This document shows positions 1 through 64,000 of a stretch of DNA of 64,000 nucleotides, piece by piece (positions within the stretch are counted from its first letter, which is position 1; each line of letters opens with the position of its first letter). Made by a program: the position numbers and the translations under genes. The notes beneath the pieces were generated by a model that saw only the letters and a list, made by a program, of their open reading frames with translations, ran no database searches and was not told the DNA's origin. This DNA comes from Clostridium beijerinckii HUN142 (GTDB lineage Bacteria; Bacillota; Clostridia; Clostridiales; Clostridiaceae), in assembly GCF_000621745.1 (NCBI RefSeq), contig NZ_KK211339.1:99803-163802 (forward strand), given 5' to 3'.

Positions 1-119
1 GATATAAAAGAGATTAACTTCAACATGAGATGTATTTAAATTATAATATTGATGCTAGTATAGTTTTATGGACACATTCTTGAAATAAATTATAATTAAA
101 GTAAGAGAGGTGTGTCCGA

Positions 120-287
120 ATGAGAAGGAAAAGTTATACAGAAGATTTTAAGAAAATGATAATAGAGGTCTATAACACTGGAAAACCGATTAAAGAAATC
201 TGCAAAGAATATGGCGTTTCAACAGCAGAACAAATCTTTAGATTGATAACTGCTGTAGAGTTAAAAAAACATATTAAAAGTACATAA
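120..287 (+). pseudogene. IS3-family transposase OrfA remnant
   Basis: A 55-codon frame encodes the start of an IS3/IS150-type OrfA: the opening MRRKSYTEDFK and the helix-turn-helix stretch IKEICKEYGVS are typical of the HTH_Tnp_1 family. After the helix-turn-helix the frame stops without the usual leucine zipper, and no OrfB follows, so the element is truncated. The sequence TGGACACATTCTTGAAA just upstream may be part of the old IS end. Not expected to be functional. Confidence 0.6.
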
Positions 288-297
288 AATATTTAAT

Positions 298-429
298 ATG
301 TTGAATTCTACCATCAGTTCATTGGAAATGACAAAAAGTCTATATGATAATTTAGATGGAATAAAGCTACAGATAGTAAAACATCACAAACAAATGGTAA
401 ATGAGTTAATAACATTCATTAGACATTAA
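298..429 (+). CDS. Short ORF of unknown function (43 aa)
   Basis: An ATG-initiated 43-codon frame lies between the IS3 remnant and a strong terminator. The peptide is mostly helical and polar, with no recognisable domain and no convincing ribosome-binding site. It may be the tail of a gene cut by the IS, or it may not be expressed. Confidence 0.25.
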   Translation: MLNSTISSLEMTKSLYDNLDGIKLQIVKHHKQMVNELITFIRH

Positions 430-433
430 TCTT

Positions 434-477
434 AAAGGCGATAAACATTGAAAATTAATGTTTATCGCCTTTTTTTA
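434..477. terminator. Bidirectional terminator
   Basis: A perfect 16-bp stem (AAAGGCGATAAACATT, loop GAAAATT, then the complement) is followed by T-runs. It sits between the short rightward ORF and the leftward YvrJ-family gene and would serve both strands. Confidence 0.85.
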
Positions 478-675
478 AGCTACTTTATGAGAATCGTCAC
501 CAGATCCATCTGAATCTATAACGACTCCAAGCTTGGTTGATATTATGGTATTTAGTTTATTAATTGAACCAGATAAGTTGTTAATTTGTTTTTCTAAGCG
601 AATTAGCAAATATGCGGCAACAGCAATAGCAAAGCCATTATTAACCATCAAATTAATCAGTTCATTAACTTCCAT
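475..675 (-). CDS. YvrJ family protein
   Basis: A 66-aa protein with one hydrophobic segment (about residues 12-25, GFAIAVAAYLLIRLE) followed by a basic/amphipathic helix (LEKQINNLSGSINKL). This is the signature layout of the YvrJ family (PF12841), small membrane-anchored Firmicute proteins often encoded near an atypical sigma factor. The start follows a strong GAGGAGG site. A sigma-factor-like gene lies upstream on the same strand (1028-1606), as in the Bacillus yvrI-yvrJ neighbourhood. The function of the family is not established. The C-terminal tail here is Gly/Asp/Ser-rich. Confidence 0.75.
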   Translation of the reverse strand: MEVNELINLMVNNGFAIAVAAYLLIRLEKQINNLSGSINKLNTIISTKLGVVIDSDGSGDDSHKVA

Positions 676-1001
676 GAGTTCACCACCTCCTCAGATTGGA
701 TATATGTGAGGAAGTATTTTATTTCATAAGAATAGTGAAATAATTATTCAAAAGATGTGAATTATATTATTAATGAATTAAGGTCTAATACTAAGGTAAT
801 AAAGAAATTGTCTCTAAAAGCTATAATATTTTTGTAAGATAATGTGTACTGATAATGGTATTAGAGAAAAGCATTATATATAAATTCCTAAGAATTTAAG
901 AATATATATTCTTAAGAATTTTTGAATAGTATAAAGTACAATTAAAAATAACAAGTTCATCTGATAGTACATTTGAATTTAATAATGTCACCACAAAAAT
1001 A
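676..1001. other. Intergenic stretch with imperfect palindromes
   Basis: No gene is visible. The only structure is an A/T-rich imperfect inverted repeat around 893-927 (AAGAATTTAAG ... CTTAAGAATT). The promoter of the YvrJ-family gene must lie here on the minus strand. No clear sigma-A -35/-10 pair is visible, so it could be read by the neighbouring sigma-like factor. Confidence 0.4.
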
Positions 1002-1028
1002 AGAGCTCCAAGGGCAACCTTGGAGCTT
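1002..1028 (-). terminator. Terminator of the sigma-factor-like gene
   Basis: A 10-bp G+C-rich stem (AGCTCCAAGG, loop of four, CCTTGGAGCT) starts directly at the stop codon of the leftward gene. On the minus strand it is followed by TCTTATTTTT. Confidence 0.75.
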
Positions 1029-1606
1029 TAAGCTTGATAATTTAGGGAAATATAGTTGAAGATTTTATTTAAAGCAACTTTCTTTTTTCGAGTAGCAGTA
1101 GAGTAACACAGCTTTTTAAAGTGAGCATAATTTTGAACTGTATTGTTTTTAAAGAAAATAAAATCTATAAGTTCTTTTTCATCATCGTTTAAATTATTTA
1201 GGGCTAGTCTTAAATCCGTATAATCACATTCCTCACAAAATAAATCTTCTAGGCTGATATCCTGAGAGGGCAAATCTTTTTCAAAATCATCATGGAAACT
1301 CAAAGCATCATATCCTTCAGTAGAGCTTCTAGTTTTAATTCGCTTTATAAGATCATTCATATTATTTTTAATTGCATTAGTGGCATAAGCAACAAATCTG
1401 TGCTTTTCTAAATTATACATGGAAACACATTTGAACAATGATTTGTAACATTCATTATGAAGATCATGTATGTCATAACCATCAATAAAAGTTCTTTTAG
1501 AAATATTAAGGACTAAAGGTTTAAATTCCTCAGCCAATTTATCTTTTGATAACATATCTCCATTTTTACATTTATAAACTAGTTCTTCAATGTAATTAAA
1601 ATCCAT
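1028..1606 (-). CDS. Sigma-70-like helix-turn-helix factor
   Basis: A 192-aa protein with an opening like conjugative-transposon-type HTH proteins and group 5 (TcdR/BotR/UviA-like) sigma factors. Residues 8-90 look like sigma region 2: an acidic/helical start, FKPLVLNISKR, then FVAYATNAIKNNMNDLIKR, which is region-2.3/2.4-like. The final 55 residues (LNDDEKELIDFIFFKNNTV ...) occupy the region-4 position, although the second helix-turn-helix is degenerate. A clear AAGGAGG precedes the ATG. With the YvrJ-family gene downstream it resembles the Bacillus SigO-type accessory sigma locus. Its target promoters cannot be read from this sequence. Confidence 0.65.
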   Translation of the reverse strand: MDFNYIEELVYKCKNGDMLSKDKLAEEFKPLVLNISKRTFIDGYDIHDLHNECYKSLFKCVSMYNLEKHRFVAYATNAIKNNMNDLIKRIKTRSSTEGYDALSFHDDFEKDLPSQDISLEDLFCEECDYTDLRLALNNLNDDEKELIDFIFFKNNTVQNYAHFKKLCYSTATRKKKVALNKIFNYISLNYQA

Positions 1607-1979
1607 ACAGACCTCCTTATGATAATCAGATAAAATTATTTTACTACTATATGCAGTGGAAAAGATAAAATTATATCTACATCTAGTATATATGGTTAAT
1701 TTATATATATCTTCAGTGGCGACGTATAAAAATGAAAAATTTTATCCGATACCTAGCATGTGAAGATTATTTTACAAGAGCAAATTAGGATAATGAAATA
1801 GCAGAAACTTTAAATGTAGAACTATATGTGGAAATTCATCTTTATGGAAGTTGTAGATAATAATCCATATATGGATAAATACTTAAAAATTGATTTAAAA
1901 TACTATTTAACATTATTCTCATATTTGGTAAAATACTACATATAAGTTGAAATAGTTTTTAGATATATATAGGAGAATT
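1607..1979. other. Gene-poor stretch with faint coding traces
   Basis: No intact gene is seen. Fragments around 1760-1925 read like short pieces of coding sequence (for example DNEIAETLNVELYVEI) broken by stops, suggesting a decayed gene I cannot identify. The segment also contains the promoter region of the divergent genes on both sides; the rightward gene uses GGAGAATT just before its ATG. Confidence 0.35.
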
Positions 1980-2780
1980 ATGAAAAAGATTAAGTTTGGT
2001 AATTTTATAAAAAATATATTAACGGTATTATTAATAGTTCTTATATTTAGTGGACAAACAATTGCATTTGCAAGATCAGGAGGTGGAGGATCAGGTTCAT
2101 CTCATAGTAGTACATCTTCTTCTCACAGCAGTAGTTCATCCCATAGCAGCAGACCATTAACTAGACCATCAAAAAGGCCTACGTTTATGGAGGCAATAAT
2201 AATTATAGTGGTATTAATTAGTGCTATTATTTTTGTACCAATAATTGTTCGAAAAGTAAGATTAAATAAAAAGAAGCATACATGTATTTCAGTAATGCAG
2301 AATTTATCTAAATACGATGGCAACTGGAATTATGATAATTTAATGAAAGACATTAAGGATGCTTTTTATATGGTACAAAATGCATGGAGAGAAAGAAATC
2401 AAGATTTGGCAAAGGAATTTATGAGTGAATATTTGTATGGTAAACATAAATTTCAAACTGAGGAGATGAAGCTGTTAAAAGAGAAAAACATTCTTGAAAA
2501 TATGGTTTTAATTGATGTAATACCTATAGGTCTACAGGATTTAGGAGGAATTGATAAGGATTATATATGGGTTCATATAAAGGCGAAATGCAGAGATTAT
2601 ACAATAAATGAGGAAACTAAGAAGACAATAGAGAAAAAATCTTCAAAAAGCGATTACTTTGAAGAATATTGGAAATTTATAAGAACCGAGAAGAGATGGG
2701 TATTGGATGATATAAGACAAATGGATCAGATAACAAATTTGAATTTTTTTAGAATAGATGCATCTAATAGGTATCATTAA
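1980..2780 (+). CDS. Tim44-like domain membrane protein
   Basis: A 266-aa protein. Residues 1-31 form a signal peptide or first membrane segment ending in AFA, followed by a Gly/Ser/His-rich linker (33-58) and a second hydrophobic helix (about 70-90, EAIIIIVVLISAIIFVPIIV). The rest is a soluble Tim44-like domain (PF04280 type), recognisable from the DAFYMVQNAWRERN stretch and the C-terminal EEYWKFIRTEKRWVLDDI. The Ser/Gly linker before the transmembrane helix is typical of Clostridium and Bacillus members. Bacterial members are membrane proteins of unknown role. The gene stands alone, with a ribosome-binding site (GGAG) seven bases upstream. Confidence 0.75.
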   Translation: MKKIKFGNFIKNILTVLLIVLIFSGQTIAFARSGGGGSGSSHSSTSSSHSSSSSHSSRPLTRPSKRPTFMEAIIIIVVLISAIIFVPIIVRKVRLNKKKHTCISVMQNLSKYDGNWNYDNLMKDIKDAFYMVQNAWRERNQDLAKEFMSEYLYGKHKFQTEEMKLLKEKNILENMVLIDVIPIGLQDLGGIDKDYIWVHIKAKCRDYTINEETKKTIEKKSSKSDYFEEYWKFIRTEKRWVLDDIRQMDQITNLNFFRIDASNRYH

Positions 2781-2867
2781 AATTGCTGCAATCAGTATTT
2801 TGTAAAAATTTGAATTTTATAACTTGTTCAGCTTTTTTTATTTAGAATAAAAAATTGGAATTTTAAA

Positions 2868-2925
2868 TTAGGAGCTCTGGGGTAATAGTAGTGAGTTTAC
2901 TAACGATTTGCTAGTGGATATAAAT
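2868..2925 (+). repeat. Copy 1 of a short repeat with a covarying hairpin
   Basis: This matches 52331-52393 over about 60-85 nt. Its core is a hairpin with the fixed loop GAGTTT: TAGT-GAGTTT-ACTA here and TCGT-GAGTTT-ACGA in the other copy, so one base pair has changed on both sides. The flanking ATAG...CTA and the following ACGA-TTGCTA are also conserved. It could be an RNA element. Alternatively it may be the trace of a coding segment, since the same bases read S-x-EFTNDLL in both copies. Confidence 0.45.
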
Positions 2926-2943
2926 AACAATATTGAGCAATTA

Positions 2944-2988
2944 AAAAAACAATATTCAGTATGGTTATCGTACTGAATATTGTTTTTT
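2944..2988. terminator. Strong bidirectional terminator
   Basis: A perfect 18-bp stem with arms AAAAAACAATATTCAGTA and TACTGAATATTGTTTTTT around a 9-base loop. It lies about 20 bases past the 2868-2925 repeat, so any transcript of that repeat would end here. Confidence 0.8.
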
Positions 2989-2999
2989 AAAAGAGCACA

Positions 3000-3430
3000 A
3001 CAATCTTAACTAGCACAATAAAAGATAGTTTATCATCATATAATAATCTTTCGACTAATAATACAACAAATCACAACCTAATAATCATGGTTTGCTCCAC
3101 CAAACAACATATTTACTCAACTCAATATAACCTCACGGCTATATAAAATCAATTCAACACATTGAATAATGTTAACTCGACCTTATATAATAAGTTGGAG
3201 TACCATTATAATAGATATAAATCAACTATAATAAAACTTTTCCCCATCATATAAAATCTTATCGCCGACTAATATAACAGCCATAATATTATGACCATTA
3301 TATAATCTTTGTTCGACCCATATACACCCTAACTCAAGAGCATATATAAATCTTTGCTCAACTGTTATGTTCCTTATAATATTACTATGTGCAATTTTAG
3401 ATATAGTATACATAAAATCAAATTGCAATT
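3000..3430 (-). repeat. Degenerate tandem-repeat region
   Basis: Read on the minus strand, this A/T-rich stretch carries loosely repeated units of about 40-50 nt beginning GTYGA and containing ATTTTATAT-like cores, for example GTTGAGCAAAGATTTATAT and GTCGAACAAAGATTATATAA. A 68-aa frame at 3222-3428 contains three 15-16-aa repeats (VEQRFIY.., VEQRLYN.., VGDKILY..) but has no ribosome-binding site and is cut by stops on its 3' side. It looks like the decayed remainder of a repeat protein. I cannot name a family. Confidence 0.3.
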
Positions 3431-3847
3431 TATGGAAGTTGATGAGAACTATTTTCCTATGAAATTATTAGGAATATGCAAAATCAATCACGTAAAGAAT
3501 CATAAAGCTACAGCATATTCACTTTCACAGAGTGCTGGATGAAATTAATAACGTTAATTAAGAAAAGGTGCTAGTCTTGGTTAGATGGAGCGCTTTTTTT
3601 GCTTTTAACTTCTATGTCAAAATCAAGAAAGAGAATATTTTTAATTATTTAGTGCGGTAACTCTATAGAATACTATGAGTTATTTGTGCACAATGTCCTA
3701 TTGTATTTCAGTATCTATAAAGAAAACTCATATTTCAACTGAAATATAGTATAATGTTTGTTAGAACAAAAGAATAACAATATATTTTGTAATTATAAAT
3801 TCACAATTATTTTTACAATATATATGAAGAAAGACAGAGAGGGAAAA

Positions 3848-4627
3848 ATGAAGATTGCAGTTACTACTACAAGAGATGCAGATGAGAGTTTAAATTATAA
3901 AGCAAAAGGTGTATCTAAAGATTTAAATATATCATATATAAAAAGAGGTAATTTTAGCATAAAGGAAACAATTTTGAAAGATGGTTTTGACTATTTATTA
4001 GTAGTTGAAAGAGATAAGATTGTTATAAAGGGAGAAGATAGTGCACTGTTTTGGCATCCAAATATGTCAGAACTTAAGGTTAAATCAATAAGACAAGGAA
4101 ATAAGGAAGCTATAATAGAGGCAACAAAATTAGAAGAAGGAAATAGTATATTGGATTGTACATTAGGTCTTGCAAGTGATTCTCTTGTCTTTTCAGCAGT
4201 TGTTGGAGAAAAGGGATATGTAGTAGGAACGGAAATTAATAAGTATATAGCCTATTTAAGTAAATGTGGATTAGAAAACTATAATGGTGTTAATGGTAAA
4301 AATATAGATAATATAAAGGTTGTTAATGAATCATATGAAGATTATATTTTAAAGCAAAGAGATAATAGTTTTGATGTAGTATATTTCGATCCTATGTTTA
4401 AAGAACCAAATAGAAAGTCAACATCAATAAATTCCTTTAGGGATTTTGCAGATCACAAAGGGTTAACAAAAAATATTTTAATGGAAGCACTTAGAGTATG
4501 TTCAAAAAGAGTTGTTATTAAAGAAAGACAAGGCTCTAATGATTTTGAAAAGCTAGGAATAGAAAAATATTATGGTGGCAAAAAAAGCGGTTCAATTATT
4601 TATGGAGTAATTGAAAAAAATATATAA
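3848..4627 (+). CDS. Class I SAM-dependent methyltransferase (RsmJ-like)
   Basis: A 259-aa Rossmann methyltransferase. Motif I is ILDCTLGLASDSLVF and the post-I acidic residue is GTEIN; motif IV is DVVYFDPMFKEPN, a DPPY/DPMF-type motif typical of enzymes acting on RNA bases. The closest recognisable group is the SAM_MT_1 family of RsmJ, a 16S rRNA m2G1516 methylase. The start at 3848 is chosen because GAGAGGG lies just upstream; an in-frame ATG 30 codons earlier has no ribosome-binding site and encodes an unlikely N-terminus. Monocistronic. The exact rRNA target is inferred from family resemblance. Confidence 0.7.
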   Translation: MKIAVTTTRDADESLNYKAKGVSKDLNISYIKRGNFSIKETILKDGFDYLLVVERDKIVIKGEDSALFWHPNMSELKVKSIRQGNKEAIIEATKLEEGNSILDCTLGLASDSLVFSAVVGEKGYVVGTEINKYIAYLSKCGLENYNGVNGKNIDNIKVVNESYEDYILKQRDNSFDVVYFDPMFKEPNRKSTSINSFRDFADHKGLTKNILMEALRVCSKRVVIKERQGSNDFEKLGIEKYYGGKKSGSIIYGVIEKNI

Positions 4628-4708
4628 AAAATTTAGATATAAATGAGAAATAGGCTGATACCAAAGGGGTTGAAGGTTTTTAAGTAAATATTGAAGTGTG
4701 TTTTATGT

Positions 4709-4739
4709 TCCCTCAGACTATTAGGTTTGGGGGGATTTT
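4709..4739 (+). terminator. Probable terminator after the methyltransferase
   Basis: The arms TCCCTCA and TTGGGGGGA pair with one bulge and are followed by TTTT. It is less perfect than other terminators in the window. Confidence 0.45.
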
Positions 4740-4924
4740 GCTTTAGGGGTCTAACATTTATGCAGAACTTGGGATATTGTGCTAAGGTTTGGATTTTGCG
4801 TAATTGTGTTTTAATGTTCCATCAATATTAAATTCAGATTCAGTACTAAAGTATTTCTGCTTTTCAGATAGAGGATAGATTAAAAAGCTGATATTTTAAA
4901 GCTGATAAATAAAGGAGGATGAAG

Positions 4925-4975
4925 ATGAAAGTAAGTGGCATTATTAGACCTCAATACTCATATATAAGAGTGTAA
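4925..4975 (+). CDS. 16-aa leader-like peptide
   Basis: A minimal ORF (MKVSGIIRPQYSYIRV) with a textbook AAAGGAGGATGAAG ribosome-binding site, 74 bases before the CheB/CheR kinase gene. The short length, strong ribosome-binding site and position suggest either a leader peptide or the preserved start of a decayed gene. The remaining 4628-5049 interval holds nothing else recognisable. Confidence 0.3.
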   Translation: MKVSGIIRPQYSYIRV

Positions 4976-5049
4976 AAAAGGTCGAATGTATGGTATAATT
5001 TGTATTATATAGACGATTTTTTATATATGACCTTGATGGGGAGGACGAA

Positions 5050-8000
5050 ATGATAGATTTAAGCAACTTTGATGAGGAACAGACTAAAATAGTTCAACCA
5101 GAATTAGATAAGAGTAGTTCATCTACAGAAACCGGGGATTTTTATGTTGTGGGTATTGGAGCATCGGCTGGGGGACTGGAAGCACTGGAACAGTTTTTCG
5201 CAAACATGACACCTGCCAGTAATATAGCTTTTGTAGTAATTCAGCACTTATCTCCTGACTTTAAAAGCCTTATGCCAGAAATACTATCCAGAAAAACGGA
5301 AATGGAAGTATATCAGATAAAGAATGGAATGAAAATTTCACCGGGGTGTGTTTACCTGAACCCCCCAAAGTTTAATGTTAAAATATCACAGGGTCAGTTT
5401 TTACTTGAGGAACAAGACCCAATACACAAGATTAATCTCGCTATAAACACTTTTTTTGAATCACTAGCTGAAGATATAAATGAAAAATCCATAGGAATCA
5501 TACTTTCAGGTACAGGAAGTGATGGTACACGGGGGGCTAGGGCAATAAAGGAAGCTGGCGGTATTGTAATAGCACAAGATATTAAGACTGCAAAATTCAA
5601 CGGAATGCCTAAAAGTGTAATTGCCGCCAATATCTGCGATTTTATTTTATCTCCCTCAAGCATACCTGAAAAGTTGCTAAGATATACAAACCAATCTTCA
5701 CTGATAAATGTAATAGAGGACGAAGCGGAAACGGTTGATGAAACAGCGGATATTTTATTGCAAATTTATAATATAATTAAAAATTTGCATTCCACTGATT
5801 TCAGCCTCTATAAGCAGGGTTATGTACTGCGATGCCTTAATAGAAGGATAAGAATATGTCAAATACAAACACTAGAGGGGTATCTTTCGTACTTAAAGGA
5901 AAATCAAGAAGAGATTGAGTGTTTATACAATAGTTTATTGATAGGAGTAACAAGATTTTTTAGGGACTTCAATGCTTTTGATCTGATAAAAAATAAAGTT
6001 ATCCCTGAAATTGTTGGCAAGAAGACAGACAATGCTGTTATCAGGGTTTGGGTGGCTGGATGCTCTACTGGGGAGGAGGCATATTCACTTGCAATATTAT
6101 TTAAAGAGTATATGGACAGCATCCAAAGAAATATAAATATAAAGATTTTTGCTACAGATATTGACATTAAATCAATAGAATATGCCAGCAAGGGAATTTA
6201 TCCAGATAGTATCTCTGAAGATGTATCACTTGAACGTTTGAACCATTACTTCGTAAAAAAAGGGGACGGCTACCATGTTTCAAGACACCTTCGTGAAATG
6301 ATTATTTTTTCAAGCCATAACGTAATAAATAATCCGCCTTTTTATAAAGTTGATCTCTTAACTTGTAGAAATCTATTAATATATTTCCAACCTAATCTTC
6401 AAAAAAGGATTATTTCAACTTTTCAGTTTGCCCTTGAAACAAATGGATTTATGTTTTTAGGGACAAGTGAAACTACCGGAGAAGTGGGTAAATATTTTTC
6501 TACCTTTGATGCAAAGTGGAAAATTTATAAAAAGAAGGATATAAAGAAGCGTCCACTCATAGACGATTTTTCCGTTATATCCACAGGTATAAAGGTAATT
6601 CAGTCAAAACCTGAAGAAGATTATTTTACTCCAGTGGAAAGGAACAAGCGAGAAATGGAAGATATCAATACAATTTTAATAGAAGAATGTTTACCACCAA
6701 GTGTGCTGGTTGATGAGAATGGTAGGCTTGTACAAATTTGTGGTGATGTGGATAAATATTTGAAGGTGCCTAGGGGAACGGTATGCTATGATATTCAAAA
6801 GATGGTGCCTAAGGAGCTATCAACCGCTGTTGGAACTGCAATCAGCAAGGTTAGAAAAGAGAGAAAAACCGTTGCTTATTCAAATATTAAAGTCAGGTTA
6901 GCCCGAGAAGAAAACAACATTAATCTTGTTGTTAAACCACTGTTTACAAAGAAGAGTGGTTTACTTATTCTTGTAATATTTGAAGAAGTTAATAGTGTCG
7001 GCAGCCACAAAGACTATGTTGAAGATTTTGATACAGTAAGTGAATTGCATAGCCGTATAGCTGACTTAGAACAAGAGCTTCAGTATACCAAGGAGAGCCT
7101 TCAATCCTCCATAGAAGAGTTAGAGACTTCAAGCGAAGAGCTCCAATCAGCCAATGAGGAATTGTTGGTTTCTAACGAGGAAATGCATAGTACCAACGAA
7201 GAACTTCAATCCGTCAATGAAGAATTAATGGTTGTAAACACACAATACCAGTATAAGCTACAGGAATTGGCTGATTTAAATAACGATATGACAAATTTCT
7301 TAAATAGTACAACTATAGGTACTTTGTTTTTAGATATCAACCTACGTGTAAGGAAGTTTACACCAGCTATTGCAAAGGAAATTAATCTTATAGAACAGGA
7401 TATCGGACGCCCAATTGGCCATATAGCACATAACTTTAAAAATGAGGATTTAATTGAAATATCCCGTAATGTGATGGATAACCTAATTTCAGTTGAAAAG
7501 GAAATAAAGAGCATAAGCAATAAGTGGTATATACTAAGGTATTCTCCATTCCTTACAAATGAAAATGTTATTAAGGGTGTTGTTCTTTCTCTTGTTGATA
7601 TTACATCACGGAAGGAAGCAGAAGAAAGTCAACGTAAAAGTAAAGAAAAGTTACAGGAGGCAATTGTATTAGATCAATTGAAAGCTGATTTCTTTAGCAA
7701 CCTTTCCCATGAGCTTAGGACGCCGTTGAATGTTATTATGAGTACCTTGCAGCTTTTAGAAAGCCAAAGGAAAGCTATAGGGGATAAGGATATAGCTGAT
7801 AAGCAAGAGAAGTATTTTAATATCATGAAACAAAACTGTTACAGACAGTTAAGACTTGTAAATAATATGATTGATAGTACAAAAATTGATTCGGGTTTTT
7901 TTGAAATCTGTAAGCAGAATCATAATATTGTAGAGATTGTTGAAAATATTACCTTGTCAGTAGCAGACTATATTGAAAACAAAGGCATAGAACTGGTATT

Positions 8001-8472
8001 TGATACAGATGTAGAAGAAAAGATTACAGCCTGCGACTTAGATAGCATTGAAAGAATTATACTAAACCTTTTATCAAATGCGGTAAAGTTTAGTGACCAG
8101 GGCGGCAGTATAAATGTGGATATAAAAGATAAGGGTGAAACTATTCAAATTTCTGTAAAGGATTCGGGTATTGGTATACCAGAAGACAAACAAAAAATTA
8201 TTTTTGACCGATTTAGACAAGTAGACAAATCTCTTACTAGAAATCATGAAGGTAGCGGTATAGGACTATCACTAGTTAAATCCCTAGTGGTTATGCATGA
8301 AGGTAAAATTTCAGTTCAAAGTGAATACGGTAAAGGCACAGAGTTTCTCATTGAAATACCGGTAAAAACAGTTACAGAAGAAAATACTGCAATAAAAGCA
8401 GAAATCAAACAAGAGGGCAATGTGGAAAAGATAAATATAGAGTTTGCAGATATTTATAAATTAAAAAAATAA
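5050..8472 (+). CDS. CheB-CheR-PAS-histidine kinase fusion protein
   Basis: A 1140-aa cytoplasmic signalling protein. Residues 30-215 are a CheB methylesterase domain with the catalytic triad visible: Ser39 in GIGASAGG, His66 in IQHLSPDF, Asp158 in GTGSDGTRG. Residues 220-490 are a CheR methyltransferase (GVTRFFRDF; AGCSTGEEAYSLA; LLTCRNLLIYF). A Glu/Ser-rich coiled coil (665-740) leads to a PAS domain (745-860). A HisKA domain follows with His887 in SNLSHELRTPLN, and an HATPase domain (N box LLSNAVKFS, G1 DSGIGIPED, G2 GSGIGLSLV). There is no receiver domain, so phosphate must pass to a separate regulator. No other chemotaxis gene is adjacent. The kinase half resembles that of 43472-46204, including the C-terminal EFADIY. 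The gene has a GGGGAGGAC ribosome-binding site. Confidence 0.9.
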   Translation: MIDLSNFDEEQTKIVQPELDKSSSSTETGDFYVVGIGASAGGLEALEQFFANMTPASNIAFVVIQHLSPDFKSLMPEILSRKTEMEVYQIKNGMKISPGCVYLNPPKFNVKISQGQFLLEEQDPIHKINLAINTFFESLAEDINEKSIGIILSGTGSDGTRGARAIKEAGGIVIAQDIKTAKFNGMPKSVIAANICDFILSPSSIPEKLLRYTNQSSLINVIEDEAETVDETADILLQIYNIIKNLHSTDFSLYKQGYVLRCLNRRIRICQIQTLEGYLSYLKENQEEIECLYNSLLIGVTRFFRDFNAFDLIKNKVIPEIVGKKTDNAVIRVWVAGCSTGEEAYSLAILFKEYMDSIQRNINIKIFATDIDIKSIEYASKGIYPDSISEDVSLERLNHYFVKKGDGYHVSRHLREMIIFSSHNVINNPPFYKVDLLTCRNLLIYFQPNLQKRIISTFQFALETNGFMFLGTSETTGEVGKYFSTFDAKWKIYKKKDIKKRPLIDDFSVISTGIKVIQSKPEEDYFTPVERNKREMEDINTILIEECLPPSVLVDENGRLVQICGDVDKYLKVPRGTVCYDIQKMVPKELSTAVGTAISKVRKERKTVAYSNIKVRLAREENNINLVVKPLFTKKSGLLILVIFEEVNSVGSHKDYVEDFDTVSELHSRIADLEQELQYTKESLQSSIEELETSSEELQSANEELLVSNEEMHSTNEELQSVNEELMVVNTQYQYKLQELADLNNDMTNFLNSTTIGTLFLDINLRVRKFTPAIAKEINLIEQDIGRPIGHIAHNFKNEDLIEISRNVMDNLISVEKEIKSISNKWYILRYSPFLTNENVIKGVVLSLVDITSRKEAEESQRKSKEKLQEAIVLDQLKADFFSNLSHELRTPLNVIMSTLQLLESQRKAIGDKDIADKQEKYFNIMKQNCYRQLRLVNNMIDSTKIDSGFFEICKQNHNIVEIVENITLSVADYIENKGIELVFDTDVEEKITACDLDSIERIILNLLSNAVKFSDQGGSINVDIKDKGETIQISVKDSGIGIPEDKQKIIFDRFRQVDKSLTRNHEGSGIGLSLVKSLVVMHEGKISVQSEYGKGTEFLIEIPVKTVTEENTAIKAEIKQEGNVEKINIEFADIYKLKK

Positions 8473-8607
8473 TTACTATAGATCAACTAAAAAAATCCAG
8501 ATAGATATAAATTGATGATTGTATTAAAATAAAACTTTGGCTTTGACTATTTATCATATAAATGGTGATACTCAAAAGAAAGGACTTCAAAGAATTATTA
8601 ATGATAT

Positions 8608-8814
8608 AACCCTAACTGGATTTTGTTTAAAGCCTATACAGATACAGAGTCAGGCAAAAATATCTATAGACCTAGTTTTCAAGAAATAATCTTTGATAGT
8701 TATGAAAATTAATTTGATATTATTTTAGCTAAATAAATTAGTCGCTTTAACAGAAAGAATGTTGATTTAATTGATACAGTTAATAAACTCAGATGTTTAG
8801 GAAAGGAAGAGTAA
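8608..8814 (+). pseudogene. Serine recombinase (resolvase) remnant
   Basis: One frame reads like the middle of a serine-recombinase catalytic domain: YTDTESGKN-YRPSFQEII, then FDIILAK, stop, ISRFNRKNVDLIDTVNKL. This matches the family pattern D-x-GISG..RPxFxxM...DlIitKsisRFaRNt. Two in-frame stops (8710-8712 and 8734-8736) interrupt it, and no C-terminal DNA-binding domain follows. This is a dead fragment of a mobile element next to the accessory segment at 9.8-14.8 kb. Confidence 0.55.
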
Positions 8815-8982
8815 GCACTACAGTCCAAAGGATATAGAGGGCAGGGGGTAATTAGGCTTAGACATAAGTGAGTAGAACAGATTAACTGTGCTAAGGTAAG
8901 AAGTTTTATATGAAAGGTTTAAATAATAATTAGTTTAGTGTACAATGGGATAAATATTAATCATAGATGAGAGGAAATTGAG

Positions 8983-9174
8983 ATGAACGGAACAAAGAGA
9001 AGTAATATTAAAATAGGAGCAACGGTTTTAGTTGTTCAAAAGCAGGATCAACGTACAGGAAAATTGACAGAAGGAATAGTGGAGAAGATACTTACCAATT
9101 CATCAGAGCATCATCGTGGCATAAAAGTGATGCTTAAGAACGGTATTGTGGGCAGGGTGAAAGAGATAAAGTAA
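8983..9174 (+). CDS. ywbE: YwbE family protein
   Basis: A 63-aa protein of the YwbE/DUF2196 family: an N-terminal NIKIGATVLVVQKQDQRTGK, a TEGIVEKILT strand, and a C-terminal GIKVMLKNGIVGRVKEI. The fold is a small SH3-like beta barrel, and the function is unknown. The start is preceded by GAGAGGAAATTGAG. The family's usual length is about 60-65 aa, so this copy is intact. A truncated second copy lies at 46510-46627. Confidence 0.85.
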   Translation: MNGTKRSNIKIGATVLVVQKQDQRTGKLTEGIVEKILTNSSEHHRGIKVMLKNGIVGRVKEIK

Positions 9175-9189
9175 CAGTTATTATATTAT

Positions 9190-9583
9190 GTAACTTATGA
9201 ACAATCAATGGAAGCAGCTGCTGAATCATTAGAAGAAATTAGGGAAAGTGCTGCATGCATTATCAAAGTGCACTTTAGCATCAGAATTTTCAATTAAGTA
9301 TAAAATGAAAGACTATTCACAAATGAAGGAACTTTTACTTGAAAAATCAGTATCGGATGCTAAAAATATAAAGCACTTACAATATCAAAAGCAGCAGAAG
9401 TAACCTTAGGAGAAATTATAAACATTGATTATAGTTAAAGTGATATAAATATTTATCATAAAGATAGTGTCATATATGAAAGTAGTATGGATTGCTGTGA
9501 GTCAAGTATTCAAGCTATTGATCTAGAGGCAGAGGATTTATTTACAAGTGATACCATAACAGTTACTTGGGAAATTATTTAAT
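9190..9583 (+). pseudogene. SIMPL-domain (DUF541) protein remnant
   Basis: Fragments in changing frames match the C-terminal half of SIMPL/DUF541 proteins: FSIKYKMKDYSQMKELLLEK, then SKAAEVTLGEIINIDYS, then a final strand TSDTITVTWEII before a stop. At least one frameshift near 9370-9390 and an in-frame stop after IDYS break the frame, and no N-terminus or signal peptide is present. It is a decayed gene that ends at the terminator at 9593. Confidence 0.5.
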
Positions 9584-9592
9584 AGTATGTAT

Positions 9593-9627
9593 AAAGGTTA
9601 GAAGTAAAAATTACTTCTAACCTTTTC
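9593..9627. terminator. Terminator
   Basis: A 15-bp perfect stem, AAAGGTTAGAAGTAA and its complement around AAA, followed by T residues. Confidence 0.8.
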
Positions 9628-9832
9628 ATATTTAATATAAAAATCTAGAGGAAAAATATAGGTGAATTAATAAAATTTTGTAGTATAATAATGATAAACT
9701 ATTAATCGAAATTACAACTAAGTTGAAATACTAATTATATCCATAATGGGAAGTTTGAGAATGATATTAAATTTGTGTGGATGAATGGGAATGCAGTAGT
9801 ATGTGATATCAATAAATACTAGGAGGAATAGC

Positions 9833-10672
9833 ATGTCAAATTTATATTTAAACATTTATACTGAAACTATGGATTTTGTAAGTGGAGACTTTACTCCTAC
9901 TAATATAGTAAAAGTCAAAAATTATATATGTTCACTTAATAATTTTAATAACGAAAAAATAGAAGAGCTGAGAGCTTTAATTATGAGAGTGAAGGGTGAT
10001 TGGATTAGTTTTAAGTATGCCTTTTTTAATGAAACATATTATGTAGATGTATATCTTATATTTCGCAATAAAACGCTATCCGTGAATCAAGAAGAAATAG
10101 TAAAAAGTATTATTTTACAATGTAGGGAATTTTTGTTAAAGAATAAATATGGAACTATAGATATTAATATTAATAACTCAGACAAACTTTCAAAGCTACT
10201 AGAAGAAGATGGATTTATACTAAGTATTTCAGAGAATGATGGAAGTGGATTGTTAAATAATAAGGAAATAGAAAAAGTATTTAATGAAAATGATGTAAAA
10301 TATGAGGTGTTAAATATTGGAAAATCAAGCTTTGACGGAGGTGCAAGCGGAGCGGCTGAAAATTTAATTTACTTTATTATGAGTTCAGCAGCTTCAGGTG
10401 TTACTTGGGATGTTATGAAGCCTATTTTAACTGGAAACTTAGCACTTCCAATACAATCTATAACAATGAAAGTTATGGATAAATATAATTTTAATAAACT
10501 CCGAAAAATTGTAGCTGATAGGATAAGGGTGGAAGAAAGGAGTCTAATTCTGGCTGAAATGCATAAGAAGAATTCAAAATTAAATTTAGAATTCAGGGCT
10601 TCGAATAAGAAGATACATATAACTTGTGATAGCAATTACAATATTATAGATTTTAAGGTAGTGGAAGACTAG
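9833..10672 (+). CDS. Unrecognised protein upstream of the STAND NTPase gene
   Basis: I do not recognise this 279-aa protein. The start at 9833 follows a perfect AGGAGG; the longer frame from 9803 would begin before that site. Residues 1-150 are mixed alpha/beta. At about 170-200 there is a Gly/Ala-rich, fairly hydrophobic segment (FDGGASGAAENLIYFIMSSAASG) that could be a buried helical hairpin or membrane-interacting segment. The last 90 residues are basic and helical, ending in beta strands (IHITCDSNYNIIDFKVVE). It lies 113 bases before the Cap4-STAND gene on the same strand, but outside the 14-bp direct repeats that bracket that gene, so partnership is only possible. Confidence 0.55.
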   Translation: MSNLYLNIYTETMDFVSGDFTPTNIVKVKNYICSLNNFNNEKIEELRALIMRVKGDWISFKYAFFNETYYVDVYLIFRNKTLSVNQEEIVKSIILQCREFLLKNKYGTIDININNSDKLSKLLEEDGFILSISENDGSGLLNNKEIEKVFNENDVKYEVLNIGKSSFDGGASGAAENLIYFIMSSAASGVTWDVMKPILTGNLALPIQSITMKVMDKYNFNKLRKIVADRIRVEERSLILAEMHKKNSKLNLEFRASNKKIHITCDSNYNIIDFKVVED

Positions 10673-10719
10673 TTTAACTATACATTCTAGCTAGATTTGA
10701 CTTCTCTTAAAAGTAAGTT

Positions 10720-10733
10720 ATTAGGCTAATAAT
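10720..10733. repeat. Left 14-bp direct repeat flanking the Cap4-STAND gene
   Basis: ATTAGGCTAATAAT, identical to 14765-14778. It contains the palindrome ATTAG-G-CTAAT. The two copies lie 52 bases before the start and 32 bases after the stop of the 1315-aa gene. Confidence 0.6.
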
Positions 10734-10785
10734 TGGAATTTAATAAAAATAGTATAGCTTAAATAAAAAGACATGGAGGAATAAT

Positions 10786-13700
10786 ATGTGTAATTTAAAA
10801 TCGGATATTGGCGCCAAGGCAGCTTGGAAAGGGTTTTCTTCACAAACAACGTATATTGCACATAGGCTTATGAATTTAGGTGAGGATTATGATTTTTATC
10901 CTGAAAAAGTAGAAGATTTAATGATAAAAAAAGGTAATTCTATTATTGAATTGGTTCAAATTAAGAATCTTAGTAGTGACTTGGCTTTGTCAAGTTTTTC
11001 GCCTAAAGATTCAGATTCTTTTTTTAGACGCGCACTAAAAAGTAGAAAGGAAAATGAAAACATAATTTTAACAGTAATTTCATTTGGAAATATAGGACAA
11101 GAACTACAGGGATTAATAAAGAAAAATGAATCTCAAATTAAAAGCATAAAAAGTAAGTTGTTGGGATTTGATTATTCAAATGATGAGATTGAATGGATAT
11201 TATCTAATTTATCTATCATTCAAGTTGATGAAGAAAATCTAAAGAATGACATATTTAAAAAACTAGAAGAAAAAATAGAAACAATGGCAGCTCCACAAAT
11301 AGCCTTTGATACATTGATTTGTTATGTTTCTGATTTATCAAGATATGCAAAACATACATCAAAAGAAAAATGGGATAACAGAATAGATGATTTTGTAAAA
11401 GATATATCCTCAATAAATGGATTATGTGCCCAATATGGAAAAACAATTATTAAATTAACCGATTATAAAACACAAAAAACAGATGAAGATTTAATTAAAG
11501 AGTATAGAATGGGTGTAAATGCTCACCCACAGCATATACGAAATAGTTTAGATATTGTACGAAGAGACTGGTTATATAAAATACAAGATTGCTTTAAAAA
11601 TAATAATATTGTGGTTGTTAAGGGAGTTTCGGGTCAAGGGAAATCTTCATTAGCATATAGATATCTAATAGATAATTACATTGAAAACTATGTGTTTGTT
11701 ATAGAGAAACTTACTGATTCAAAACAAGCTATTGATATTGTTACAGCTTTAAGTGGATTGTCTATTAATAAGTCTGGTGATATTGCTGTTTATTTAGATG
11801 TATCACCTTATGATACTGAATGGTTATGGATAGCTGAAGAAATTAATAAACGTGGGATGAAATTGAAACTTCTTATAACTATTAGAGAAGAAGATTTTAA
11901 TCGTTCAGATATTGATTCAAATATATTCAATTCTAATATTATTGAAATTTCTTTTAATAAATTAGAAGCTGAGGAAATATTTAATGTGTACGACACGCCA
12001 TATTTTTTAAATTTTGAACAGGCTTGGGAGAAATTTGGTGAAACTGGGCCGTTTATGGAGTTTATGTATTTATTAAACCAATCAGATACCTTAAAAAACA
12101 AGCTTGAATCGCAGATAAATAGAATTATTACTAATGAGGTTAATGCTGATAGATGGTTAGACATTCTTCAAGTTATATGCTATGTTGGGCGGAATAATTT
12201 AAAAATAAATCTACAAAGATTAATTGAAAAGCTACCTTGTAATCAAAGTAGAAAAATGCTACAAGAGTTTGAGAAAGAGTATTTGGTGAAAATAAGCAAC
12301 GATTATCAATATGTTGAATGCTTACATGCAGTTAGAGCTGAAATTTTATATAGCATTATATCTAAAAATAGTATCATGAATGAAGAGAGAACTCTATTGT
12401 ATTCTATTAGTGTTGTAGATGAATTTTTCCAAGTGTTATTAGTAAAATATTTTTATAATAACAGAATAACAGATTCATTTATAAAAAAAATAACAGAAGA
12501 TGAATACTTGTCATGGACAGCTTATGCAAGTGTATTAAGCGCTCTTTTGTGGTTAGATTTATACAGATTGTATACAAATAATAAAAGAGTTTATAAAGAA
12601 GCCAATAAACTGTTTGGCGGGAATTTTGTCATGTTTACTGGAGATGCAACAGGTTATATTGAATTTGATTCTTCAAGAATTGTTAATAGCTTTGGCACGA
12701 TTAATCCAAGATTAGCTCAGAAAATGCTAGAGTTAATCAATGCATTGCCACAAAATAAAGTTGATTATTTATTAACTGATATGTTTATAAATAATATAAA
12801 GGAAAAAGTGAATAATTGTAATATTTCTTCAAATGATAATCTGTCAGAAGTTGGTTTTGTATTATTCTGGTTAGCTCAAAGGAATATTTTTATAGATAGT
12901 ATTTTGTGTAAAGATGTGATTACTAATATAGATAATTACTCAATTGATAACATTCTCGACTTTCTTGTAGGAATTCAAATGCAAAACAAAATAGAAATAT
13001 ATGAAAGCGTTGCTAAATATTTAATGCCTGAAATTTGCAAAAAATATAATATTATACGCTTAGAGATTGATGAAAAATATATTGAGGCAGATTTTATTCA
13101 AAATGCTTTTAAAGGCAATGAAGAAGAAAATCATATAGAAATGAATGAAATTGTTATGGATATTATTTGTATTATGAGAAGGCTGTTTTATAATAAACAA
13201 AGATATAGAGTAAAAGCATTAGGCACTAACCTTATGCAAGGCATTCAAACACCAGATACAGAAAAAAATATAGAGTCAAAAAACTTGCCTTTAATATGGA
13301 TTGTACAAATAAATGGATGGCTTATAAAAATTGATGATTATGAAAAAAGGACTGAAAATTGGAGTGATTTTAAAGAACTAATTGATAATGACAGAAAAAG
13401 TATTATTTACTTCTCAAAATTAATGTGTAATGGAATTGAATACTTTTATAAAAAAGGAGGGAATATTGAAAAATTTATTTCCCAAGAGTATAAGAAAGGT
13501 AATCAAGATGTAGCAACAATATCAACACGAACATATCGAACACCAAAGTGCGTTAATGACATATATGGATTAAATGTTAGCAAAAATAAAGTAAAGTTAA
13601 TTGATAGTATGCAGAATACGAATCAACAAAAAGGTAATAAGGATATTACTTCATTTATGAATAGTTATAAAATGTCATTTACTAATTTTATCAATCAAAA

Positions 13701-14733
13701 GGATGATCTTATATTGTCTAGATATAAACAAGAAGAAATAAATGAAAATGCAAGGCTTTCTTTAATTAATATTGTAGGGGCTATTTCCGATTTGTCTGAA
13801 ATGCAAAGTAAATATGCTGAAACATTTTCTAAAACTAGTAGTTATATAAATTTTAAAGAAGAATATGAGCAACTCTTATTGCTCGCCGTTATGTGGAGAT
13901 ATTTATATAACAATAAAGTTAGAAAGGAAAATTCACTTGTATATGAGTGTAAAGAAACAATCAAGCAGACTCGTAAGAAAATCAAAAACTTTTTTGATAA
14001 AATATTTGAAAAATATACAGTACAGAAATTTAATGCAATAGATGATAAATTATATATTTCTTTAGATTTAGCACTAGTTGATGACTTTTGTGAGAGATTA
14101 TTTTCTCAATTCAAAAATGAGTTTCCAGAAATGAAGAATTTATCTGTTGATAGTTTATTTATGAATGAGTATGCTCAAAAAATCATTATTACAATACCTT
14201 TGTATGAAGACATAATTATTGGTGGTTTTAAAATAGAACTTAAAAATTTAATAGTGTGTGAAGAAATAGAAAAATTTATGATTTATAGACAACCGCTTGA
14301 TAAAAATGAAATCGATGAAATTAACAATCATCCGGTAGATGAAAACAACACACTTTACAATGCATACAGAGTTATTGGAAATTTAAGTGCACTACCACTG
14401 TTTTATAATCATACTACTTCTGTAATGAAATATATTAAATCATATAGTAAGGGGATATTGATACAAGACGATGTTTTCTTTAATTGGTGTGATGACGGGG
14501 CAAAATTTCATTGTTCAGTTATTGAAGATATTATAAATTCCTTCAAAAAACTTAATGATGTGATACCAGAGGAGCTATATGAGACTTATCAAATAATTAT
14601 GGCATTATTGAATGATTATAAAGAGGCAAGTTTGGACATTGTTAAGGTTGATGATATTGGTCAAATGAATGAAGTTATGGGAAAAATTAATGAGAGTATT
14701 ATCTCTTTTTTTGATAAGTGCAATTTTGCATAG
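10786..14733 (+). CDS. Cap4/DUF4297-like nuclease fused to STAND NTPase (putative anti-phage protein)
   Basis: A 1315-aa protein. Residues 1-200 resemble the Cap4/DUF4297 dsDNA endonuclease: an AAWKGFSSQ opening, then VEDLMI with Asp44 and ELVQIKN with Gln58 and Lys60, a PD-(D/E)xK-type D...QxK core. A STAND-like NTPase follows, with Walker A GVSGQGKSS (280-288, Lys286), Walker B DIAVYLD (332-338) and a sensor motif LLITIREEDF at about 365. The remaining ~850 residues are mainly helical with no recognised repeat, the position of the ligand-sensing region in Avs-type proteins. Family knowledge: such fusions act as phage-protein sensors that degrade DNA when activated. This role is inferred here. 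GGAGGAAT precedes the ATG. The gene is A/T-richer than its neighbours and flanked by 14-bp direct repeats, which suggests transfer. Confidence 0.75.
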   Translation: MCNLKSDIGAKAAWKGFSSQTTYIAHRLMNLGEDYDFYPEKVEDLMIKKGNSIIELVQIKNLSSDLALSSFSPKDSDSFFRRALKSRKENENIILTVISFGNIGQELQGLIKKNESQIKSIKSKLLGFDYSNDEIEWILSNLSIIQVDEENLKNDIFKKLEEKIETMAAPQIAFDTLICYVSDLSRYAKHTSKEKWDNRIDDFVKDISSINGLCAQYGKTIIKLTDYKTQKTDEDLIKEYRMGVNAHPQHIRNSLDIVRRDWLYKIQDCFKNNNIVVVKGVSGQGKSSLAYRYLIDNYIENYVFVIEKLTDSKQAIDIVTALSGLSINKSGDIAVYLDVSPYDTEWLWIAEEINKRGMKLKLLITIREEDFNRSDIDSNIFNSNIIEISFNKLEAEEIFNVYDTPYFLNFEQAWEKFGETGPFMEFMYLLNQSDTLKNKLESQINRIITNEVNADRWLDILQVICYVGRNNLKINLQRLIEKLPCNQSRKMLQEFEKEYLVKISNDYQYVECLHAVRAEILYSIISKNSIMNEERTLLYSISVVDEFFQVLLVKYFYNNRITDSFIKKITEDEYLSWTAYASVLSALLWLDLYRLYTNNKRVYKEANKLFGGNFVMFTGDATGYIEFDSSRIVNSFGTINPRLAQKMLELINALPQNKVDYLLTDMFINNIKEKVNNCNISSNDNLSEVGFVLFWLAQRNIFIDSILCKDVITNIDNYSIDNILDFLVGIQMQNKIEIYESVAKYLMPEICKKYNIIRLEIDEKYIEADFIQNAFKGNEEENHIEMNEIVMDIICIMRRLFYNKQRYRVKALGTNLMQGIQTPDTEKNIESKNLPLIWIVQINGWLIKIDDYEKRTENWSDFKELIDNDRKSIIYFSKLMCNGIEYFYKKGGNIEKFISQEYKKGNQDVATISTRTYRTPKCVNDIYGLNVSKNKVKLIDSMQNTNQQKGNKDITSFMNSYKMSFTNFINQKDDLILSRYKQEEINENARLSLINIVGAISDLSEMQSKYAETFSKTSSYINFKEEYEQLLLLAVMWRYLYNNKVRKENSLVYECKETIKQTRKKIKNFFDKIFEKYTVQKFNAIDDKLYISLDLALVDDFCERLFSQFKNEFPEMKNLSVDSLFMNEYAQKIIITIPLYEDIIIGGFKIELKNLIVCEEIEKFMIYRQPLDKNEIDEINNHPVDENNTLYNAYRVIGNLSALPLFYNHTTSVMKYIKSYSKGILIQDDVFFNWCDDGAKFHCSVIEDIINSFKKLNDVIPEELYETYQIIMALLNDYKEASLDIVKVDDIGQMNEVMGKINESIISFFDKCNFA

Positions 14734-14764
14734 TGTGATATTTAACTTCCGATTATCAATACCC

Positions 14765-14778
14765 ATTAGGCTAATAAT
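14765..14778. repeat. Right 14-bp direct repeat flanking the Cap4-STAND gene
   Basis: ATTAGGCTAATAAT, the second identical copy (see 10720-10733). Together they delimit about 4.06 kb holding a single gene. Confidence 0.6.
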
Positions 14779-14933
14779 ACGAAGATGAGATTTGGAGTGG
14801 CAAATAAAAATTGTTCTTTGAACATTGATTAGTATAGTATTTTAAAAATATGTTATGAGGATTAATTGAAAGATAAATTATAATTTGTTTTGATAAAATA
14901 AACCTAGCATTGTAATAAATAAGGAGAAAAAAT

Positions 14934-15329
14934 TTGAATAAATATACACGAAAGGATTTATCAGAATTATTTAATATAGGAAAAGAAACTTTGAGATATT
15001 ATGAAAGTATAAATTTGATACCCAATCCAATCAGGAATGAAAGTGGTTATAGAGTTTATTCAGAGGAAGATGTATTAAGAATTAAATTTATTGTTCAAAT
15101 GAAAAATTATGGATTTAGCTTAAGAGAAATATCTAATCTGATTAAAATAGTCAGTAATGAAAAATGTGCTCATAGAGATAGGTTAGTAGATTACATAGAT
15201 AATAAGATAACTGGAGTTGAAAATGAAATTAAAAAATTATATCAATTGATAGAGATACTAAATAAAGTAAAGGAAAATAAGCATTTAGGTGAATGTGATT
15301 TTTTAAAATCATTAATAAATAATTCTTGA
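14934..15329 (+). CDS. MerR family transcriptional regulator
   Basis: A 131-aa protein with an N-terminal winged helix typical of MerR (YTRKDLSELFNIGKETLRYYE; SGYRVYSEEDVLRIKFI) and a coiled-coil dimer helix. C-terminal cysteines (Cys82 in CAHRD and a Cys near LGECDF) could sense thiol-reactive or metal stress. The start is TTG at 14934, seven bases after AAGGAG; no nearer ATG exists. It is followed by a flavoprotein gene whose promoter has the long spacer typical of MerR targets, so it probably activates that gene. Confidence 0.85.
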   Translation: MNKYTRKDLSELFNIGKETLRYYESINLIPNPIRNESGYRVYSEEDVLRIKFIVQMKNYGFSLREISNLIKIVSNEKCAHRDRLVDYIDNKITGVENEIKKLYQLIEILNKVKENKHLGECDFLKSLINNS

Positions 15330-15357
15330 CATTGTTCCATACTACAACCCTTACTAT
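15326..15357 (+). promoter_or_regulatory. MerR-type promoter with 20-bp spacer
   Basis: A perfect -35 TTGACA (15326-15331) overlaps the stop codon of the MerR gene, and a -10 TACTAT lies at 15352-15357 with a 20-bp spacer. Spacers of 19-20 bp are the hallmark of promoters activated by MerR proteins, which untwist the DNA to realign the elements. It drives the flavoprotein gene at 15415. Confidence 0.6.
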
Positions 15358-15414
15358 ATTAATAAAGTTAATTTAATAATTAAATTTTATAAAATAGGAA
15401 ATGGGGTTATAAAT

Positions 15415-16062
15415 ATGAAGGTAATTGCTATTAATGGAAGTCCAAGAAAAGACGGGAATACAGGAATTTTGCTAAATAAGGCTCTTGAGGGAGCAGCATT
15501 AAATGGGGCAGAAACAGAAATGATTAATCTACATGATTTTACTTATAAAGGATGTAAAAGTTGTTTTGCATGTAAATTAAAAAATGGTAATAGTTATGGA
15601 CAGTGCTGTATTAATGATGAAATAAGTCCAATTCTAAAAAAAATTAAGAATGCAGATTCTATAATTCTTGGTTCTCCAATTTATTTAGGTTCAATTACAG
15701 GTGAAATGAAATCTTTTATGGAGCGATTAATTTTTCCATATCTAGTTTATGATGAAAAGTATTCTTCGCTTTTTCCTAAAAGAATTTTTGTAGGATTAAT
15801 TTATACATTTGGAGTTAATGAGCAAAAATTGGAGCAAACAAAATGGAAAGAAGCTCTTAAATATAATGAATTTTTATTTGAAAGATTTTTTGGGAAAACG
15901 GAATCGCTTTTTGTGACAGATACATATCAATTTGATGATTATTCAAAATATGTTTCAACGGCTTTTGAGGCTGACAAAAAATTAAAACGTAGGAAAGAAG
16001 TATTTCCACAAGATTGCAAAAAGGCATTTGAATTGGGAAAACGACTAATCCCAATATTATAA
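15415..16062 (+). CDS. Flavodoxin-fold NAD(P)H-dependent oxidoreductase
   Basis: A 215-aa FMN-binding reductase of the NADPH_FMN_red/flavodoxin_2 type. The N-terminal phosphate-binding loop is INGSPRKDGNTG, and the second flavin motif is ILGSPIYLGSITGEMKSFMER. A Cys cluster, CKSCFACK followed ten residues later by CC, resembles but does not match the compact CX2CX2CX4-7C motif of iron-sulfur flavoproteins. It follows the MerR gene and its long-spacer promoter, which suggests induction by a quinone, disulfide or metal stress. The physiological substrate is unknown. Confidence 0.8.
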   Translation: MKVIAINGSPRKDGNTGILLNKALEGAALNGAETEMINLHDFTYKGCKSCFACKLKNGNSYGQCCINDEISPILKKIKNADSIILGSPIYLGSITGEMKSFMERLIFPYLVYDEKYSSLFPKRIFVGLIYTFGVNEQKLEQTKWKEALKYNEFLFERFFGKTESLFVTDTYQFDDYSKYVSTAFEADKKLKRRKEVFPQDCKKAFELGKRLIPIL

Positions 16063-16275
16063 GAGTCTTAAAAAATTATAGCAAATGGATATAATTACTA
16101 AGCAATAAATTTCAATTTGTAGAGTAAGTTATAAGTGGTATCAATTGATATTAATATAATGAATTATGATATATAGAATACAAATTCACATTATTCATAT
16201 AATAATAAGTTGATGTGAGTAGAAAAAGTACTTAATAACTTAGGTGTTACTAATAAATTTAGGTTTTTAAAATAG

Positions 16276-16320
16276 GAAGGAGATTTATATATGATAAATA
16301 ACTCCTTCTTTTATATCTCT
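16276..16320. terminator. Terminator between convergent flavoprotein genes
   Basis: Arms GAAGGAG and CTCCTTC extended by TTTAT/ATAAA, followed by TTTTAT. It sits between two converging genes and can serve both. Confidence 0.55.
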
Positions 16321-16337
16321 TTAATATAAAAAATTCT

Positions 16338-16919
16338 TTATGATTGAAGAGTGGTTCCAAGGATTTTTGCTTGTTCTTGAATTTCTAAGGGGATTTTATT
16401 TTTAGAAGCTGCACCATCTAAAGTTATGCTTCCAATAATATTATATCCACCAGCTTTAAAAACTATTTCTATAGCTTGTAGAGTACCTTTACTTTGAGTT
16501 GGAAGCTGACTTATTGGAAAAGGTGCATTACATGCTGTAACCATAATAGCTTTTTTTCCATTATGTAATGGAATTGGCATTTCTAAGCCGCTCTTTGCTA
16601 TTTCCTCAAAGGCGGTGAGATTTCTATCAATAAGAATTTTTAATTGCCCAGATATATTTCCAAAGTAAGTGGGACTACCAATAACTATGGCATCAGCAGA
16701 TCGGATTTTATGCCATACATTATGTCCATCATCTTTAGAAAGAATACATTCTCTATTAGGTCTACAATTTAAACAGCTAATACAAGGTTTTATATCCAAA
16801 TCGTATGAATGTATCCATTCTACAGAATGTTGTGAATCAATTCCTTTCTCAATACATTTCATTACACCAACTGTATAGCCACTTTTTCTAGGTGATCCGT
16901 TCAAAAATAGTATATTCAT
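16338..16919 (-). CDS. Iron-sulfur flavoprotein-like NAD(P)H reductase
   Basis: A 193-aa flavodoxin-fold protein. The FMN loop is LNGSPRKSGYT, and VIGSPTYFGNISGQLKILIDR is the second flavin-binding segment. CISCLNCRPNREC fits the CX2CX2CX5C cluster motif of the iron-sulfur flavoprotein (Isf) family of anaerobes, which reduce oxygen, peroxide or other acceptors. The family is usually 180-210 aa. It is divergently transcribed from the XRE/MmyB-type regulator at 17053 across 133 bp, so that regulator is its likely controller. Confidence 0.8.
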   Translation of the reverse strand: MNILFLNGSPRKSGYTVGVMKCIEKGIDSQHSVEWIHSYDLDIKPCISCLNCRPNRECILSKDDGHNVWHKIRSADAIVIGSPTYFGNISGQLKILIDRNLTAFEEIAKSGLEMPIPLHNGKKAIMVTACNAPFPISQLPTQSKGTLQAIEIVFKAGGYNIIGSITLDGAASKNKIPLEIQEQAKILGTTLQS

Positions 16920-17052
16920 ACATGAATTTCCTCCAGTTCTATATTATAAAAGGTTAGGATATGTTATAAATATAATATAAAGTTCTATGATGATAACAGG
17001 AGCTTATTTATACTGGTATAAATTATAATAGGATAGAAATGGAAGCTTAAAT

Positions 17053-17874
17053 ATGGAGAAACAGCGATATAAAGAATTAGGAGATTTTTTGAAAACTCGA
17101 AGAGCTAAAATTTTACCATCTCAAGTAGGACTTTCAGAAGGCTTGAGACGTCGTACACCAGGTCTAAGACGGGAAGAAGTGGCTCATATTGCAGGTGTGG
17201 GATTAACTTGGTACACTTGGCTTGAACAGGGACGTGCTATACAGGTGTCGGCAGAGGTACTGGAAAGCCTATCTAGGGTACTAATGCTTAGTAAACAAGA
17301 ACGAATTCATTTATATACTTTGGCGAGGCAAGCTATTCCAACAGATATTCCTTCATGCAAAGAATTTGTTAGTCCAATTTTGCAACATGTGTTAAGTAAC
17401 TTATTATTAAGTCCGTCTTTTATCATGGATACAAGATGGAATATTATTGCATGGAATAAAGCCGCAAGTGTTGTGTTTACTGATTTTAGTAAAATAGATG
17501 TAAGTAAGAGAAATATGATTAAGATGATGTTTACATATGATGATTATAAGAAATTATTTATAGACTGGGAATCTCATGCACAAGGAATGCTAGCACGATT
17601 TCGAGCAACAACAGGAAAATGCATTGAAGAACCTTGGTTCACTAAAATTATTGAAGATCTTAAAAGAGAAAGTGACGAATTTAATTTATGGTGGACTCGA
17701 CATGATGTTCTGGGAAATAGTGAAACATATAAAAAACTCAAACATCCAATTGTGGGTGAATTGTTTTTTGAGTTCATTAGTTTTGACGTTTCAGATAATT
17801 CTAATCTAAAATTGATTGTAAATACACCCAATTCAGAATCAGATACCGATATAAAAGTAAAGTCATTGCTATAA
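17053..17874 (+). CDS. MmyB-type XRE family transcriptional regulator
   Basis: A 273-aa regulator. The N-terminal helix-turn-helix contains the diagnostic RRTPGLRREEVAHIAGVGLTWYTWLEQGR of the HTH_31/MmyB class. The C-terminal region (about 105-260) is an MmyB-like ligand-binding domain (WNIIAWNKAASVVF; EPWFTKIIEDL; LKHPIVGELFFEF). Family members commonly lie divergent to a short-chain dehydrogenase or flavin reductase and regulate it. Here the divergent gene is the Isf-like flavoprotein. The start is supported by a weak GGAAG nine bases upstream. Confidence 0.85.
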   Translation: MEKQRYKELGDFLKTRRAKILPSQVGLSEGLRRRTPGLRREEVAHIAGVGLTWYTWLEQGRAIQVSAEVLESLSRVLMLSKQERIHLYTLARQAIPTDIPSCKEFVSPILQHVLSNLLLSPSFIMDTRWNIIAWNKAASVVFTDFSKIDVSKRNMIKMMFTYDDYKKLFIDWESHAQGMLARFRATTGKCIEEPWFTKIIEDLKRESDEFNLWWTRHDVLGNSETYKKLKHPIVGELFFEFISFDVSDNSNLKLIVNTPNSESDTDIKVKSLL

Positions 17875-18047
17875 CGAGTTATATAGGTTTTAAATGTCGC
17901 ACATTAAGTATGTTTTTAATAAAATGTAACTTATCATTATTCATACAATGGGAAGTTATATAGCCAGAAAATAAACTAAATGATAGATAAGTTTAGGGTA
18001 TGTATAATAAGTGAATGCGAATGTTATTAAAATTGAATAATAGGACA

Positions 18048-18138
18048 GGGATTAGGTATGCTTCGCCTCCACCATAAAATCCACGACCATTTGTATGTGG
18101 CTTAAATAGCTGCTTACAGGTGGTAGTGTTTTTTTATT
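18048..18138. repeat. R1 dispersed double-hairpin repeat, copy A
   Basis: Right two-thirds of the R1 element: GCTTCGCCTCCACC, then AAATCCACGACCATTTGTATGTGG, loop region CTTAAATAG, CTGCTTACAGGTGGTAGTG and a T-run. The left part (normally GGTGGATTTCAAAGG) is degenerate. See the R1 finding. Confidence 0.8.
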
Positions 18139-18178
18139 GTTATGAGTAGCTTACATACAGAACAGATTTTTATATAGT

Positions 18179-18262
18179 GGGATTTCTGTTAGAGCTTGGT
18201 CTCGTGATAATAATGTTAGTGAAAAACAATCTTATTATTTAGAATACTTCGTTAAAATTTAA
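18179..18262 (+). pseudogene. IS66 TnpA-like remnant
   Basis: A 27-codon fragment reads GISVRAWSRDNNVSEKQSYY, matching the helix-turn-helix of IS66 family TnpA proteins (GxSVRxWCxENNVSexqYYYW). There is no start codon and no adjoining tnpB or tnpC. Confidence 0.5.
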
Positions 18263-18343
18263 ATAGAAAAATATCAAAGGGATCAAAGATTAACATGGCA
18301 AATTATCTTTAGTGACAGAAGTTAAAAAAACGATATAGCAAAA

Positions 18344-18386
18344 CAAGGCACTCTACGTTTAATTTACGTAAAGTGCCTTGTATATT
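18344..18386. terminator. Terminator-like hairpin
   Basis: CAAGGCACT-c-TACGT pairs with ACGTA-a-AGTGCCTTG, followed by TATATTTTAT. It lies in the 17875-18544 gap between the XRE and MarR genes. A second hairpin (GGTAGCATGT ... ACATGCTACC, 18477-18510) lies just past the MarR stop and may end that gene. Confidence 0.6.
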
Positions 18387-18544
18387 TTATTAATAAAATT
18401 CCATTGCTACAGTTATGTAGAATTATTATCATAAAGAGTATATGAAATCAAAATAGACGCACTTCGTTGGTGTCAGGTAGCATGTAAAAATTTTGTTTTC
18501 ACATGCTACCACCATTTACCTAAATAATACTGTTTTTTGCTCAA

Positions 18545-19063
18545 TTATTCCAACACTTCAGAAGAAATATTCGGAATTTGTACTCTTTCTTCAAATCCAT
18601 CCATTGGAACACCATCATAACTATATAGTTTTTTCAAAAGTTGCCATAGTGTTTCCAATTCTTCTTTACTGAAATCATTAAATATATCAGTCATAAAATT
18701 TTTCTTAACGTCCCTTGCATTTTTTGAAACAGAATTGATGCCAGCTTCTGTAATCATTACATTAACAGCTCTTTTATCCTTTTCTGATGGCACTACTGAT
18801 ATATAGTTTTTCTTATCAAGGCTTTTTATAATCCTTGTTGCATTCTGCTTAGTGGTGCCCAATTTACCTGCTATATTTATGATTGTAGCATCACCTTTAG
18901 GTATATGAAGTATTGCTAAAAGTGTCAACAGCTGCTTACTTGTTAGATCACCGCTGTAACTGTCCCCAGCAGTCTGAAGTTTGTTTGAAACCGCCATGAG
19001 ACTGGCATATGTCTGATCCATTATATACCTTAGTTCGTTCAATTCTTTGTTATCCAATTTCAA
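18545..19063 (-). CDS. MarR family transcriptional regulator
   Basis: A 172-aa winged-helix regulator. The MarR core is clear: LTLLAILHIPKGDATIINIAGKLGTTKQNATRIIKSLDKK as recognition helices and VVPSEKDKRAVNVMITEAG as the wing. It is divergent from the flavoprotein-hydrolase operon at 19201-20997. Two tandem copies of an imperfect dyad in the shared intergenic region are its probable operators, which implies repression of the operon and possibly of itself. Confidence 0.85.
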   Translation of the reverse strand: MKLDNKELNELRYIMDQTYASLMAVSNKLQTAGDSYSGDLTSKQLLTLLAILHIPKGDATIINIAGKLGTTKQNATRIIKSLDKKNYISVVPSEKDKRAVNVMITEAGINSVSKNARDVKKNFMTDIFNDFSKEELETLWQLLKKLYSYDGVPMDGFEERVQIPNISSEVLE

Positions 19064-19106
19064 TCCTCCCGATTAATATAGTTTATAAAAATATTATATC
19101 ACATAT

Positions 19107-19167
19107 AGACAATGCGTTGACAAATTAATTTTAAAGGTATATATTTAATTTTAGACAATGCGTTGAC
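19107..19167 (+). promoter_or_regulatory. Promoter with tandem MarR operator sites
   Basis: AGACAATGCGTTGAC occurs twice, at 19107-19121 and 19153-19167. Each contains the imperfect dyad GACAA-tgcg-TTGAC. The -35 TTGACA (19117-19122) lies in the first copy and the -10 TATATT (19140-19145) follows after exactly 17 bp; the second copy lies just downstream of the -10. Binding of the divergent MarR protein to both would block the promoter of 19201-20997. Confidence 0.75.
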
Positions 19168-19200
19168 TAAAATTAAAAAAGATTTTTAAGGAGAATAGAA

Positions 19201-19773
19201 ATGAGATTTATAACTATTATGGGAAGTCCAAAGAAAAACGGAAAAACTGATTTTACACTGTCACTATTCGAAGACCAGATGAGAAAAGCTGGCCATGAAA
19301 TTGAGAGAATTAATGTCATAGATATAAATATTAACGGTTGCAAAGAATGTTACGCCTGCACACATAAAAGTTCAGAACATGGATGTCCTCAAAAGGATGA
19401 TTGGGACATGGTATTTAAGAAAATGCTCGCTGCAGATGCTTTAATATATGCAACACCGCTTTTCTGCTATGGTATGAGCTCTCAACTTAAACCACTTACT
19501 GACAGACACTTCAGTCTAATGAATAAGGATCTGTTAAAAGGCAAACTTTCAGCACTACTAGTTACTAGCGGAGGTGAAGAAGCCAACAACGCGGATCTTC
19601 TTCAAACAATGTTTAGACGTGCTTTTGATATAAATGAAGGAGATAAATTCAAAACTACTGTCGTTGGGACTTACGTTGCAGAATGGAGCATAAAACCTGA
19701 CTTTGAAAAAAGAGCAGAAGCAGTTGCCGAAAAAATGTTTAATGACTTTAACTGTGCTATTTTGAGCAAATAA
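19201..19773 (+). CDS. NAD(P)H-dependent flavodoxin-family oxidoreductase
   Basis: A 190-aa FMN reductase: phosphate loop MGSPKKNGKTDFT, then IYATPLFCYGMSSQLKPLTDR as the second flavin segment. CKECYACTHKSSEHGC is a CX2CX2CX8C cluster, close to the iron-sulfur flavoprotein motif. It is the first gene of a two-gene operon with an alpha/beta hydrolase, 21 bases apart. AAGGAG precedes the start. It is controlled by the divergent MarR through the tandem dyads. The likely role is reductive detoxification of an aromatic or quinone compound that the hydrolase also handles; this is inferred from context. Confidence 0.8.
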   Translation: MRFITIMGSPKKNGKTDFTLSLFEDQMRKAGHEIERINVIDININGCKECYACTHKSSEHGCPQKDDWDMVFKKMLAADALIYATPLFCYGMSSQLKPLTDRHFSLMNKDLLKGKLSALLVTSGGEEANNADLLQTMFRRAFDINEGDKFKTTVVGTYVAEWSIKPDFEKRAEAVAEKMFNDFNCAILSK

Positions 19774-19794
19774 TTTTAGGGAGGTTAATACACT

Positions 19795-20997
19795 ATGAGT
19801 ATATTATTTAAAGATGACCAATTTGATTTCCAGGTACTAAGATTACTTGGTGAAACAGCCTATTGTGCAGCTGATATAGGAGAAGTTGTCTCTACAAGCA
19901 ATAGGATAACAGAAGGTGATTATGACAGTTGGTGTGATGAATGGACTAAAACTGCCGAAAGATTACATTGTATAGGCAACAAAGCCTTGGCGGAAGGTCA
20001 CTTAATAAGTGCCAAAAAGGCATATCTGCGTGCTTGTAACTATTACCGTACTGCAGAATTTTTCCTTCGTGAAAATCCAAATCCAGAAAAAATTGAAAAG
20101 CTATTTGACGCAAGCACAGAATGCTTTTCAAAGGTTATGGAGCTTAATAATCCGGTAATTAAGTCTGTTATGGTACCCTATGAAGGTACAACTCTGTCTG
20201 CCCATTATTATCAGATAAATGATACAAATGAGACAAATCCAGTTCTGATACTTTTAACAGGATTTGACGGTACAAAGGAAGAATTTTATGGACTAGCTAT
20301 GACAGCCCTTGAACATGGAATGAACTGTCTTGCTATAGAAGGTCCTGGACAAGGTGAAGTTGTTAAAAAGCAGCATTTATATTTCAGAGCTGACTATGAA
20401 ACTATTGTTACCCCTGCTGTAGATTACCTCCTTGCGAATGAATCAATAGACCCGGAAAAGATAGTTCTATGGGGTGAAAGTTTTGGAGGATACCTCGCAC
20501 CAAGAGCAGCAGCTTTTGAACATCGTCTTGCTGCATGTATAGCAAATAGTGGAATCTACGATTTCCTTGGAGGCGGAATAAAGGGCCTTGGTTTAACAAG
20601 AGAACAGATACTCACCATTGCTGAAAAAGACCCTGAAACTCTTAATAATAAGCTGTATCAGATTACGAAAAAAAGTCCTGAATTCCGATGGAAGATATCT
20701 CAAGGCATGTATGTATTCGGATGTAGCACTCCAGCAGAATTTGTTATAGCTGCAGGAAAATATCTAATGAAAGGCATTGCAGAAAATATAAAATGCCCGA
20801 CACTGGTTGTTGATACAGATGAGGACGGACTTATTGATTCACAGGCCAAGCCACTTTATGATGCTCTCACTTGCAGAAAGGATTATATGCTCTTTACAGG
20901 AAAAGAAGGTGCAGGAGCACACTGTCAGTGCGGTGCAAAACTTATTGGCAACGAGAGAATTTTCAGCTGGATAGAAGATATTCTTTCCGCAAAGTAA
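19795..20997 (+). CDS. FrsA/DHPON-hydrolase-like alpha/beta hydrolase
   Basis: A 400-aa enzyme with an N-terminal helical segment (about 1-125, including ISAKKAYLRACNYYRTAEFFL) and a C-terminal alpha/beta hydrolase fold. This is the architecture of the FrsA/DUF1100 group that includes 2,6-dihydroxypseudooxynicotine C-C hydrolase. The catalytic residues can be assigned: nucleophile Ser in WGESFGGY, Asp in VVDTDEDGL and His in GAGAHCQCG. The start has GGGAGG eight bases upstream. It is co-transcribed with the flavoprotein at 19201. The substrate is unknown; related enzymes cleave C-C bonds or esters of aromatic ketones. Confidence 0.8.
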   Translation: MSILFKDDQFDFQVLRLLGETAYCAADIGEVVSTSNRITEGDYDSWCDEWTKTAERLHCIGNKALAEGHLISAKKAYLRACNYYRTAEFFLRENPNPEKIEKLFDASTECFSKVMELNNPVIKSVMVPYEGTTLSAHYYQINDTNETNPVLILLTGFDGTKEEFYGLAMTALEHGMNCLAIEGPGQGEVVKKQHLYFRADYETIVTPAVDYLLANESIDPEKIVLWGESFGGYLAPRAAAFEHRLAACIANSGIYDFLGGGIKGLGLTREQILTIAEKDPETLNNKLYQITKKSPEFRWKISQGMYVFGCSTPAEFVIAAGKYLMKGIAENIKCPTLVVDTDEDGLIDSQAKPLYDALTCRKDYMLFTGKEGAGAHCQCGAKLIGNERIFSWIEDILSAK

Positions 20998-21089
20998 TAA
21001 GTCTCTCTAGCCTTCGTTAAATAGTTATATGTATCAACTGGGTGTTTATATATGGGTAGTTAACTCTGGACATGTACTTTGAGGTCAAC

Positions 21090-21380
21090 ATGGGTTTTTA
21101 TATCAATCCATTCATAGCAGTATTATTTGGTGTTGTTATTTTTAAAGAGAAGTTAATCCCTTTAAAAATAACAGCACTTATTTTTTTTGAAAATGGAGAG
21201 GTAAGATTGTTTGATATGAGCTCATATTTAGAAAAAGGTATATTTAGAGAATTAAAAGATTTATCTTTATTCAAATCTGCGGGAGTTAGTTTTGACACAG
21301 TGGAATGGGAGAACGAGGATGATATAGACCTGAAACACTATATGAAGATAGTGTTCCTTATAGCGCTAATTATTAGTGGA
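21090..21380 (+). pseudogene. Chimeric remnant: EamA-transporter tail joined to DUF2442
   Basis: One open frame joins two unrelated fragments. YINPFIAVLFGVVIFKEKL is the last transmembrane region of an EamA/RarD-type drug/metabolite transporter. It is followed by FENGEVRLFDMSSYLEKGIFRELKD and the end SFDTVEWENEDDIDL of a DUF2442 protein lacking its start. The frame then runs into hydrophobic noise and directly into an R1 repeat (21375), whose sequence supplies the last residues. It is most likely two decayed genes fused by deletion and not a functional protein. Confidence 0.6.
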
Positions 21381-21452
21381 TTTCAAAGGTCACGCTTCGC
21401 CTCCACTATGAAACCCACGAAAATCTAAAATTTGGATTTTCGTGGTTTTTTT
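21375..21452. repeat. R1 dispersed repeat, copy B (with terminator)
   Basis: AGTGGATTTCAAAGGTCACG and CTTCGCCTCCACT match the R1 left hairpin. The right hairpin has different sequence (CCACGAAAATC / GATTTTCGTGG) but the same position and T-tract, so the terminator-like structure is kept while its sequence is replaced. Confidence 0.8.
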
Positions 21453-21682
21453 GTTTTATACAGGCAAATTAGAAATTCGTTTGGGATAATAAATGGAGTT
21501 GTGTATATAAGAATTAGTTATATCGTACGCTGTAATGATATAATTTTTATAATAATTAAATTGGAATTAGATTACAAAGTTTTAATTGAGGAAGAGTATA
21601 AAGAAATCTGTCAATAGAAAGCATTTAAAGATAGGACAAACGATCAAAAATTATTTATGATAAAACAGAGGGGAATAGGTTT

Positions 21683-22543
21683 ATGGATTGGCTTAATGCA
21701 ATGAAAGATGCAGTGGAATATATAGAGGAGCACATTACAGAAAAAATTGATATTGAAAAAGTAGCTAAAATTGCTTTATCATCTACATTTCACTTTCAGC
21801 GGATGTACCATATGATAACTGGTGTTACATTAGCTGAATACATAAGGAGGAGAAGGCTTACATTAGCTGCACAGGATATAATATCTGGAGAAAAAATAAT
21901 AAACGTAGCCTACAAGTATAGTTATGAAACTCCTGAAGCGTTTACAAAAGCTTTTGGGAAAATGTATGGAATAAGTCCATCAGCAGCACGCAAGTCAGGG
22001 GTAAGTCTAAAAGCATATCCTAAATTATCCTTTCATATTTCAATAAAAGGAGATAAAGATATGAATTATAGAATTTTTGATAAAGGAAGTTTTACAGTAA
22101 TAGGGAAGCAAAGAAAAATAACAATGGCTGATGAAAAAAACTTTAAACAAGTTCCAGAATTTTGGCAGGACTGTATGGAGGATGGCTCATATGATTGGCT
22201 TACATCAAAAGCAGGTAAGCTTGGTATATTAGGAGTATCTAAAGATTTTGATAAATATAAGGATGAATTTAATTATATGATAGCAATTGAGGAAATTCAG
22301 GGTACTATTCCAAAAGGATATGTTTCGACAGTCATACCAGCTGCAACATGGGCTACATTTGAATCAGTAGGGCAAATGCCTGAAGCAGCACATAATCTTC
22401 TTAGAAGAATATATTCAGAGTGGATGCCTTCAATGGGATATGAGCATGATTGTGCACCAGACATGGATGTTTTACCTATAGGTGATACATCTGCTAATGA
22501 TTATAGGTGTGAAATCTGGATACCTATTAAGAGAAATAAGTAA
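21683..22543 (+). CDS. AraC family regulator with GyrI-like domain
   Basis: A 286-aa protein. Residues 8-105 carry the two AraC helix-turn-helix motifs (IDIEKVAKIALSSTFHFQRMY; INVAYKYSYETPEAFTKAFGKMYGISPS). Residues 125-284 form a GyrI-like/SOUL-type effector-binding domain with the characteristic ending DYRCEIWIPIK. This is the Rob/MtaN-like layout of multidrug-binding regulators. GAGGGGA precedes the start. It is followed, 81 bases on, by an alpha/beta hydrolase in the same direction, which may be part of its regulon. Confidence 0.85.
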   Translation: MDWLNAMKDAVEYIEEHITEKIDIEKVAKIALSSTFHFQRMYHMITGVTLAEYIRRRRLTLAAQDIISGEKIINVAYKYSYETPEAFTKAFGKMYGISPSAARKSGVSLKAYPKLSFHISIKGDKDMNYRIFDKGSFTVIGKQRKITMADEKNFKQVPEFWQDCMEDGSYDWLTSKAGKLGILGVSKDFDKYKDEFNYMIAIEEIQGTIPKGYVSTVIPAATWATFESVGQMPEAAHNLLRRIYSEWMPSMGYEHDCAPDMDVLPIGDTSANDYRCEIWIPIKRNK

Positions 22544-22624
22544 TTTAAATGATAATTAGATTTTACATGATTATAGATATATAACTAGTGTATGATAGTA
22601 ATATTTTAAGAAGGGAAAAATAAT

Positions 22625-23434
22625 ATGTTAAGTTTTGAAGAAATTTTAAAAAAAGAGATAGTTTATAAAATTGATGATATTGAAAATGTTAATATACAAA
22701 AAAGTATAATTTATAAATCTACAAATAAAGAAGAACTATTAATGGATTTATATACTCCTTTTAGTAATGATAAAAAAGAGAAATTACCTGTAGTAATTCT
22801 AGTGCATGGAGAAGCTGCGTCTGTAAATTTTAAGGAGACAGGGCAGTATATTTCTTATGGGAAGTTACTAGCGTCTTTTGGATTAAGTGCAGTGAATTTT
22901 AATCATAAGGTTTTAGCTGAAGGCTTTAATATTAAGGAAGTTATTAGTGATATGGATTCACTTATTATTTATTTAGTAGAAAATGCTGATAAGTTAAAGA
23001 TAGATAAAAATAAAATTGCTATTTGGTGTTTTTCTGGTGGTGTTCCATTTGGTTTATATACAGGAATGAGTAATTATTTTAATTATATTAAAGGTATTAT
23101 TGCTTATTATGGTTTTGGAGATTTTACATCTTTAGGAGAATTTCTTCAGCTTAATATATCAAAAGAAGATGCAAAGAGGTATTCACCAATAAATCTTATA
23201 GATGAAAATGCAAGTAGAATTCCACCATTATTTATTGCAAGAGCAGGACTTGATAATCAAATAATTAATGAATCAATAGATGAGTTTATTACAAAAGGAT
23301 TGAAAAATAATTTAACTATTGATATCTTTAATCATTCTACAGGTGGACATGCATTTGATTTATTTAATGATAATGATAGAACACATGAAATAATAGCAGA
23401 ATCATTAGAATTTTTAAGAAAGCATTTGAAATAA
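22625..23434 (+). CDS. Alpha/beta hydrolase (esterase/DLH-like)
   Basis: A 269-aa cytoplasmic hydrolase. VVILVHGEAA is the oxyanion-hole strand, WCFSGGVPFG holds the nucleophile Ser, RAGLDNQI the acid and STGGHAFD the catalytic His. The overall length and the MDLYTP start suit the BD-FAE/dienelactone-hydrolase-like group. GAAGGG lies nine bases before the ATG. The substrate is unknown; it may respond to the upstream AraC protein. Confidence 0.75.
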   Translation: MLSFEEILKKEIVYKIDDIENVNIQKSIIYKSTNKEELLMDLYTPFSNDKKEKLPVVILVHGEAASVNFKETGQYISYGKLLASFGLSAVNFNHKVLAEGFNIKEVISDMDSLIIYLVENADKLKIDKNKIAIWCFSGGVPFGLYTGMSNYFNYIKGIIAYYGFGDFTSLGEFLQLNISKEDAKRYSPINLIDENASRIPPLFIARAGLDNQIINESIDEFITKGLKNNLTIDIFNHSTGGHAFDLFNDNDRTHEIIAESLEFLRKHLK

Positions 23435-23468
23435 TAAATGAAATATTATTAATAAGAACATAATTTAT

Positions 23469-23501
23469 GGTGGATTTCAAAGGTCACGCTTCGCCTCCAC
23501 C
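23469..23501. repeat. R1 repeat, copy C (left hairpin only)
   Basis: GGTGGATTTCAAAGG ... CTTCGCCTCCACC, a perfect 6-bp closing stem. The element is truncated after its first hairpin, exactly where an R2 repeat begins. Confidence 0.8.
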
Positions 23502-23665
23502 AAATAAGAACTAGAATTTTAATACAATGCAAAGCCACTGATTTCAGTGTTTTCTAGGATAAACCTTAATAGAAATTTTTAGTTTTAGATAGTAAATTTA
23601 TAGATTTCTATATTGTACATGCACACCCCTAATGTTTTTGGAATTAGGGATGTGCATTTTTAAGT
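23501..23665. repeat. R2 dispersed repeat, copy 1
   Basis: About 165 nt beginning CAAATAAGAACTAGAATTTT, containing AAAGCCACTGATTTCAGTG and ending in a strong terminator-like hairpin (TGCACACCCCTAAT ... ATTAGGGaTGTGCA, then TTTTT). It is similar over its full length to 26181-26353 and in part to 54876-54926. Confidence 0.75.
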
Positions 23666-23911
23666 TTGGGTGTGCACATTTTGGCGATAATGGCTAAATA
23701 TGTTTGAATATAAAATAGAATATGGTAAAATGCTACTATAAGTTAAACTAATACAAGTAGCAAGTAAGTAATAACTAGCGAATTTGTTAACATAACTGGT
23801 AATGATTTTTTATTTAAGAAAATGTTGATATTTACCAATATATCTCACGCTGAGACGGTAGTAAAGATGTCACGAAAAGATAAATAAAAATATGTAAAGC
23901 ACTGATAAATA

Positions 23912-23984
23912 AAGGGTTTCCAGAATATAAGTAATGCTGCTAGTTTTATGGTGGTATATTTCTGACTCGGAAATCCTTTTTTGC
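23912..23984 (+). terminator. Long hairpin with T-tract (possible small RNA 3' end)
   Basis: The arms AAGGGTTTCC-AGAATATA and TATATTTCT-GGAAATCC enclose about 25 nt and are followed by TTTTTT. No gene ends here: the last stop is at 23434. It could end an untranslated transcript from 23700-23900. The rest of 23666-24074 shows nothing else. Confidence 0.45.
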
Positions 23985-24144
23985 GTTGAAAGGAAATGCG
24001 TCAACTATAAAAATGTGCGTAGGGTTGAGTAGAGTGGTTAGATAACAAGTAGGTTGTGGAGATAAAATACCCTTAAGCCCCAAAATTGATTTGGACAATT
24101 GCCTATACATTTATTATAATGTAGAAAGTTATTGGAGGTAAGTC

Positions 24145-24306
24145 ATGAGAGGAAGAACTTATACAAAGGAATTAAAAGAAGAAATATTAACAGAAGTAAC
24201 AAATGAAAATGATCAGCTAAAAAAGATTCTTGGAGAAAAGGACCTAAAGATAGCAATACTTAGAGACTTAATAAAAAAATCAAACCCTCAATTAAAGATA
24301 AAGTAG
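24145..24306 (+). pseudogene. IS3 OrfA, internally deleted
   Basis: A 53-codon frame opening MRGRTYTKELKEEIL, as in IS3 OrfA, but continuing straight into the C-terminal leucine-zipper region (ENDQLKKILGEKDLKIAILRDLI). The helix-turn-helix between them is missing. GGAGG precedes the start. Confidence 0.65.
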
Positions 24307-24339
24307 AAATAGCTAAAAAATATATAGTGCAAAGATATA

Positions 24340-24774
24340 ATGCAGTTTTTGTTTTATAAAGTAGTTAAACTTGGTAGGTCAACATATTACTATAATTTAA
24401 GTGTAGAAGGCAAAGAAAAGGTTAAACCTAAAGTCGGTAAGCCTAAGGGGTACAGCTTAAACATTGTAACTAGTTCAAATAAGATTTGGGAAATGGATAT
24501 AAAATATGGTTGTATTCATGGTGAGGATAAATTCTTCTACAATATAAACGTTATTGATATTTTTGATAGAAACATCATTGATTATCATATGGGACTTCAT
24601 TGCGAAGCTAAAGATGCGGCAGCATTGCTGAGAAAGTGCCTAATACGTAGAAACTTATTAATCCATGGAGTTTTATAACAATAGAAGGATTCATTCAAGT
24701 ATAAGGTTTATGTCACCAAATGAATTTTATGGCCTTTATTTTAGAGAAAATATAACTAATATTGAAATAAGTGT
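24340..24774 (+). pseudogene. IS3 OrfB (DDE transposase) fragments
   Basis: The first part carries WEMDIKYG (first catalytic Asp) through DIFDRNIIDYHMG. After a deletion and frame change near 24660 the C-terminal signature EFYNNRRIHSS...SPNEFY appears, then a stop at 24776. The second Asp and the Glu of the DDE triad are gone, so the transposase is inactive. Confidence 0.7.
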
Positions 24775-24865
24775 CTAAATCTAAAAAAATTAAAGAATTT
24801 ATTAGGTTTTGTCCAAAACGAAGGGGTTAATCCGATAAGACTATTAAAATCAAGGAGGATTTTCT

Positions 24866-25876
24866 ATGAAAAAAGAAATCAACTCGTCCAACGAGACGAT
24901 TAATAAAAATCAAAAGGTTACGGCTTCTGCAATTCTTGAAAAAGATATGGGTACATCAATTCGGGGCGAAAATTCAATGCCTTCAGTACGTATTAAATGG
25001 AATGGTTATGCTTTCAATGAGATTAAACTTCCAAATGGTAAAAATATTGTTATAGATCCTTACTATCACAATGTAGATAATAAATATATACTTGACAAAA
25101 CAAAGACTGCTGCTGATATTGTTGATGGTTGTGATTATGTACTATTTACACATACTCACTTTGATCATAGCCAAGACTTTCCATATATACTGAAGAAATA
25201 CCCAAGGGTGCCAGTCGTCATGCCTGAATCAGCTATAAGATCCTTTAACTATGTCTATGAGATCATGAGTTCAAATTATAATGTTCAAGGTGTTTCACAC
25301 AATGATAAACTTGAATTTCCTGATTTCACACTTGAAACCTTCTTGGGCAAGCACACGACTAGAAAGACTATATCTAAAGACCCTAAAACTATTTCAATTT
25401 ATTTCAACAAAGATGGGCAATTTGATCCTTTTATGTTTGAATTTTTCGAGACAGGCACTATTTTATTGAACTATAAAATAACCACAAAAGAAGGTTTTAC
25501 TATACTTATTTGGGGTGGACAAGTACCATCAGAATATAGAAAATATAATTATTTAGGAACTAATCCTGATTTAATGTTCTATCAAATGGCTGCTAATAAT
25601 CTAGGTGATGGAGCAACATTGAATACTGGCAATAGAGAAAATCCAGTAGCTACTATGCTTGGAGATTTCATAGCTTCAGTTAATCCTAAAGCAGCTGTGC
25701 CTTATCATCAAGAAAAATTTAGTATGAGTGATCTTAACTCTATTGCTGAGCAATGTGCTGAACGAGGAAACTTGAAAGGAACGACAACTAGTTTTGTTTC
25801 ACCAGAAACTCATAAGTGGTATCTCTTCGCTAAAGATTCATCTAATAATGTAACTGTCACTTCCGTAGAAAAATAG
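24866..25876 (+). CDS. MBL-fold metallo-hydrolase (UlaG-like)
   Basis: A 336-aa protein. THTHFDHSQDF is the metal-binding HxHxDH motif, and the later GGQVPSEYRKYN and the C-terminal PYHQEKF supply the remaining ligands of the lactonase/UlaG-type group. The N-terminal 40 residues are polar, without a signal peptide. A perfect AAGGAGG precedes the ATG, only 38 bases after the right end of the deleted IS3 element, so the native promoter may have been displaced. The substrate cannot be deduced. Confidence 0.75.
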   Translation: MKKEINSSNETINKNQKVTASAILEKDMGTSIRGENSMPSVRIKWNGYAFNEIKLPNGKNIVIDPYYHNVDNKYILDKTKTAADIVDGCDYVLFTHTHFDHSQDFPYILKKYPRVPVVMPESAIRSFNYVYEIMSSNYNVQGVSHNDKLEFPDFTLETFLGKHTTRKTISKDPKTISIYFNKDGQFDPFMFEFFETGTILLNYKITTKEGFTILIWGGQVPSEYRKYNYLGTNPDLMFYQMAANNLGDGATLNTGNRENPVATMLGDFIASVNPKAAVPYHQEKFSMSDLNSIAEQCAERGNLKGTTTSFVSPETHKWYLFAKDSSNNVTVTSVEK

Positions 25877-25943
25877 AAGCTATTTATTAATTAACGAAAA
25901 AATATAAATATCTCTAATGTAAATTTTATTGTGACTTTGTGAC

Positions 25944-25982
25944 GCCGTAGCACTGAAAATTTGTGCATGGCTCTTTTTTTAT
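25944..25982 (+). terminator. Probable terminator of the MBL-fold gene
   Basis: GCC-gta-GCAC pairs with GTGC-at-GGC around an 8-9 base loop, followed by CTCTTTTTTT. Confidence 0.55.
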
Positions 25983-26180
25983 ATTTGAGAAAAAATTATT
26001 TAAATAAATAATTTAATTCGTGTAATAATATCATCTTACTGCCAAAACACACTTAGTATTAGGAAATATATCAGTATAAGGTATGCACCTTTTAGCATAA
26101 TTCATATACAATTTAGCGATATTAAAATCAATAACTCCATTAAAAACTCGCTAAATTGTATCAATATTTAAGTCATTAGA

Positions 26181-26353
26181 CAAATAAGAACTAGAATTTT
26201 GATACAATGCAAAGCCACTGATTTCAGTGGATTTCAGTGTTTTATAGGAAAAACTGTGGTAGAAAATTTTGAGTTTTTAGATTAAATTTATAGAATTTTA
26301 TGTTGGACATGCACACCACTGATTCTTTTTGAGTTAGGGGTGTGCATTTTTTG
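26181..26353. repeat. R2 dispersed repeat, copy 2
   Basis: CAAATAAGAACTAGAATTTT opens the copy. It holds AAAGCCACTGATTTCAGTGG and ends in a hairpin TGCACACC ... GGTGTGCA with a T-run. Compared with copy 1 it has a short insertion, a duplicated ATTTCAGTG. The closing stem is kept although its inner part differs. Confidence 0.75.
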
Positions 26354-26560
26354 TTGGCGGTATATCTTTTGGTAGAAATAATATTTACAAAAAATATTGT
26401 TTTAAAATGTCATTAGTATTGATTCAAAGTGAAATTTTTATTTTAAGAAGCTATATGGTAAGTTATAGTTAAAATAAAAGATGATAAGAACGGATTGTAT
26501 AAAATAGAAATGCAAATTAAGAATAAGATTCTAGTATTTGATATAAAGGAGTTGATTCAA

Positions 26561-26806
26561 ATGAAATGGCAAGAAGTTAGAGAAATGTATCCAAATCAAT
26601 TTGTTAAATTTGAAATTGTGGAATATCATGAAGATGAGAAAACTAAATATGTTGATGAAGTTGCAATTATAAAAGCAATAAAAGACGGCAGAGAAGCTAT
26701 GAAGGAATTTACAAAATGTAAAAATGGTCAACTTGTGTATAGTACAGAAAATGAAAGCATTGTTATAGAGAAAATTAAACATATTGGAATTAGAAGGAGT
26801 ATATAA
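26561..26806 (+). CDS. Small protein of unknown family (81 aa)
   Basis: The start at 26561 (MKWQEVREMYPNQ) is chosen because AAGGAG lies nine bases upstream; the longer frame from 26495 has none. The protein is acidic and alpha/beta, with EVAIIKAIKDGREAMKEF as its central helix. Its stop overlaps the start of the following truncated gene (TAATG), so the two were an operon. I recall similar small proteins preceding retropepsin-like proteases in Firmicutes, but that is weak evidence, and the function is unknown. Confidence 0.55.
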   Translation: MKWQEVREMYPNQFVKFEIVEYHEDEKTKYVDEVAIIKAIKDGREAMKEFTKCKNGQLVYSTENESIVIEKIKHIGIRRSI

Positions 26807-26898
26807 TGAAAACAAAAATACAAATAAAAAATGGATTACTATATACTTCTATAAAATTAATACATGAAGGAAATTATGTTATTTATAATATTAGTTAA
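26806..26898 (+). pseudogene. Truncated retropepsin-like aspartyl protease gene start
   Basis: Thirty codons, MKTKIQIKNGLLYTSIKLIHEGN.., resemble the first beta strands of clan AA aspartyl proteases of Firmicutes, before the DTG active site. The frame stops at 26898, two bases before an R1 repeat. The catalytic part is absent. It overlaps the upstream gene by one base. Confidence 0.45.
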
Positions 26899-26899
26899 T

Positions 26900-26993
26900 A
26901 GTGAATTTCAAAGCTCATACTTCGCCTGCACCATAAAATCCACAACCGCCTGTAGGTGGCTTAAATAGTATTTACAGGCGGTTATGTTTTTTA
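26900..26993. repeat. R1 dispersed repeat, copy D
   Basis: AGTGAATTTCAAAG, CTTCGCCTGCACC, then ACAACCGCCTGTA / TACAGGCGGTT and TTTTTT. The right stem uses GCC/GGC where other copies use ATT/GGT or GAT, so pairing is conserved by compensatory changes. Confidence 0.85.
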
Positions 26994-27068
26994 TTAGGGT
27001 AGCATTGCAATCAAAACCACAAAAATATAACTGGCAATCAAATTTCTAGTTATATTTTTGATAGTGCC

Positions 27069-28007
27069 TTACATTGTTAATGGAGATATTCTTCCTTTAA
27101 GATTATCTGTATAGGCTAGTTTTCCATCCACAGTTATTACAACAGCACCCATACCCTTAATTCTATTAACTTTATGAATAATTGAAGCAGCATCTAATCC
27201 AAACAATTTTGTAGTATATATATCGCAGTCTAAGGAGCTATCGGCAATAATAGTTAAAGAAGCTATATTACTTTTTATTGGGTAGCCTGTTTTGCTGTCA
27301 AATATATGGTGGTATTTACGTCCATCCTTTTCAAACACTCTCTCATATATTCCGGAGGTTACAACGGATTGATCTTTTATTTTGACAAGTGCCACAGCAT
27401 TTCCTCTTGGTAGAAACGGATTTTGTATTCCAACATTCCAGTCACCACCGTTTGATGGTGAGTCTCCAAAAACAAGAACATTACCGCCCATATCTACCAT
27501 AGCTGAAACAGCTCCATTTTCCTTAAATAATTCCATAACTTTATCAGCAAAATAGCCCTTAGCTATGGCTCCAAGGTCTATTTCAATGCCTTTTTTCAAG
27601 AAATACACGGTCTTTTTTTCATCATCTAGTTGTATATTTTCAGGCTTTAAAAGTTCCAGTACCTTTGCTATAGCTTCTTTCTCTGGTACATGTGCCTCCT
27701 TAAAACCTATTCTCCATAATTTTATTAATGGTCCTATTGCAATATTTAAATATGTATTCTCACATAGACTATGTTTTTTTCCTATTTTTATCAGCTCATA
27801 CAGCTCTTCATCAACTTCTTGCGGAGCCAATGAAGCTGTTCTTTTAAGCATGGCAAGCTGTGATTTATCACTGTTAGCACTAAAGACTTCTTCATAATTA
27901 ATAAGCATGCTGCAAGCCTTTTCTGCAAGCTCTTCAGCAGCCTCTCCCTTTATATAGAGAGAGATTTTCGTTCCCATAAGATATATTATCTTCGTATACT
28001 CATTCAT
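27069..28007 (-). CDS. apbE: FAD:protein FMN transferase
   Basis: A 312-aa ApbE/flavin transferase. It has the family's YLMGTKISLYI start, IDLGAIAKGYFADKV, VDMGGNVLVFG, SVVTSGIYERVF and KYHHIFDSKTGYP, and an Mg-binding region SSLDCDIYTTKLF. ApbE transfers FMN from FAD onto a Ser/Thr of the DxxSGAS/T motif of FMN-bind domains. The gene at 29805 encodes just such a domain (DALSGASET), so that protein is the probable substrate. There is no N-terminal signal or lipobox, so the enzyme is cytoplasmic. It overlaps the upstream LysR gene by eight bases. Confidence 0.92.
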   Translation of the reverse strand: MNEYTKIIYLMGTKISLYIKGEAAEELAEKACSMLINYEEVFSANSDKSQLAMLKRTASLAPQEVDEELYELIKIGKKHSLCENTYLNIAIGPLIKLWRIGFKEAHVPEKEAIAKVLELLKPENIQLDDEKKTVYFLKKGIEIDLGAIAKGYFADKVMELFKENGAVSAMVDMGGNVLVFGDSPSNGGDWNVGIQNPFLPRGNAVALVKIKDQSVVTSGIYERVFEKDGRKYHHIFDSKTGYPIKSNIASLTIIADSSLDCDIYTTKLFGLDAASIIHKVNRIKGMGAVVITVDGKLAYTDNLKGRISPLTM

Positions 28008-28947
28008 TTTGATCTCCTACAGTGTAATTATTTTGTCCATGAATTAGAAATGCATCTATAAGGTCTTTATCAATATCAGTTAGTTTTTTTTCACTATGAT
28101 ATGCTATAAAATAATCTAAACTCAGCTCATCAATTGGAATTTGATATATGTTGTATTCAGATGGACACTCCTTTACATAGACGCTTTCTGGTATAAAAGT
28201 CAGTCCCAAATTACTCGCTGCAAGGTTACGTGCAGTATTTATTTCGGTGCTTTCCATTATGATCTTTGGTTCAACCTTATAAACGCTTAATAACTGATCT
28301 ATCTGCTTTCTTATAGCAGAACCCTTGGAAGTTAGTATCAGCTTTTGAGACAATATCTTATTTATGTCGATAGTTCCTTCTGGAATAATGGCGACGTCTT
28401 TCTGATATAGATCACAGCAACGAGGAATAATAGCACGGTATCCGTGTCTGCCCCAAGTAATCGAGTTTAAGTTCGGAGAAATATTTCTTGAATTTTGTCC
28501 AAGCCAAAAATCCAATTCACCATTCAGAATAAGTTTCTCATTTTTTTCTGGTAAAACCTCTGAAAGCTCTATTCTACAGTTTGGATGTATATCCAAAAAC
28601 TTTGGTAAAAAAAGAGGTAAAAGGTAGGTCCCAAGGCTAGGAAGCACTCCTATCTTTATAACCTTGCTATCTATATCTGACACAGCTGATATTTCCCTAA
28701 TGAGCCTCGCATAATTATTTTCTATTGAAGTTAAATACTGATAATATATTTTACCCTGCTCGGTTAATCGATATGGAAGCTTGTTACGACTTATAAGCTC
28801 ACAGTTTAACTGACTTTCTATCCTTTTAATACTCTGTGTCAAGTGAGGTTGAGAAATATAAAGTGATTTGGCAGCCTTGCCATAATTACTGTACTTTAAA
28901 ATGGCATCAATATAATACAAAATATCCTGAGAATAGTATTTTGACAT
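28000..28947 (-). CDS. LysR family transcriptional regulator
   Basis: A 315-aa regulator. The N-terminal winged helix (YYIDAILKYSNYGKAAKSLYISQPHLTQSIKRIESQLNCELISR) is followed by a periplasmic-binding-like effector domain. It is transcribed with apbE, which it overlaps, and diverges from the FMN-reductase/flavocytochrome-type genes at 29191. It therefore probably controls the whole flavin-linked reductase locus in response to the substrate. Confidence 0.9.
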   Translation of the reverse strand: MSKYYSQDILYYIDAILKYSNYGKAAKSLYISQPHLTQSIKRIESQLNCELISRNKLPYRLTEQGKIYYQYLTSIENNYARLIREISAVSDIDSKVIKIGVLPSLGTYLLPLFLPKFLDIHPNCRIELSEVLPEKNEKLILNGELDFWLGQNSRNISPNLNSITWGRHGYRAIIPRCCDLYQKDVAIIPEGTIDINKILSQKLILTSKGSAIRKQIDQLLSVYKVEPKIIMESTEINTARNLAASNLGLTFIPESVYVKECPSEYNIYQIPIDELSLDYFIAYHSEKKLTDIDKDLIDAFLIHGQNNYTVGDQNE

Positions 28948-29190
28948 TTAATTCATCCTTTTGCGAAATATTTAGGCATATGAAAATAAATAACGAGTCC
29001 CAAATAGCCTTGCAATTGGACTTGTTATTTATGCGATAGTGCCTTAACTCATTTATTCTGTGTTCGATTATAACAAATATGTTATCAAACTTCAATAAAT
29101 AACTATTAGATATAATGTACTTAACATGTTAAAATTATATCAAACAATTACTAATATTATGAAATTTTGAAATACAGAAAGGGGATTACT

Positions 29191-29790
29191 ATGAAGTATT
29201 TAGCAATTGTAGGCACTAACTCAGACGTGTCAACTAATCGTATGTTGCTTCAATTTATGCAAAAGCATTTTTCGAATGAGGCAGAGATAGAACTATATGA
29301 AATTAAGGATTTACCTGCCTTTAATGAACCAGAGGATTCTGATGTTCCTGAAAAGGTAGCAGAATTATCGGATAAAATTTTAAAAGCAAATGGTGTAATA
29401 ATAGCAACTCCAGAGTATGATCATGCCATACCTGCAGTTTTAAAGAGTGCTCTTGAATGGATTAGTTATACTAGTCAAGCACTTACAGACAAACCTGTTT
29501 TAATAGTGGGGGCTTCTCTTGGTACACTTGGTTCTTCTCGTGCACAGGCGCATCTTAGACAAATACTTGATTCACCTGAGCTTGCTGCAAGAATCATGCC
29601 AAGTAGTGAATTCCTTTTAGGAAGATCACAGGGGGCATTTGATAGCGCAGGAAATCTTATCTATTCAGATAAGTTATCAGAGCTTGATGAAATTTTCAGA
29701 GAGTTTCTTTTATTTACAGATATTACATCAAAACTTTTAGCAGAAAAAGTTTTACATAAAAAAGTTAAAAAATTCACTTGGGAAGAGTAG
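29191..29790 (+). CDS. NADPH-dependent FMN reductase
   Basis: A 199-aa flavodoxin-fold reductase: [16 protein letters not shown] phosphate loop, [21 protein letters not shown], and [24 protein letters not shown], the chromate-reductase/azoreductase YieF-like signature. The start at 29191 follows AAAGGGG; an upstream TTG frame is ignored. It is paralogous to the N-terminal domain of the next protein and lies 14 bases before it. It probably delivers electrons to that protein or forms part of the complex. Confidence 0.85.
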
Positions 29791-29804
29791 GAGGATTAAT
29801 ATCA

Positions 29805-32228
29805 ATGAAATTTATAGCAATTGTTGGAACTAGTGCAAAAAGATCATATAATCGTAAACTCCTTCAGTTTATGAAAAAATACTTTGAGTCAAAGGCAGAA
29901 ATAGAAATACTAGAGATTACTGATGTTCCTATGTTTAATCAATCTGATAATCAGTCCTCAAGTGAAGTTATACAGATGTTCAATAATAAAATTACAGCAA
30001 GTGATGGTGTTATTATAGCCACTCCTGAGTATAATCACTCAATTCCATCTAGTCTTAAAAGCTTAATTGAATGGCTAAGCTTTGATCTTCATCCACTTGC
30101 TGGTAAACCAGTAATGATCCTTGGCGCATCTCTTGATGTTCAAGGTTCTTCACGTGCACAATTGCATCTTCGTCAAATTCTAGATGCACCAGGTGTTGAT
30201 GCAAATGTAATGCCAGGATATGAGTTTTTACTTGGAAGCGCACACAAAGCGTTTGATGAGGAAGGTAATCTAAACAATGAAAGAACAATAGACTTCTTAG
30301 AAATATGCTTTCTACGTTTTATGCGTTTTGCAAAGATTTCAAATCAGCTTAATGAAGAAGAAGATTTTACCTTTAACCCAGGAGTATATGAGGTAGATGC
30401 AATAGGTCATAGTGGAAGTCTTCCAATGAAGGTATCCTTTAGTGAGAACAGAATAGAAAGTATAGATATAAATACAGATGGCGAGACAGAAGGACTTGCA
30501 GATGTAGTTTTTGTAAGAATACCAGATAAAATAATTGAAGGACAGACATTAAATGTTGATGCTCTTTCTGGTGCTTCGGAAACTAGTAATGCTGTACTAG
30601 ACGGTGTAGCTAAAGCAGTTAAGCTTGCAGGAGTTAACCCTGACATACTTAAGAGACGTCCAAAACCTGCTAGCAGTCTTATAAAAGAAGACGAAGAATA
30701 TACTTGTGATGTAGTAGTTGTAGGTGGAGGCGGCGCTGGATTAAGTGCAGCTGCAACAGCGCTACAAAATGGTAAAAGTGCTATTGTTCTTGAGAAATAC
30801 CCAGCAGTAGGTGGAAATACCATACGTTCAGGTGGTCCTATCAATGCTGCAGATCCAGAGTGGCAGATGCAGTTTGAAGAAAATAAAGGAGAAAGACATA
30901 CAATTGAAGAGCTACTAGATACAGATGAGAGCTTAATTCATCCAGAATACATAGATGATTTCCGTGCACTTAGAGAAGAGTTTTCTGCTTATAAGGAAAA
31001 GTTTGGCACACAAAAGGGACATCTATTTGATTCGCCATTACTTCACAGAATGCAAACATATTTTGGTGGTAAAAGAACTGACCTTAATGGCAACACAATA
31101 TACGGCCAATATGATCTAGTAAAGATACTTACAGACAGAGCTTTAGAAAGTGTTAAATGGCTAGAAGATATAGGGGTTGAGTATGATAAGAGCATAGTAT
31201 TTGCTCCAGTTGGTGCACTTTGGCGTCGTGGTCATAAACCTACAAAAAGCCATGGTTCATCATTTATACTTGCACTAACAAAATATGTACAAGATAACTC
31301 AGGAAAAATCATTACTGATAGCCCTGTAAAAGAATTTATCATAGAAGATGGTGAAATAAAAGGAGTTATAGCAACTGGTGTCAATGGCCAAAAGATAACT
31401 GTTCATGCAAAAGCAGTAGTCCTTGCAAGTGGTGGTTTTGGTGCGAACACAAAGATGCTGAAAGAATACAACACTTACTGGAGTGAAATAGCTGATGATG
31501 TAAAAACTACTAATTCATATGCTATGACTGGTGATGGAATATTACTTGGTAAAACTGTAGGTGCAGCACTTACAGGAATGGGCTTTACTCAAATGATGCC
31601 TGTAGCTGATCCTGAAACTGGTGAATTATTCAGTGGAGTTCAAGTACCTCCTGAAAACTTTGTAATGGTAAATAAAGAAGGAAAAAGATTTATTAATGAA
31701 TTCTCTGGAAGAGATGTTTTAACAAAAGCTGCAATTGAACAGGGTGGTTTATTCTACCTTATAGCTGATGATGAAATAAAGAAAACTGCAGCTAATACAA
31801 GTCAAGAAAAGCTAGACAGTCAGGTAGAAGCTGGTACTTTATTTAGAGCAGATACCCTAGAAGAGCTAGCAGTAAAAGTTGGAATGGATCCTGCAGTTCT
31901 TGTAGATACAATTAATAAATATAATTCATATGTGGATGCTGGTTTTGATCCTGAATTCCATAAGGATACATTTAGCTTAAAAGTAGAGAAAGCACCGTTT
32001 TATGCTACTCCTAGAAAGCCAGCAGTTCATCATACAATGGGTGGGCTTAAGATAGACACTAAAGCTCATGTATTAGATGAAAATGATAAACCAATTAAAA
32101 ATCTTTATGCTGCTGGAGAAGTTGCTGGAGGTATCCATGCAGGTAACCGTCTTGGCGGTAATGCATTAACTGATATATTTACCTTCGGAAGAATTGCTGG
32201 TAAAACTGCAATTGATGAAATGAAATAG
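29805..32228 (+). CDS. FMN reductase-FMN_bind-fumarate reductase-type fusion flavoprotein
   Basis: An 807-aa soluble flavoenzyme. Residues 1-185 are an NADPH_FMN_red domain ([21 protein letters not shown]). Residues 195-285 are an FMN_bind domain with the flavinylation motif DALSGASET (Asp252, Ser258). Residues 300-805 are a flavocytochrome c/fumarate-reductase-type FAD domain ([38 protein letters not shown]). The start at 29805 follows AGGAGG. There is no signal peptide. Established relatives are cytoplasmic NADH:fumarate, acrylate or cinnamate reductases that use covalently bound FMN. The neighbouring apbE would load the FMN. The exact 2-enoate substrate is not deducible. The gene ends at a strong terminator. 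Confidence 0.88.
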
Positions 32229-32298
32229 TTAAGGCAAATGGGCTTATTATTTATTTGATTGTGCCTAATGTTTAGATAAAGGGCCAGATACAAAGACG

Positions 32299-32350
32299 AA
32301 GAGGCTATAACACGCATAAGTAAAAATGCGGTTATAGGCTCTTTCTCTTA
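32299..32350 (+). terminator. Terminator of the flavin reductase operon
   Basis: AAGAGGCTATAAC-CGCAT pairs with ATGCG-GTTATAGGCTCTT, followed by TCTCTTATT. Long stem with one mismatch on each arm. Confidence 0.85.
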
Positions 32351-32494
32351 TTCTTCATTAGATATTGTACATTATGAAAATTAAGTTTTCTTTTAAATGT
32401 TCGGTAGAGTATATATGATATCGAAATTGGTAAAAGGACTGCAGATAGAGAATAATTGCTACTGAAGTTATGTACTAATTACAGCAAAAATACA

Positions 32495-32540
32495 TTGACA
32501 AGCGCAATTGTATTTATTACAATTAAATTGTAATAAATAC
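32495..32540. promoter_or_regulatory. Sigma-A promoter overlapped by a perfect 15-bp inverted repeat
   Basis: TTGACA (32495-32500), 17 bp, then TACAAT (32518-32523). The -10 lies inside GTATTTATTACAATT-A-AATTGTAATAAATAC (32510-32540), a perfect palindrome and a classic repressor operator. The first intact gene downstream is the DsbA-like gene at 32709, 169 bases later. The sequence between contains only a broken hydrophobic frame, perhaps the rest of a lost gene. Confidence 0.6.
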
Positions 32541-32708
32541 TTAGTGGTGCCATAAAAAAGATAAATTTTAGTTTTTGTATTTTTATAAAGCAAGATGGTT
32601 TAGCCATATTAGCAATAATTCTATTAATTTATTTAATGTAGGAATTAAGAGAAGGTTTGATTTTTAATTAAAATTTTATAATATAATACTAGGAAGGAAG
32701 TGTTAGAA

Positions 32709-33434
32709 ATGAAAATAGAAGTATGGTCTGATTTTGTGTGTCCGTTTTGCTATATAGGCAAAAGGAGATTAGAAATTGCTTTAAATAAATTTGAACATAG
32801 TAATGAAATTGAATTAGTTTTTAGAAGTTTTGAGCTTGATTTAGCAGCTAAAAAGAAATTTGATGGAAATATTCATGAAATAATAGCAAAAAAGTATGGC
32901 ATATCAGTAGAGCAAGCTAAAGCATCAAATAATCAAATTGTTGAACAAGCTAAGGCTATTGGTCTTGACTATAATTTTGATAATTTAATCCCAACTAATA
33001 CTTTTGATGCACATAGGATAACACACTATGCAAAAACAGAAGGAAAGATGAATGAATTAGCAGAAAGAATTTTAAAAGCATACTTTATAGATTCACTAAA
33101 TATATCTGATTATAAAGTATTGGCTGGCCTAGTGGGTGAAGTTGGTCTTAATACTCATAAAGCATTACAAGTATTGGAATCAGATAAGTATGGAGCTGAA
33201 GTGAGAAAGGACGAAGAAAGCGCCTCAAAGCTTAAAATAAGCGGTGTTCCTTACTTTGTATTTAATAATAAATATGCAATATCTGGTGCGCAACAACCTG
33301 AGTTGTTTTTAGAGATATTGGAGAAAGTAAGAAAAGAAGAACTCTCATTACCAATAGAGAAATTTACAGTGGAAGAACAAAGTCAAGAAGATAATAGTTT
33401 AGGAACTTGTTCAGATGGCAAGTGTAAAATTTGA
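32709..33434 (+). CDS. DsbA family oxidoreductase (FrnE-like)
   Basis: A 241-aa thioredoxin-fold protein with the redox motif CPFC (DFVCPFCYIGKRRLE), the helical insert of DsbA/FrnE proteins, the cis-Pro loop SGVPYFVF and the C-terminal GAQQPELFLEIL. FrnE-type proteins are cytoplasmic disulfide oxidoreductases linked to oxidative-stress tolerance. The C-terminal tail has two extra Cys residues (GTCSDGKCK), also seen in FrnE. The start is ATG 32709, with AGGAAGG upstream; a GTG three codons earlier lies too close to that site. It ends at a terminator at 33487. Confidence 0.85.
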   Translation: MKIEVWSDFVCPFCYIGKRRLEIALNKFEHSNEIELVFRSFELDLAAKKKFDGNIHEIIAKKYGISVEQAKASNNQIVEQAKAIGLDYNFDNLIPTNTFDAHRITHYAKTEGKMNELAERILKAYFIDSLNISDYKVLAGLVGEVGLNTHKALQVLESDKYGAEVRKDEESASKLKISGVPYFVFNNKYAISGAQQPELFLEILEKVRKEELSLPIEKFTVEEQSQEDNSLGTCSDGKCKI

Positions 33435-33486
33435 TACTGTATTGGAATGATTAATTTCTTGAAAAATTAATAAAGAACTAAGATTT

Positions 33487-33534
33487 GGCTATTTCAAAAT
33501 AGGAATTTAATTTCAATTTTGAAATAGCCTTTGA
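33487..33534. terminator. Terminator of the DsbA-like gene
   Basis: GGCTATTTCAAAAT and ATTTTGAAATAGCC form a 14-bp perfect stem with TTTGATATTTT following. Confidence 0.8.
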
Positions 33535-33654
33535 TATTTTATCAGATAAAATAGAAAGTACTAATGAGTTGTTGACTTAAATTTAATTTATATATAAAAT
33601 CAAATTTGTACTTAGGAATTAGCTTGATTTTATATACAGAGGAGATCGAATTAT

Positions 33655-34974
33655 TTGAAGAAAAAGGATGATTATAATAAACAAATGAAAAATGGGAAAG
33701 AAGATACAGGTAAATGCATTGAGATGAAAAAGTTCAATGAAGAGGAAAAAGAAAATAATATATGCAAAAACTGTGGAGAACAAGCAAGTTATTTTAGTGA
33801 TGAAAATAATGGTTGGCTATGTGAGGATTGCAGGAGCATAGAAGATAGGTTAGATAAACTTGCTAATAAAATTGAGAAAAAGCTAAGTAAAAGAGTATAT
33901 TCTTTTGATTTAAATGAATTAATAAATTGTTTATCTAAGGATGAAATATATAATATAGCAAGAAATCTTGGAGTAAATAAGATATCAGGTTTAAATAAAG
34001 AAAAATTAATTGAAATATTACTTAAAGAATATAAGAATTTAGTTGAAAAAAGAGCTTTATTCTTTGACGAAGAAAGATATAAGGTTTTAAAAAGTTATGT
34101 GGATAGCAAAGGTGTAAAACTTTTTGATGATATTGATGAAGAGGAAGCAGATAAGAGCGCATATTTTATACAGCAAGGAATGCTCTTTCCAACTGTAAAA
34201 GATGGGGTATCAATATTTTTAATGCCTGAAATAGTACAAGGATTAATCAAAGAAAGAAATAATTTTGAATATAGACGTGTAATAAAATTTAATAGTGAAA
34301 TTGTAAATATCTTTAGGGCAATGAATAAAGTATATGGTATTTTAAAACTGAAAGATGCTAAAGGGATAATAGAAAGATATTTGAATATAGAAAATTATGA
34401 ATTAGAAGAGTTAATTGGAGAGGCAACATATTACTACAATGAATATAGAGAAGAAGGAATGTTTATTGTTAATAATGAAATAGATAATTTTGATGAACTA
34501 TTAAAGGATATAGATAAAGAAAAAGATTTGAGTTATGCCATGATTTCGAAAGAAGAATTATTAAATATGTTAGAAGAAGATTGGGTTTATAATAGTAAAG
34601 CAGGAAAAACTTTTTATAAAGAGTTTACTAATATGTTTAGAGTAGATAGAGACATGCTGATAGCTATGATGGAAGACTTGATTTTTGATGTTCAAGAAAA
34701 TGAACCTAAAGATGCAGTAGATAAAATGATAGAATTAATTAATATTGAAAATGAAGAAGCCAGATATGTTGCATTTAGTATGATGAATAAATTTGTTAAG
34801 AAAATTAGGTTATGGAGATATAAGGGTTCAACCACTAATGATATTAAATCAAATGTAGTTAGCTTAAAGGAAAATAAGGATATAAAAAGAAATGATCCTT
34901 GTCCATGTGGTAGTGAAAAAAAATATAAAAAGTGTTGCGGTAAAGATGAGAAGGTTATTAATTTATTTGAATAA
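33655..34974 (+). CDS. SEC-C motif protein with N-terminal zinc ribbon
   Basis: A 439-aa protein. After a charged leader there is a CXXC...CXXC zinc ribbon (CKNCGEQ ... WLCEDC, about 37-59). Residues 80-130 look like a SAP/Rho-N helical domain (LSKDEIYNIARNLGV..LNKEKLIEILL). The middle is helical with no recognised domain. The C-terminus is a SEC-C zinc motif (RNDPCPCGSEKKYKKCC) as in SecA and many stress or RNA-associated proteins. The start is TTG at 33655, about ten bases after GAGGAG. The function is unknown; the SAP-like and zinc elements suggest nucleic-acid or chaperone contact. Confidence 0.7.
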   Translation: MKKKDDYNKQMKNGKEDTGKCIEMKKFNEEEKENNICKNCGEQASYFSDENNGWLCEDCRSIEDRLDKLANKIEKKLSKRVYSFDLNELINCLSKDEIYNIARNLGVNKISGLNKEKLIEILLKEYKNLVEKRALFFDEERYKVLKSYVDSKGVKLFDDIDEEEADKSAYFIQQGMLFPTVKDGVSIFLMPEIVQGLIKERNNFEYRRVIKFNSEIVNIFRAMNKVYGILKLKDAKGIIERYLNIENYELEELIGEATYYYNEYREEGMFIVNNEIDNFDELLKDIDKEKDLSYAMISKEELLNMLEEDWVYNSKAGKTFYKEFTNMFRVDRDMLIAMMEDLIFDVQENEPKDAVDKMIELINIENEEARYVAFSMMNKFVKKIRLWRYKGSTTNDIKSNVVSLKENKDIKRNDPCPCGSEKKYKKCCGKDEKVINLFE

Positions 34975-35145
34975 TTATTAGTTATTTTTTTACGGTTCAT
35001 TTCAAGATATTATTCATTATAATTGCTCCTTTTATTCTGTTGTGATAAAATTATCGCGTACCTTGATAATAATTTAATACAAATATTTTTACGAGTACAA
35101 TTATTTTAATACATAGTATCTTAAAAGATACCAAGGAGTGTAAGC

Positions 35146-35754
35146 ATGCAAGAAAACTTAAGCTTAGAAAATTTAAATGCAGAAGAAATATGGGAAAAGT
35201 TATATAACAAAGAATTAAATTGTAAGAAGAACATTTTAGAATATATTGATATTGCTAAGATACTAAAAAAGGGTGAGGCTGACCCGGAAAAGATTCAAGA
35301 TACTTATAATTTTATCTATGATAATATTGAGAAGATGTCAGATAAAGTTAAACCGAATACTATTATGTATCTTCAAAATGAATTAAAAAATCAGTTTGGC
35401 AAATATGTAGTTGAAAAGGAGCCTAAAGAAGAAGATGCCTTTATAAAATTCTTTAAGGAGGCATACCCTGTAAAAGATAGAAGAAAAGATTTTACTTGGG
35501 TTATGATGAATATTAATAACATAGTAGAAGAACAAATTTGGACTACATTAATTCACATTAACAGAGAATATATATGTAAAAGAATTAAATTAGAAGCTGA
35601 AGAAAAAGAATCTATAATTAAAATGATAGAAAAGGTAATTAAAAAAGATAATATAAAATATACTAATCGAATAAAAAGTTTAGATAAAGTATTAAATAAT
35701 TTAAATATTAAAATAGTAAATGACAAGGATAAATTCAAGGTTAAAAAATTATAA
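35146..35754 (+). CDS. Hypothetical helical protein
   Basis: A 202-aa protein I do not recognise. It is predicted mostly helical and is rich in Lys, Glu and Ile, with no signal peptide, membrane segment or Cys cluster. CCAAGGAG precedes the ATG. A small palindrome (GTATCTT-AAAAGATAC) lies just upstream of the ribosome-binding site and could affect expression. Codon use is normal for the window. It is separated from the SEC-C gene by 171 bases and has its own terminator. Confidence 0.6.
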   Translation: MQENLSLENLNAEEIWEKLYNKELNCKKNILEYIDIAKILKKGEADPEKIQDTYNFIYDNIEKMSDKVKPNTIMYLQNELKNQFGKYVVEKEPKEEDAFIKFFKEAYPVKDRRKDFTWVMMNINNIVEEQIWTTLIHINREYICKRIKLEAEEKESIIKMIEKVIKKDNIKYTNRIKSLDKVLNNLNIKIVNDKDKFKVKKL

Positions 35755-35762
35755 TTATGTAA

Positions 35763-35807
35763 AAAGAATTTTAGTAATGCACAAGAGCATTGTTAAAATT
35801 CTTTTTT
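35763..35807 (+). terminator. Terminator of the hypothetical gene
   Basis: AAAGAATTTTA..ATGC and GCAT..TAAAATTCTTT form a long stem with a central bulge, followed by TTTTTT. Confidence 0.75.
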
Positions 35808-35880
35808 ATTGATAAAGATTTTTAAAGCTGTAGTGATATTTTTTATGTGACAGCTCACTTTTTATAGACAAAGAATAAGA

Positions 35881-36046
35881 TTAGTGAAAATGGGCTATTG
35901 TTGAGCCTATTTTTTTAGGTTGTTCTTTTACTGGATCTACATGAATTACCATGCAGATATTCAAATCATTAGAAATTTCATTTTCAGCTGCATCAATTGT
36001 TTCCTTCGTTATGGCCATTGCCCCTATATTAGAATTAGTCCATGTT
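35881..36046 (-). pseudogene. Cation-diffusion-facilitator-like C-terminal fragment
   Basis: On the minus strand the frame reads GAMAITKETIDAAENEISNDLNICMVIHVDPVKEQ and ends at a stop at 35881. The VIHVDP end resembles the cytoplasmic C-terminal domain of CDF metal transporters. No transmembrane part precedes it, so this is at best the tail of a lost gene. The match is short and tentative. Confidence 0.3.
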
Positions 36047-36120
36047 TTATATATTACTGGAGGATTTAGGCATTATTATGATAATAAAATAAGCATTTGT
36101 ATTTTTAAATGTAAATAATA

Positions 36121-36149
36121 TTGACAAAATTCTGTGAGAATAATATACT
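36121..36149 (+). promoter_or_regulatory. Strong sigma-A promoter of a probable small RNA
   Basis: TTGACA (36121-36126), a 17-bp spacer and TATACT (36144-36149), almost the consensus. No ORF or ribosome-binding site follows before a terminator at 36217. Confidence 0.65.
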
Positions 36150-36155
36150 ATGAAA

Positions 36156-36218
36156 TAAGAACGACGACGTTCGACAAACATACTTTAAAAAGTATATTTT
36201 TCGGATGTCGTTTTTTTA
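36156..36218 (+). ncRNA. Probable small structured RNA of about 60 nt
   Basis: Starting about seven bases after the -10, the transcript would fold with an outer stem AACGAC/GTCGTT and an inner hairpin ATACTT-TAAA-AAGTAT, and end at TTTTTTT (36211-36217). There is no ribosome-binding site or start codon. It lies 170 bases before the ammonium transporter gene and may be an independent sRNA or an attenuated leader. It matches no RNA family I can recall. Confidence 0.45.
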
Positions 36219-36386
36219 TACAAAAAAATAGGCCATTATAATTAGTTGAGAAAAAGAATTCAAAAATTAATTTTTAGGTAATGTGCAGTTATTTTTAAGC
36301 TAAGGCACATTCAAAAATTAAAAAAACTTATACATAAATAGCTGAAATTTTGTTTTGAGATTTGACATACTTAAGGAGGATTTTAT

Positions 36387-37631
36387 ATGGAAATTAATTT
36401 AGGCGATTGCAGTTTTATATTAATCTGTTCAGCACTTGTACTTTTAATGACACCAGGACTTGCATTTTTTTATGGTGGAATGGTTCGTAGGAAAAATGTT
36501 TTAAATACATTGATGTCTTCATTCTTTGTTTGTGGATTAGCATCAATAATGTGGGTTTTAGTAGGTTATTCATTGTCTTTTGGTAATGATTTTCATGGGA
36601 TAATAGGTGGACTTAATTTCTTAGGTTTTAATGGGGTAGGAGCAGAGCCTTCAGCATATGCACCTACAATACCCCAAGAGCTTTTTGCTGCATTTCAAAT
36701 GATGTTTGCAATAATTACTCCAGCGCTTATAACTGGAGCTTTAGTAGAAAGAATGAAGTTTTCAGCATTGTTCATATTTGTAGCTATATGGTCACTTTTT
36801 GTATATTATCCAATGGCACATATGGTATGGGGAGCTGGTGGATTAATAAGTTCTTTAGGTGCCGTTGATTTTGCAGGAGGAAATGTAGTTCATATAAGCT
36901 CAGGTATTTCGGGCCTTGTAGCTTGTATTATGTTAGGTAAGAGACATGGACATGGAATTATGGCATATAGACCACATAATATTCCATTTGTAGTTCTTGG
37001 AGTAGCATTACTTTGGTTTGGGTGGTTTGGATTTAATGCAGGTAGTGCGCTCGGAGCTGGTCCACTTGCTGTACATGCATTCATGACAACAAATACTGCA
37101 GCAGCTGCAGCTATGCTTTCATGGATGTTAATTGAAAAAGTAAAACATGGTAAGCCAACATTACTTGGAGCAGCAACAGGAGCAGTGTTAGGGTTAGTTG
37201 CAATTACACCAGGAGCAGGGTTTGTTCCACTTTGGTCATCAATTATAATTGGTATAGCAGTATCTCCAATTTGTTTCTTCTTTGTGGAAAAAGTAAAAGC
37301 TAAGTTTGGATATGATGATGCACTTGATGCTTTTGGATGTCATGGAATCGGTGGAATTTGGGGTGGTATTGCAACTGGAATTTTTGGACAAACTGCAATT
37401 AATCCTGTAGCACAATGGAATGGTCTTTTTTATGGAGATGTTAAACTTTTCATTGCACAAATAATGAGTATTTTAATAACAATAATATTTGCAGGTGGGA
37501 TGACTTTCTTAATTATAAAAGTTATGAAAATGTTTATGGATATTAGAGTTGATAGCTCAGAAGAAGCTGATGGACTTGATGTAGCTGAACATGGGGAATC
37601 TGCTTATCCATCATTTAATGGATTAGACTAG
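36387..37631 (+). CDS. amt: Ammonium transporter (Amt/AmtB)
   Basis: A 414-aa membrane protein with about eleven transmembrane helices and family signatures: GLAFFYGGMVRRKN, a first pore His in DFAGGNVVHISSG and a second in FGCHGIGGIWGG, and GWFGFNAGSALG. It conducts NH4+/NH3 into the cell when nitrogen is limiting. AAGGAGG precedes the start. No glnK/PII gene adjoins it, which is unusual since amt and glnK are commonly paired. It is followed by R1 copy E, whose right hairpin would end transcription. Confidence 0.92.
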   Translation: MEINLGDCSFILICSALVLLMTPGLAFFYGGMVRRKNVLNTLMSSFFVCGLASIMWVLVGYSLSFGNDFHGIIGGLNFLGFNGVGAEPSAYAPTIPQELFAAFQMMFAIITPALITGALVERMKFSALFIFVAIWSLFVYYPMAHMVWGAGGLISSLGAVDFAGGNVVHISSGISGLVACIMLGKRHGHGIMAYRPHNIPFVVLGVALLWFGWFGFNAGSALGAGPLAVHAFMTTNTAAAAAMLSWMLIEKVKHGKPTLLGAATGAVLGLVAITPGAGFVPLWSSIIIGIAVSPICFFFVEKVKAKFGYDDALDAFGCHGIGGIWGGIATGIFGQTAINPVAQWNGLFYGDVKLFIAQIMSILITIIFAGGMTFLIIKVMKMFMDIRVDSSEEADGLDVAEHGESAYPSFNGLD

Positions 37632-37700
37632 GAATATAATGCATGAATGCATAAAATGGAGAAAGTATAATATTAAAAAATAGAATTAAAAAAATTCTAT

Positions 37701-37793
37701 GGTGGATTTCAAAGGTCACGTTTCGCTTTCACCATGAACCACAACCATTTGTATGTAGCTTAAATAGCTGCTTACAGATGGTTATTTTTTTTA
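37701..37793. repeat. R1 dispersed repeat, copy E
   Basis: GGTGGATTTCAAAGGTCACG, TTTCGCTTTCACC, then AACCATTTGTA..TACAGATGGTT and a T-run. Near-complete copy, 70 bases after amt. Confidence 0.85.
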
Positions 37794-37900
37794 TTTAAAA
37801 GTCTTAATATAAAGAATGTTGACGTCTGAAAATATTTGATGTAGTATAAAATTATACGGAGTTCAAGAATATACTGAGTATAAAAATGGGAGAGATTTTG

Positions 37901-38515
37901 ATGATAAATAGAAGAGAACGTAAAAAAGAATTAACTAAGGAAATAATAATTGATAGTGCATTAGCTCTTTTTGAAGAAAAGGGTTTTCAAGAAACCTATA
38001 TGGAGGAAATAGCAACGAAATCGGATATTTCTAAGGGTACGTTATATAATTATTTCCAAGATAAAGAGTCAATATTATCAGCTTATTTTCAGGCCCTTAT
38101 AAATAATCATGATAATAATTTTAATGAAGTTAGTGAAAAATTCAAAGAAACAAGAGATATAAAAGAAACATTGAATAAGATATTAGATTTCATAAATCAT
38201 ATATTTAGAGAAAATATTCAATATACAGCAATTTATTTTAGATACAGACTCCAAACACTTTTTAACGCTAATCCCATAGATAATCCTAATAGAAGTGGAT
38301 TGGAAAATTTGATTTCAGAAGTTATAAAAAATGCACAAGAAAATAACCAGCTTAGAAATGACATTTCTTCAATAATAATGGCAAGAAATTTTCAATTCAT
38401 GTACATGAATTATTTTATTTCAAGTATTTATGGAAATGATAATATCGATTTAGAATTATCAAAGAGCCAAATTATAGAATTATTTTTAAATGGAGCAAAG
38501 CTTCAAAAAAATTAG
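37901..38515 (+). CDS. TetR family transcriptional regulator
   Basis: A 204-aa regulator. The N-terminal TetR helix-turn-helix reads IIIDSALALFEEKGFQETYMEEIATKSDISKGTLYNYFQDKE, followed by a helical ligand-binding domain with C-terminal LSKSQIIELFLNGA. The start is taken at ATG 37901 because GGGAGAG lies immediately upstream; the frame from 37886 overlaps that site. It lies 14 bases before the Rph-like gene and is probably co-transcribed with it, so it is likely an auto-repressor responding to a drug or metabolite. Confidence 0.88.
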   Translation: MINRRERKKELTKEIIIDSALALFEEKGFQETYMEEIATKSDISKGTLYNYFQDKESILSAYFQALINNHDNNFNEVSEKFKETRDIKETLNKILDFINHIFRENIQYTAIYFRYRLQTLFNANPIDNPNRSGLENLISEVIKNAQENNQLRNDISSIIMARNFQFMYMNYFISSIYGNDNIDLELSKSQIIELFLNGAKLQKN

Positions 38516-38529
38516 GGGAGATGATCACT

Positions 38530-41184
38530 ATGGTAAATAAGTATACATTGTACTTTGATGAAATAGATAGAAAAGATTTATCACTTGTAGGAGGGAAGGG
38601 TGCAAATCTGGGAGAGATGACTAAGGCTGGTTTTCAAGTTCCTTTTGGATTTTGTGTAACTACAGAAAGTTATAAGGAATTTATAAATTATAATAAACTT
38701 TATAGTTTTATTGTAGAAGAAATTAAAGATGCAAATCTTGAAAATATTGCTACCATAGGGATTAAATTAAGAGAAAAAATAGAACAAGCAGAAATGCCTA
38801 GAAAAGTAGAAGAAGAAATCATTAAAGCTGCTGATAAGATTGGGATTGATAACTATTATGCTGTTAGATCAAGTGCTACAGCAGAAGATCTAGCTTTTGC
38901 CTCTTTTGCAGGTCAGCAAGATACATATCTTAATATTAAAGGAAAAGATTCGCTAATTAATGCAGTAAAAAACTGTTGGGCTTCATTATTTACTGATAGA
39001 GCAATACTTTACAGATTGCAAAATAAAATTGAACATGAAAAAGTGCATATGTCTGTAGTAGTTCAAAAAATGGTTCTTCCAGATATAGCTGGTATTATGT
39101 TTACTGCAGATCCTGTATCAGGGCATAGAGGAATTATTTCTATTGATGCAAGTTTTGGACTTGGAGAAGCGTTAGTTTCTGGTCTTGTATCTCCTGATAT
39201 ATATAAATTTAATAAGAAAAAAGAGGAAATAATAGATAAGACTATAGCAGAAAAGAAACTCGCTATAATGCCAATTCAAGGTGGGGGAACTAAAAAAGTT
39301 GATATTACAGGTGAAAAATCTACTAACCAAGTCATGGCGGATTCTGATATTAAAAGGCTTTCTGAACTTGGAATGAAAATAGAAAAGCATTATGGCTGCC
39401 CACAGGATATTGAGTGGTGTTTGGAAAATGGTGAATTGTATATTGTGCAGAGTCGTGCAATTACATCATTATTTCCACTTCCAACCCCTAATAACAATGA
39501 TGATAACACACATGTATATATTTCTATAAACCACCTTCAAGTGATGACCGATCCAATATCCCCTTTAGGGCTTGATTTATTTAGAGATATGCTGCCTTTT
39601 GGAAGAAATATTAAAAGAGAAGAAAAATATAAAATTTTAGCTTCAGCAGGTGGTAGGATTTATGCAGATGTAAGTGGTTTTATGAATTCTGAAAGAATAA
39701 AGGAAAAGCTTTTAGCTTTATTAACAAATGCAGATGCTTTGATGGCAGAGGCTTTAGGTGAGCTCTTAAAGAGAGAAGAATTTAAGGAAAAGTTTAAAGG
39801 AAAGAAAGCTAACTTAAGACCCTTCTTAAAATATATAGCTCCAATAGCAGTTAAAGTTATGAAAAACCTTCTTTTCACTAACCTAACTGGAACGGTGGAG
39901 TTTATGAATAATTATATTAAGCAGCGTGAAGAAGATACCTTGAAGGCTATTTTAAATTCAAAGAAAGGTACTGAAAAGTTAAATATAATACATGAAAAAG
40001 CAAGTCTTTATGAGGATGCTAAAATAATAGTACCATATTTAGCTCCAGGAATTATTGCCTTTAAGCTTCTTGAAAAGCTGGAAATGAAGCTTTTAGGAAC
40101 AAATAATTATAGTAATATAATTGCAAAAGGTTTAGAAGGAAACATTACAGCAGAAATGGGATTACTTACTGGAGATTTGGCGGATATGGTGAGAAAGTCT
40201 CAAAGTTTAATTGATGAATTTGAAAATGAAGATTATGAAACTTTGGTTTCAAGAATAAATGAAGTTAAAGGAAATGAGGAATTTAAGAGCTTTTTTAATG
40301 ATTTTATAAATATGTACGGAGTGCGTGCTTCAGGAGAAATAGATATAGCTAGAGATAGATGGATTGAAAATCCTGAGCCACTTGTAAAATCAATACTTGC
40401 AACTATTAAAACTTCAGAGGAAGGCGCTCATAGGGAAGAATACAAAAATACTATAAAAAAAGCAAAAATAGCAACAGAAAATATGGTAGAAGAAATACAA
40501 AGAAAGCATGGCAAAATTAAAGCTAAAATTGTGAAAAGGCTTATATTTGTTTTAAGAAATTCTTTTCCAATAAGAGAACATCACAAATTTATGATGATGA
40601 GACTTTGTATGATTTTTAAGAAGGAATTGCTAAAAGAAGCAGAAAATTTGGTTGTTAAAGGTTATTTAAATGAAGAAAAGGATATTTTCTATGTAAATTT
40701 CAGTGAATTATATAGAGCGATTGAAAATAATGAGAGTCTTAAAACAATAGTAGAAAAAAGAAAAGAAGAATATGAACATTATAAAAAGTTAAATGCTCCT
40801 CGTGTTATTACAAGTGAAGGAGAAGAAATAAAAGGTGGCTATAAGATAGGGAATCTTCCAAAAGGAGCACTTCCAGGTATTCCTGTTTCCTCAGGAGTTA
40901 TTGAGGGAATTGCAAAGGTAATAACTGATCCTTCAAAGGCATCCTTGAACAAGGGGGAAATTCTTGTAGCGCCATTTACGGATCCAGGATGGACGCCGCT
41001 TTTCATAAATGCAGCTGGATTAGTTATGGAAGTTGGAGGACTTTTAACTCATGGAACTGTAGTAGCTAGAGAGTATGGAATACCAGCAGTTGTTGGAATT
41101 TCAGATGCTACAAAAATGATAAAAACAGGTCAAAGAATCAGAGTAGACGGAAATAGCGGATATGTAATAGTTCTAGAAGAATAG
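38530..41184 (+). CDS. rph: Rifampin phosphotransferase-like enzyme (PEP synthase-related)
   Basis: An 884-aa three-domain protein. Residues 1-315 are the ATP-grasp domain of PEP-synthase type (LVGGKGANLGEM; AVRSSATAEDLAFASFAGQQDTY; TADPVSGHRG; DIEWC). Residues 325-760 are a helical region in the position of the rifampin-binding domain. Residues 775-884 are the swivelling phosphohistidine domain with GGLLTHGTVVAREYGIPAVVG (His841). The barrel domain of true PEP synthase or PPDK is absent, and the domain order and length match Rph (about 865 aa). Rph inactivates rifamycins using ATP. The start at 38530 has GGGGAG nine bases upstream. TetR gene adjacent. Antibiotic inactivation is a family inference. 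Confidence 0.75.
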   Translation: MVNKYTLYFDEIDRKDLSLVGGKGANLGEMTKAGFQVPFGFCVTTESYKEFINYNKLYSFIVEEIKDANLENIATIGIKLREKIEQAEMPRKVEEEIIKAADKIGIDNYYAVRSSATAEDLAFASFAGQQDTYLNIKGKDSLINAVKNCWASLFTDRAILYRLQNKIEHEKVHMSVVVQKMVLPDIAGIMFTADPVSGHRGIISIDASFGLGEALVSGLVSPDIYKFNKKKEEIIDKTIAEKKLAIMPIQGGGTKKVDITGEKSTNQVMADSDIKRLSELGMKIEKHYGCPQDIEWCLENGELYIVQSRAITSLFPLPTPNNNDDNTHVYISINHLQVMTDPISPLGLDLFRDMLPFGRNIKREEKYKILASAGGRIYADVSGFMNSERIKEKLLALLTNADALMAEALGELLKREEFKEKFKGKKANLRPFLKYIAPIAVKVMKNLLFTNLTGTVEFMNNYIKQREEDTLKAILNSKKGTEKLNIIHEKASLYEDAKIIVPYLAPGIIAFKLLEKLEMKLLGTNNYSNIIAKGLEGNITAEMGLLTGDLADMVRKSQSLIDEFENEDYETLVSRINEVKGNEEFKSFFNDFINMYGVRASGEIDIARDRWIENPEPLVKSILATIKTSEEGAHREEYKNTIKKAKIATENMVEEIQRKHGKIKAKIVKRLIFVLRNSFPIREHHKFMMMRLCMIFKKELLKEAENLVVKGYLNEEKDIFYVNFSELYRAIENNESLKTIVEKRKEEYEHYKKLNAPRVITSEGEEIKGGYKIGNLPKGALPGIPVSSGVIEGIAKVITDPSKASLNKGEILVAPFTDPGWTPLFINAAGLVMEVGGLLTHGTVVAREYGIPAVVGISDATKMIKTGQRIRVDGNSGYVIVLEE

Positions 41185-41195
41185 GCGGTTTTTCT

Positions 41196-41274
41196 ATGAT
41201 AGGTTTTATAGGCGTTCTTTTAAGCATGTTGGCTATGGGAATGATGCAGCTGGTACTTGCCTATGGTGAATTTC
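41196..41274 (+). pseudogene. Truncated membrane-protein gene start
   Basis: After the rph stop a frame begins ATG ATA GGT TTT and encodes a hydrophobic helix (MIGFIGVLLSMLAMGMMQLVLAYG). It then enters R1 copy F, which adds EFQRSHFAST and a stop. It looks like the start of a small membrane protein, perhaps a transporter segment, whose remainder was replaced by the repeat. Confidence 0.4.
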
Positions 41275-41358
41275 AAAGGTCGCACTTCGCCTCCACATGA
41301 AAACCACGACCATTGTATGTAGCTTAAATTGCTATTTACAGGTGGTCGTGGATTTTTC
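41275..41358. repeat. R1 dispersed repeat, copy F
   Basis: GGTGAATTTCAAAGG, CTTCGCCTCCAC, CCACGACCATTGTATG ... TACAGGTGGTCGTGG and TTTTTC. The right stem is the most perfect of all copies. Confidence 0.85.
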
Positions 41359-41450
41359 TTATAACTGGCGGCCTAATCCTATCCATTTTGTAAAAGATGA
41401 AACAATCTATAAATTAATCAATATAAGAATATAAGCAAAAATCTTTAATA

Positions 41451-42824
41451 CTATCCTTTGTGTAATCTTTCATTGCTAACTATATTTTTAGCAATTTTAT
41501 GAGCTGTCTTTCCAATTTCATCTGCATTCATTGAAATAAGATTTCCATCTTTTGATACTAACTTTCCGTTAACAATAGTCATTTTGGTAAAGCTTGAATT
41601 TCCAAGGCATACTAATGAAACAAGTGGATCATGGCATCCTGCATACTCAACCTTGTTAAGATCAAATAGTATTATATCAGCCGCCTTTCCAACATCAAGT
41701 CTCCCAGTATCAGGCCTTCCTAAAACATCTGCACCACCTCTAGTTGCAATCTTTAGTATTTCGTAAGCATTAAGTCCGTCAGCTCCATACTTTAAATGAT
41801 TTAGAAGGTACGCACGTCTAACTTCTTCCCACATGTTCGAACCATCGTTACTTGCACTTCCGTCAACTGCTATACTTATATGTCCACCTTTTTTAAAAAT
41901 TTCAGAAGTTCTACAGATGCCACTATTAAGTTTCATATTTGATGAAGGACAGTGGGCAATACCAGTTCCATTCAATCTATCTATTTCTGAATCGCTAAAG
42001 TGTATTCCATGTGCATACCAAACATCAGGACCAAGCCATTCAAGTTCTTCCATAAGCTCAAAGGGTCTTCTTCCATATTTTTCGATACAAAATCTCTCTT
42101 CATCAATGGTTTCTGCAAGATGAGTATGAAGCATAACTCCTCTTTTTCTGGCTAAGTTCTTAGTTTCAAGCATTAATTCTTTGGTAACTGAAAATGGTGA
42201 ACATGGTGCAAGAGCTATTCTTGTCATTGCAAAATCATTTGTATCATGGTATTTGCTTATAAGTCTATCGCTATCCTCTAATATTTTACTTTCAGCTTGA
42301 ACAACTGACATTGGAGGAAGTCCACCATGATCTCTACCTAAAGACATAGAACCTCTTGTAGCAGTAAAGCGAATTCCAATTTCTTGTGCTGCTCTTATTT
42401 GTTCATCAATTAATGTGTCAGGTTGGTTCTTTGGAAATACGTAGTGATGGTCTGAAGTTAAGGTACATCCAGTTCTTAAAAGTTCACTAAAACCTACTAG
42501 ACCTCCATAATATACAGCATCTGGAGTTATATTTTTCCAAAATTCATAAAGCCCAATAAGCCATGGGAAAAGTGGCTTTTCTTGAACTTCTTTTATTCCC
42601 CTAAATAACGTTTGATACAAGTGGTGGTGAGTATTTACAAACCCTGGCAAAGCCACAAGTCCAGTACAATCAATAATTTCGGTTTCAGCAGGTACTTCAA
42701 GGCAAGTAGCTATTGAAGTAATTTTAGGTCCTTCAATTAATATATCTACATTTTCAAATACATCTTCTCTGTCATTGAATGTTATGGCATGTCTAATGTT
42801 CTTTAAAATTAATTTCTTCATCAT
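41451..42824 (-). CDS. 8-oxoguanine deaminase-like amidohydrolase
   Basis: A 457-aa metal-dependent hydrolase of the ATZ/TRZ (guanine deaminase/8-oxoguanine deaminase) group. Metal and catalytic motifs: GFVNTHHHLYQTLFR (HxH), MLHTHLAETIDEE (His and Glu), WYAHGIHFS (His), and VDGSASNDGSNM (Asp). The NTHHHLYQTL form is that of 8-oxoguanine deaminases, which convert 8-oxoguanine or guanine-like rings to urate or xanthine with release of ammonia. The start at 42824 follows a perfect AAGGAGG; the nine upstream codons lie over the ribosome-binding site. A terminator-like hairpin directly before that site suggests regulation by attenuation. Confidence 0.8.
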   Translation of the reverse strand: MMKKLILKNIRHAITFNDREDVFENVDILIEGPKITSIATCLEVPAETEIIDCTGLVALPGFVNTHHHLYQTLFRGIKEVQEKPLFPWLIGLYEFWKNITPDAVYYGGLVGFSELLRTGCTLTSDHHYVFPKNQPDTLIDEQIRAAQEIGIRFTATRGSMSLGRDHGGLPPMSVVQAESKILEDSDRLISKYHDTNDFAMTRIALAPCSPFSVTKELMLETKNLARKRGVMLHTHLAETIDEERFCIEKYGRRPFELMEELEWLGPDVWYAHGIHFSDSEIDRLNGTGIAHCPSSNMKLNSGICRTSEIFKKGGHISIAVDGSASNDGSNMWEEVRRAYLLNHLKYGADGLNAYEILKIATRGGADVLGRPDTGRLDVGKAADIILFDLNKVEYAGCHDPLVSLVCLGNSSFTKMTIVNGKLVSKDGNLISMNADEIGKTAHKIAKNIVSNERLHKG

Positions 42825-42841
42825 AAGATCCTCCTTAAAAT

Positions 42842-42878
42842 AAAAAACCACTTTGAAATGAGTAATTTCAAAGTGGTT
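42842..42878 (-). terminator. Leader terminator (attenuator) before the deaminase gene
   Basis: On the minus strand AACCACTTTGAAAT and ATTTCAAAGTGGTT form a perfect 14-bp stem with a 5-base loop, followed by TTTTTATTTT and then, within a few bases, AAGGAGG and the ATG. A terminator between promoter and start codon must be overridden for expression. A possible -10 (TATAAT, 42925-42930 on the minus strand) leaves about 40 nt for a sensing domain, which contains the palindrome TTTGCGCAAA. No known purine aptamer sequence is recognisable. Confidence 0.6.
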
Positions 42879-43042
42879 AACTCTACACGTTTTTGCGCAA
42901 ATATAAAATTATATGTTCCTTGGTATTATAATATCAATTGTTTTGATATTTGTATAGTTTTATTTATAGTTTTTATAATAAATTTTATCTTTCATATGAA
43001 TATAGAAGGATTCCTGTGGTTTAGTATCTAAAAATATAATTT

Positions 43043-43060
43043 GGTGGATTTCAAAGGTTT
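43043..43060. repeat. R1 repeat, copy G (fragment)
   Basis: Only the first 17-18 bases (GGTGGATTTCAAAGG) match; the following sequence is unrelated. Confidence 0.55.
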
Positions 43061-43216
43061 TCCTTGTTTTTGAGGACAAACACACAGGGTTTAAAAGTAT
43101 TTTTAATCAATTTTTACTTGCAAGGACAACGCCTTACAGAATGTGGATATAGCAAGTTTCTCTGTCGTTATTTGTATTGATAAACAATATTCTAAGATGG
43201 GTAAATAAGTGGTATT

Positions 43217-43387
43217 ATGGAAGATAGTGGGCAGTTAAGCACTTTTATAAAAAATATAGATAAGAGGCTTTTGAGGAGTCTTGAAAAAGAAATATTCAAA
43301 AATTCCCATATTAATAAAAACTATACTGAAGTGACATTTAAAATACAAGAAATTAGTCCGATACTAAATCTTTATTGTAACTCTTAG
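43217..43387 (+). CDS. Short ORF of unknown function (56 aa)
   Basis: A 56-codon frame, helical and charged (IDKRLLRSLEKEIFKN), ends 84 bases before the PAS kinase gene. It has no good ribosome-binding site and no recognised domain, and may be the tail of a lost gene. Confidence 0.25.
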   Translation: MEDSGQLSTFIKNIDKRLLRSLEKEIFKNSHINKNYTEVTFKIQEISPILNLYCNS

Positions 43388-43471
43388 TTAAGCACTGAAG
43401 AAGTGGAACAACTATTATATATGATATTTTAATGAGGTATAAAATTATTTATTTTTTGGGGGGGGATTCTT

Positions 43472-46204
43472 ATGAACAATACTTCTTACGCAACAGACTA
43501 TAAAGAACTTCCTTTTATTGTGGAAAGTGATGGTTTAATTATAGAGGTAAGTAAGGCATTTGTACAATTGACTGAATATAGCATAGATGATTTTCTAAAT
43601 AAAAATATAGAAGATTTATTTACAACTTTAAGAGTCAGTCCAGAGGTCAACTATGAAGAAGTTGATAGCTCAGCCGACTATTTTTTGTTTACAAAATCAC
43701 TTGAAGTTAGGTTTGTAAACATTGAAGTTATACAGGAAAGAGATAAACAATTATATATTTTTAAGGAAAAGTCAAACTCAAGACTAGAAGAGAAGTTTCA
43801 GTATATCGAACATCTTTATAAAGCCAACAAGTCTGGTATTGCTATTTACTCTGCACCTGACCCAACTCTTCTAAGAGCAAATGAAACTTACATAGGCTTT
43901 TTAAATGAGCCGTTTAATATAAAAGAAAACAGTATTGGGAGAAAGCCAGAGGAATTTGTAAAAGGATATAAAGGAAGTGTTTATGAGGAAATTTGGACAA
44001 ACTTGTTGAATACAAATGAAGTTTTTTATGCAAATGAGATTCCGTACGATAGATACGACAGAGGTATAACCTATTGGGATTCTTCCATTGTACCCATATA
44101 TGAGAATGGGACAATAAGGTATTTTGTGGAAAATGTTACCGAAGTAACAGAACATGTACAAAATCGCAAGTTTTTTGAAGAAAAGAACAAAGAATTAAAA
44201 AAGCAGGCGGAACAATTAAGGTTGATTTCGGAAAATATGAAGGACGCCTTGTATATTATCAACAAGAATGGAGATTATGAATATATCAATGAAGTAGGCA
44301 AAAAATACGCTTACCAACCAGAGAATATCAGCAAGGTTGGTGACAGCTTGGTTAATACATCATTTTATAATGAGAACGGAAGGAAATTAACGAGGGATGA
44401 ACTGCCTTCTTCAAGGCTATTAAGAGGAGAGAAAATAGAAAATGTAGTACTCAGGGTTGAGAAACCGAACGGCACAGCATATTTGAACTTTAATGGCGGC
44501 CCGATTTATAATGATGCTGAAGAATTGACTTCCGCAATATTATGCTTCAGTGATGTGACCAACAAATATATAAATGAGCAAGAGATAAGGGAAAAGAAAG
44601 AATTGCTGGAGGCAATCATTGAGAATATATCCGATGGCTTAATAGTTTTTGATAGGGAGGGCAACTGTATGCTGCAAAACAAGGCTGCCCTTACGTTTCA
44701 ATTCTTGTCTAGTCATAAAAACATCAGTAAAAGTTTTTCTTTTTCAAGATGCTTTGATATAGAAGGCAATGAAGTTCTTTCTTCTGATATGCCTGTAAAT
44801 CGCATATTAAGTGGACAAAGAATACAAGAACAGACGCTGGCTATGGAACATCCGGAAGGCAAGAGATACTATGTATTTAATGGGTCACCTCTGTATAATG
44901 TGTATGGAAGCTTTGGTAAAGGTGTATTACATGTGCGGGACGTTACAGATTCCATAACTAAGAGTGAAATAATCAAGCTTCAAAAAGACCAGCTTGATGC
45001 TATATTAGAAAACATGAGGGAAGCCTTGTTTATATTTGATAAGCACGGCAAGTATATTCTTATAAACAAGACAGGCAGACAGCGTTTCGGTAGAGCAATT
45101 GATAAGGCGGGGGAGAGCTATGAATTTTCAGAATATTATGACCTTAACGGAAATAAAGTTCCCTTTGAGGATACTCCTAATTATCATGTATTACATGGCA
45201 AAACAGTAATTGAAAAAGTAATGCTTATGAAATCTCAAACACAAGAGATTTATATAAGTGTGAGTGGCTCCCCTATATTTGATGACAAAGGAAACTTCAT
45301 ATATGGAGTTGTTACAAGCCATGATGTAACTGAAAAGATAATGTATGAAGCAAAACTAAATCAGCAGCAGGAGCTTCTTCTAAAGGCCGAAAGAGGTCAG
45401 AGACAAGCTCTTGAGAAAAACATGGAGATGAAGGATGAGTTTCTATCACTAATATCTCATGAATTCAGGACACCACTAAATGTAATTAATGCAGCTATAC
45501 AAGCAATGAATTATATCTGTGAAGATGAACTGCCTGATAAAGCAAAAAAATACATTAATATAATAAGGCAAAATACTTTTAGGCAGCTTAGATTGGTAAA
45601 TAACCTTTTAGATATTACTCGGGTTAATGCAGGAAGGATTAAAATTAATAAAAAGAATATAGATATAGTATTTTTAACAAATTCAATCATAAAGTCGGTT
45701 TCCACATATGCTTTACAAAAGGGTGTTGCTGTAATTTTCTCTTCCTCTATAACAAGTAAAATAGTGGGAATAGATGATGAAAAGTACGAGAGGATACTTC
45801 TTAACCTTCTATCAAATGCCATTAAATTTACCCCTGCAGGAAAACTGATAGTTGTAAAGTTACGAACTACAAAAAATAAAGTATGTATTGAAGTCAAAGA
45901 TAATGGTATAGGAATACCAGAGGAGAAGATAGATGTTATATTTGATAGATTTGGTCAAGTTGATAGCTCGTTATCAAGACAGGCGGAAGGTGCCGGTATT
46001 GGGTTATCACTTGTTAAAAGATTTGTTGATGCATTAGATGGAAGCATATCAGTTAAAAGTAAGATTGGTAAAGGAAGTACATTTAAAATTATGTTTCCAA
46101 ATGAGCAGGTTATAGAGGAGCTAGATACAGAAACAGCAACGGATTTATTGGACAATCGCCTTGTTCAGGTTACAACTGTAGAGTTTTCTGATATTTATTT
46201 ATAG
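43472..46204 (+). CDS. Multi-PAS sensor histidine kinase
   Basis: A 910-aa soluble kinase without transmembrane segments. Five PAS-like units can be traced: about 12-100, 125-235, 250-380, 385-500 and 505-635. Units 3-5 are similar to one another (each has LRGEKIENVVL-, LSGQRIQEQTL- or LHGKTVIEKVML-like turns followed by NGGPIYND, NGSPLYNV or SGSPIFDD), so they arose by duplication. HisKA follows with His663 in LISHEFRTPLNVI, and HATPase with LLSNAIKFT, DNGIGIPEE and GAGIGLSLV. There is no receiver or partner regulator nearby. Kinase half and C-terminal VEFSDIY parallel those of 5050-8472. The ribosome-binding site is a run of nine G residues. Confidence 0.88.
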   Translation: MNNTSYATDYKELPFIVESDGLIIEVSKAFVQLTEYSIDDFLNKNIEDLFTTLRVSPEVNYEEVDSSADYFLFTKSLEVRFVNIEVIQERDKQLYIFKEKSNSRLEEKFQYIEHLYKANKSGIAIYSAPDPTLLRANETYIGFLNEPFNIKENSIGRKPEEFVKGYKGSVYEEIWTNLLNTNEVFYANEIPYDRYDRGITYWDSSIVPIYENGTIRYFVENVTEVTEHVQNRKFFEEKNKELKKQAEQLRLISENMKDALYIINKNGDYEYINEVGKKYAYQPENISKVGDSLVNTSFYNENGRKLTRDELPSSRLLRGEKIENVVLRVEKPNGTAYLNFNGGPIYNDAEELTSAILCFSDVTNKYINEQEIREKKELLEAIIENISDGLIVFDREGNCMLQNKAALTFQFLSSHKNISKSFSFSRCFDIEGNEVLSSDMPVNRILSGQRIQEQTLAMEHPEGKRYYVFNGSPLYNVYGSFGKGVLHVRDVTDSITKSEIIKLQKDQLDAILENMREALFIFDKHGKYILINKTGRQRFGRAIDKAGESYEFSEYYDLNGNKVPFEDTPNYHVLHGKTVIEKVMLMKSQTQEIYISVSGSPIFDDKGNFIYGVVTSHDVTEKIMYEAKLNQQQELLLKAERGQRQALEKNMEMKDEFLSLISHEFRTPLNVINAAIQAMNYICEDELPDKAKKYINIIRQNTFRQLRLVNNLLDITRVNAGRIKINKKNIDIVFLTNSIIKSVSTYALQKGVAVIFSSSITSKIVGIDDEKYERILLNLLSNAIKFTPAGKLIVVKLRTTKNKVCIEVKDNGIGIPEEKIDVIFDRFGQVDSSLSRQAEGAGIGLSLVKRFVDALDGSISVKSKIGKGSTFKIMFPNEQVIEELDTETATDLLDNRLVQVTTVEFSDIYL

Positions 46205-46385
46205 TAGGTCGTAAATTAAGTTGCTCAATGTTATTCATATTATTTATTATCATACAGATTCAATACAATATGAATTTTTTAGATTTTAAACGTTGTAGAT
46301 TCAGTCGCCTTTTCAGTTAGTTTTCAATGAAACTATGGCAAAATCTGATTATATATTAGTTTGTAATCTTCTTTTTTAATGAACT

Positions 46386-46415
46386 AAAGGCAACCTTAAT
46401 TGGTTGTCTTTGTAA
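46386..46415 (+). terminator. Probable terminator after the PAS kinase
   Basis: AAAGGCAACC and GGTTGTCTTT pair (one mismatch) around TTAATT, followed by TGTAATTTC. Confidence 0.5.
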
Positions 46416-46509
46416 TTTCAACATTGTTGTTAAACATAGCATTAAGGGCACCCACGAATGTCCAGTGCACAAAGTCGGCATAGCTACAGTATACTCGGTC
46501 TCGTACATA

Positions 46510-46627
46510 TTCAGGAAAATTGACAGAAGGAATAGTGGAGAAGATACTTAGCAATTCATCAGAGCATCATCGTGGCATAAAAGTGATGCTTGAGAGCGGT
46601 ATTGTGGGCAGGGTGAAAGAGATAAAT
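46510..46627 (+). pseudogene. Truncated duplicate of ywbE
   Basis: About 118 bases nearly identical to 9056-9173: GGAAAATTGACAGAAGGAAT through GGGCAGGGTGAAAGAG. It lacks the first 24 codons and has a few substitutions. The intact ywbE also follows a histidine-kinase gene (5050-8472), so both loci share this order. Confidence 0.85.
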
Positions 46628-46758
46628 AAAAGTATAGAATATTGCAAAAAGATATAGAGATCAGCAACTAGGGAGAGGTACAATTTTGCGGATTTATTTA
46701 GAGTAACTATTAAATTCTTGAGTTATCAATGTAATAATGCAAGCTATTGATTAACAGA

Positions 46759-46790
46759 AAAGCAGGGTGATAGTACACCCTGCTTTACAA
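46759..46790 (-). terminator. Terminator of the Bce-type ABC operon
   Basis: AAAGCAGGGTG and CACCCTGCTTT form an 11-bp perfect stem just past the permease stop, followed on the minus strand by TCTGTTAA. Confidence 0.7.
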
Positions 46791-46799
46791 ATTTATATA

Positions 46800-48824
46800 T
46801 TAATTGCTATTCTTAACTATTCTTTTAAAGCTAAAATATGTTGCATAAAAATATCCACCATATATCACAATAAGTGCTAAGGATATCATGAGGGAAGAAC
46901 CTTGAAAAATACTTTTATTACCAGTCCTAAGTATTTTATTAGCTACAGTTATTCCAACTATTGAATGTATGATTGCCAAAGCTAAAGGCACCATAAAGTA
47001 TATAAGTGTCTGTACTAGTATAGATTTATTTATCATCTTTTCAGTAACACCAATTTTTTTAAGAGAATTGTATCTATTCACACTATCGCTTGCTTCTGAT
47101 AACTGTTGTAAGGCCAGTATTGCAGCACTAGATATCAAAAATACTATACCTAAGTATATGCCTAGAAATACAATAAGAGCTGATGGGCCATATACGCTTG
47201 CATAAAGCTGTTCTAGTGTATTTCCATAGATAAGCATAAAGTCATCCTTTTCGAGTTTGTACTTTTCAAGCTCAACAAATAAATTTGAGAATCTTTCCTT
47301 AGACTTTTCATAATTATTGCCTTTGAAGATTGCATTAAAGGACGATGCATGCGGCTCTAATGTTCCTTCAAAGTTGTCGGGGATTATGAAATAAAGGAAT
47401 TCCAAACTAGCTTTTGAACTAATTATATTTTCTGTTATTGGCATTTTATTTTTTATGTTATAAGTTTTATTCTCTATAACTGCAGAGTTTTCATTTTTCA
47501 TGAATATATCGAAGGCATTGATAGAATGTTCATAGTTGGATACAACTAAGATCTCATTATCCTTTAAGCTTATGGGTTGCTGCCCCAGAAGCTGTCTTAT
47601 TGAATTATATTCTGATATTTTTACAGCTGATATAGGACCATCTGTATAGTTTGACTGAAGTTCCTTTTGCTCGTTTTTGCTTAAATACTTGATTAATAAA
47701 TCGTTTAAGGAAAGATCAAGCTTGTATTCAGTAAAAAAGACATGTTTTTCGTAAGGCTCAAATTTAAAATTTGCTTTCTCAAGGGATTCCTTAATATCTT
47801 TTGTCTTTTGATCTTTTATATTAATATCTAGTTTAGCCGAAGCATCAAAAGAAGTATTTCCCTTAAGCATTGTATCTAGGCTACCTTTATAGCCAAACAT
47901 GGTGAATAAAAGTGTGATAGTTAAAAAAAGCATAAGACATATTGTGGTCATTGATAAAAAGTTAGTAGTTATTTTGTTATTTATTTGTCTGAGTATAAAT
48001 ATATTTAAGTTTTTAAGATATATTTTTTGGCTCTTTTGAATCACATTGATTAAGAAGCTGGAAAGACTGAAAAAGAACATTAGGGTTCCTATAACGCCCA
48101 GTAGTATGGAGGCTATAAAAGTAGTATTATCAGGAGCTACTCCAACCTTTAACACCATGCTGTAAGCTGTTATAAGTGCTGCTGCTGACAGAAGAAATAT
48201 AACTATTGAAATAACAGGATTTTTCAGCTTTATGTCTTCATTTTTCTTTGCAGCATTTATCATGTCGATAAGCTTATACTTAGAGATAATAACCTGATTA
48301 AATATAATCACTAGAAGGAATATTATTCCAAAGTATATAGACGATTTAATTATTGCACTTATTGATATAATAAATCTGTATTTATTCATATCAACTACCA
48401 AAAGTTTTGCCGTAATAACTGATAAGCCTTGGGAAACTATAATACCAAGTAAGATTCCAGCCGCCAGAGACAATAAACCGATTAAAAAAGTTTCCAGTAT
48501 TAAAATTCTTGAAATTTTGCTTTTCGGCATACCTAAGGTCATATATATACCTAATTCTTTTTTGCGCTTTTTTATTAAGAAATTATTAGCATAAATTATA
48601 AGTCCTCCTAAAATAAAGGATACAAATACAGATGTTCCTGCTATAAGCTTATTTAGGGTTATTACATAAGCTTTAGTACTTTTTCCAATCTCAAGCAATG
48701 ATGTTTGGGCCTCAATAGAATTAAAACTGTAGAATATGCATACAGCAAAGGTTAAGGTTAGAAAATATATAGAATAATCTTTAAAACTTCTTTTTACATT
48801 ATTCGCTGCTATTTTAAAAAACAT
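46800..48824 (-). CDS. BceB-type ABC transporter permease (FtsX-like)
   Basis: A 674-aa permease with about ten transmembrane helices: one near the N-terminus, FtsX-like bundles (about 55-200 and 540-665), and a large extracellular domain (about 320-520) between helices 7 and 8, the hallmark of BceB. LKKIGVTEKMINKSIL is the conserved cytoplasmic coupling segment. The start at 48824 is chosen since GGAGGAG lies about ten bases before it. It overlaps the ATPase gene by eleven bases. Family role: peptide-antibiotic resistance and flux sensing together with the adjacent BceS-like kinase. Confidence 0.88.
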   Translation of the reverse strand: MFFKIAANNVKRSFKDYSIYFLTLTFAVCIFYSFNSIEAQTSLLEIGKSTKAYVITLNKLIAGTSVFVSFILGGLIIYANNFLIKKRKKELGIYMTLGMPKSKISRILILETFLIGLLSLAAGILLGIIVSQGLSVITAKLLVVDMNKYRFIISISAIIKSSIYFGIIFLLVIIFNQVIISKYKLIDMINAAKKNEDIKLKNPVISIVIFLLSAAALITAYSMVLKVGVAPDNTTFIASILLGVIGTLMFFFSLSSFLINVIQKSQKIYLKNLNIFILRQINNKITTNFLSMTTICLMLFLTITLLFTMFGYKGSLDTMLKGNTSFDASAKLDINIKDQKTKDIKESLEKANFKFEPYEKHVFFTEYKLDLSLNDLLIKYLSKNEQKELQSNYTDGPISAVKISEYNSIRQLLGQQPISLKDNEILVVSNYEHSINAFDIFMKNENSAVIENKTYNIKNKMPITENIISSKASLEFLYFIIPDNFEGTLEPHASSFNAIFKGNNYEKSKERFSNLFVELEKYKLEKDDFMLIYGNTLEQLYASVYGPSALIVFLGIYLGIVFLISSAAILALQQLSEASDSVNRYNSLKKIGVTEKMINKSILVQTLIYFMVPLALAIIHSIVGITVANKILRTGNKSIFQGSSLMISLALIVIYGGYFYATYFSFKRIVKNSN

Positions 48825-49581
48825 CGCTTGCATCTCCTCCAAGTAAAGTTACAATTTCAATTATTTTATTGAAGAATTCCTTTCTTGTATCATTTCCACG
48901 GATTAGTTCATTAAAAATCCTTCCATCCTTAATGAACAAAATTCTGTGGGCATAGCTTGCTGTAAAAGCATCATGAGTCACCATAAGTATGGTAGCCTGA
49001 AATTCTTTGTTTAACTTTTCAAAGGAGTCTAGAAGAAGTCGTGAGGATTTTGAATCTAAAGCGCCAGTAGGCTCATCAGCCAATATAAGTGAAGGTTTAG
49101 TTACCAAGGCTCTGGCAGAAGCCACTCTTTGCTTTTGTCCTCCTGACATTTGGAAAGGATATTTGCTTAGTACATCCGTAATTCCAAGCTTTTCTGAAAC
49201 TTCTTTTATAGCTGAATCTATTGTAGCCGCTTTTCTATTTTGTATAGTTAGAGCTAACGCTATATTCTCGTAAGCAGTAAGGGTATCTAAAAGATTAAAA
49301 TCTTGAAAAATAAACCCTAATTCATCTCTTCTAAATTCTTCTAATCCTTTTGACTTAAGAGTTGTAATATCTTTTTTATTTATAATAATGTGTCCTGTTG
49401 TAACCGTATCAATAGTTGAAATACAATTTAAGAGGGTAGTCTTACCGCTGCCTGAGGGGCCCATTATTCCAACGAACTCTCCCTTATCCACTTTAAAAGA
49501 GATATTATCAATAGCCTTTGTAATATTCCCTTTGTTTCCATAGTATTTTTCAATCTTTTGAACATCTAATATGTTTTGCAT
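48814..49581 (-). CDS. BceA-type ABC transporter ATP-binding protein
   Basis: A 255-aa ATPase with Walker A GPSGSGKTTL, signature MSGGQKQRVASARAL, Walker B LILADEPTGALDS and the switch His in MVTHDAF. It belongs to the MacB/BceA subgroup. The start at 49581 has GGAGGA seven bases upstream; the six codons before it cover that site. It energises the permease at 46800-48824. Confidence 0.92.
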   Translation of the reverse strand: MQNILDVQKIEKYYGNKGNITKAIDNISFKVDKGEFVGIMGPSGSGKTTLLNCISTIDTVTTGHIIINKKDITTLKSKGLEEFRRDELGFIFQDFNLLDTLTAYENIALALTIQNRKAATIDSAIKEVSEKLGITDVLSKYPFQMSGGQKQRVASARALVTKPSLILADEPTGALDSKSSRLLLDSFEKLNKEFQATILMVTHDAFTASYAHRILFIKDGRIFNELIRGNDTRKEFFNKIIEIVTLLGGDASDVF

Positions 49582-49642
49582 ACATAATTCCTCCATCACT
49601 TTATATGTTTTGCTGGTATTTTCATACCAGCTTTATAAATGT

Positions 49643-50059
49643 TTAATTTTTTACGTCAAAATTCCAAATGCCTTCCATTATCTCTTTACCTGCGGAATAG
49701 ATAGTTACACCATATTGACCTTCTTCAAGACCTTCGGGAGCTGATAGCGTAGAAGTAAAGTATCCCGATTTGTTTATCTCTATATTTTCATCTACTTTAA
49801 ATCTGTTCTTTGTTGCGACTTCGCCTTTATACCACACAACTGTAGCTTTTTTGATAGCAAGCTTTTTGCCTTTTGCAGAAAAATAAACTGTATCTTTTGG
49901 TTTAAATGTAGTAGAAGGGGCAGTAGCTTTTCCGTTATCATCTATACTTTTAGTTATTGAGCTCTCTGTTATTTTAGGACCATTAAAGTATTTGTAAGAA
50001 GCGCCGCCAGCACCAATTATAAGCACTCCTACTAGTATCGGTATTAATAGTTTTTTCAT
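49643..50059 (-). CDS. Small exported protein of the Bce-type module
   Basis: A 138-aa protein with an N-terminal signal/anchor (MKKLLIPILVGVLIIGAGGASYKYF) and a predicted beta-sandwich (DTVYFSAKGKKLAIKKATVVWYKG; GYFTSTLSAPEGLEEGQYGVTIY). It has no lipobox Cys. It lies between the two-component genes and the ABC genes, 44 bases before the ATPase start, with a perfect AAGGAGG. I do not recognise the family; the position suggests an accessory surface factor of the transporter or a ligand-binding partner. Confidence 0.65.
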   Translation of the reverse strand: MKKLLIPILVGVLIIGAGGASYKYFNGPKITESSITKSIDDNGKATAPSTTFKPKDTVYFSAKGKKLAIKKATVVWYKGEVATKNRFKVDENIEINKSGYFTSTLSAPEGLEEGQYGVTIYSAGKEIMEGIWNFDVKN

Positions 50060-50175
50060 AGTAAATTCCTCCTTGTATATAATGAATTGTAAACCTCATA
50101 TATTAATGTTCTGTCCACAGTTATTATCTTACTAGAATTTTTTACAGATACATATTCGTTTATATTTCACTAAAG

Positions 50176-50194
50176 TTACATTTTTGTAATGTAA
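50176..50194 (-). promoter_or_regulatory. Inverted repeat, probable response-regulator site
   Basis: TTACATT-N5-AATGTAA, a perfect 7-bp inverted repeat in the 187-base gap upstream of the exported-protein/ABC operon. It is placed as expected for the binding site of the BceR-type regulator encoded at 51257. Confidence 0.5.
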
Positions 50195-50204
50195 AAATAA
50201 AAGA

Positions 50205-50238
50205 TTCACAGCATCGCAACAAGCAATAGCTATGAACC
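50205..50238 (-). terminator. Terminator of the two-component operon
   Basis: On the minus strand TTCATAGC pairs with GCTGTGAA (one G-T pair), followed by TCTTTTATTTTT. Confidence 0.55.
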
Positions 50239-50246
50239 CTTTAATA

Positions 50247-51260
50247 TCAATTAAACAAATTATTTCGGCCTAGGGGAAAGATAATACGGACCTTTGTACC
50301 TTCGCCAGCTTGAGAAGTTAGAGTTAGACCTAATCCAAGCTGATCAGAAAGCTTCTTACACAAATAAAGTCCAATACCGGTAGATCTTCTAAGTTTCCTG
50401 CCATTTTCTCCAGTAAAGCCTTTTTCAAAAACTCTGTTTATATCTTTATCTACAATACCTATGCCATTATCTTCAATGTTAAGTACTAGGTTGTTTTCAT
50501 TTTTAATAGAATATATTTTTACCTTACCTGCCTTTTCCTTAGAGTATTTAATGGAGTTTACAACTATTTGATTTAATATAAACTCAAGCCACTTGGTATC
50601 ACTATATACTAAGCCGTCCACACCTTCAATATCAATAGATATTCTCCTGCTTATAAAATCCCTTGAATTACTTTTAATCACGGATTTAATGAGGGAAGCT
50701 AAAAAAATCTCTTTAATAATATAATCTTTGCTTACATTATTACTTCTAGAGTAGTATAATACCTGTTCAATGTAACCTTCAATTGTATTAATCTCATAAT
50801 CAATATTTCTTGTAATCTCATTTGGGTTATTTTCAATAATCAGTTTTGTAGATGCAATCGGCGTCTTAATCTCATGAACCCAGGTTTCTATATATTCTCT
50901 ATATTCACTCTGCATGTCTCTATATTCTTTTACATGTTCATGCATATCTTTATTAGTGACTTTTAATAAATTATATATAAACTTGCCTTCTGTAAATTCA
51001 GGTTCTTTAATGACTTCGCAGAGCAAATATTTTTTATCTAAAGTATCCATTACATTGGTCAAATCAGTATAAAATCTGTTTATTTTAATATATTCTAAAG
51101 CTGTAGAGGAAAGTAGGGGAAGAAACCATATGCAAAAGGTTAAGAGAATTATATTGTCGCTAATATTTATAAGCAGCATAATGCCGCAAATAATAAGGAA
51201 CAATATAAAATTAATAAGCAAGAATACAAATCTATCTTTTAAATAATCTTTTATACTCAT
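50247..51260 (-). CDS. BceS-type intramembrane-sensing histidine kinase
   Basis: A 337-aa kinase. Two transmembrane helices (about 12-32 and 36-55) are separated by only a few residues, the intramembrane-sensing layout. His129 lies in TWVHEIKTPIAS. The HATPase domain has N box LNQIVVNSIKYS, G1 EDNGIGIVDKD and G2 STGIGLYLCK. In the Bce class, the kinase is activated by the transporter itself. Its start overlaps the response-regulator stop by four bases (ATGA). Confidence 0.9.
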   Translation of the reverse strand: MSIKDYLKDRFVFLLINFILFLIICGIMLLINISDNIILLTFCIWFLPLLSSTALEYIKINRFYTDLTNVMDTLDKKYLLCEVIKEPEFTEGKFIYNLLKVTNKDMHEHVKEYRDMQSEYREYIETWVHEIKTPIASTKLIIENNPNEITRNIDYEINTIEGYIEQVLYYSRSNNVSKDYIIKEIFLASLIKSVIKSNSRDFISRRISIDIEGVDGLVYSDTKWLEFILNQIVVNSIKYSKEKAGKVKIYSIKNENNLVLNIEDNGIGIVDKDINRVFEKGFTGENGRKLRRSTGIGLYLCKKLSDQLGLGLTLTSQAGEGTKVRIIFPLGRNNLFN

Positions 51261-51925
51261 GGCATTATATATCCTAGCCTGCGTCTAGTTTCTATATTAT
51301 CTTTCATTCCAACTTCTTCAAGCTTTTTCCTTAGCCTTGTAACATTTACAGATAAATTATTATCATCTACAAAAATTTCCGAGCTCCACATAAAGTTCAT
51401 TAAATCATCTCTAGACACAATCTTTCCTTTGTTCTTAATCAAACAGGACAATATTTTAAGCTCATTTTTTGTTAGCTCTGCAGCATTGTCTTTGTATGTA
51501 ATAGTACCATTTGATAAATTGAGCTTTAAGTCATTGTAAGAAATTATGTCTTGGGTGTTGGAACCTTGAATTCTTCTTAATATAGATGAGATTCTTGCCA
51601 AAAGAATTTGAGTATTATAGGGTTTTGTAATAAAGTCATCAGCTCCTAAATTCATACTCATTAGTTCATCCATCTCGCTATCCCTGCTTGTAACTACTAT
51701 TATAGGCACATCAGAAATTTTTCTTATTTCTCTGCATATGTGATATCCATCGAATATAGGTAGGTTTATGTCTAAGAGTACCAAATCCGGTGCTTCCTCA
51801 AGAGTATAATCAATAATATTTTCAAAGCTTGTTGGAGCAACAACATAATAACCATATCTTGTTAGAAAAGTACTAAGCTCTGCTCTTATAGTATCGGTAT
51901 CTTCTATAATAATAATCTTTGGCAT
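51257..51925 (-). CDS. OmpR/PhoB-family response regulator (BceR-type)
   Basis: A 222-aa regulator. Receiver domain with acidic pocket EDTD, phospho-acceptor Asp52 in LLDINLPIFDG and Lys in ITKPYNTQ. The C-terminal winged helix ends VDDNNLSVNVTRLRKKLEEVG..IETRRRLGYIMP. It partners the overlapping kinase and probably activates the exported-protein/ABC operon through the TTACATT dyad. GGGAG precedes the start. Confidence 0.92.
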   Translation of the reverse strand: MPKIIIIEDTDTIRAELSTFLTRYGYYVVAPTSFENIIDYTLEEAPDLVLLDINLPIFDGYHICREIRKISDVPIIVVTSRDSEMDELMSMNLGADDFITKPYNTQILLARISSILRRIQGSNTQDIISYNDLKLNLSNGTITYKDNAAELTKNELKILSCLIKNKGKIVSRDDLMNFMWSSEIFVDDNNLSVNVTRLRKKLEEVGMKDNIETRRRLGYIMP

Positions 51926-52198
51926 AAATTTACTCCCTTTGTTAAAAAAATATTGGCTTAAGGCTATTATAATTAATTATAGCCATTACTGCAAAGAAAC
52001 AATCATTTAATCATTTACTGATGCAGACTTTAACGAGTTGCAAAAAATCTCACTTGCTAGCTATACTGAGAGACATATCATAAATAAAGAGAATTTTAAA
52101 CAAAATTAAAGGTCCAATTATTCATATAATAATAGCAAAAACATTTATATCAAAATATAGGTGTTTTTAGTTTTTTGGTAGAGCAAAAATTATATATT

Positions 52199-52308
52199 TA
52201 GCCATGTTAAGATCTTTGCACTTAAGATTCACGGATACTATAATGTTTTTACATAATACCACATAAACTACTATTCCTCCTCCTTGCTACAATTTTCCCA
52301 AGACAATA
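52199..52308 (-). pseudogene. Remnant duplicate of the cotJB/cotJC junction
   Basis: About 110 bases closely match 60225-60340, including GTTAAGATCTTTGCA, ACATAATACCACATAAAC, TATTCCTCCTCC and GCTACAATTTTCCCAAG. They cover the end of cotJB with the ribosome-binding site and the first ~20 codons of cotJC. The reading frame has a stop and indels, so it is non-functional. The rest of 51926-52330 shows nothing else beyond the promoter region of the leftward regulator. Confidence 0.8.
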
Positions 52309-52330
52309 GTATAAAAAAATGGAAGTTTAA

Positions 52331-52393
52331 ATTCCTAAGATTGGCACCTATGTGGTGATAGTCGTGAGTTTACGAACGACTTGCTATTGGTGC
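52331..52393 (+). repeat. Copy 2 of the short repeat with a covarying hairpin
   Basis: Partner of 2868-2925. It can form nested stems GCACC/GGTGC (52344-52348 with 52389-52393), ATAG/CTAT and TCGT-GAGTTT-ACGA. It directly follows the cotJ remnant and lies 300 bases upstream of the chemoreceptor start. After it, a frame reads GAVITVSRTADMHMFDGRDGM and stops at 52488; I do not recognise it. Confidence 0.45.
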
Positions 52394-52693
52394 AGTAATA
52401 ACTGTTTCGAGAACTGCGGATATGCATATGTTTGATGGAAGAGATGGTATGATTGTTTATCAATATGGTCATTTAATAGGCTCATAATGTCTATAATAAG
52501 GTTATTTGAATTTCCATTAATTTGTGGTATAGTATTAATTCGGTAAAATCCACCTAAATATTCTATTTTATCAATATACTTTCCAGCAATTTTATGTCTT
52601 ATGTAGTCAGTTTGTTTGGTGGAAATTGATCTAGGGCATAAATCTCGTTTGCCTAAAATTGACTACAAATTTTACTATATGAGGAATATTAAG

Positions 52694-54790
52694 ATGAAAA
52701 AAATAAGTACTAAAATTATAATAACTATTATATCTTGCTGCATTGTGTTATCTTCTGTTTTAGGAGTAATTTCAATAACGGTAGGAAAAAAATTTATTAA
52801 TAATGATGCTATGGATAAGCTTTTATATATGTCACAAAGCATAGGTGGAAATTTAGATAAAAAATTTGAATTACCAGAAAATAAAGTTGACTCTTTGTAT
52901 TATAATGTCATGAGCACATTTGATATTCAGCAATTAAAAGCAGATCCGCAATATATGGAAAAATACAGAGGTGTATTAGCATCAACCATAAAAAATTATT
53001 CAGATGGTTCTAAAGATTATTTATCAATGTATTTCATATTGAATTCGGATTTAACTGGTGATGTAGCTGATGTGACTCTAGCAGATACTAAAGGTACTGG
53101 CAGTTTCGAAATACAATCAGAATTAACAAAAGATAAATATGATTCTAAGAATGAAAATATGAAGTGGTATTATGAAACCATAAAGCAAAAGGATGGAAAG
53201 TGGTCTATTCCACATGCTGCATCAACAATTGATTCAGACGTAATTACATATTCAAAACCCGTATTTAAAGATAACATACTTATCGGTGTAGTTGGTGTGG
53301 ATTTAAAATTTAGTGATATTAAAGATTTGATAAATGGAATTAAAGTATATTCTACAGGATATGCTGCATTATATAATGATAAATTTGATTATTTAGTACA
53401 TCCTGATTTTACATATAAAGACAATCTAGCTACAGTTAAAGATGGTGTTTACAAAGATATTTATGATCAAATAAAAGGAAAAGAATCTGGTGTTGCTAAG
53501 TATAAGAGCAAAAATGGACAAGATAAAATCCTGGCATATACAAAACTTTCAAATGGATGGGTTCTAACTTTGGCACCACCTATAAGTGAAGTTCTTAGCG
53601 GCATAAATAAATTAACAACAATAATTTCTATGGTTATAATAATAGGAATAGCGCTATCTATAATTGTAGCACTATATTTAGGTAAGAAAATTTCAGAACC
53701 AATTAAAGTAGCAACTGAACTTATAAATAATATATCTCATTATAATCTGGATTCGAACTTAGATCAAAAGGCAAAGAAGTTTTATGGAAATAAAGATGAA
53801 ACAGGTATTATGATTAAGGCTGTATTTAATTTAAAGCAAAATCTAATTAATATAGTTGATAATTTACGAAATAGTTCAAGCCATGTTTATGAATATTCTA
53901 AAAGTCTATCTACAAATACTGAGGATACAGTTATGTATATTAATAATGTTTCAGAAGCGATGTCAGAATTGGCAAGTGGTGCAACTGAACATACAATGTA
54001 TTCTCAAGAGAGTTTAGAAACAATTAAAAGTTTGGCTGATGACATACAAATTGCATTGAAAAGTTCTGACGTGGTGAAGGAAACTTCTAATAATGCTAAA
54101 CAAATGGGTATCAGAGGTTCTAAATCTCTTGATATACTTACAAAAAAATTTAAAATAAGTAGCGATGCAACAAGTAAAATATCCATAATTGTTGATAATT
54201 TAGGTAATAAATCAGGTTCTATAGATAATATAGTAAGTACAATTAATAGTGTTGCAGAACAAACAAATTTATTAGCACTTAATGCAGCTATTGAAGCAGC
54301 CAGAGCTGGTGAATATGGTAAGGGCTTTGCTGTTGTAGCAGAAGAAATACGTCATTTAGCAGAACAAAGTACAGATTATACAAAGGAAATAGCTATGCTT
54401 ATAAATGAAATACAAGGAGAAATAAGTCTTGCAAAGAAGACTATGGATACTGGTGTGGATGCTGTAAGTGAAGCTAATACTGCAGTAATTGAAACAGAAA
54501 AATCTTTTGATTTAATTGAGGATTCTATTAAAAATAGCTTAAATCATATTCATAATTTATCAGAAAATATTAAAAATGTAGATAAAAATAAAGAAAAAGC
54601 TATAATTTCTATTGAGAAGATATCTGCTATATCAGAAGAATCAGCAGGTGCTACGGAAGAAGTAGCAGCCATAGCTAAAGAACAAACTAATTCTATGAAT
54701 TCTATTTCAGAAACATCTCAAAAACTTAATGAATTAGCTGGGAAAATGGATGAAATAGTTAAAATGTTTAAATTAGATTCTACAATGTAA
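52694..54790 (+). CDS. Methyl-accepting chemotaxis protein with Cache domain
   Basis: A 698-aa chemoreceptor. TM1 lies at about residues 7-27. A periplasmic double-Cache sensor (about 30-300) shows the [16 protein letters not shown] and [13 protein letters not shown] signatures. TM2 at about 310-332 is followed by HAMP and the methyl-accepting domain with the highly conserved hairpin [33 protein letters not shown]. It detects small ligands such as amino or carboxylic acids and signals to CheA; the ligand is unknown. The start at 52694 has GAGGA about ten bases upstream; the longer frame from 52616 has none. A terminator follows. Confidence 0.92.
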
Positions 54791-54831
54791 GCTTTAAGAC
54801 ACGTGAAAGAAAATAACAAGTCAAAGATGTA

Positions 54832-54866
54832 ATGAGCTAAGAAAAAATTTCTTAGCTCATTTTTAC
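54832..54866 (+). terminator. Terminator of the chemoreceptor gene
   Basis: ATGAGCTAAGAAA and TTTCTTAGCTCAT form a perfect 13-bp stem with a 3-base loop, then TTTT. Confidence 0.85.
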
Positions 54867-54875
54867 ATTAAAATT

Positions 54876-54926
54876 AAAGAATTTAGAATTTTAAAACAAT
54901 GAAAGCCACTGATTTCAGTGGCTTTT
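54876..54926. repeat. R2 repeat, copy 3 (partial)
   Basis: AAAGAATTTAGAATTTTAAA followed by GAAAGCCACTGATTTCAGTGGCTTTT. It keeps the first R2 hairpin, here a perfect terminator (AAAGCCACTGATTTCAGTGGCTTT), and lacks the second. Confidence 0.65.
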
Positions 54927-54950
54927 AGTATTTGGGGTAATGTTTCAAAA

Positions 54951-55130
54951 ATGTTACTCTCTATTGATGAAGATGAAAAAGTAACTATTACAAATAGTAA
55001 TAGTGGTGAAAACAAACTTTATTTACATACAATAGAACCGAAGCAGGAATTTATTGATAAAGGATACCTTAAAGCTATTGAAGGCTGCAAGACTTTAAGA
55101 GAAAAAACTTTAGGCTATGTTTTAATATGA
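54951..55130 (+). CDS. Short ORF of unknown function (59 aa)
   Basis: From ATG 54951 the frame encodes MLLSIDEDEKVTITNSNSGE.., ending LREKTLGYVLI. The open frame extends upstream into the R2 hairpin, so this is probably the tail of a gene whose front was replaced. No domain is recognised and the ribosome-binding site is poor. Confidence 0.3.
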   Translation: MLLSIDEDEKVTITNSNSGENKLYLHTIEPKQEFIDKGYLKAIEGCKTLREKTLGYVLI

Positions 55131-55228
55131 TGTTGAAATGTAGCCTAAAAAAATTATAAGTGGGATTGTCCACCTATAATACTCAATAAAAGAAAAATGC
55201 TTACAAACATATTAGTAAACTTTTTCTG

Positions 55229-55753
55229 CTAACAGTTATTCACTTTTTTATTTTCAACTTTCCACCATATTAATTCGTCATTTTCCTTATATTTGATAGC
55301 ACCTACATTTTGTAAAACCTTATGTGATGGTGTATTCGCCTTTTCTGTATCTCCTATTACGTACACTGCTTTCGGATTTTTAAAAATCCATTCTATTAAT
55401 CCTTTTAGTGCTTCAGTAGCATATCTCATATTCCTGTACTTCTCTTCAATACCATATCCGACAATTACTTCACCATTTTCATTAGGGTAACCCTTAATCA
55501 TTATAAATCCAATTATCATATTCTCTTCTTTAAGAATTATTGCCCAATTTGTTAACCATAAATAGTTTTCTTCATCCTCAAGTATCTTTCTTGACCTTAC
55601 TTTCATTGCATATTTCATTTCATCGTCAAGAACTGTATTAGTAACTCTTAACCCCAAATCAGTTTGCATTTTTCCATAGTTCTCTATAGATAAAGCCAGT
55701 TCATCTGCCTGTAACGGTAATAATCTTAATCTTTCGGTTTCTAATTTTATCAT
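55229..55753 (-). CDS. GNAT family N-acetyltransferase (RimJ/RimL-like)
   Basis: A 174-aa acetyltransferase opening IKLETERLRLLPLQADEL, as in RimJ/RimL-type GNATs. The acetyl-CoA loop is IEEKYRNMRYATEALKGLIEW and the C-terminal motif is NTPSHKVLQNVGAIK. The start at 55753 has GGGGAG eight bases upstream. The acceptor substrate is unknown (ribosomal protein N-terminus, antibiotic or small amine). It stands alone. Confidence 0.85.
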   Translation of the reverse strand: MIKLETERLRLLPLQADELALSIENYGKMQTDLGLRVTNTVLDDEMKYAMKVRSRKILEDEENYLWLTNWAIILKEENMIIGFIMIKGYPNENGEVIVGYGIEEKYRNMRYATEALKGLIEWIFKNPKAVYVIGDTEKANTPSHKVLQNVGAIKYKENDELIWWKVENKKVNNC

Positions 55754-55888
55754 TTTGTCACTCCCCAAAAACTTTATATTTTACCATGATTCTTTCTATT
55801 GGTTATTGCATAATAATTTACCATTGTTCATTCGACTATAGTTTCGCATAATGATTATTATAACATAATTTACAAAATATCACACATG

Positions 55889-56903
55889 TTATATATAAAT
55901 TGGCTCTCTATTCTTTAAATCTTTTACTTTGATATATGAATGTGTTACATTGCTTTGAATCATAAAATTCTTAGCCTTTACTATCTCTTTATCTGTATCA
56001 AATATTTGAAGCCATTTGAACCACTTAATATAGTTACTGATATATTTTGTTGCAACACCATTAAATCTATTCATCCATTTCTTTAAATTGCTATGAAGAG
56101 CATTAATATGTTGAATATGATATAATCCCTCTTTATGTTTACCTCTTTTTATACGTTTGTGTTCTAATGATAAATCATTTGCAAATTGCATATAACTCAG
56201 TACAAAGTATAGAATCATGTCCTATATGCCCCTCATATAATGTTTCTAATTCATTAGATGTAATTCTACCTTTACATGCTAATTCCATAATTAAATTACC
56301 TTGCCTATCAATAGCAGTAGCAATACAGACTTGTTCCTTTGAGATACCCCTTTTCTTAACTTGTTTGCCTCTTTTACGAGAGTGCCTTGGCATGTTAGAA
56401 GGCTTTGTACCCTTAAAACTTTCTGCAAAGAATACTTCATCTGCTTCAACGACACCATCAACGTATCCTTTACCTAAAAATGTGCTTATGCAATCGAGAA
56501 TTTTATGTCTCCAAAAGAAACTTGTTGCCATGTTAATTTCTACGATTTTAGCACTTTTCCTAATAGAGTAACCATTAATCATGCACTTAGCGTATTTAAG
56601 CCACTTATCCAATGTTTTCTTACTTTTATAGGTTGCAGAATTAGTGAAGTCAGTAAAAGTTTTCTTACAAGATTTGCAGATATATCTTTGTTTACCATTA
56701 TACTTACCATTTCTTGATATAGTTTCAGAGCCACAAATTGGGCATACTTTCCCCTTAGAAAATCTAAATTCTTTAACTTCTTGTTCTACTTGGCTTACTT
56801 GCGAACCTAAGACAAGAATTTCCTCTAAAGTTGATAGTATTTGTTCTTTCTGATGTAATGGTAACTTTTCAATATCATTTAATATAGACTTCACATTTTG
56901 CAT
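55889..56903 (-). pseudogene. IS1595-family transposase, frameshifted
   Basis: Residues 1-242 (56903 down to 56175) carry the IS1595 zinc ribbon (CPICG ... CKSCKKTF), the helix-turn-helix ISGYS-like segment and the first catalytic motif VEADEVFFAES. A net loss of two bases near 56200, just after DSILCT, shifts the frame. The remainder continues at 56190-55889 (SYMQFANDLSLEHKRI; NALHSNLKKWMNRFNGVATKYISNYIKW). The second catalytic Asp lies at the break. The right end reads GGCTATGTTTTAAATCAGTG on the minus strand (56964-56983); the matching left end is not visible. Confidence 0.8.
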
Positions 56904-57329
56904 AATGCAACCTCCTAAATACTTATTATATCTATTTTATAACCTATTTCACTAATAAATATCCATTTTCAACACTGATTTAAAACATAGCCAAACTTTA
57001 AAATAATATTTTTCTTATATTTGGCCTGAAAATGGTGTAATATTTAAATAAAATGTACTAAAAATACATTTATTTGACAAGTTATATTAAAAAATACAAC
57101 TTTTTCAACAAATTATATTAAAGAAGTAAAGATATCATACGAATATTTAACTATAAGTGAGAAAGTATGTATATAGTGGAATATAACCCACTTTATATAA
57201 TAATATGTTCATATAGATTAACTTTGAAATATGCGAACTTTAATAGTGCTTGTTGAAGAACAACAAGTATTATTTAGTGTTCACTAATGAAAACACTATG
57301 AATAACTAGAAGAAAAGGGGAAATAATAA
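56904..57329. other. Intergenic region upstream of the surface protein gene
   Basis: Contains the right end of the IS1595 element (to about 56983), then A/T-rich sequence with two small hairpins before the surface-protein gene: CTTGTTG-AAGA-ACAACAAG (about 57248-57268) and AGTGTT/AACACT. These may shape the 5' untranslated region. No gene is seen. Confidence 0.4.
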
Positions 57330-59597
57330 ATGAACAAATACTTAACAGGGGCAGTTGCAATGGCTGCAGTAGGAACTATTGTAACAACATCAATTCCAGC
57401 ATCAGCTGAAGTAGTAAATGATTTTGAACAGGTAAAATCAATAATAACTGATGCTATGAATAGGCTTACATCTATAGGGGAAGATACAACAGGAGATGAC
57501 ATAAAAGCTCTTTATAGTAATAAGATGGAAGGCTATGTCTATAATACTAATGTAGATATAGAATATACTACACCAAGTGCGGCAACAATTAATATTAATG
57601 TGACAGCAACTACAGAAAGTGCAGTTACAGTAGATGTAACCACTCCGGAAGAAGTAACAATAGAAACTTTATCTTTTAATAAACCGGTTACAACTGAAGG
57701 ATTAGTTACGCTTCCAACTGATGAAGTAACAACTGGATCAGCAGTAACAGTAGGACAAGCAAAAGATAAAATTAATGATGCCTTTAAAAACCTTAAATTA
57801 TATAATAATGCTCAAGTGTATGACGTGTATGAAGCTGTAAAAGGAGCTATATACGATACAGGTTTTTATGGAGATATACATAACTTCACAATAAATCCAG
57901 CAATAAATAATAAAGATGGCTTAGTTACCGGAATTATTGAATTAACAGATAACAATGAAGCGCTTATAGAGAAGATGCCTTATAGTATAGTTGTTTCTAA
58001 GGGAATTAATCCTGAAGATGGCAATGATAATAATAATCATGATGAAAGATATGATAAATTATATGATGAATTGGATAATCTTCAAGATGCGATTAATAAG
58101 TTAAAAGTATCAAATGATACAACTGTTGATGATATTATAGACTATACGAATAAATCACTTAAAGATAAAAGTTTAGAATTAACAATAAGTAATTTTTATA
58201 AAAATCCTTCAGAAGGAGGGCATCCAGGAAACCTTAGTTTTAGTATGAATTTAGTAGATCCTAGCAATAATTTAAACTTAAATAATTATGAGGGGATAGA
58301 TATTGATACACCGTCTTCAGCAGAAATAAAAGAACTAATAAACAATTATTTAGCAAAATTACAGCCGTCAAACAATATGAATGAATATGATATATTAGAC
58401 GGACTAAATAAAGTTACAAATGGCAAAGTAGCAAGTGTAAGAATAACAGAGTTCTACTTAATGAAAGCAACTAATGTAGATACAGACTATTCAGATGGTA
58501 CAGGCATCTGTAATTTTCATATAGAGTTAAAAGATTTAAATGAAAATTGGCTAGGGATAGACTACTACAATGATAAAATCGTTTCTACAGAAGAGCCAGG
58601 AAACACTGGATCAGAAGGTGGTTCAGGCTCAGCAGGAGGTTCAGGATCAACAGGAAACTCAGGCTCAACTGGAAATTCAGGAAACTCAGGCTCAACGGGT
58701 AACTCAGGAAATACAGGCTCAAATGGAAATTCAGGATCATCAAGTGGTTCGAGTTCTTCACATCATAGCTCAGGCAGTAGTTCCTCAAGCAGTAGTTCCT
58801 CAAGCAGTTCATCTAGTAGCTCTTCAAGCAGCAATACCACTGGTTCAACTACTAATACATCTAATACTGGAGCATCAACAGGAACTGTATCAGATTCAAC
58901 TAAACCAGTGTCACTAGCGAATATGTCAAAGGAAGCTGTAAAAGCAGTTGAGTCATCAGTGGTAAATAATATAAGTAGAGTTACAGGAGCTACTGCTGAA
59001 CAAGCTAAAGAGGTAGTAACAGCAGACGGAACTAAGCTATCTGTAACAGCTATTACTAAAGATGGTAAGAGCGTAGGTGCTGTTATAACAGCAGAAGCAG
59101 GCAGTACAAGAGCGGTTATTCCGGTTGATAAAACTCAAGCACCAGTAGCAGCAGTTTATAAATATGTGCCTTTACTAGGAAAATATATACAAGTACAAGA
59201 TGCGGTAATAACAGCAGATGCAGTTACATTACCTGTACAAGCTAATGCAACATATGTAGCATCACCAGTAGCTATGACTACAGCAGATACAATAAAAGAA
59301 GGCTGGGTACAAGTAAGCAACAACTGGTACATGGTAAATGGAACAGGAGATCCATTAACAGGATGGCAAAAGGATAATGTAGGCTGGACTTATATGTCAC
59401 CATCAAATGGAGCTATGCAAACAGGTTGGGCACAACTTGGCGGTACTTGGTATTATCTAAAGAATAATGGATATATGTCAACAGGCTGGGTTAAGGATGG
59501 TAGTACTTGGTACTACTGTAACTCAGATGGTTCAATGGCAGCTAATACAGCAATTGACGGATATAAATTAGGTGCAAATGGAGCATGGATAGGATAA
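57330..59597 (+). CDS. Cell-wall-binding surface protein with four repeated domains
   Basis: A 755-aa secreted protein. The signal peptide is residues 1-26 (cleavage after ASA). Four related ~85-aa units follow at about 28-110, 130-215, 235-320 and 325-415; each opens with a helix like VKSIITDAMNRL or AKDKINDAFKNL and ends with beta strands. Next comes a Gly/Ser/Asn-rich linker (about 420-500) built of short GSTGNSG and poly-Ser runs. After a central domain (about 525-640) there are three choline-binding-type repeats (GWVQVSNNWYMV; GWAQLGGTWYYLKNNG; GWVKDGSTWYYCNSDG), which anchor proteins to choline- or teichoic-acid-bearing wall. Enzymatic motifs are not seen, so an adhesive or structural role is likely. 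Confidence 0.8.
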   Translation: MNKYLTGAVAMAAVGTIVTTSIPASAEVVNDFEQVKSIITDAMNRLTSIGEDTTGDDIKALYSNKMEGYVYNTNVDIEYTTPSAATININVTATTESAVTVDVTTPEEVTIETLSFNKPVTTEGLVTLPTDEVTTGSAVTVGQAKDKINDAFKNLKLYNNAQVYDVYEAVKGAIYDTGFYGDIHNFTINPAINNKDGLVTGIIELTDNNEALIEKMPYSIVVSKGINPEDGNDNNNHDERYDKLYDELDNLQDAINKLKVSNDTTVDDIIDYTNKSLKDKSLELTISNFYKNPSEGGHPGNLSFSMNLVDPSNNLNLNNYEGIDIDTPSSAEIKELINNYLAKLQPSNNMNEYDILDGLNKVTNGKVASVRITEFYLMKATNVDTDYSDGTGICNFHIELKDLNENWLGIDYYNDKIVSTEEPGNTGSEGGSGSAGGSGSTGNSGSTGNSGNSGSTGNSGNTGSNGNSGSSSGSSSSHHSSGSSSSSSSSSSSSSSSSSSSNTTGSTTNTSNTGASTGTVSDSTKPVSLANMSKEAVKAVESSVVNNISRVTGATAEQAKEVVTADGTKLSVTAITKDGKSVGAVITAEAGSTRAVIPVDKTQAPVAAVYKYVPLLGKYIQVQDAVITADAVTLPVQANATYVASPVAMTTADTIKEGWVQVSNNWYMVNGTGDPLTGWQKDNVGWTYMSPSNGAMQTGWAQLGGTWYYLKNNGYMSTGWVKDGSTWYYCNSDGSMAANTAIDGYKLGANGAWIG
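58610..58835 (+). repeat. In-gene short tandem repeats (Gly/Ser linker)
   Basis: Imperfect copies of GGCTCAACAGGAAACTCA-like units, then AGCAGTAGTTCCTCA-like units, encode the linker of the surface protein. Length variation between strains would be expected. Confidence 0.7.
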
Positions 59598-59649
59598 TAT
59601 AAGAGTGAAAATATAACTTAAAATATAAAAAAGCTATTAACGTATAATA

Positions 59650-59690
59650 AAACTGTCTCAAAACTGTATTTTGAGGCAGTTTTATTTATA
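59650..59690. terminator. Bidirectional terminator between surface protein and cotJC
   Basis: AAACTGTCTCAAAA and TTTTGAGGCAGTTT pair (one mismatch), with T-runs on both strands. It serves the convergent genes. Confidence 0.75.
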
Positions 59691-59724
59691 TATATATAGC
59701 CCTATATATATAAATTATGCTATC

Positions 59725-60294
59725 TTATTTTTTAATGCACATTGCATCTTCAACGTGCATTAAGCACTCACCAAATCTTTGGAAGTGAACAACTTCTCTT
59801 TCTCTTAAAAATGCTAGTATTTCTTTAATTTGAGGCTCATCAGTTAAGTGTATTAAATTCTCATAAGTTACTCTAGCTTTTTGTTCAGCTGCTAAATCTT
59901 CATGTAAATCAGCTATAGGCTCGCCCTTTGCTTGTATATAAGTTGCTGCCCATGGATTTCCAGTTGCATCTGTATAAAATAATGCCTTTCTATGATCAGC
60001 ATAATGCCCAGCAAGTCCTGCTTTTTTTATTTCTTCTATAGTTGCGTTTTCCATAAGTTGATATACCATTGTAGCAATTATTTCTACATGGGCCATTTCT
60101 TCTGTACCAATATCAGTCAATAATCCTTTTGATTTTCCAGTTGGCATAGTATAACGTTGATCTAAATATCTCAAGGCAGCACTTAATTCTCCGTCAGGAC
60201 CACCATATTGAGTTATTAGCAATTTTGCCATATTAAGATCTTTGCATTTGTTAAGATTTACTGGATATTCTAAATTTTTTACATAGTACCACAT
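59725..60294 (-). CDS. cotJC: Spore coat protein CotJC (manganese-catalase-like)
   Basis: A 189-aa ferritin-like protein of the CotJC/Mn-catalase family. Metal-ligand positions are visible in ELSAALRYL, DIGTEEMAHVEII, EDLAAEQKARVTYENLI and LREREVVHFQRF. CotJC is part of the inner spore coat and is thought to have catalase-type activity. Its ribosome-binding site, GGAGGAGG, lies in the last codons of cotJB, so the two are translationally linked. Part of its 5' end is duplicated at 52199-52308. Confidence 0.92.
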   Translation of the reverse strand: MWYYVKNLEYPVNLNKCKDLNMAKLLITQYGGPDGELSAALRYLDQRYTMPTGKSKGLLTDIGTEEMAHVEIIATMVYQLMENATIEEIKKAGLAGHYADHRKALFYTDATGNPWAATYIQAKGEPIADLHEDLAAEQKARVTYENLIHLTDEPQIKEILAFLREREVVHFQRFGECLMHVEDAMCIKK

Positions 60295-60300
60295 AAACGC

Positions 60301-60564
60301 TTATTCCTCCTCCCTGCTACAATTTTCCCAAGGCCATGGTGTGTTTACCCAAGCTTTTGGATTTTCCACATATGCAGATCCAAAGTTTGTTAATGGGCCA
60401 AAGTTTTTTTCATATGCGCTAATTAGTTCGGTTAGCTTACAAGATACCTTGTTGTAATCTTCTTTAGCGTTTTTATCTTCAGGAAAATTGTCGAGGAATA
60501 GGTTTAGTTCTACAGCACAAAACTGATAAACTCTTATACTATTTAACATCTCTCGTTGGTTCAT
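60301..60564 (-). CDS. cotJB: Spore coat protein CotJB
   Basis: An 87-aa CotJB: MNQREMLNSIRVYQFCAVELNLFLDNFPEDKNA is the family opening, and it ends WPWENCSREEE as CotJB proteins do. It lies nine bases after cotJA and seven before cotJC. The operon is expected to be read in the mother cell by SigE; that promoter would be upstream of cotJA. Confidence 0.9.
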   Translation of the reverse strand: MNQREMLNSIRVYQFCAVELNLFLDNFPEDKNAKEDYNKVSCKLTELISAYEKNFGPLTNFGSAYVENPKAWVNTPWPWENCSREEE

Positions 60565-60573
60565 AATATTATA

Positions 60574-60888
60574 TCACCTCTCGTATTTGATTTTCTTGTA
60601 TTCAAATTCATATTCATGATCATGGTCATGTTCGTGTTCATGTTCATGTTCATGATGATCATGTTCACAATCATAGCCTTTATGATCATGCTGTTTTTTA
60701 TATGGTCTGTAAAGGTCTTTAAATATTGTTCCTTTTACAAAACCTTCTTTGCAAGAATACAAATTTTCATATTTTTGAGGTAATATATATGCGCGCGCAT
60801 ATTCATATTTTTTTGAATACTCTTTGGAATATTCCTTTGAATATTCTTTTGATTTACACATACAGTCATCATCGTCGCGTCTGTACAT
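60574..60888 (-). CDS. cotJA: CotJA-like spore coat protein with His-rich tail
   Basis: A 104-aa protein. The core ARAYILPQKYENLYSCKEGFVKGTIFKDLYRPY matches the CotJA family (usually about 80 aa). It is flanked by an N-terminal tract of repeated KEYSKEYS units and a C-terminal tail with about a dozen His in alternation with Glu or Asp (HDHHEHEHEHEHDHDH). The tail could bind metal, perhaps Mn for the neighbouring CotJC; this is inference. The start at 60888 follows AAGGAGTG; an 18-codon upstream extension is less likely. Confidence 0.75.
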   Translation of the reverse strand: MYRRDDDDCMCKSKEYSKEYSKEYSKKYEYARAYILPQKYENLYSCKEGFVKGTIFKDLYRPYKKQHDHKGYDCEHDHHEHEHEHEHDHDHEYEFEYKKIKYER

Positions 60889-61035
60889 AAAGGTTAACAC
60901 TCCTTCATTTGTTGTTTGTTTATATAAGTATCTTATGCGCATTATGAAATAATGTGATAAATTATAAAATATATTTTAAATTTTTGATACTTATTGTCTT
61001 AAAATGCTTATGAAGAAGCATGGTATAAAAATAAA

Positions 61036-61068
61036 GGCAATAGTTAGAAAAAATCTAATCACTGCCCT
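61036..61068 (-). terminator. Terminator of the solute-binding protein gene
   Basis: GGCAATAGTTAGA and TCTAATCACTGCC pair with two mismatches around a short A-rich loop, 16 bases past the stop codon of the leftward gene. Confidence 0.55.
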
Positions 61069-61081
61069 GTTCTTATTTCAG

Positions 61082-61936
61082 CTAAACATGACCATCTTTA
61101 ACTGAAACAAAATAATTGCCATTTAAACCGTATTTTTCGAGTATTTCAGGAATTGTTTTATCGTATTTCATTTCATCTATTTTTTCATTTATTGCTTTTG
61201 CTAAAGTAATATCATTTTTCCTAACAGCAGCAGCAATTTTACCGGGGGATTCAGGAGTATAATCTGTTGGAGGTAATACTTTCAGATATAAATTATTTTG
61301 AGAGATCATATATGAAGCAAAAATAGAGTCAGTCATTGCAGCATCTATTTTTTTAGTGCTTACTGCTGATAATAGATCATTTTGATTTTTAAATGAAACT
61401 ACATCTTTGACAATGCCTTCTGTTTTCCATTTTTTAGCTAATTCTAAAAAGGCTGTTCCTATTTGCGCACCTATTACAGCATTTTTAAAATCTTCCTTAA
61501 AGACAATTTTTGATACTTTAGGAGTGATTATTGCTTCTGATTCTTTATAGAATATGTTTGTAAACAATGCTTCTTTTTTTCGTTCATCTGTAACATACAT
61601 TCCACTGGCTACTATATCTATGCTATCATCATTATTTAATTGGTTTAATAAATCATCAAATGGAATTTGCTTCATTTCTACCTTTTTTATCCCAAGCCTT
61701 TTGGCAGCTTCTCTTATAATTTCTGCATCAATTCCAGTAAATTCTTTAGTTTTCGGATCTATGTAGGCAAAAGGAGCATCATTTGAAGATGCAACAACCA
61801 GTACCCCTTTTTCTTTTATTATTTCTAATCTATCTTTTGACATTTTATTATTGGGTACATTAGCGCTACAAAATATTAACTGAATAAGATTTATTACTAA
61901 GATAACTCCAATAACTAACTTCTTATGAATTTTCAT
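61082..61936 (-). CDS. ABC-type amino-acid solute-binding protein
   Basis: A 284-aa family-3 extracellular binding protein (SBP_bac_3). The N-terminal signal peptide ends LIFCSAN with a Cys that could be a variant lipobox. The family motifs are GVLVVASSNDAPFAYIDPKTKEFTGIDAEIIREAAKRLG, DIVASGMYVTDERKKEALFT (the phosphate-like consensus TPERA is replaced) and GAQIGTAFLELAKKW. It would deliver a polar amino acid or related compound to an ABC permease, but none is adjacent, so it is an orphan component. Confidence 0.85.
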   Translation of the reverse strand: MKIHKKLVIGVILVINLIQLIFCSANVPNNKMSKDRLEIIKEKGVLVVASSNDAPFAYIDPKTKEFTGIDAEIIREAAKRLGIKKVEMKQIPFDDLLNQLNNDDSIDIVASGMYVTDERKKEALFTNIFYKESEAIITPKVSKIVFKEDFKNAVIGAQIGTAFLELAKKWKTEGIVKDVVSFKNQNDLLSAVSTKKIDAAMTDSIFASYMISQNNLYLKVLPPTDYTPESPGKIAAAVRKNDITLAKAINEKIDEMKYDKTIPEILEKYGLNGNYFVSVKDGHV

Positions 61937-62532
61937 ATGCTAAATTTCTCCTTTATATTATTATCTTAACTTAATATAAAATTATTCATTAAAGAAATCC
62001 AATATATATGTTGCAATTCACAATTAAGACTAAAATTCTTGCAATATTTTTAGAATTATGATGTGGAATTATTTTTGCAATACATAATAAATTAAAAGAT
62101 TTTTTGTAATTAAGATAATGTTAAGAAAAGGAAGGTATAATAAAAGGTGGTAAAAATATCGATAAATATTTATGGTATATATGGAAATTGAGTTTATATA
62201 TTTTTGTTTTAATTGAGAATTTAATTTGATGCAGTACAAAATGTGAATTTTTTATTCTCTAGGAAATTATATTAATGGACAATCTGCGGATAATTTATAA
62301 GAAAGGATGATTCAGAAGGTTGACTTTTAAAAGAGAATAAAAAAAAGAAAATATAGCTGTTATATAATAATATTAGTAGCTAAGTTATAATTATAGACTT
62401 AACTAAATAATTATTTATCTTATAATGTATTATTTTGTTGAAAAAGAGGAATTCAGAGCTGATTATCGAATAATAAATAATAGTAGATTTGGCTTATGGT
62501 CAAACAATAAATATATGGGGTGAAAGTCACGA
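61937..62532. other. Intergenic region without recognisable genes
   Basis: Almost 600 bases of A/T-rich sequence between divergent genes. TTGCAAT-like words recur at 62012, 62039 and 62083. No ORF, clear hairpin or repeat is evident. It should hold the promoters of both neighbours. Confidence 0.4.
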
Positions 62533-63867
62533 ATGGAGTGTCTATTAGAAATAAGCAATAATTTTTCATCTTGGGATGATTTTACATCTACTATAAATGA
62601 AAATCCAACAGCGAGACAAATTACATTGGAGTCATGGAAAAGATGTGAGAAGTTAGGAATGAATCCTAACGAAGTAAAATTTGAGTTTTTATCAAGCGGG
62701 GATGTTGAAAAAAAGAAAAAGGAAAACTCTAAATTGACAGAAGTATCAAGTTTGTACATGGATTCACTATCTATGAGTTTAGTAAATATTCCGCATATAA
62801 TTGCTTTATCAGATAATGATGGATGGATCATTGATTTTAGAGAAAAGACTGAAGAACAGGGTGGAATAATAGAAGGTTTTTCTCTTGGGGTAAATTGGTC
62901 AGAAGAAAATGTTGGAAATAATGGAATAGGCACTGCATTGGCACTGGGGCAGCCAATTTTGGTGTATGGGGAAGAACATTATGGTATGCCTGATTGTAAG
63001 TGTGGTTGTATAGGTGTGCCAATTATAAATAATGAAAATGTGATAGGGGCAATTGGGATAAGTGTTCCAGTTGAACATATGAATCCGATAAAATTACATT
63101 CTCTTATAGCGTGCATAAATTCAATTGAGACAGCTATGAAATATATTAGCGATAAATTTAGTAATACATCAACTGGAATCAATTTAGCTGCAACAAGTGA
63201 ATTAATTGCAACAGCTGTTCACGATCTTAAAAATCCACTATCTGTAGTTAGAGGCTTAGGTCAGCTTGGTATAGCAACTTCAGATAAAGCTAGAATGGAT
63301 AATTATTTCAATAGAATAATTAAGCAAGTTGACGAAATGAATGATATGGTAGTTGAACTTTTAAGTATATTTAAACCAGAAGAGCTCACACCACAGAAGG
63401 TAACTACTCTAATAAAAGATGTTTTAAACTCTTTTCAGCCTATTTGCACTCATAAAAATATAAAGTTATCATTGATAGACAATGTAGATGAATATGCAAA
63501 CATATCAAAAAAGCTTTTGAAGAGGGCAATCGAGAATCTTATAAATAATGCAATTCAAGCAATGGATAATGGTGGGTCAATTGAAGTTATAACTGAAAAG
63601 TATAAAAATTCTATACTTATTATAATTAAAGATACTGCTGGTGGCATTCCTGAGGAAATAAATAAGACTTTATTTGAACCTTTTTCTTTTAAGAGAAGTG
63701 GAGGAACGGGGCTTGGCTTGTTTATGGTATATCATACAATTACTAATATTCATAATGGTAAGATATGGTTTGATACAGAACTTGGTAATGGAACAACATT
63801 TTTTATGAAGTTACCAATAATAAAAAATGTTGAAAATGTCTCAGTTAGGCAGTTCGAGTTGACTTAA
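62533..63867 (+). CDS. GAF-domain sensor histidine kinase
   Basis: A 444-aa cytoplasmic kinase. The first 200 residues match the N-terminal sensory half of AcoR/DhaR-type activators: SWKRCEKLGMNP, then a GAF-like domain with NVGNNGIGTALALGQPILVYGEEHY and IGVPIINNENVIGAIGIS. Instead of an AAA+ domain, a HisKA (His230 in AVHDLKNPLSVVRGLG) and HATPase follow (LINNAIQAM, DTAGGIPEE, GTGLGLFMV). A CKCGC motif in the GAF could bind metal or sense redox. There is no response regulator nearby; an orphan kinase feeding Spo0A or a distant regulator is possible. GGGGTGA precedes the start by about 12 bases. Confidence 0.85.
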   Translation: MECLLEISNNFSSWDDFTSTINENPTARQITLESWKRCEKLGMNPNEVKFEFLSSGDVEKKKKENSKLTEVSSLYMDSLSMSLVNIPHIIALSDNDGWIIDFREKTEEQGGIIEGFSLGVNWSEENVGNNGIGTALALGQPILVYGEEHYGMPDCKCGCIGVPIINNENVIGAIGISVPVEHMNPIKLHSLIACINSIETAMKYISDKFSNTSTGINLAATSELIATAVHDLKNPLSVVRGLGQLGIATSDKARMDNYFNRIIKQVDEMNDMVVELLSIFKPEELTPQKVTTLIKDVLNSFQPICTHKNIKLSLIDNVDEYANISKKLLKRAIENLINNAIQAMDNGGSIEVITEKYKNSILIIIKDTAGGIPEEINKTLFEPFSFKRSGGTGLGLFMVYHTITNIHNGKIWFDTELGNGTTFFMKLPIIKNVENVSVRQFELT

Positions 63868-64000
63868 TTAAATTAAGTTTTCATATGCTGCTATATTGGC
63901 TTATTTAAAATTATAATTTTGTAAAAGATATTTGAATAAATTTATAAATAAAGTTTAACAATTTACGAAACTAACTATATTTTGATGTATCATTAAAATG

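What the first reader, a model, noticed from the sequence alone, without database searches (positions are those of the whole stretch)
10720..14778. Single-gene Cap4-STAND cassette bracketed by identical 14-bp direct repeats
The 1315-aa protein combines a D...QxK nuclease-like N-terminus, a STAND-like NTPase and an ~850-residue helical region that I cannot match to a named Avs type. ATTAGGCTAATAAT occurs at 10720-10733 and 14765-14778, just outside the gene. Broken recombinase and SIMPL genes lie upstream. This looks like a mobile defence gene of uncharacterised subtype. The sequence shows the motifs and repeats; the defence role is inferred from DUF4297/Avs family knowledge.
Basis: partly seen in the sequence, partly recalled or inferred. 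Interest (0 to 1): 0.78.

Follow-up and report, generated by a model that had tools for sequence, protein, structure and literature searches.

The report
Integron-like defence gene cassettes in Clostridia
The repeat around this likely anti-phage gene is part of a recombination-site-like sequence that ends dozens of genes in Clostridia, many of them defence genes, and that in some genomes lies beside its own XerC-like recombinase, so these bacteria seem to have an integron-like way of collecting defence genes.

Summary
In detail: a 1315-aa gene (10786-14733) lies between two exact copies of ATTAGGCTAATAAT. The C-terminal ~700 residues match nothing in the PDB. The bigger result is the repeat. 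It is the core of a ~46-65 bp imperfect palindrome found in 45 of 389 related genomes. In 59 of 59 tabulated sites with an upstream ORF, that ORF points into the site; same-direction pairs occur in 11 places. Two homologues in another genus (65% and 59% identical) also sit at such sites. Right flanks stay homologous while the DNA left of the site changes, including at this locus in a relative. A XerC-derived recombinase (one 100/100 clade) lies beside sites in some genomes and points away from the array. I read this as an integron-like cassette platform, not IntI-based, that carries defence genes; the window is an integrase-less array. Against it: no arm covariation, the window's upstream site is weak, no excised circle seen, no such recombinase in this genome, and regulation is not excluded.

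The parts
9743..9760 (+). Right-half site (ATAATGGGAAGTTTGAGA) before the first ORF of the array; possible left boundary
   Evidence: Motif scan. The relative G066 keeps left-flank homology up to window 9696. Assignment by eye.
9803..10672 (+). 289-aa ORF (GTG start; an ATG lies at 9833), no known domain; probable first cassette
   Evidence: no Pfam, PADLOC or NCBIfam match; same strand, ends 48 bp before the next core
10697..10745 (+). Recombination-site-like element A; core ATTAGGCTAATAAT at 10720-10733; left arm diverged, weak match to the model
   Evidence: Exact core; only 13.9 bits, E=0.35, with model R1
10786..14733 (+). 1315-aa Cap4-nuclease / nSTAND / helical C-terminal protein (Avs-like); the cargo
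10786..11385 (+). Cap4-like (DUF4297) PD-(D/E)xK nuclease domain, aa 1-200; invariant E43, D44, Q58, K60
   Evidence: Profile of 25 sequences matches DUF4297 chain 8xav over 12-211 at 4.5e-05
11512..12375 (+). nSTAND NTPase, about aa 243-530; Walker A around K286, R367/D370, H514
12376..14730 (+). C-terminal helical sensor-like region, about aa 531-1315
   Evidence: AF2 model of aa 621-1315, mean pLDDT 76.4; no PDB match with E<=0.001
14738..14795 (+). Recombination-site-like element B; full left arm, core at 14765-14778, right arm
   Evidence: 47.9 bits with model R1, of which it is one of the six founding rows
14779..14890 (+). Promoter-like right arm shared with other loci of this genome
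   Evidence: Model R2, built from this and two other copies, 100.3 bits; 28 matches in the genome at E<=0.1
14934..15329 (+). MerR-family regulator; possible cassette with the next gene
   Evidence: Pfam MerR_1 6.8e-17
15415..16062 (+). NADPH-dependent FMN reductase
   Evidence: Pfam FMN_red 1.5e-23
16182..16220 (+). Recombination-site-like element C, short form without the 14-mer; right end of the variable region
   Evidence: Homology with relative G066 starts at 16182; sequences; left-half motif

Best explanation
The window holds an integrase-less array of an integron-like gene-capture system of Clostridia. A unit is one gene or operon followed, on the same strand, by a 46-65 bp imperfect palindrome: AACTTCYN-ATTAT-YCATA-(variable middle)-ATTAGGCT-AATAAT-GNGAAGYT. 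A tyrosine recombinase that split off from housekeeping XerC is inferred to recombine these sites, so that a unit moves as left half | right half joins; exchanges in compared genomes fall at the site. Where the recombinase is present it points away from the array, and right-half sites lie by its start (attI-like, partly by eye). Cargo often consists of anti-phage genes (AbiH, SIR2/Avs2, RADAR RdrB-like, Dodola DolB, a CBASS-like operon). The window's cargo is a Cap4-STAND protein, which by homology to Avs3/Avs4 would sense a phage protein through its C-terminal region, oligomerise through STAND and cut DNA with its Cap4 nuclease. Shown: sites, orientation, breakpoints, recombinase clade and its neighbourhood, nuclease-STAND fold. 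Inferred: the recombination reaction, crossover point, defence activity and trigger.
For: (1) Model R1, built from 6 sites, matches 45 of 389 genomes (own included) at E<=1e-3, 90 matches in all, with same-strand neighbours 0.8-12.5 kb apart in 11 places. (2) Of 60 tabulated sites (58 of those 90, whose regions I fetched, plus two weak ones), the upstream ORF is same-strand in 59 of 59 that have one; downstream 53 same, 6 opposite, 1 none. Adjacent ORFs in these loci agree in 375 of 473 pairs, so 59 of 59 has p about 1e-6. (3) Breakpoints: G090/G661 share 1.9 kb right of the site at 96%, left different for ~0.8 kb; G000 C12:71.5 kb/G008 share the right flank, then G000 has about 4.15 kb more, then homology resumes; G030/G041 share 0.9 kb right; G066 shares both outer flanks of this locus but has recombinase remnants and a different 1679-aa gene between them, and right homology starts at the site. 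(4) Three close homologues of the cargo: window; C. ganghwense 65%, core beginning 102 bp before the start codon and a short site downstream; G638 59%, a site on each side, broken recombinase at the head of the array. (5) The recombinase scores 571-637 bits in 7 genomes against at most 343 for ordinary XerC; 6 of 6 sampled copies form one clade, 100/100. Sites occur in 7 of 9 genomes with it (2 of the 9 hold only decayed copies) against 38 of 380 without, p=5e-6; leaving out the 4 genomes found through sites, 3 of 5 against 38 of 380, p=0.01. It points away from the genes on its 5' side in 9 of 9 copies whose orientation can be read, interrupted ones included. (6) PADLOC at >=80 bits: 7 of 18 cassette genes against 0 of 10 non-cassette window genes.
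Against: The site's arms do not covary: own-arm pairing against shuffled gives z=-0.6 over 57 sites, so a folded single-stranded attC-like reaction is not supported. The window's upstream site matches the model only at its core (13.9 bits, E=0.35). In G090/G661 and G000/G008 the left edge of the variable part has no clear core, only degenerate look-alikes. The recombinase of this type is absent from the own genome and C. ganghwense, and no excised circle or fresh empty site was seen. Four recombinase loci were found because they lay near sites; of the six copies found independently, three have a site of at least 18 bits in the fetched region, one of these only its left half, and the genome-level association then weakens to p=0.01. 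Downstream genes are also mostly same-strand, and the upstream-downstream difference alone is modest (p=0.014). Two genomes with the recombinase lack a site at E<=1e-3, and 38 without it have one. The PADLOC control is only 10 genes from one window and itself gave two weak matches (27.8 and 41.5 bits).
Confidence: 0.7

Rival explanations
1. The palindrome is a regulatory element: an operator or leader placed about 30-200 bp before start codons, used by a shared regulator of defence and stress genes. The repeat flanks the gene because the next gene has it too.
For: Distance from site to the next same-strand start is 30-200 bp in 34 of 53 sites. The core is a near-perfect dyad. One right arm is a promoter-like repeat upstream of other genes.
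Against: 6 of 59 sites have an opposite-strand gene next, while 0 of 59 have an opposite gene before. Homology breaks at the site in several genome pairs. Variable-length middles and a dedicated recombinase beside some arrays are not expected of an operator. Rfam finds nothing at the locus.
Confidence: 0.15
2. The site is a REP-like or MITE-like dispersed palindrome that tends to lie at 3' ends of genes, and rearrangements merely happen to break near it.
For: Small, palindromic, dispersed, intergenic. IS91-like (by eye) and IS3-type ORFs lie near some copies.
Against: One orientation relative to the upstream gene in 59 of 59; pairs that bound single genes; cargo enriched for defence families in a small sample; a separate recombinase clade next to some sites.
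Confidence: 0.1
3. The 14-mers are ends of a lone transposon or integrated island, moved for example by large serine recombinases such as the two beside the C. ganghwense copy.
For: Two large serine recombinases lie 1-4 kb downstream of the C. ganghwense gene.
Against: The same site ends dozens of unrelated genes in 45 of 389 genomes; a motif scan of ORFs in the tabulated site loci picked up a serine recombinase only at the C. ganghwense locus (a crude regular expression).
Confidence: 0.04
4. The repeat is chance and the gene is an ordinary defence-island gene.
For: A 14-bp match between AT-rich flanks is not impossible, and the upstream copy is weak as a full site.
Against:: the same long site recurs beside the homologues in another genus and in 45 of 389 genomes.
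Confidence: 0.01

Closest known systems
Integrons, above all sedentary chromosomal integrons and CALINs (integrase-less attC arrays)
   Same: Gene plus 3' recombination site as the unit; same orientation in an array; recombinase gene divergent from the array with a half-site by its start; arrays without integrase; defence genes among the cargo (the last recalled for integrons)
   Different: The recombinase is derived from clostridial XerC and is not IntI (0 of 18 genomes over the TIGR02249 cut-off); no arm covariation; strongly conserved core; few units per place. IntegronFinder 2.0 (passages seen) names a single complete integron in Firmicutes, in Limnochorda, and a few CALINs.
Avs3 and Avs4 (AVAST STAND NTPases)
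   Same: N-terminal nuclease, then STAND, then a long C-terminal region; among the best fold matches (8dgc, 8dgf)
   Different: Shorter (1315 aa against 2028 and 1541 residues in those PDB chains); no PADLOC Avs model matches the window protein; C-terminal region without a PDB match; sensed ligand unknown
Lamassu LmuA / CBASS Cap4 (DUF4297 nuclease)
   Same: Same nuclease fold; 13 of 25 family members hit the LmuA model PDLC03848
   Different: Fused to a STAND NTPase; no SMC-like or CD-NTase gene among the immediate neighbours of the window gene
pdif modules moved by XerCD (recalled, not searched)
   Same: Short sites around single genes, moved by Xer-type recombinases
   Different: pdif sites are 28-bp XerC/XerD cores (recalled); here the sites are 46-65 bp with two similar arms, and a special XerC paralogue is present in some genomes

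Membership tests
Integron | IntI-type integrase (TIGR02249 over cut-off) | tested here: not met
   0 of 18 site-bearing genomes over 265 bits; the recombinase aligns to solved XerA/XerD (118/103 bits) far better than to IntI4 (44 bits)
Integron | Cassettes: gene with a 3' recombination site, same orientation | tested here: met
   59 of 59 upstream ORFs same-strand; same-strand neighbours in 11 places
Integron | attC that folds from a single strand, shown by covarying arms | tested here: not met
   Arms complementary on average but no covariation over shuffles, 57 sites
Integron | Integrase gene divergent from the array | tested here: met
   9 of 9 copies whose orientation can be read, interrupted ones included
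Integron | attI site by the integrase start | tested here: inconclusive
   A core within 3 mismatches by the start in 3 of 9; other right halves seen by eye only
Integron | Excision and integration of circular cassettes | not testable with these tools
   No reads or strain pairs held; only breakpoints between species
Avs (AVAST) | STAND NTPase | tested here: met
   nSTAND3 in 23 and nSTAND_NTPase5 in 24 of 25 family members; fold match to Avs3/Avs4
Avs (AVAST) | N-terminal effector domain | tested here: met
   Cap4-like nuclease by profile and fold
Avs (AVAST) | Match to a named Avs type model | tested here: not met
   0 PADLOC families at E<=1 for the window protein
Avs (AVAST) | C-terminal sensor of a phage protein | tested here: inconclusive
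   Helical model, pLDDT 76.4, no PDB match with E<=0.001
Lamassu | LmuA with an SMC-like LmuB in the operon | tested here: not met
   Immediate neighbours are a 289-aa ORF without Pfam match, MerR and FMN reductase

The most novel reading that the evidence does not exclude
A second, independent origin of the integron principle: in Clostridia a duplicated XerC became a dedicated gene-capture recombinase acting on its own site family, and it spreads anti-phage genes across genera, one of them a Cap4-STAND sensor nuclease found at such sites in at least three genomes.
Probability: 0.48. Interest if true: 0.93.

Novelty: new variant of a known kind. Interest (0 to 1): 0.84.

Why it matters
Integrons are very rare in Firmicutes (passages of PMC9024848), and how defence genes travel in Clostridia is, to my knowledge, an open question. 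If right, a 46-65 bp site gives a direct handle: genes that end in it are mobile units, many of unknown function, and can be listed in any genome. It would also show that gene-capture platforms evolved more than once from Xer-type recombinases, and would give a new recombinase for testing how such platforms arise.

Tried and rejected
Chance repeat: rejected by recurrence. True integron integrase: sought, not found over cut-off. XerA-like enzymes at L175 and L195: followed by ORFs that look like IS91-type transposases (by eye; family scan of the enzymes only), so set aside. Folded attC: covariation test negative. Rfam: no match at the locus. The promoter-like right arm R2: dispersed in the own genome, probably a promoter, not part of the site. 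Similarity of the site's arms to the dif site of Firmicutes (dif recalled): the recalled 28-mer was found with up to 3 mismatches in 0 of 6 genomes, so this lead stays unsupported. Viral, plasmid and phage collections: no close relatives of the cargo, only 3 plasmid records and 1 record filed as phage at <60% identity, plus 1 viral contig at 28%. First recombinase tree kept only 5 rows and was redone. Literature: six searches (PMC open-access only, no preprints; listings seen, passages of PMC9024848 and PMC8138268 seen) show no description of this system; a subscription paper or preprint could exist. That chromosomal integrons store defence genes is recalled; one search lists papers that hold both terms, which I did not read.
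Full report
What was claimed and what is there. The gene is intact: 10786-14733 (+), 1315 aa, and ATTAGGCTAATAAT occurs exactly at 10720-10733 and 14765-14778 only. Simulated flanks of this composition share a 14-mer in about 0.03-0.14% of trials, depending on flank length. The gene is the only match in its 6.1 Mb genome.

The protein. Pfam gives nSTAND3 (21.8 bits, cut-off 27.2) and nSTAND_NTPase5 below cut-off; PADLOC, NCBIfam and a PDB sequence search give nothing. In 25 aligned N-terminal parts, window included, E40, E43, D44, Q58, K60, S282, G283, G285, K286, R367, D370, H514 and R517 are among the invariant residues. Of these 25, 13 match Cap4_nuclease, 23 nSTAND3 and 24 nSTAND_NTPase5, and 13 match one LmuA model; the window protein is not among the Cap4 or LmuA matches. 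The AF2 model of aa 1-650 (pLDDT 84.9) matches Avs3 8dgc (2.2e-11), human SAMD9, Avs4, LmuA and Cap4. TM-scores are low (about 0.2-0.4), so this supports domain identity more than a shared overall shape. The model of aa 621-1315 (pLDDT 76.4) has no PDB match with E<=0.001.

The repeat is part of a longer site. Clostridium ganghwense has a 65% identical homologue with ACCCATTAGGCTAATAAT just upstream, the core beginning 102 bp before the start codon; that stretch matches the window's downstream copy over 39 bp. The own genome has five exact 14-mers. Aligning eight copies gave a left arm and a core; model R1 finds three strong sites in each of the two genomes, which are its six founding rows, and little else of strength there; the window's upstream copy scores only 13.9 bits. 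In 389 relatives it gives 90 matches in 45 genomes at E<=1e-3. From 49 sites the conserved block runs from -23 to +23: AACTTCYC-ATTAT-YCATATACCC-ATTAGGCT-AATAAT-GNGAAGTT, an imperfect palindrome centred just left of the core. Near recombinases the middle varies in length: the site after the G638 homologue has about 20 extra bases, and C. ganghwense has a short form after its homologue.

Orientation and pairs. In 59 of 59 sites with an upstream ORF, that ORF is on the strand of the site; downstream it is 53 same, 6 opposite and 1 none (60 sites, ORFs of at least 100 aa, two sites inside short mechanical ORFs). Background co-orientation in these loci is 375 of 473. Same-strand neighbours 0.8-12.5 kb apart occur in 11 places of the list. 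So the site most likely belongs to the 3' end of the gene before it.

Breakpoints. With the tabulated sites oriented, blastn shows long homology that starts at the site and runs right: G090/G661 1.9 kb at 96%, G030/G041 0.9 kb at 89%, G000/G008 0.69 kb at 93%. Left of the site G090 and G661 differ for about 0.8 kb and then agree again; parts of both different stretches lie side by side in G665, though without a strong site between them. G000 carries about 4.15 kb next to its site at C12:71.5 kb that G008 lacks, with homology resuming beyond. At the window's own locus, the relative G066 shares window 16182-17922 at 88% and a 43-bp stretch at 9654-9696, but between them has other genes, recombinase remnants and a 1679-aa gene; the right homology starts at a site in both. 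The G638 and C. ganghwense genes align from 20-69 bp after the upstream core to the downstream site and no further, apart from one 32-bp piece elsewhere. Left edges are less clear: in two comparisons only degenerate core-like letters are present.

The recombinase. Scanning ORFs near sites turned up a XerC-like tyrosine recombinase in G719, G028, G651 and, as a fragment of the fetched stretch, G069. Its profile separates cleanly: 571-637 bits in seven genomes, at most 343 for ordinary XerC (306 of 389 genomes have a match at E<=1e-60), and six sampled copies form a 100/100 clade on a long branch among clostridial XerC. An interrupted copy lies in G638, a probably decayed one in G609, and those of G066 and G651 carry one stop. 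Nine genomes thus have it, intact or decayed; seven of them have R1 sites against 38 of the other 380 (p=5e-6). Because four genomes were found through sites, the fairer figures are 3 of 5 against 38 of 380 (p=0.01), and, at the level of loci, three of the six other copies with a site of at least 18 bits in the fetched region. In 9 of 9 copies whose orientation can be read it points away from the genes on its 5' side, with right-half sites near its start (partly by eye). The own genome and C. ganghwense lack it; their arrays would be integrase-less.

Cargo. Of 18 site-ended genes chosen by size and distance, seven match PADLOC at >=80 bits: AbiH, PDC-S15, DolB, PDC-S45, PDC-S20, RdrB and Avs2; three more have matches of 33-51 bits that rest on repeats or single domains. 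By Pfam the other eleven include a PhzF-like protein, a ferredoxin-like protein, a TIR-TPR protein, PIN-TPR-GreABC, a PD-(D/E)XK transposase-type nuclease, an IS3-type integrase ORF and two without a match. In a control of ten window genes away from the array none reached 80 bits; two had weak matches, 27.8 and 41.5 bits. Other sites in the own genome follow a locus with a SIR2 gene (ThsA model 136 bits) and one that reads like a type II CBASS operon (my reading of the translations, not a family search).

How it would work. The recombinase is proposed to bind the two similar arms, exchange strands near the centre and so move a gene with its site. Each half-site stays with its own flank, which fits the independent left and right halves and the positions of the breaks. 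This is inference: no reaction was seen. A regulatory role for the palindrome remains the main rival, because sites often lie 30-200 bp before the next start codon (34 of 53 same-strand cases).

What is known. Integrons are the closest kind. IntegronFinder 2.0 reports one complete integron in Firmicutes, in Limnochorda, and a few CALINs (passages); whether any of those CALINs are these sites is not told in what I saw. Six full-text searches of open-access PMC listed no description of this system. I file it as working like an integron but not as a member, since the integrase test and the folding test were not met.

Noticed in passing
window 14779-14890; own genome C2, C6, C22, C33 and others: A promoter-like right arm (TTGTTCTTTGA..TAGTATAGTATTTT..) follows the site and recurs, weaker, elsewhere in the genome, often before genes: 28 matches at E<=0.1.
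   Followed up: partly
L005 (MT836892.1) 1779-4548 and 4977-8309: A contig filed as a phage looks like a gut-bacterial chromosome piece: an AAA ATPase plus HNH pair (Septu-like by eye) beside a distant Cap4-STAND homologue, between two pieces of what looks like a glycosyltransferase gene.
   Followed up: no
L006 2089-16138: The C. ganghwense homologue sits among what look like DUF4393, a protein kinase, HNH and MBL-fold genes (by eye) and two large serine recombinases with weak CcrA/CcrB or XisF similarity.
   Followed up: partly
N-terminal model, aa 1-650: Human SAMD9 is the second-best fold match (1.3e-10) after Avs3.
   Followed up: no
L251:9121, L253:4214: A weak site lies 59 bp after the end of the recombinase ORF in two genomes, so the recombinase itself may sit between two sites.
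   Followed up: no
L168:10813-11460, L196:8933-9580, L166:1461-2153: A different tyrosine recombinase (26-28% identical to the XerC-like one) lies 3-5 kb from sites in G719 and twice in G672.
   Followed up: partly
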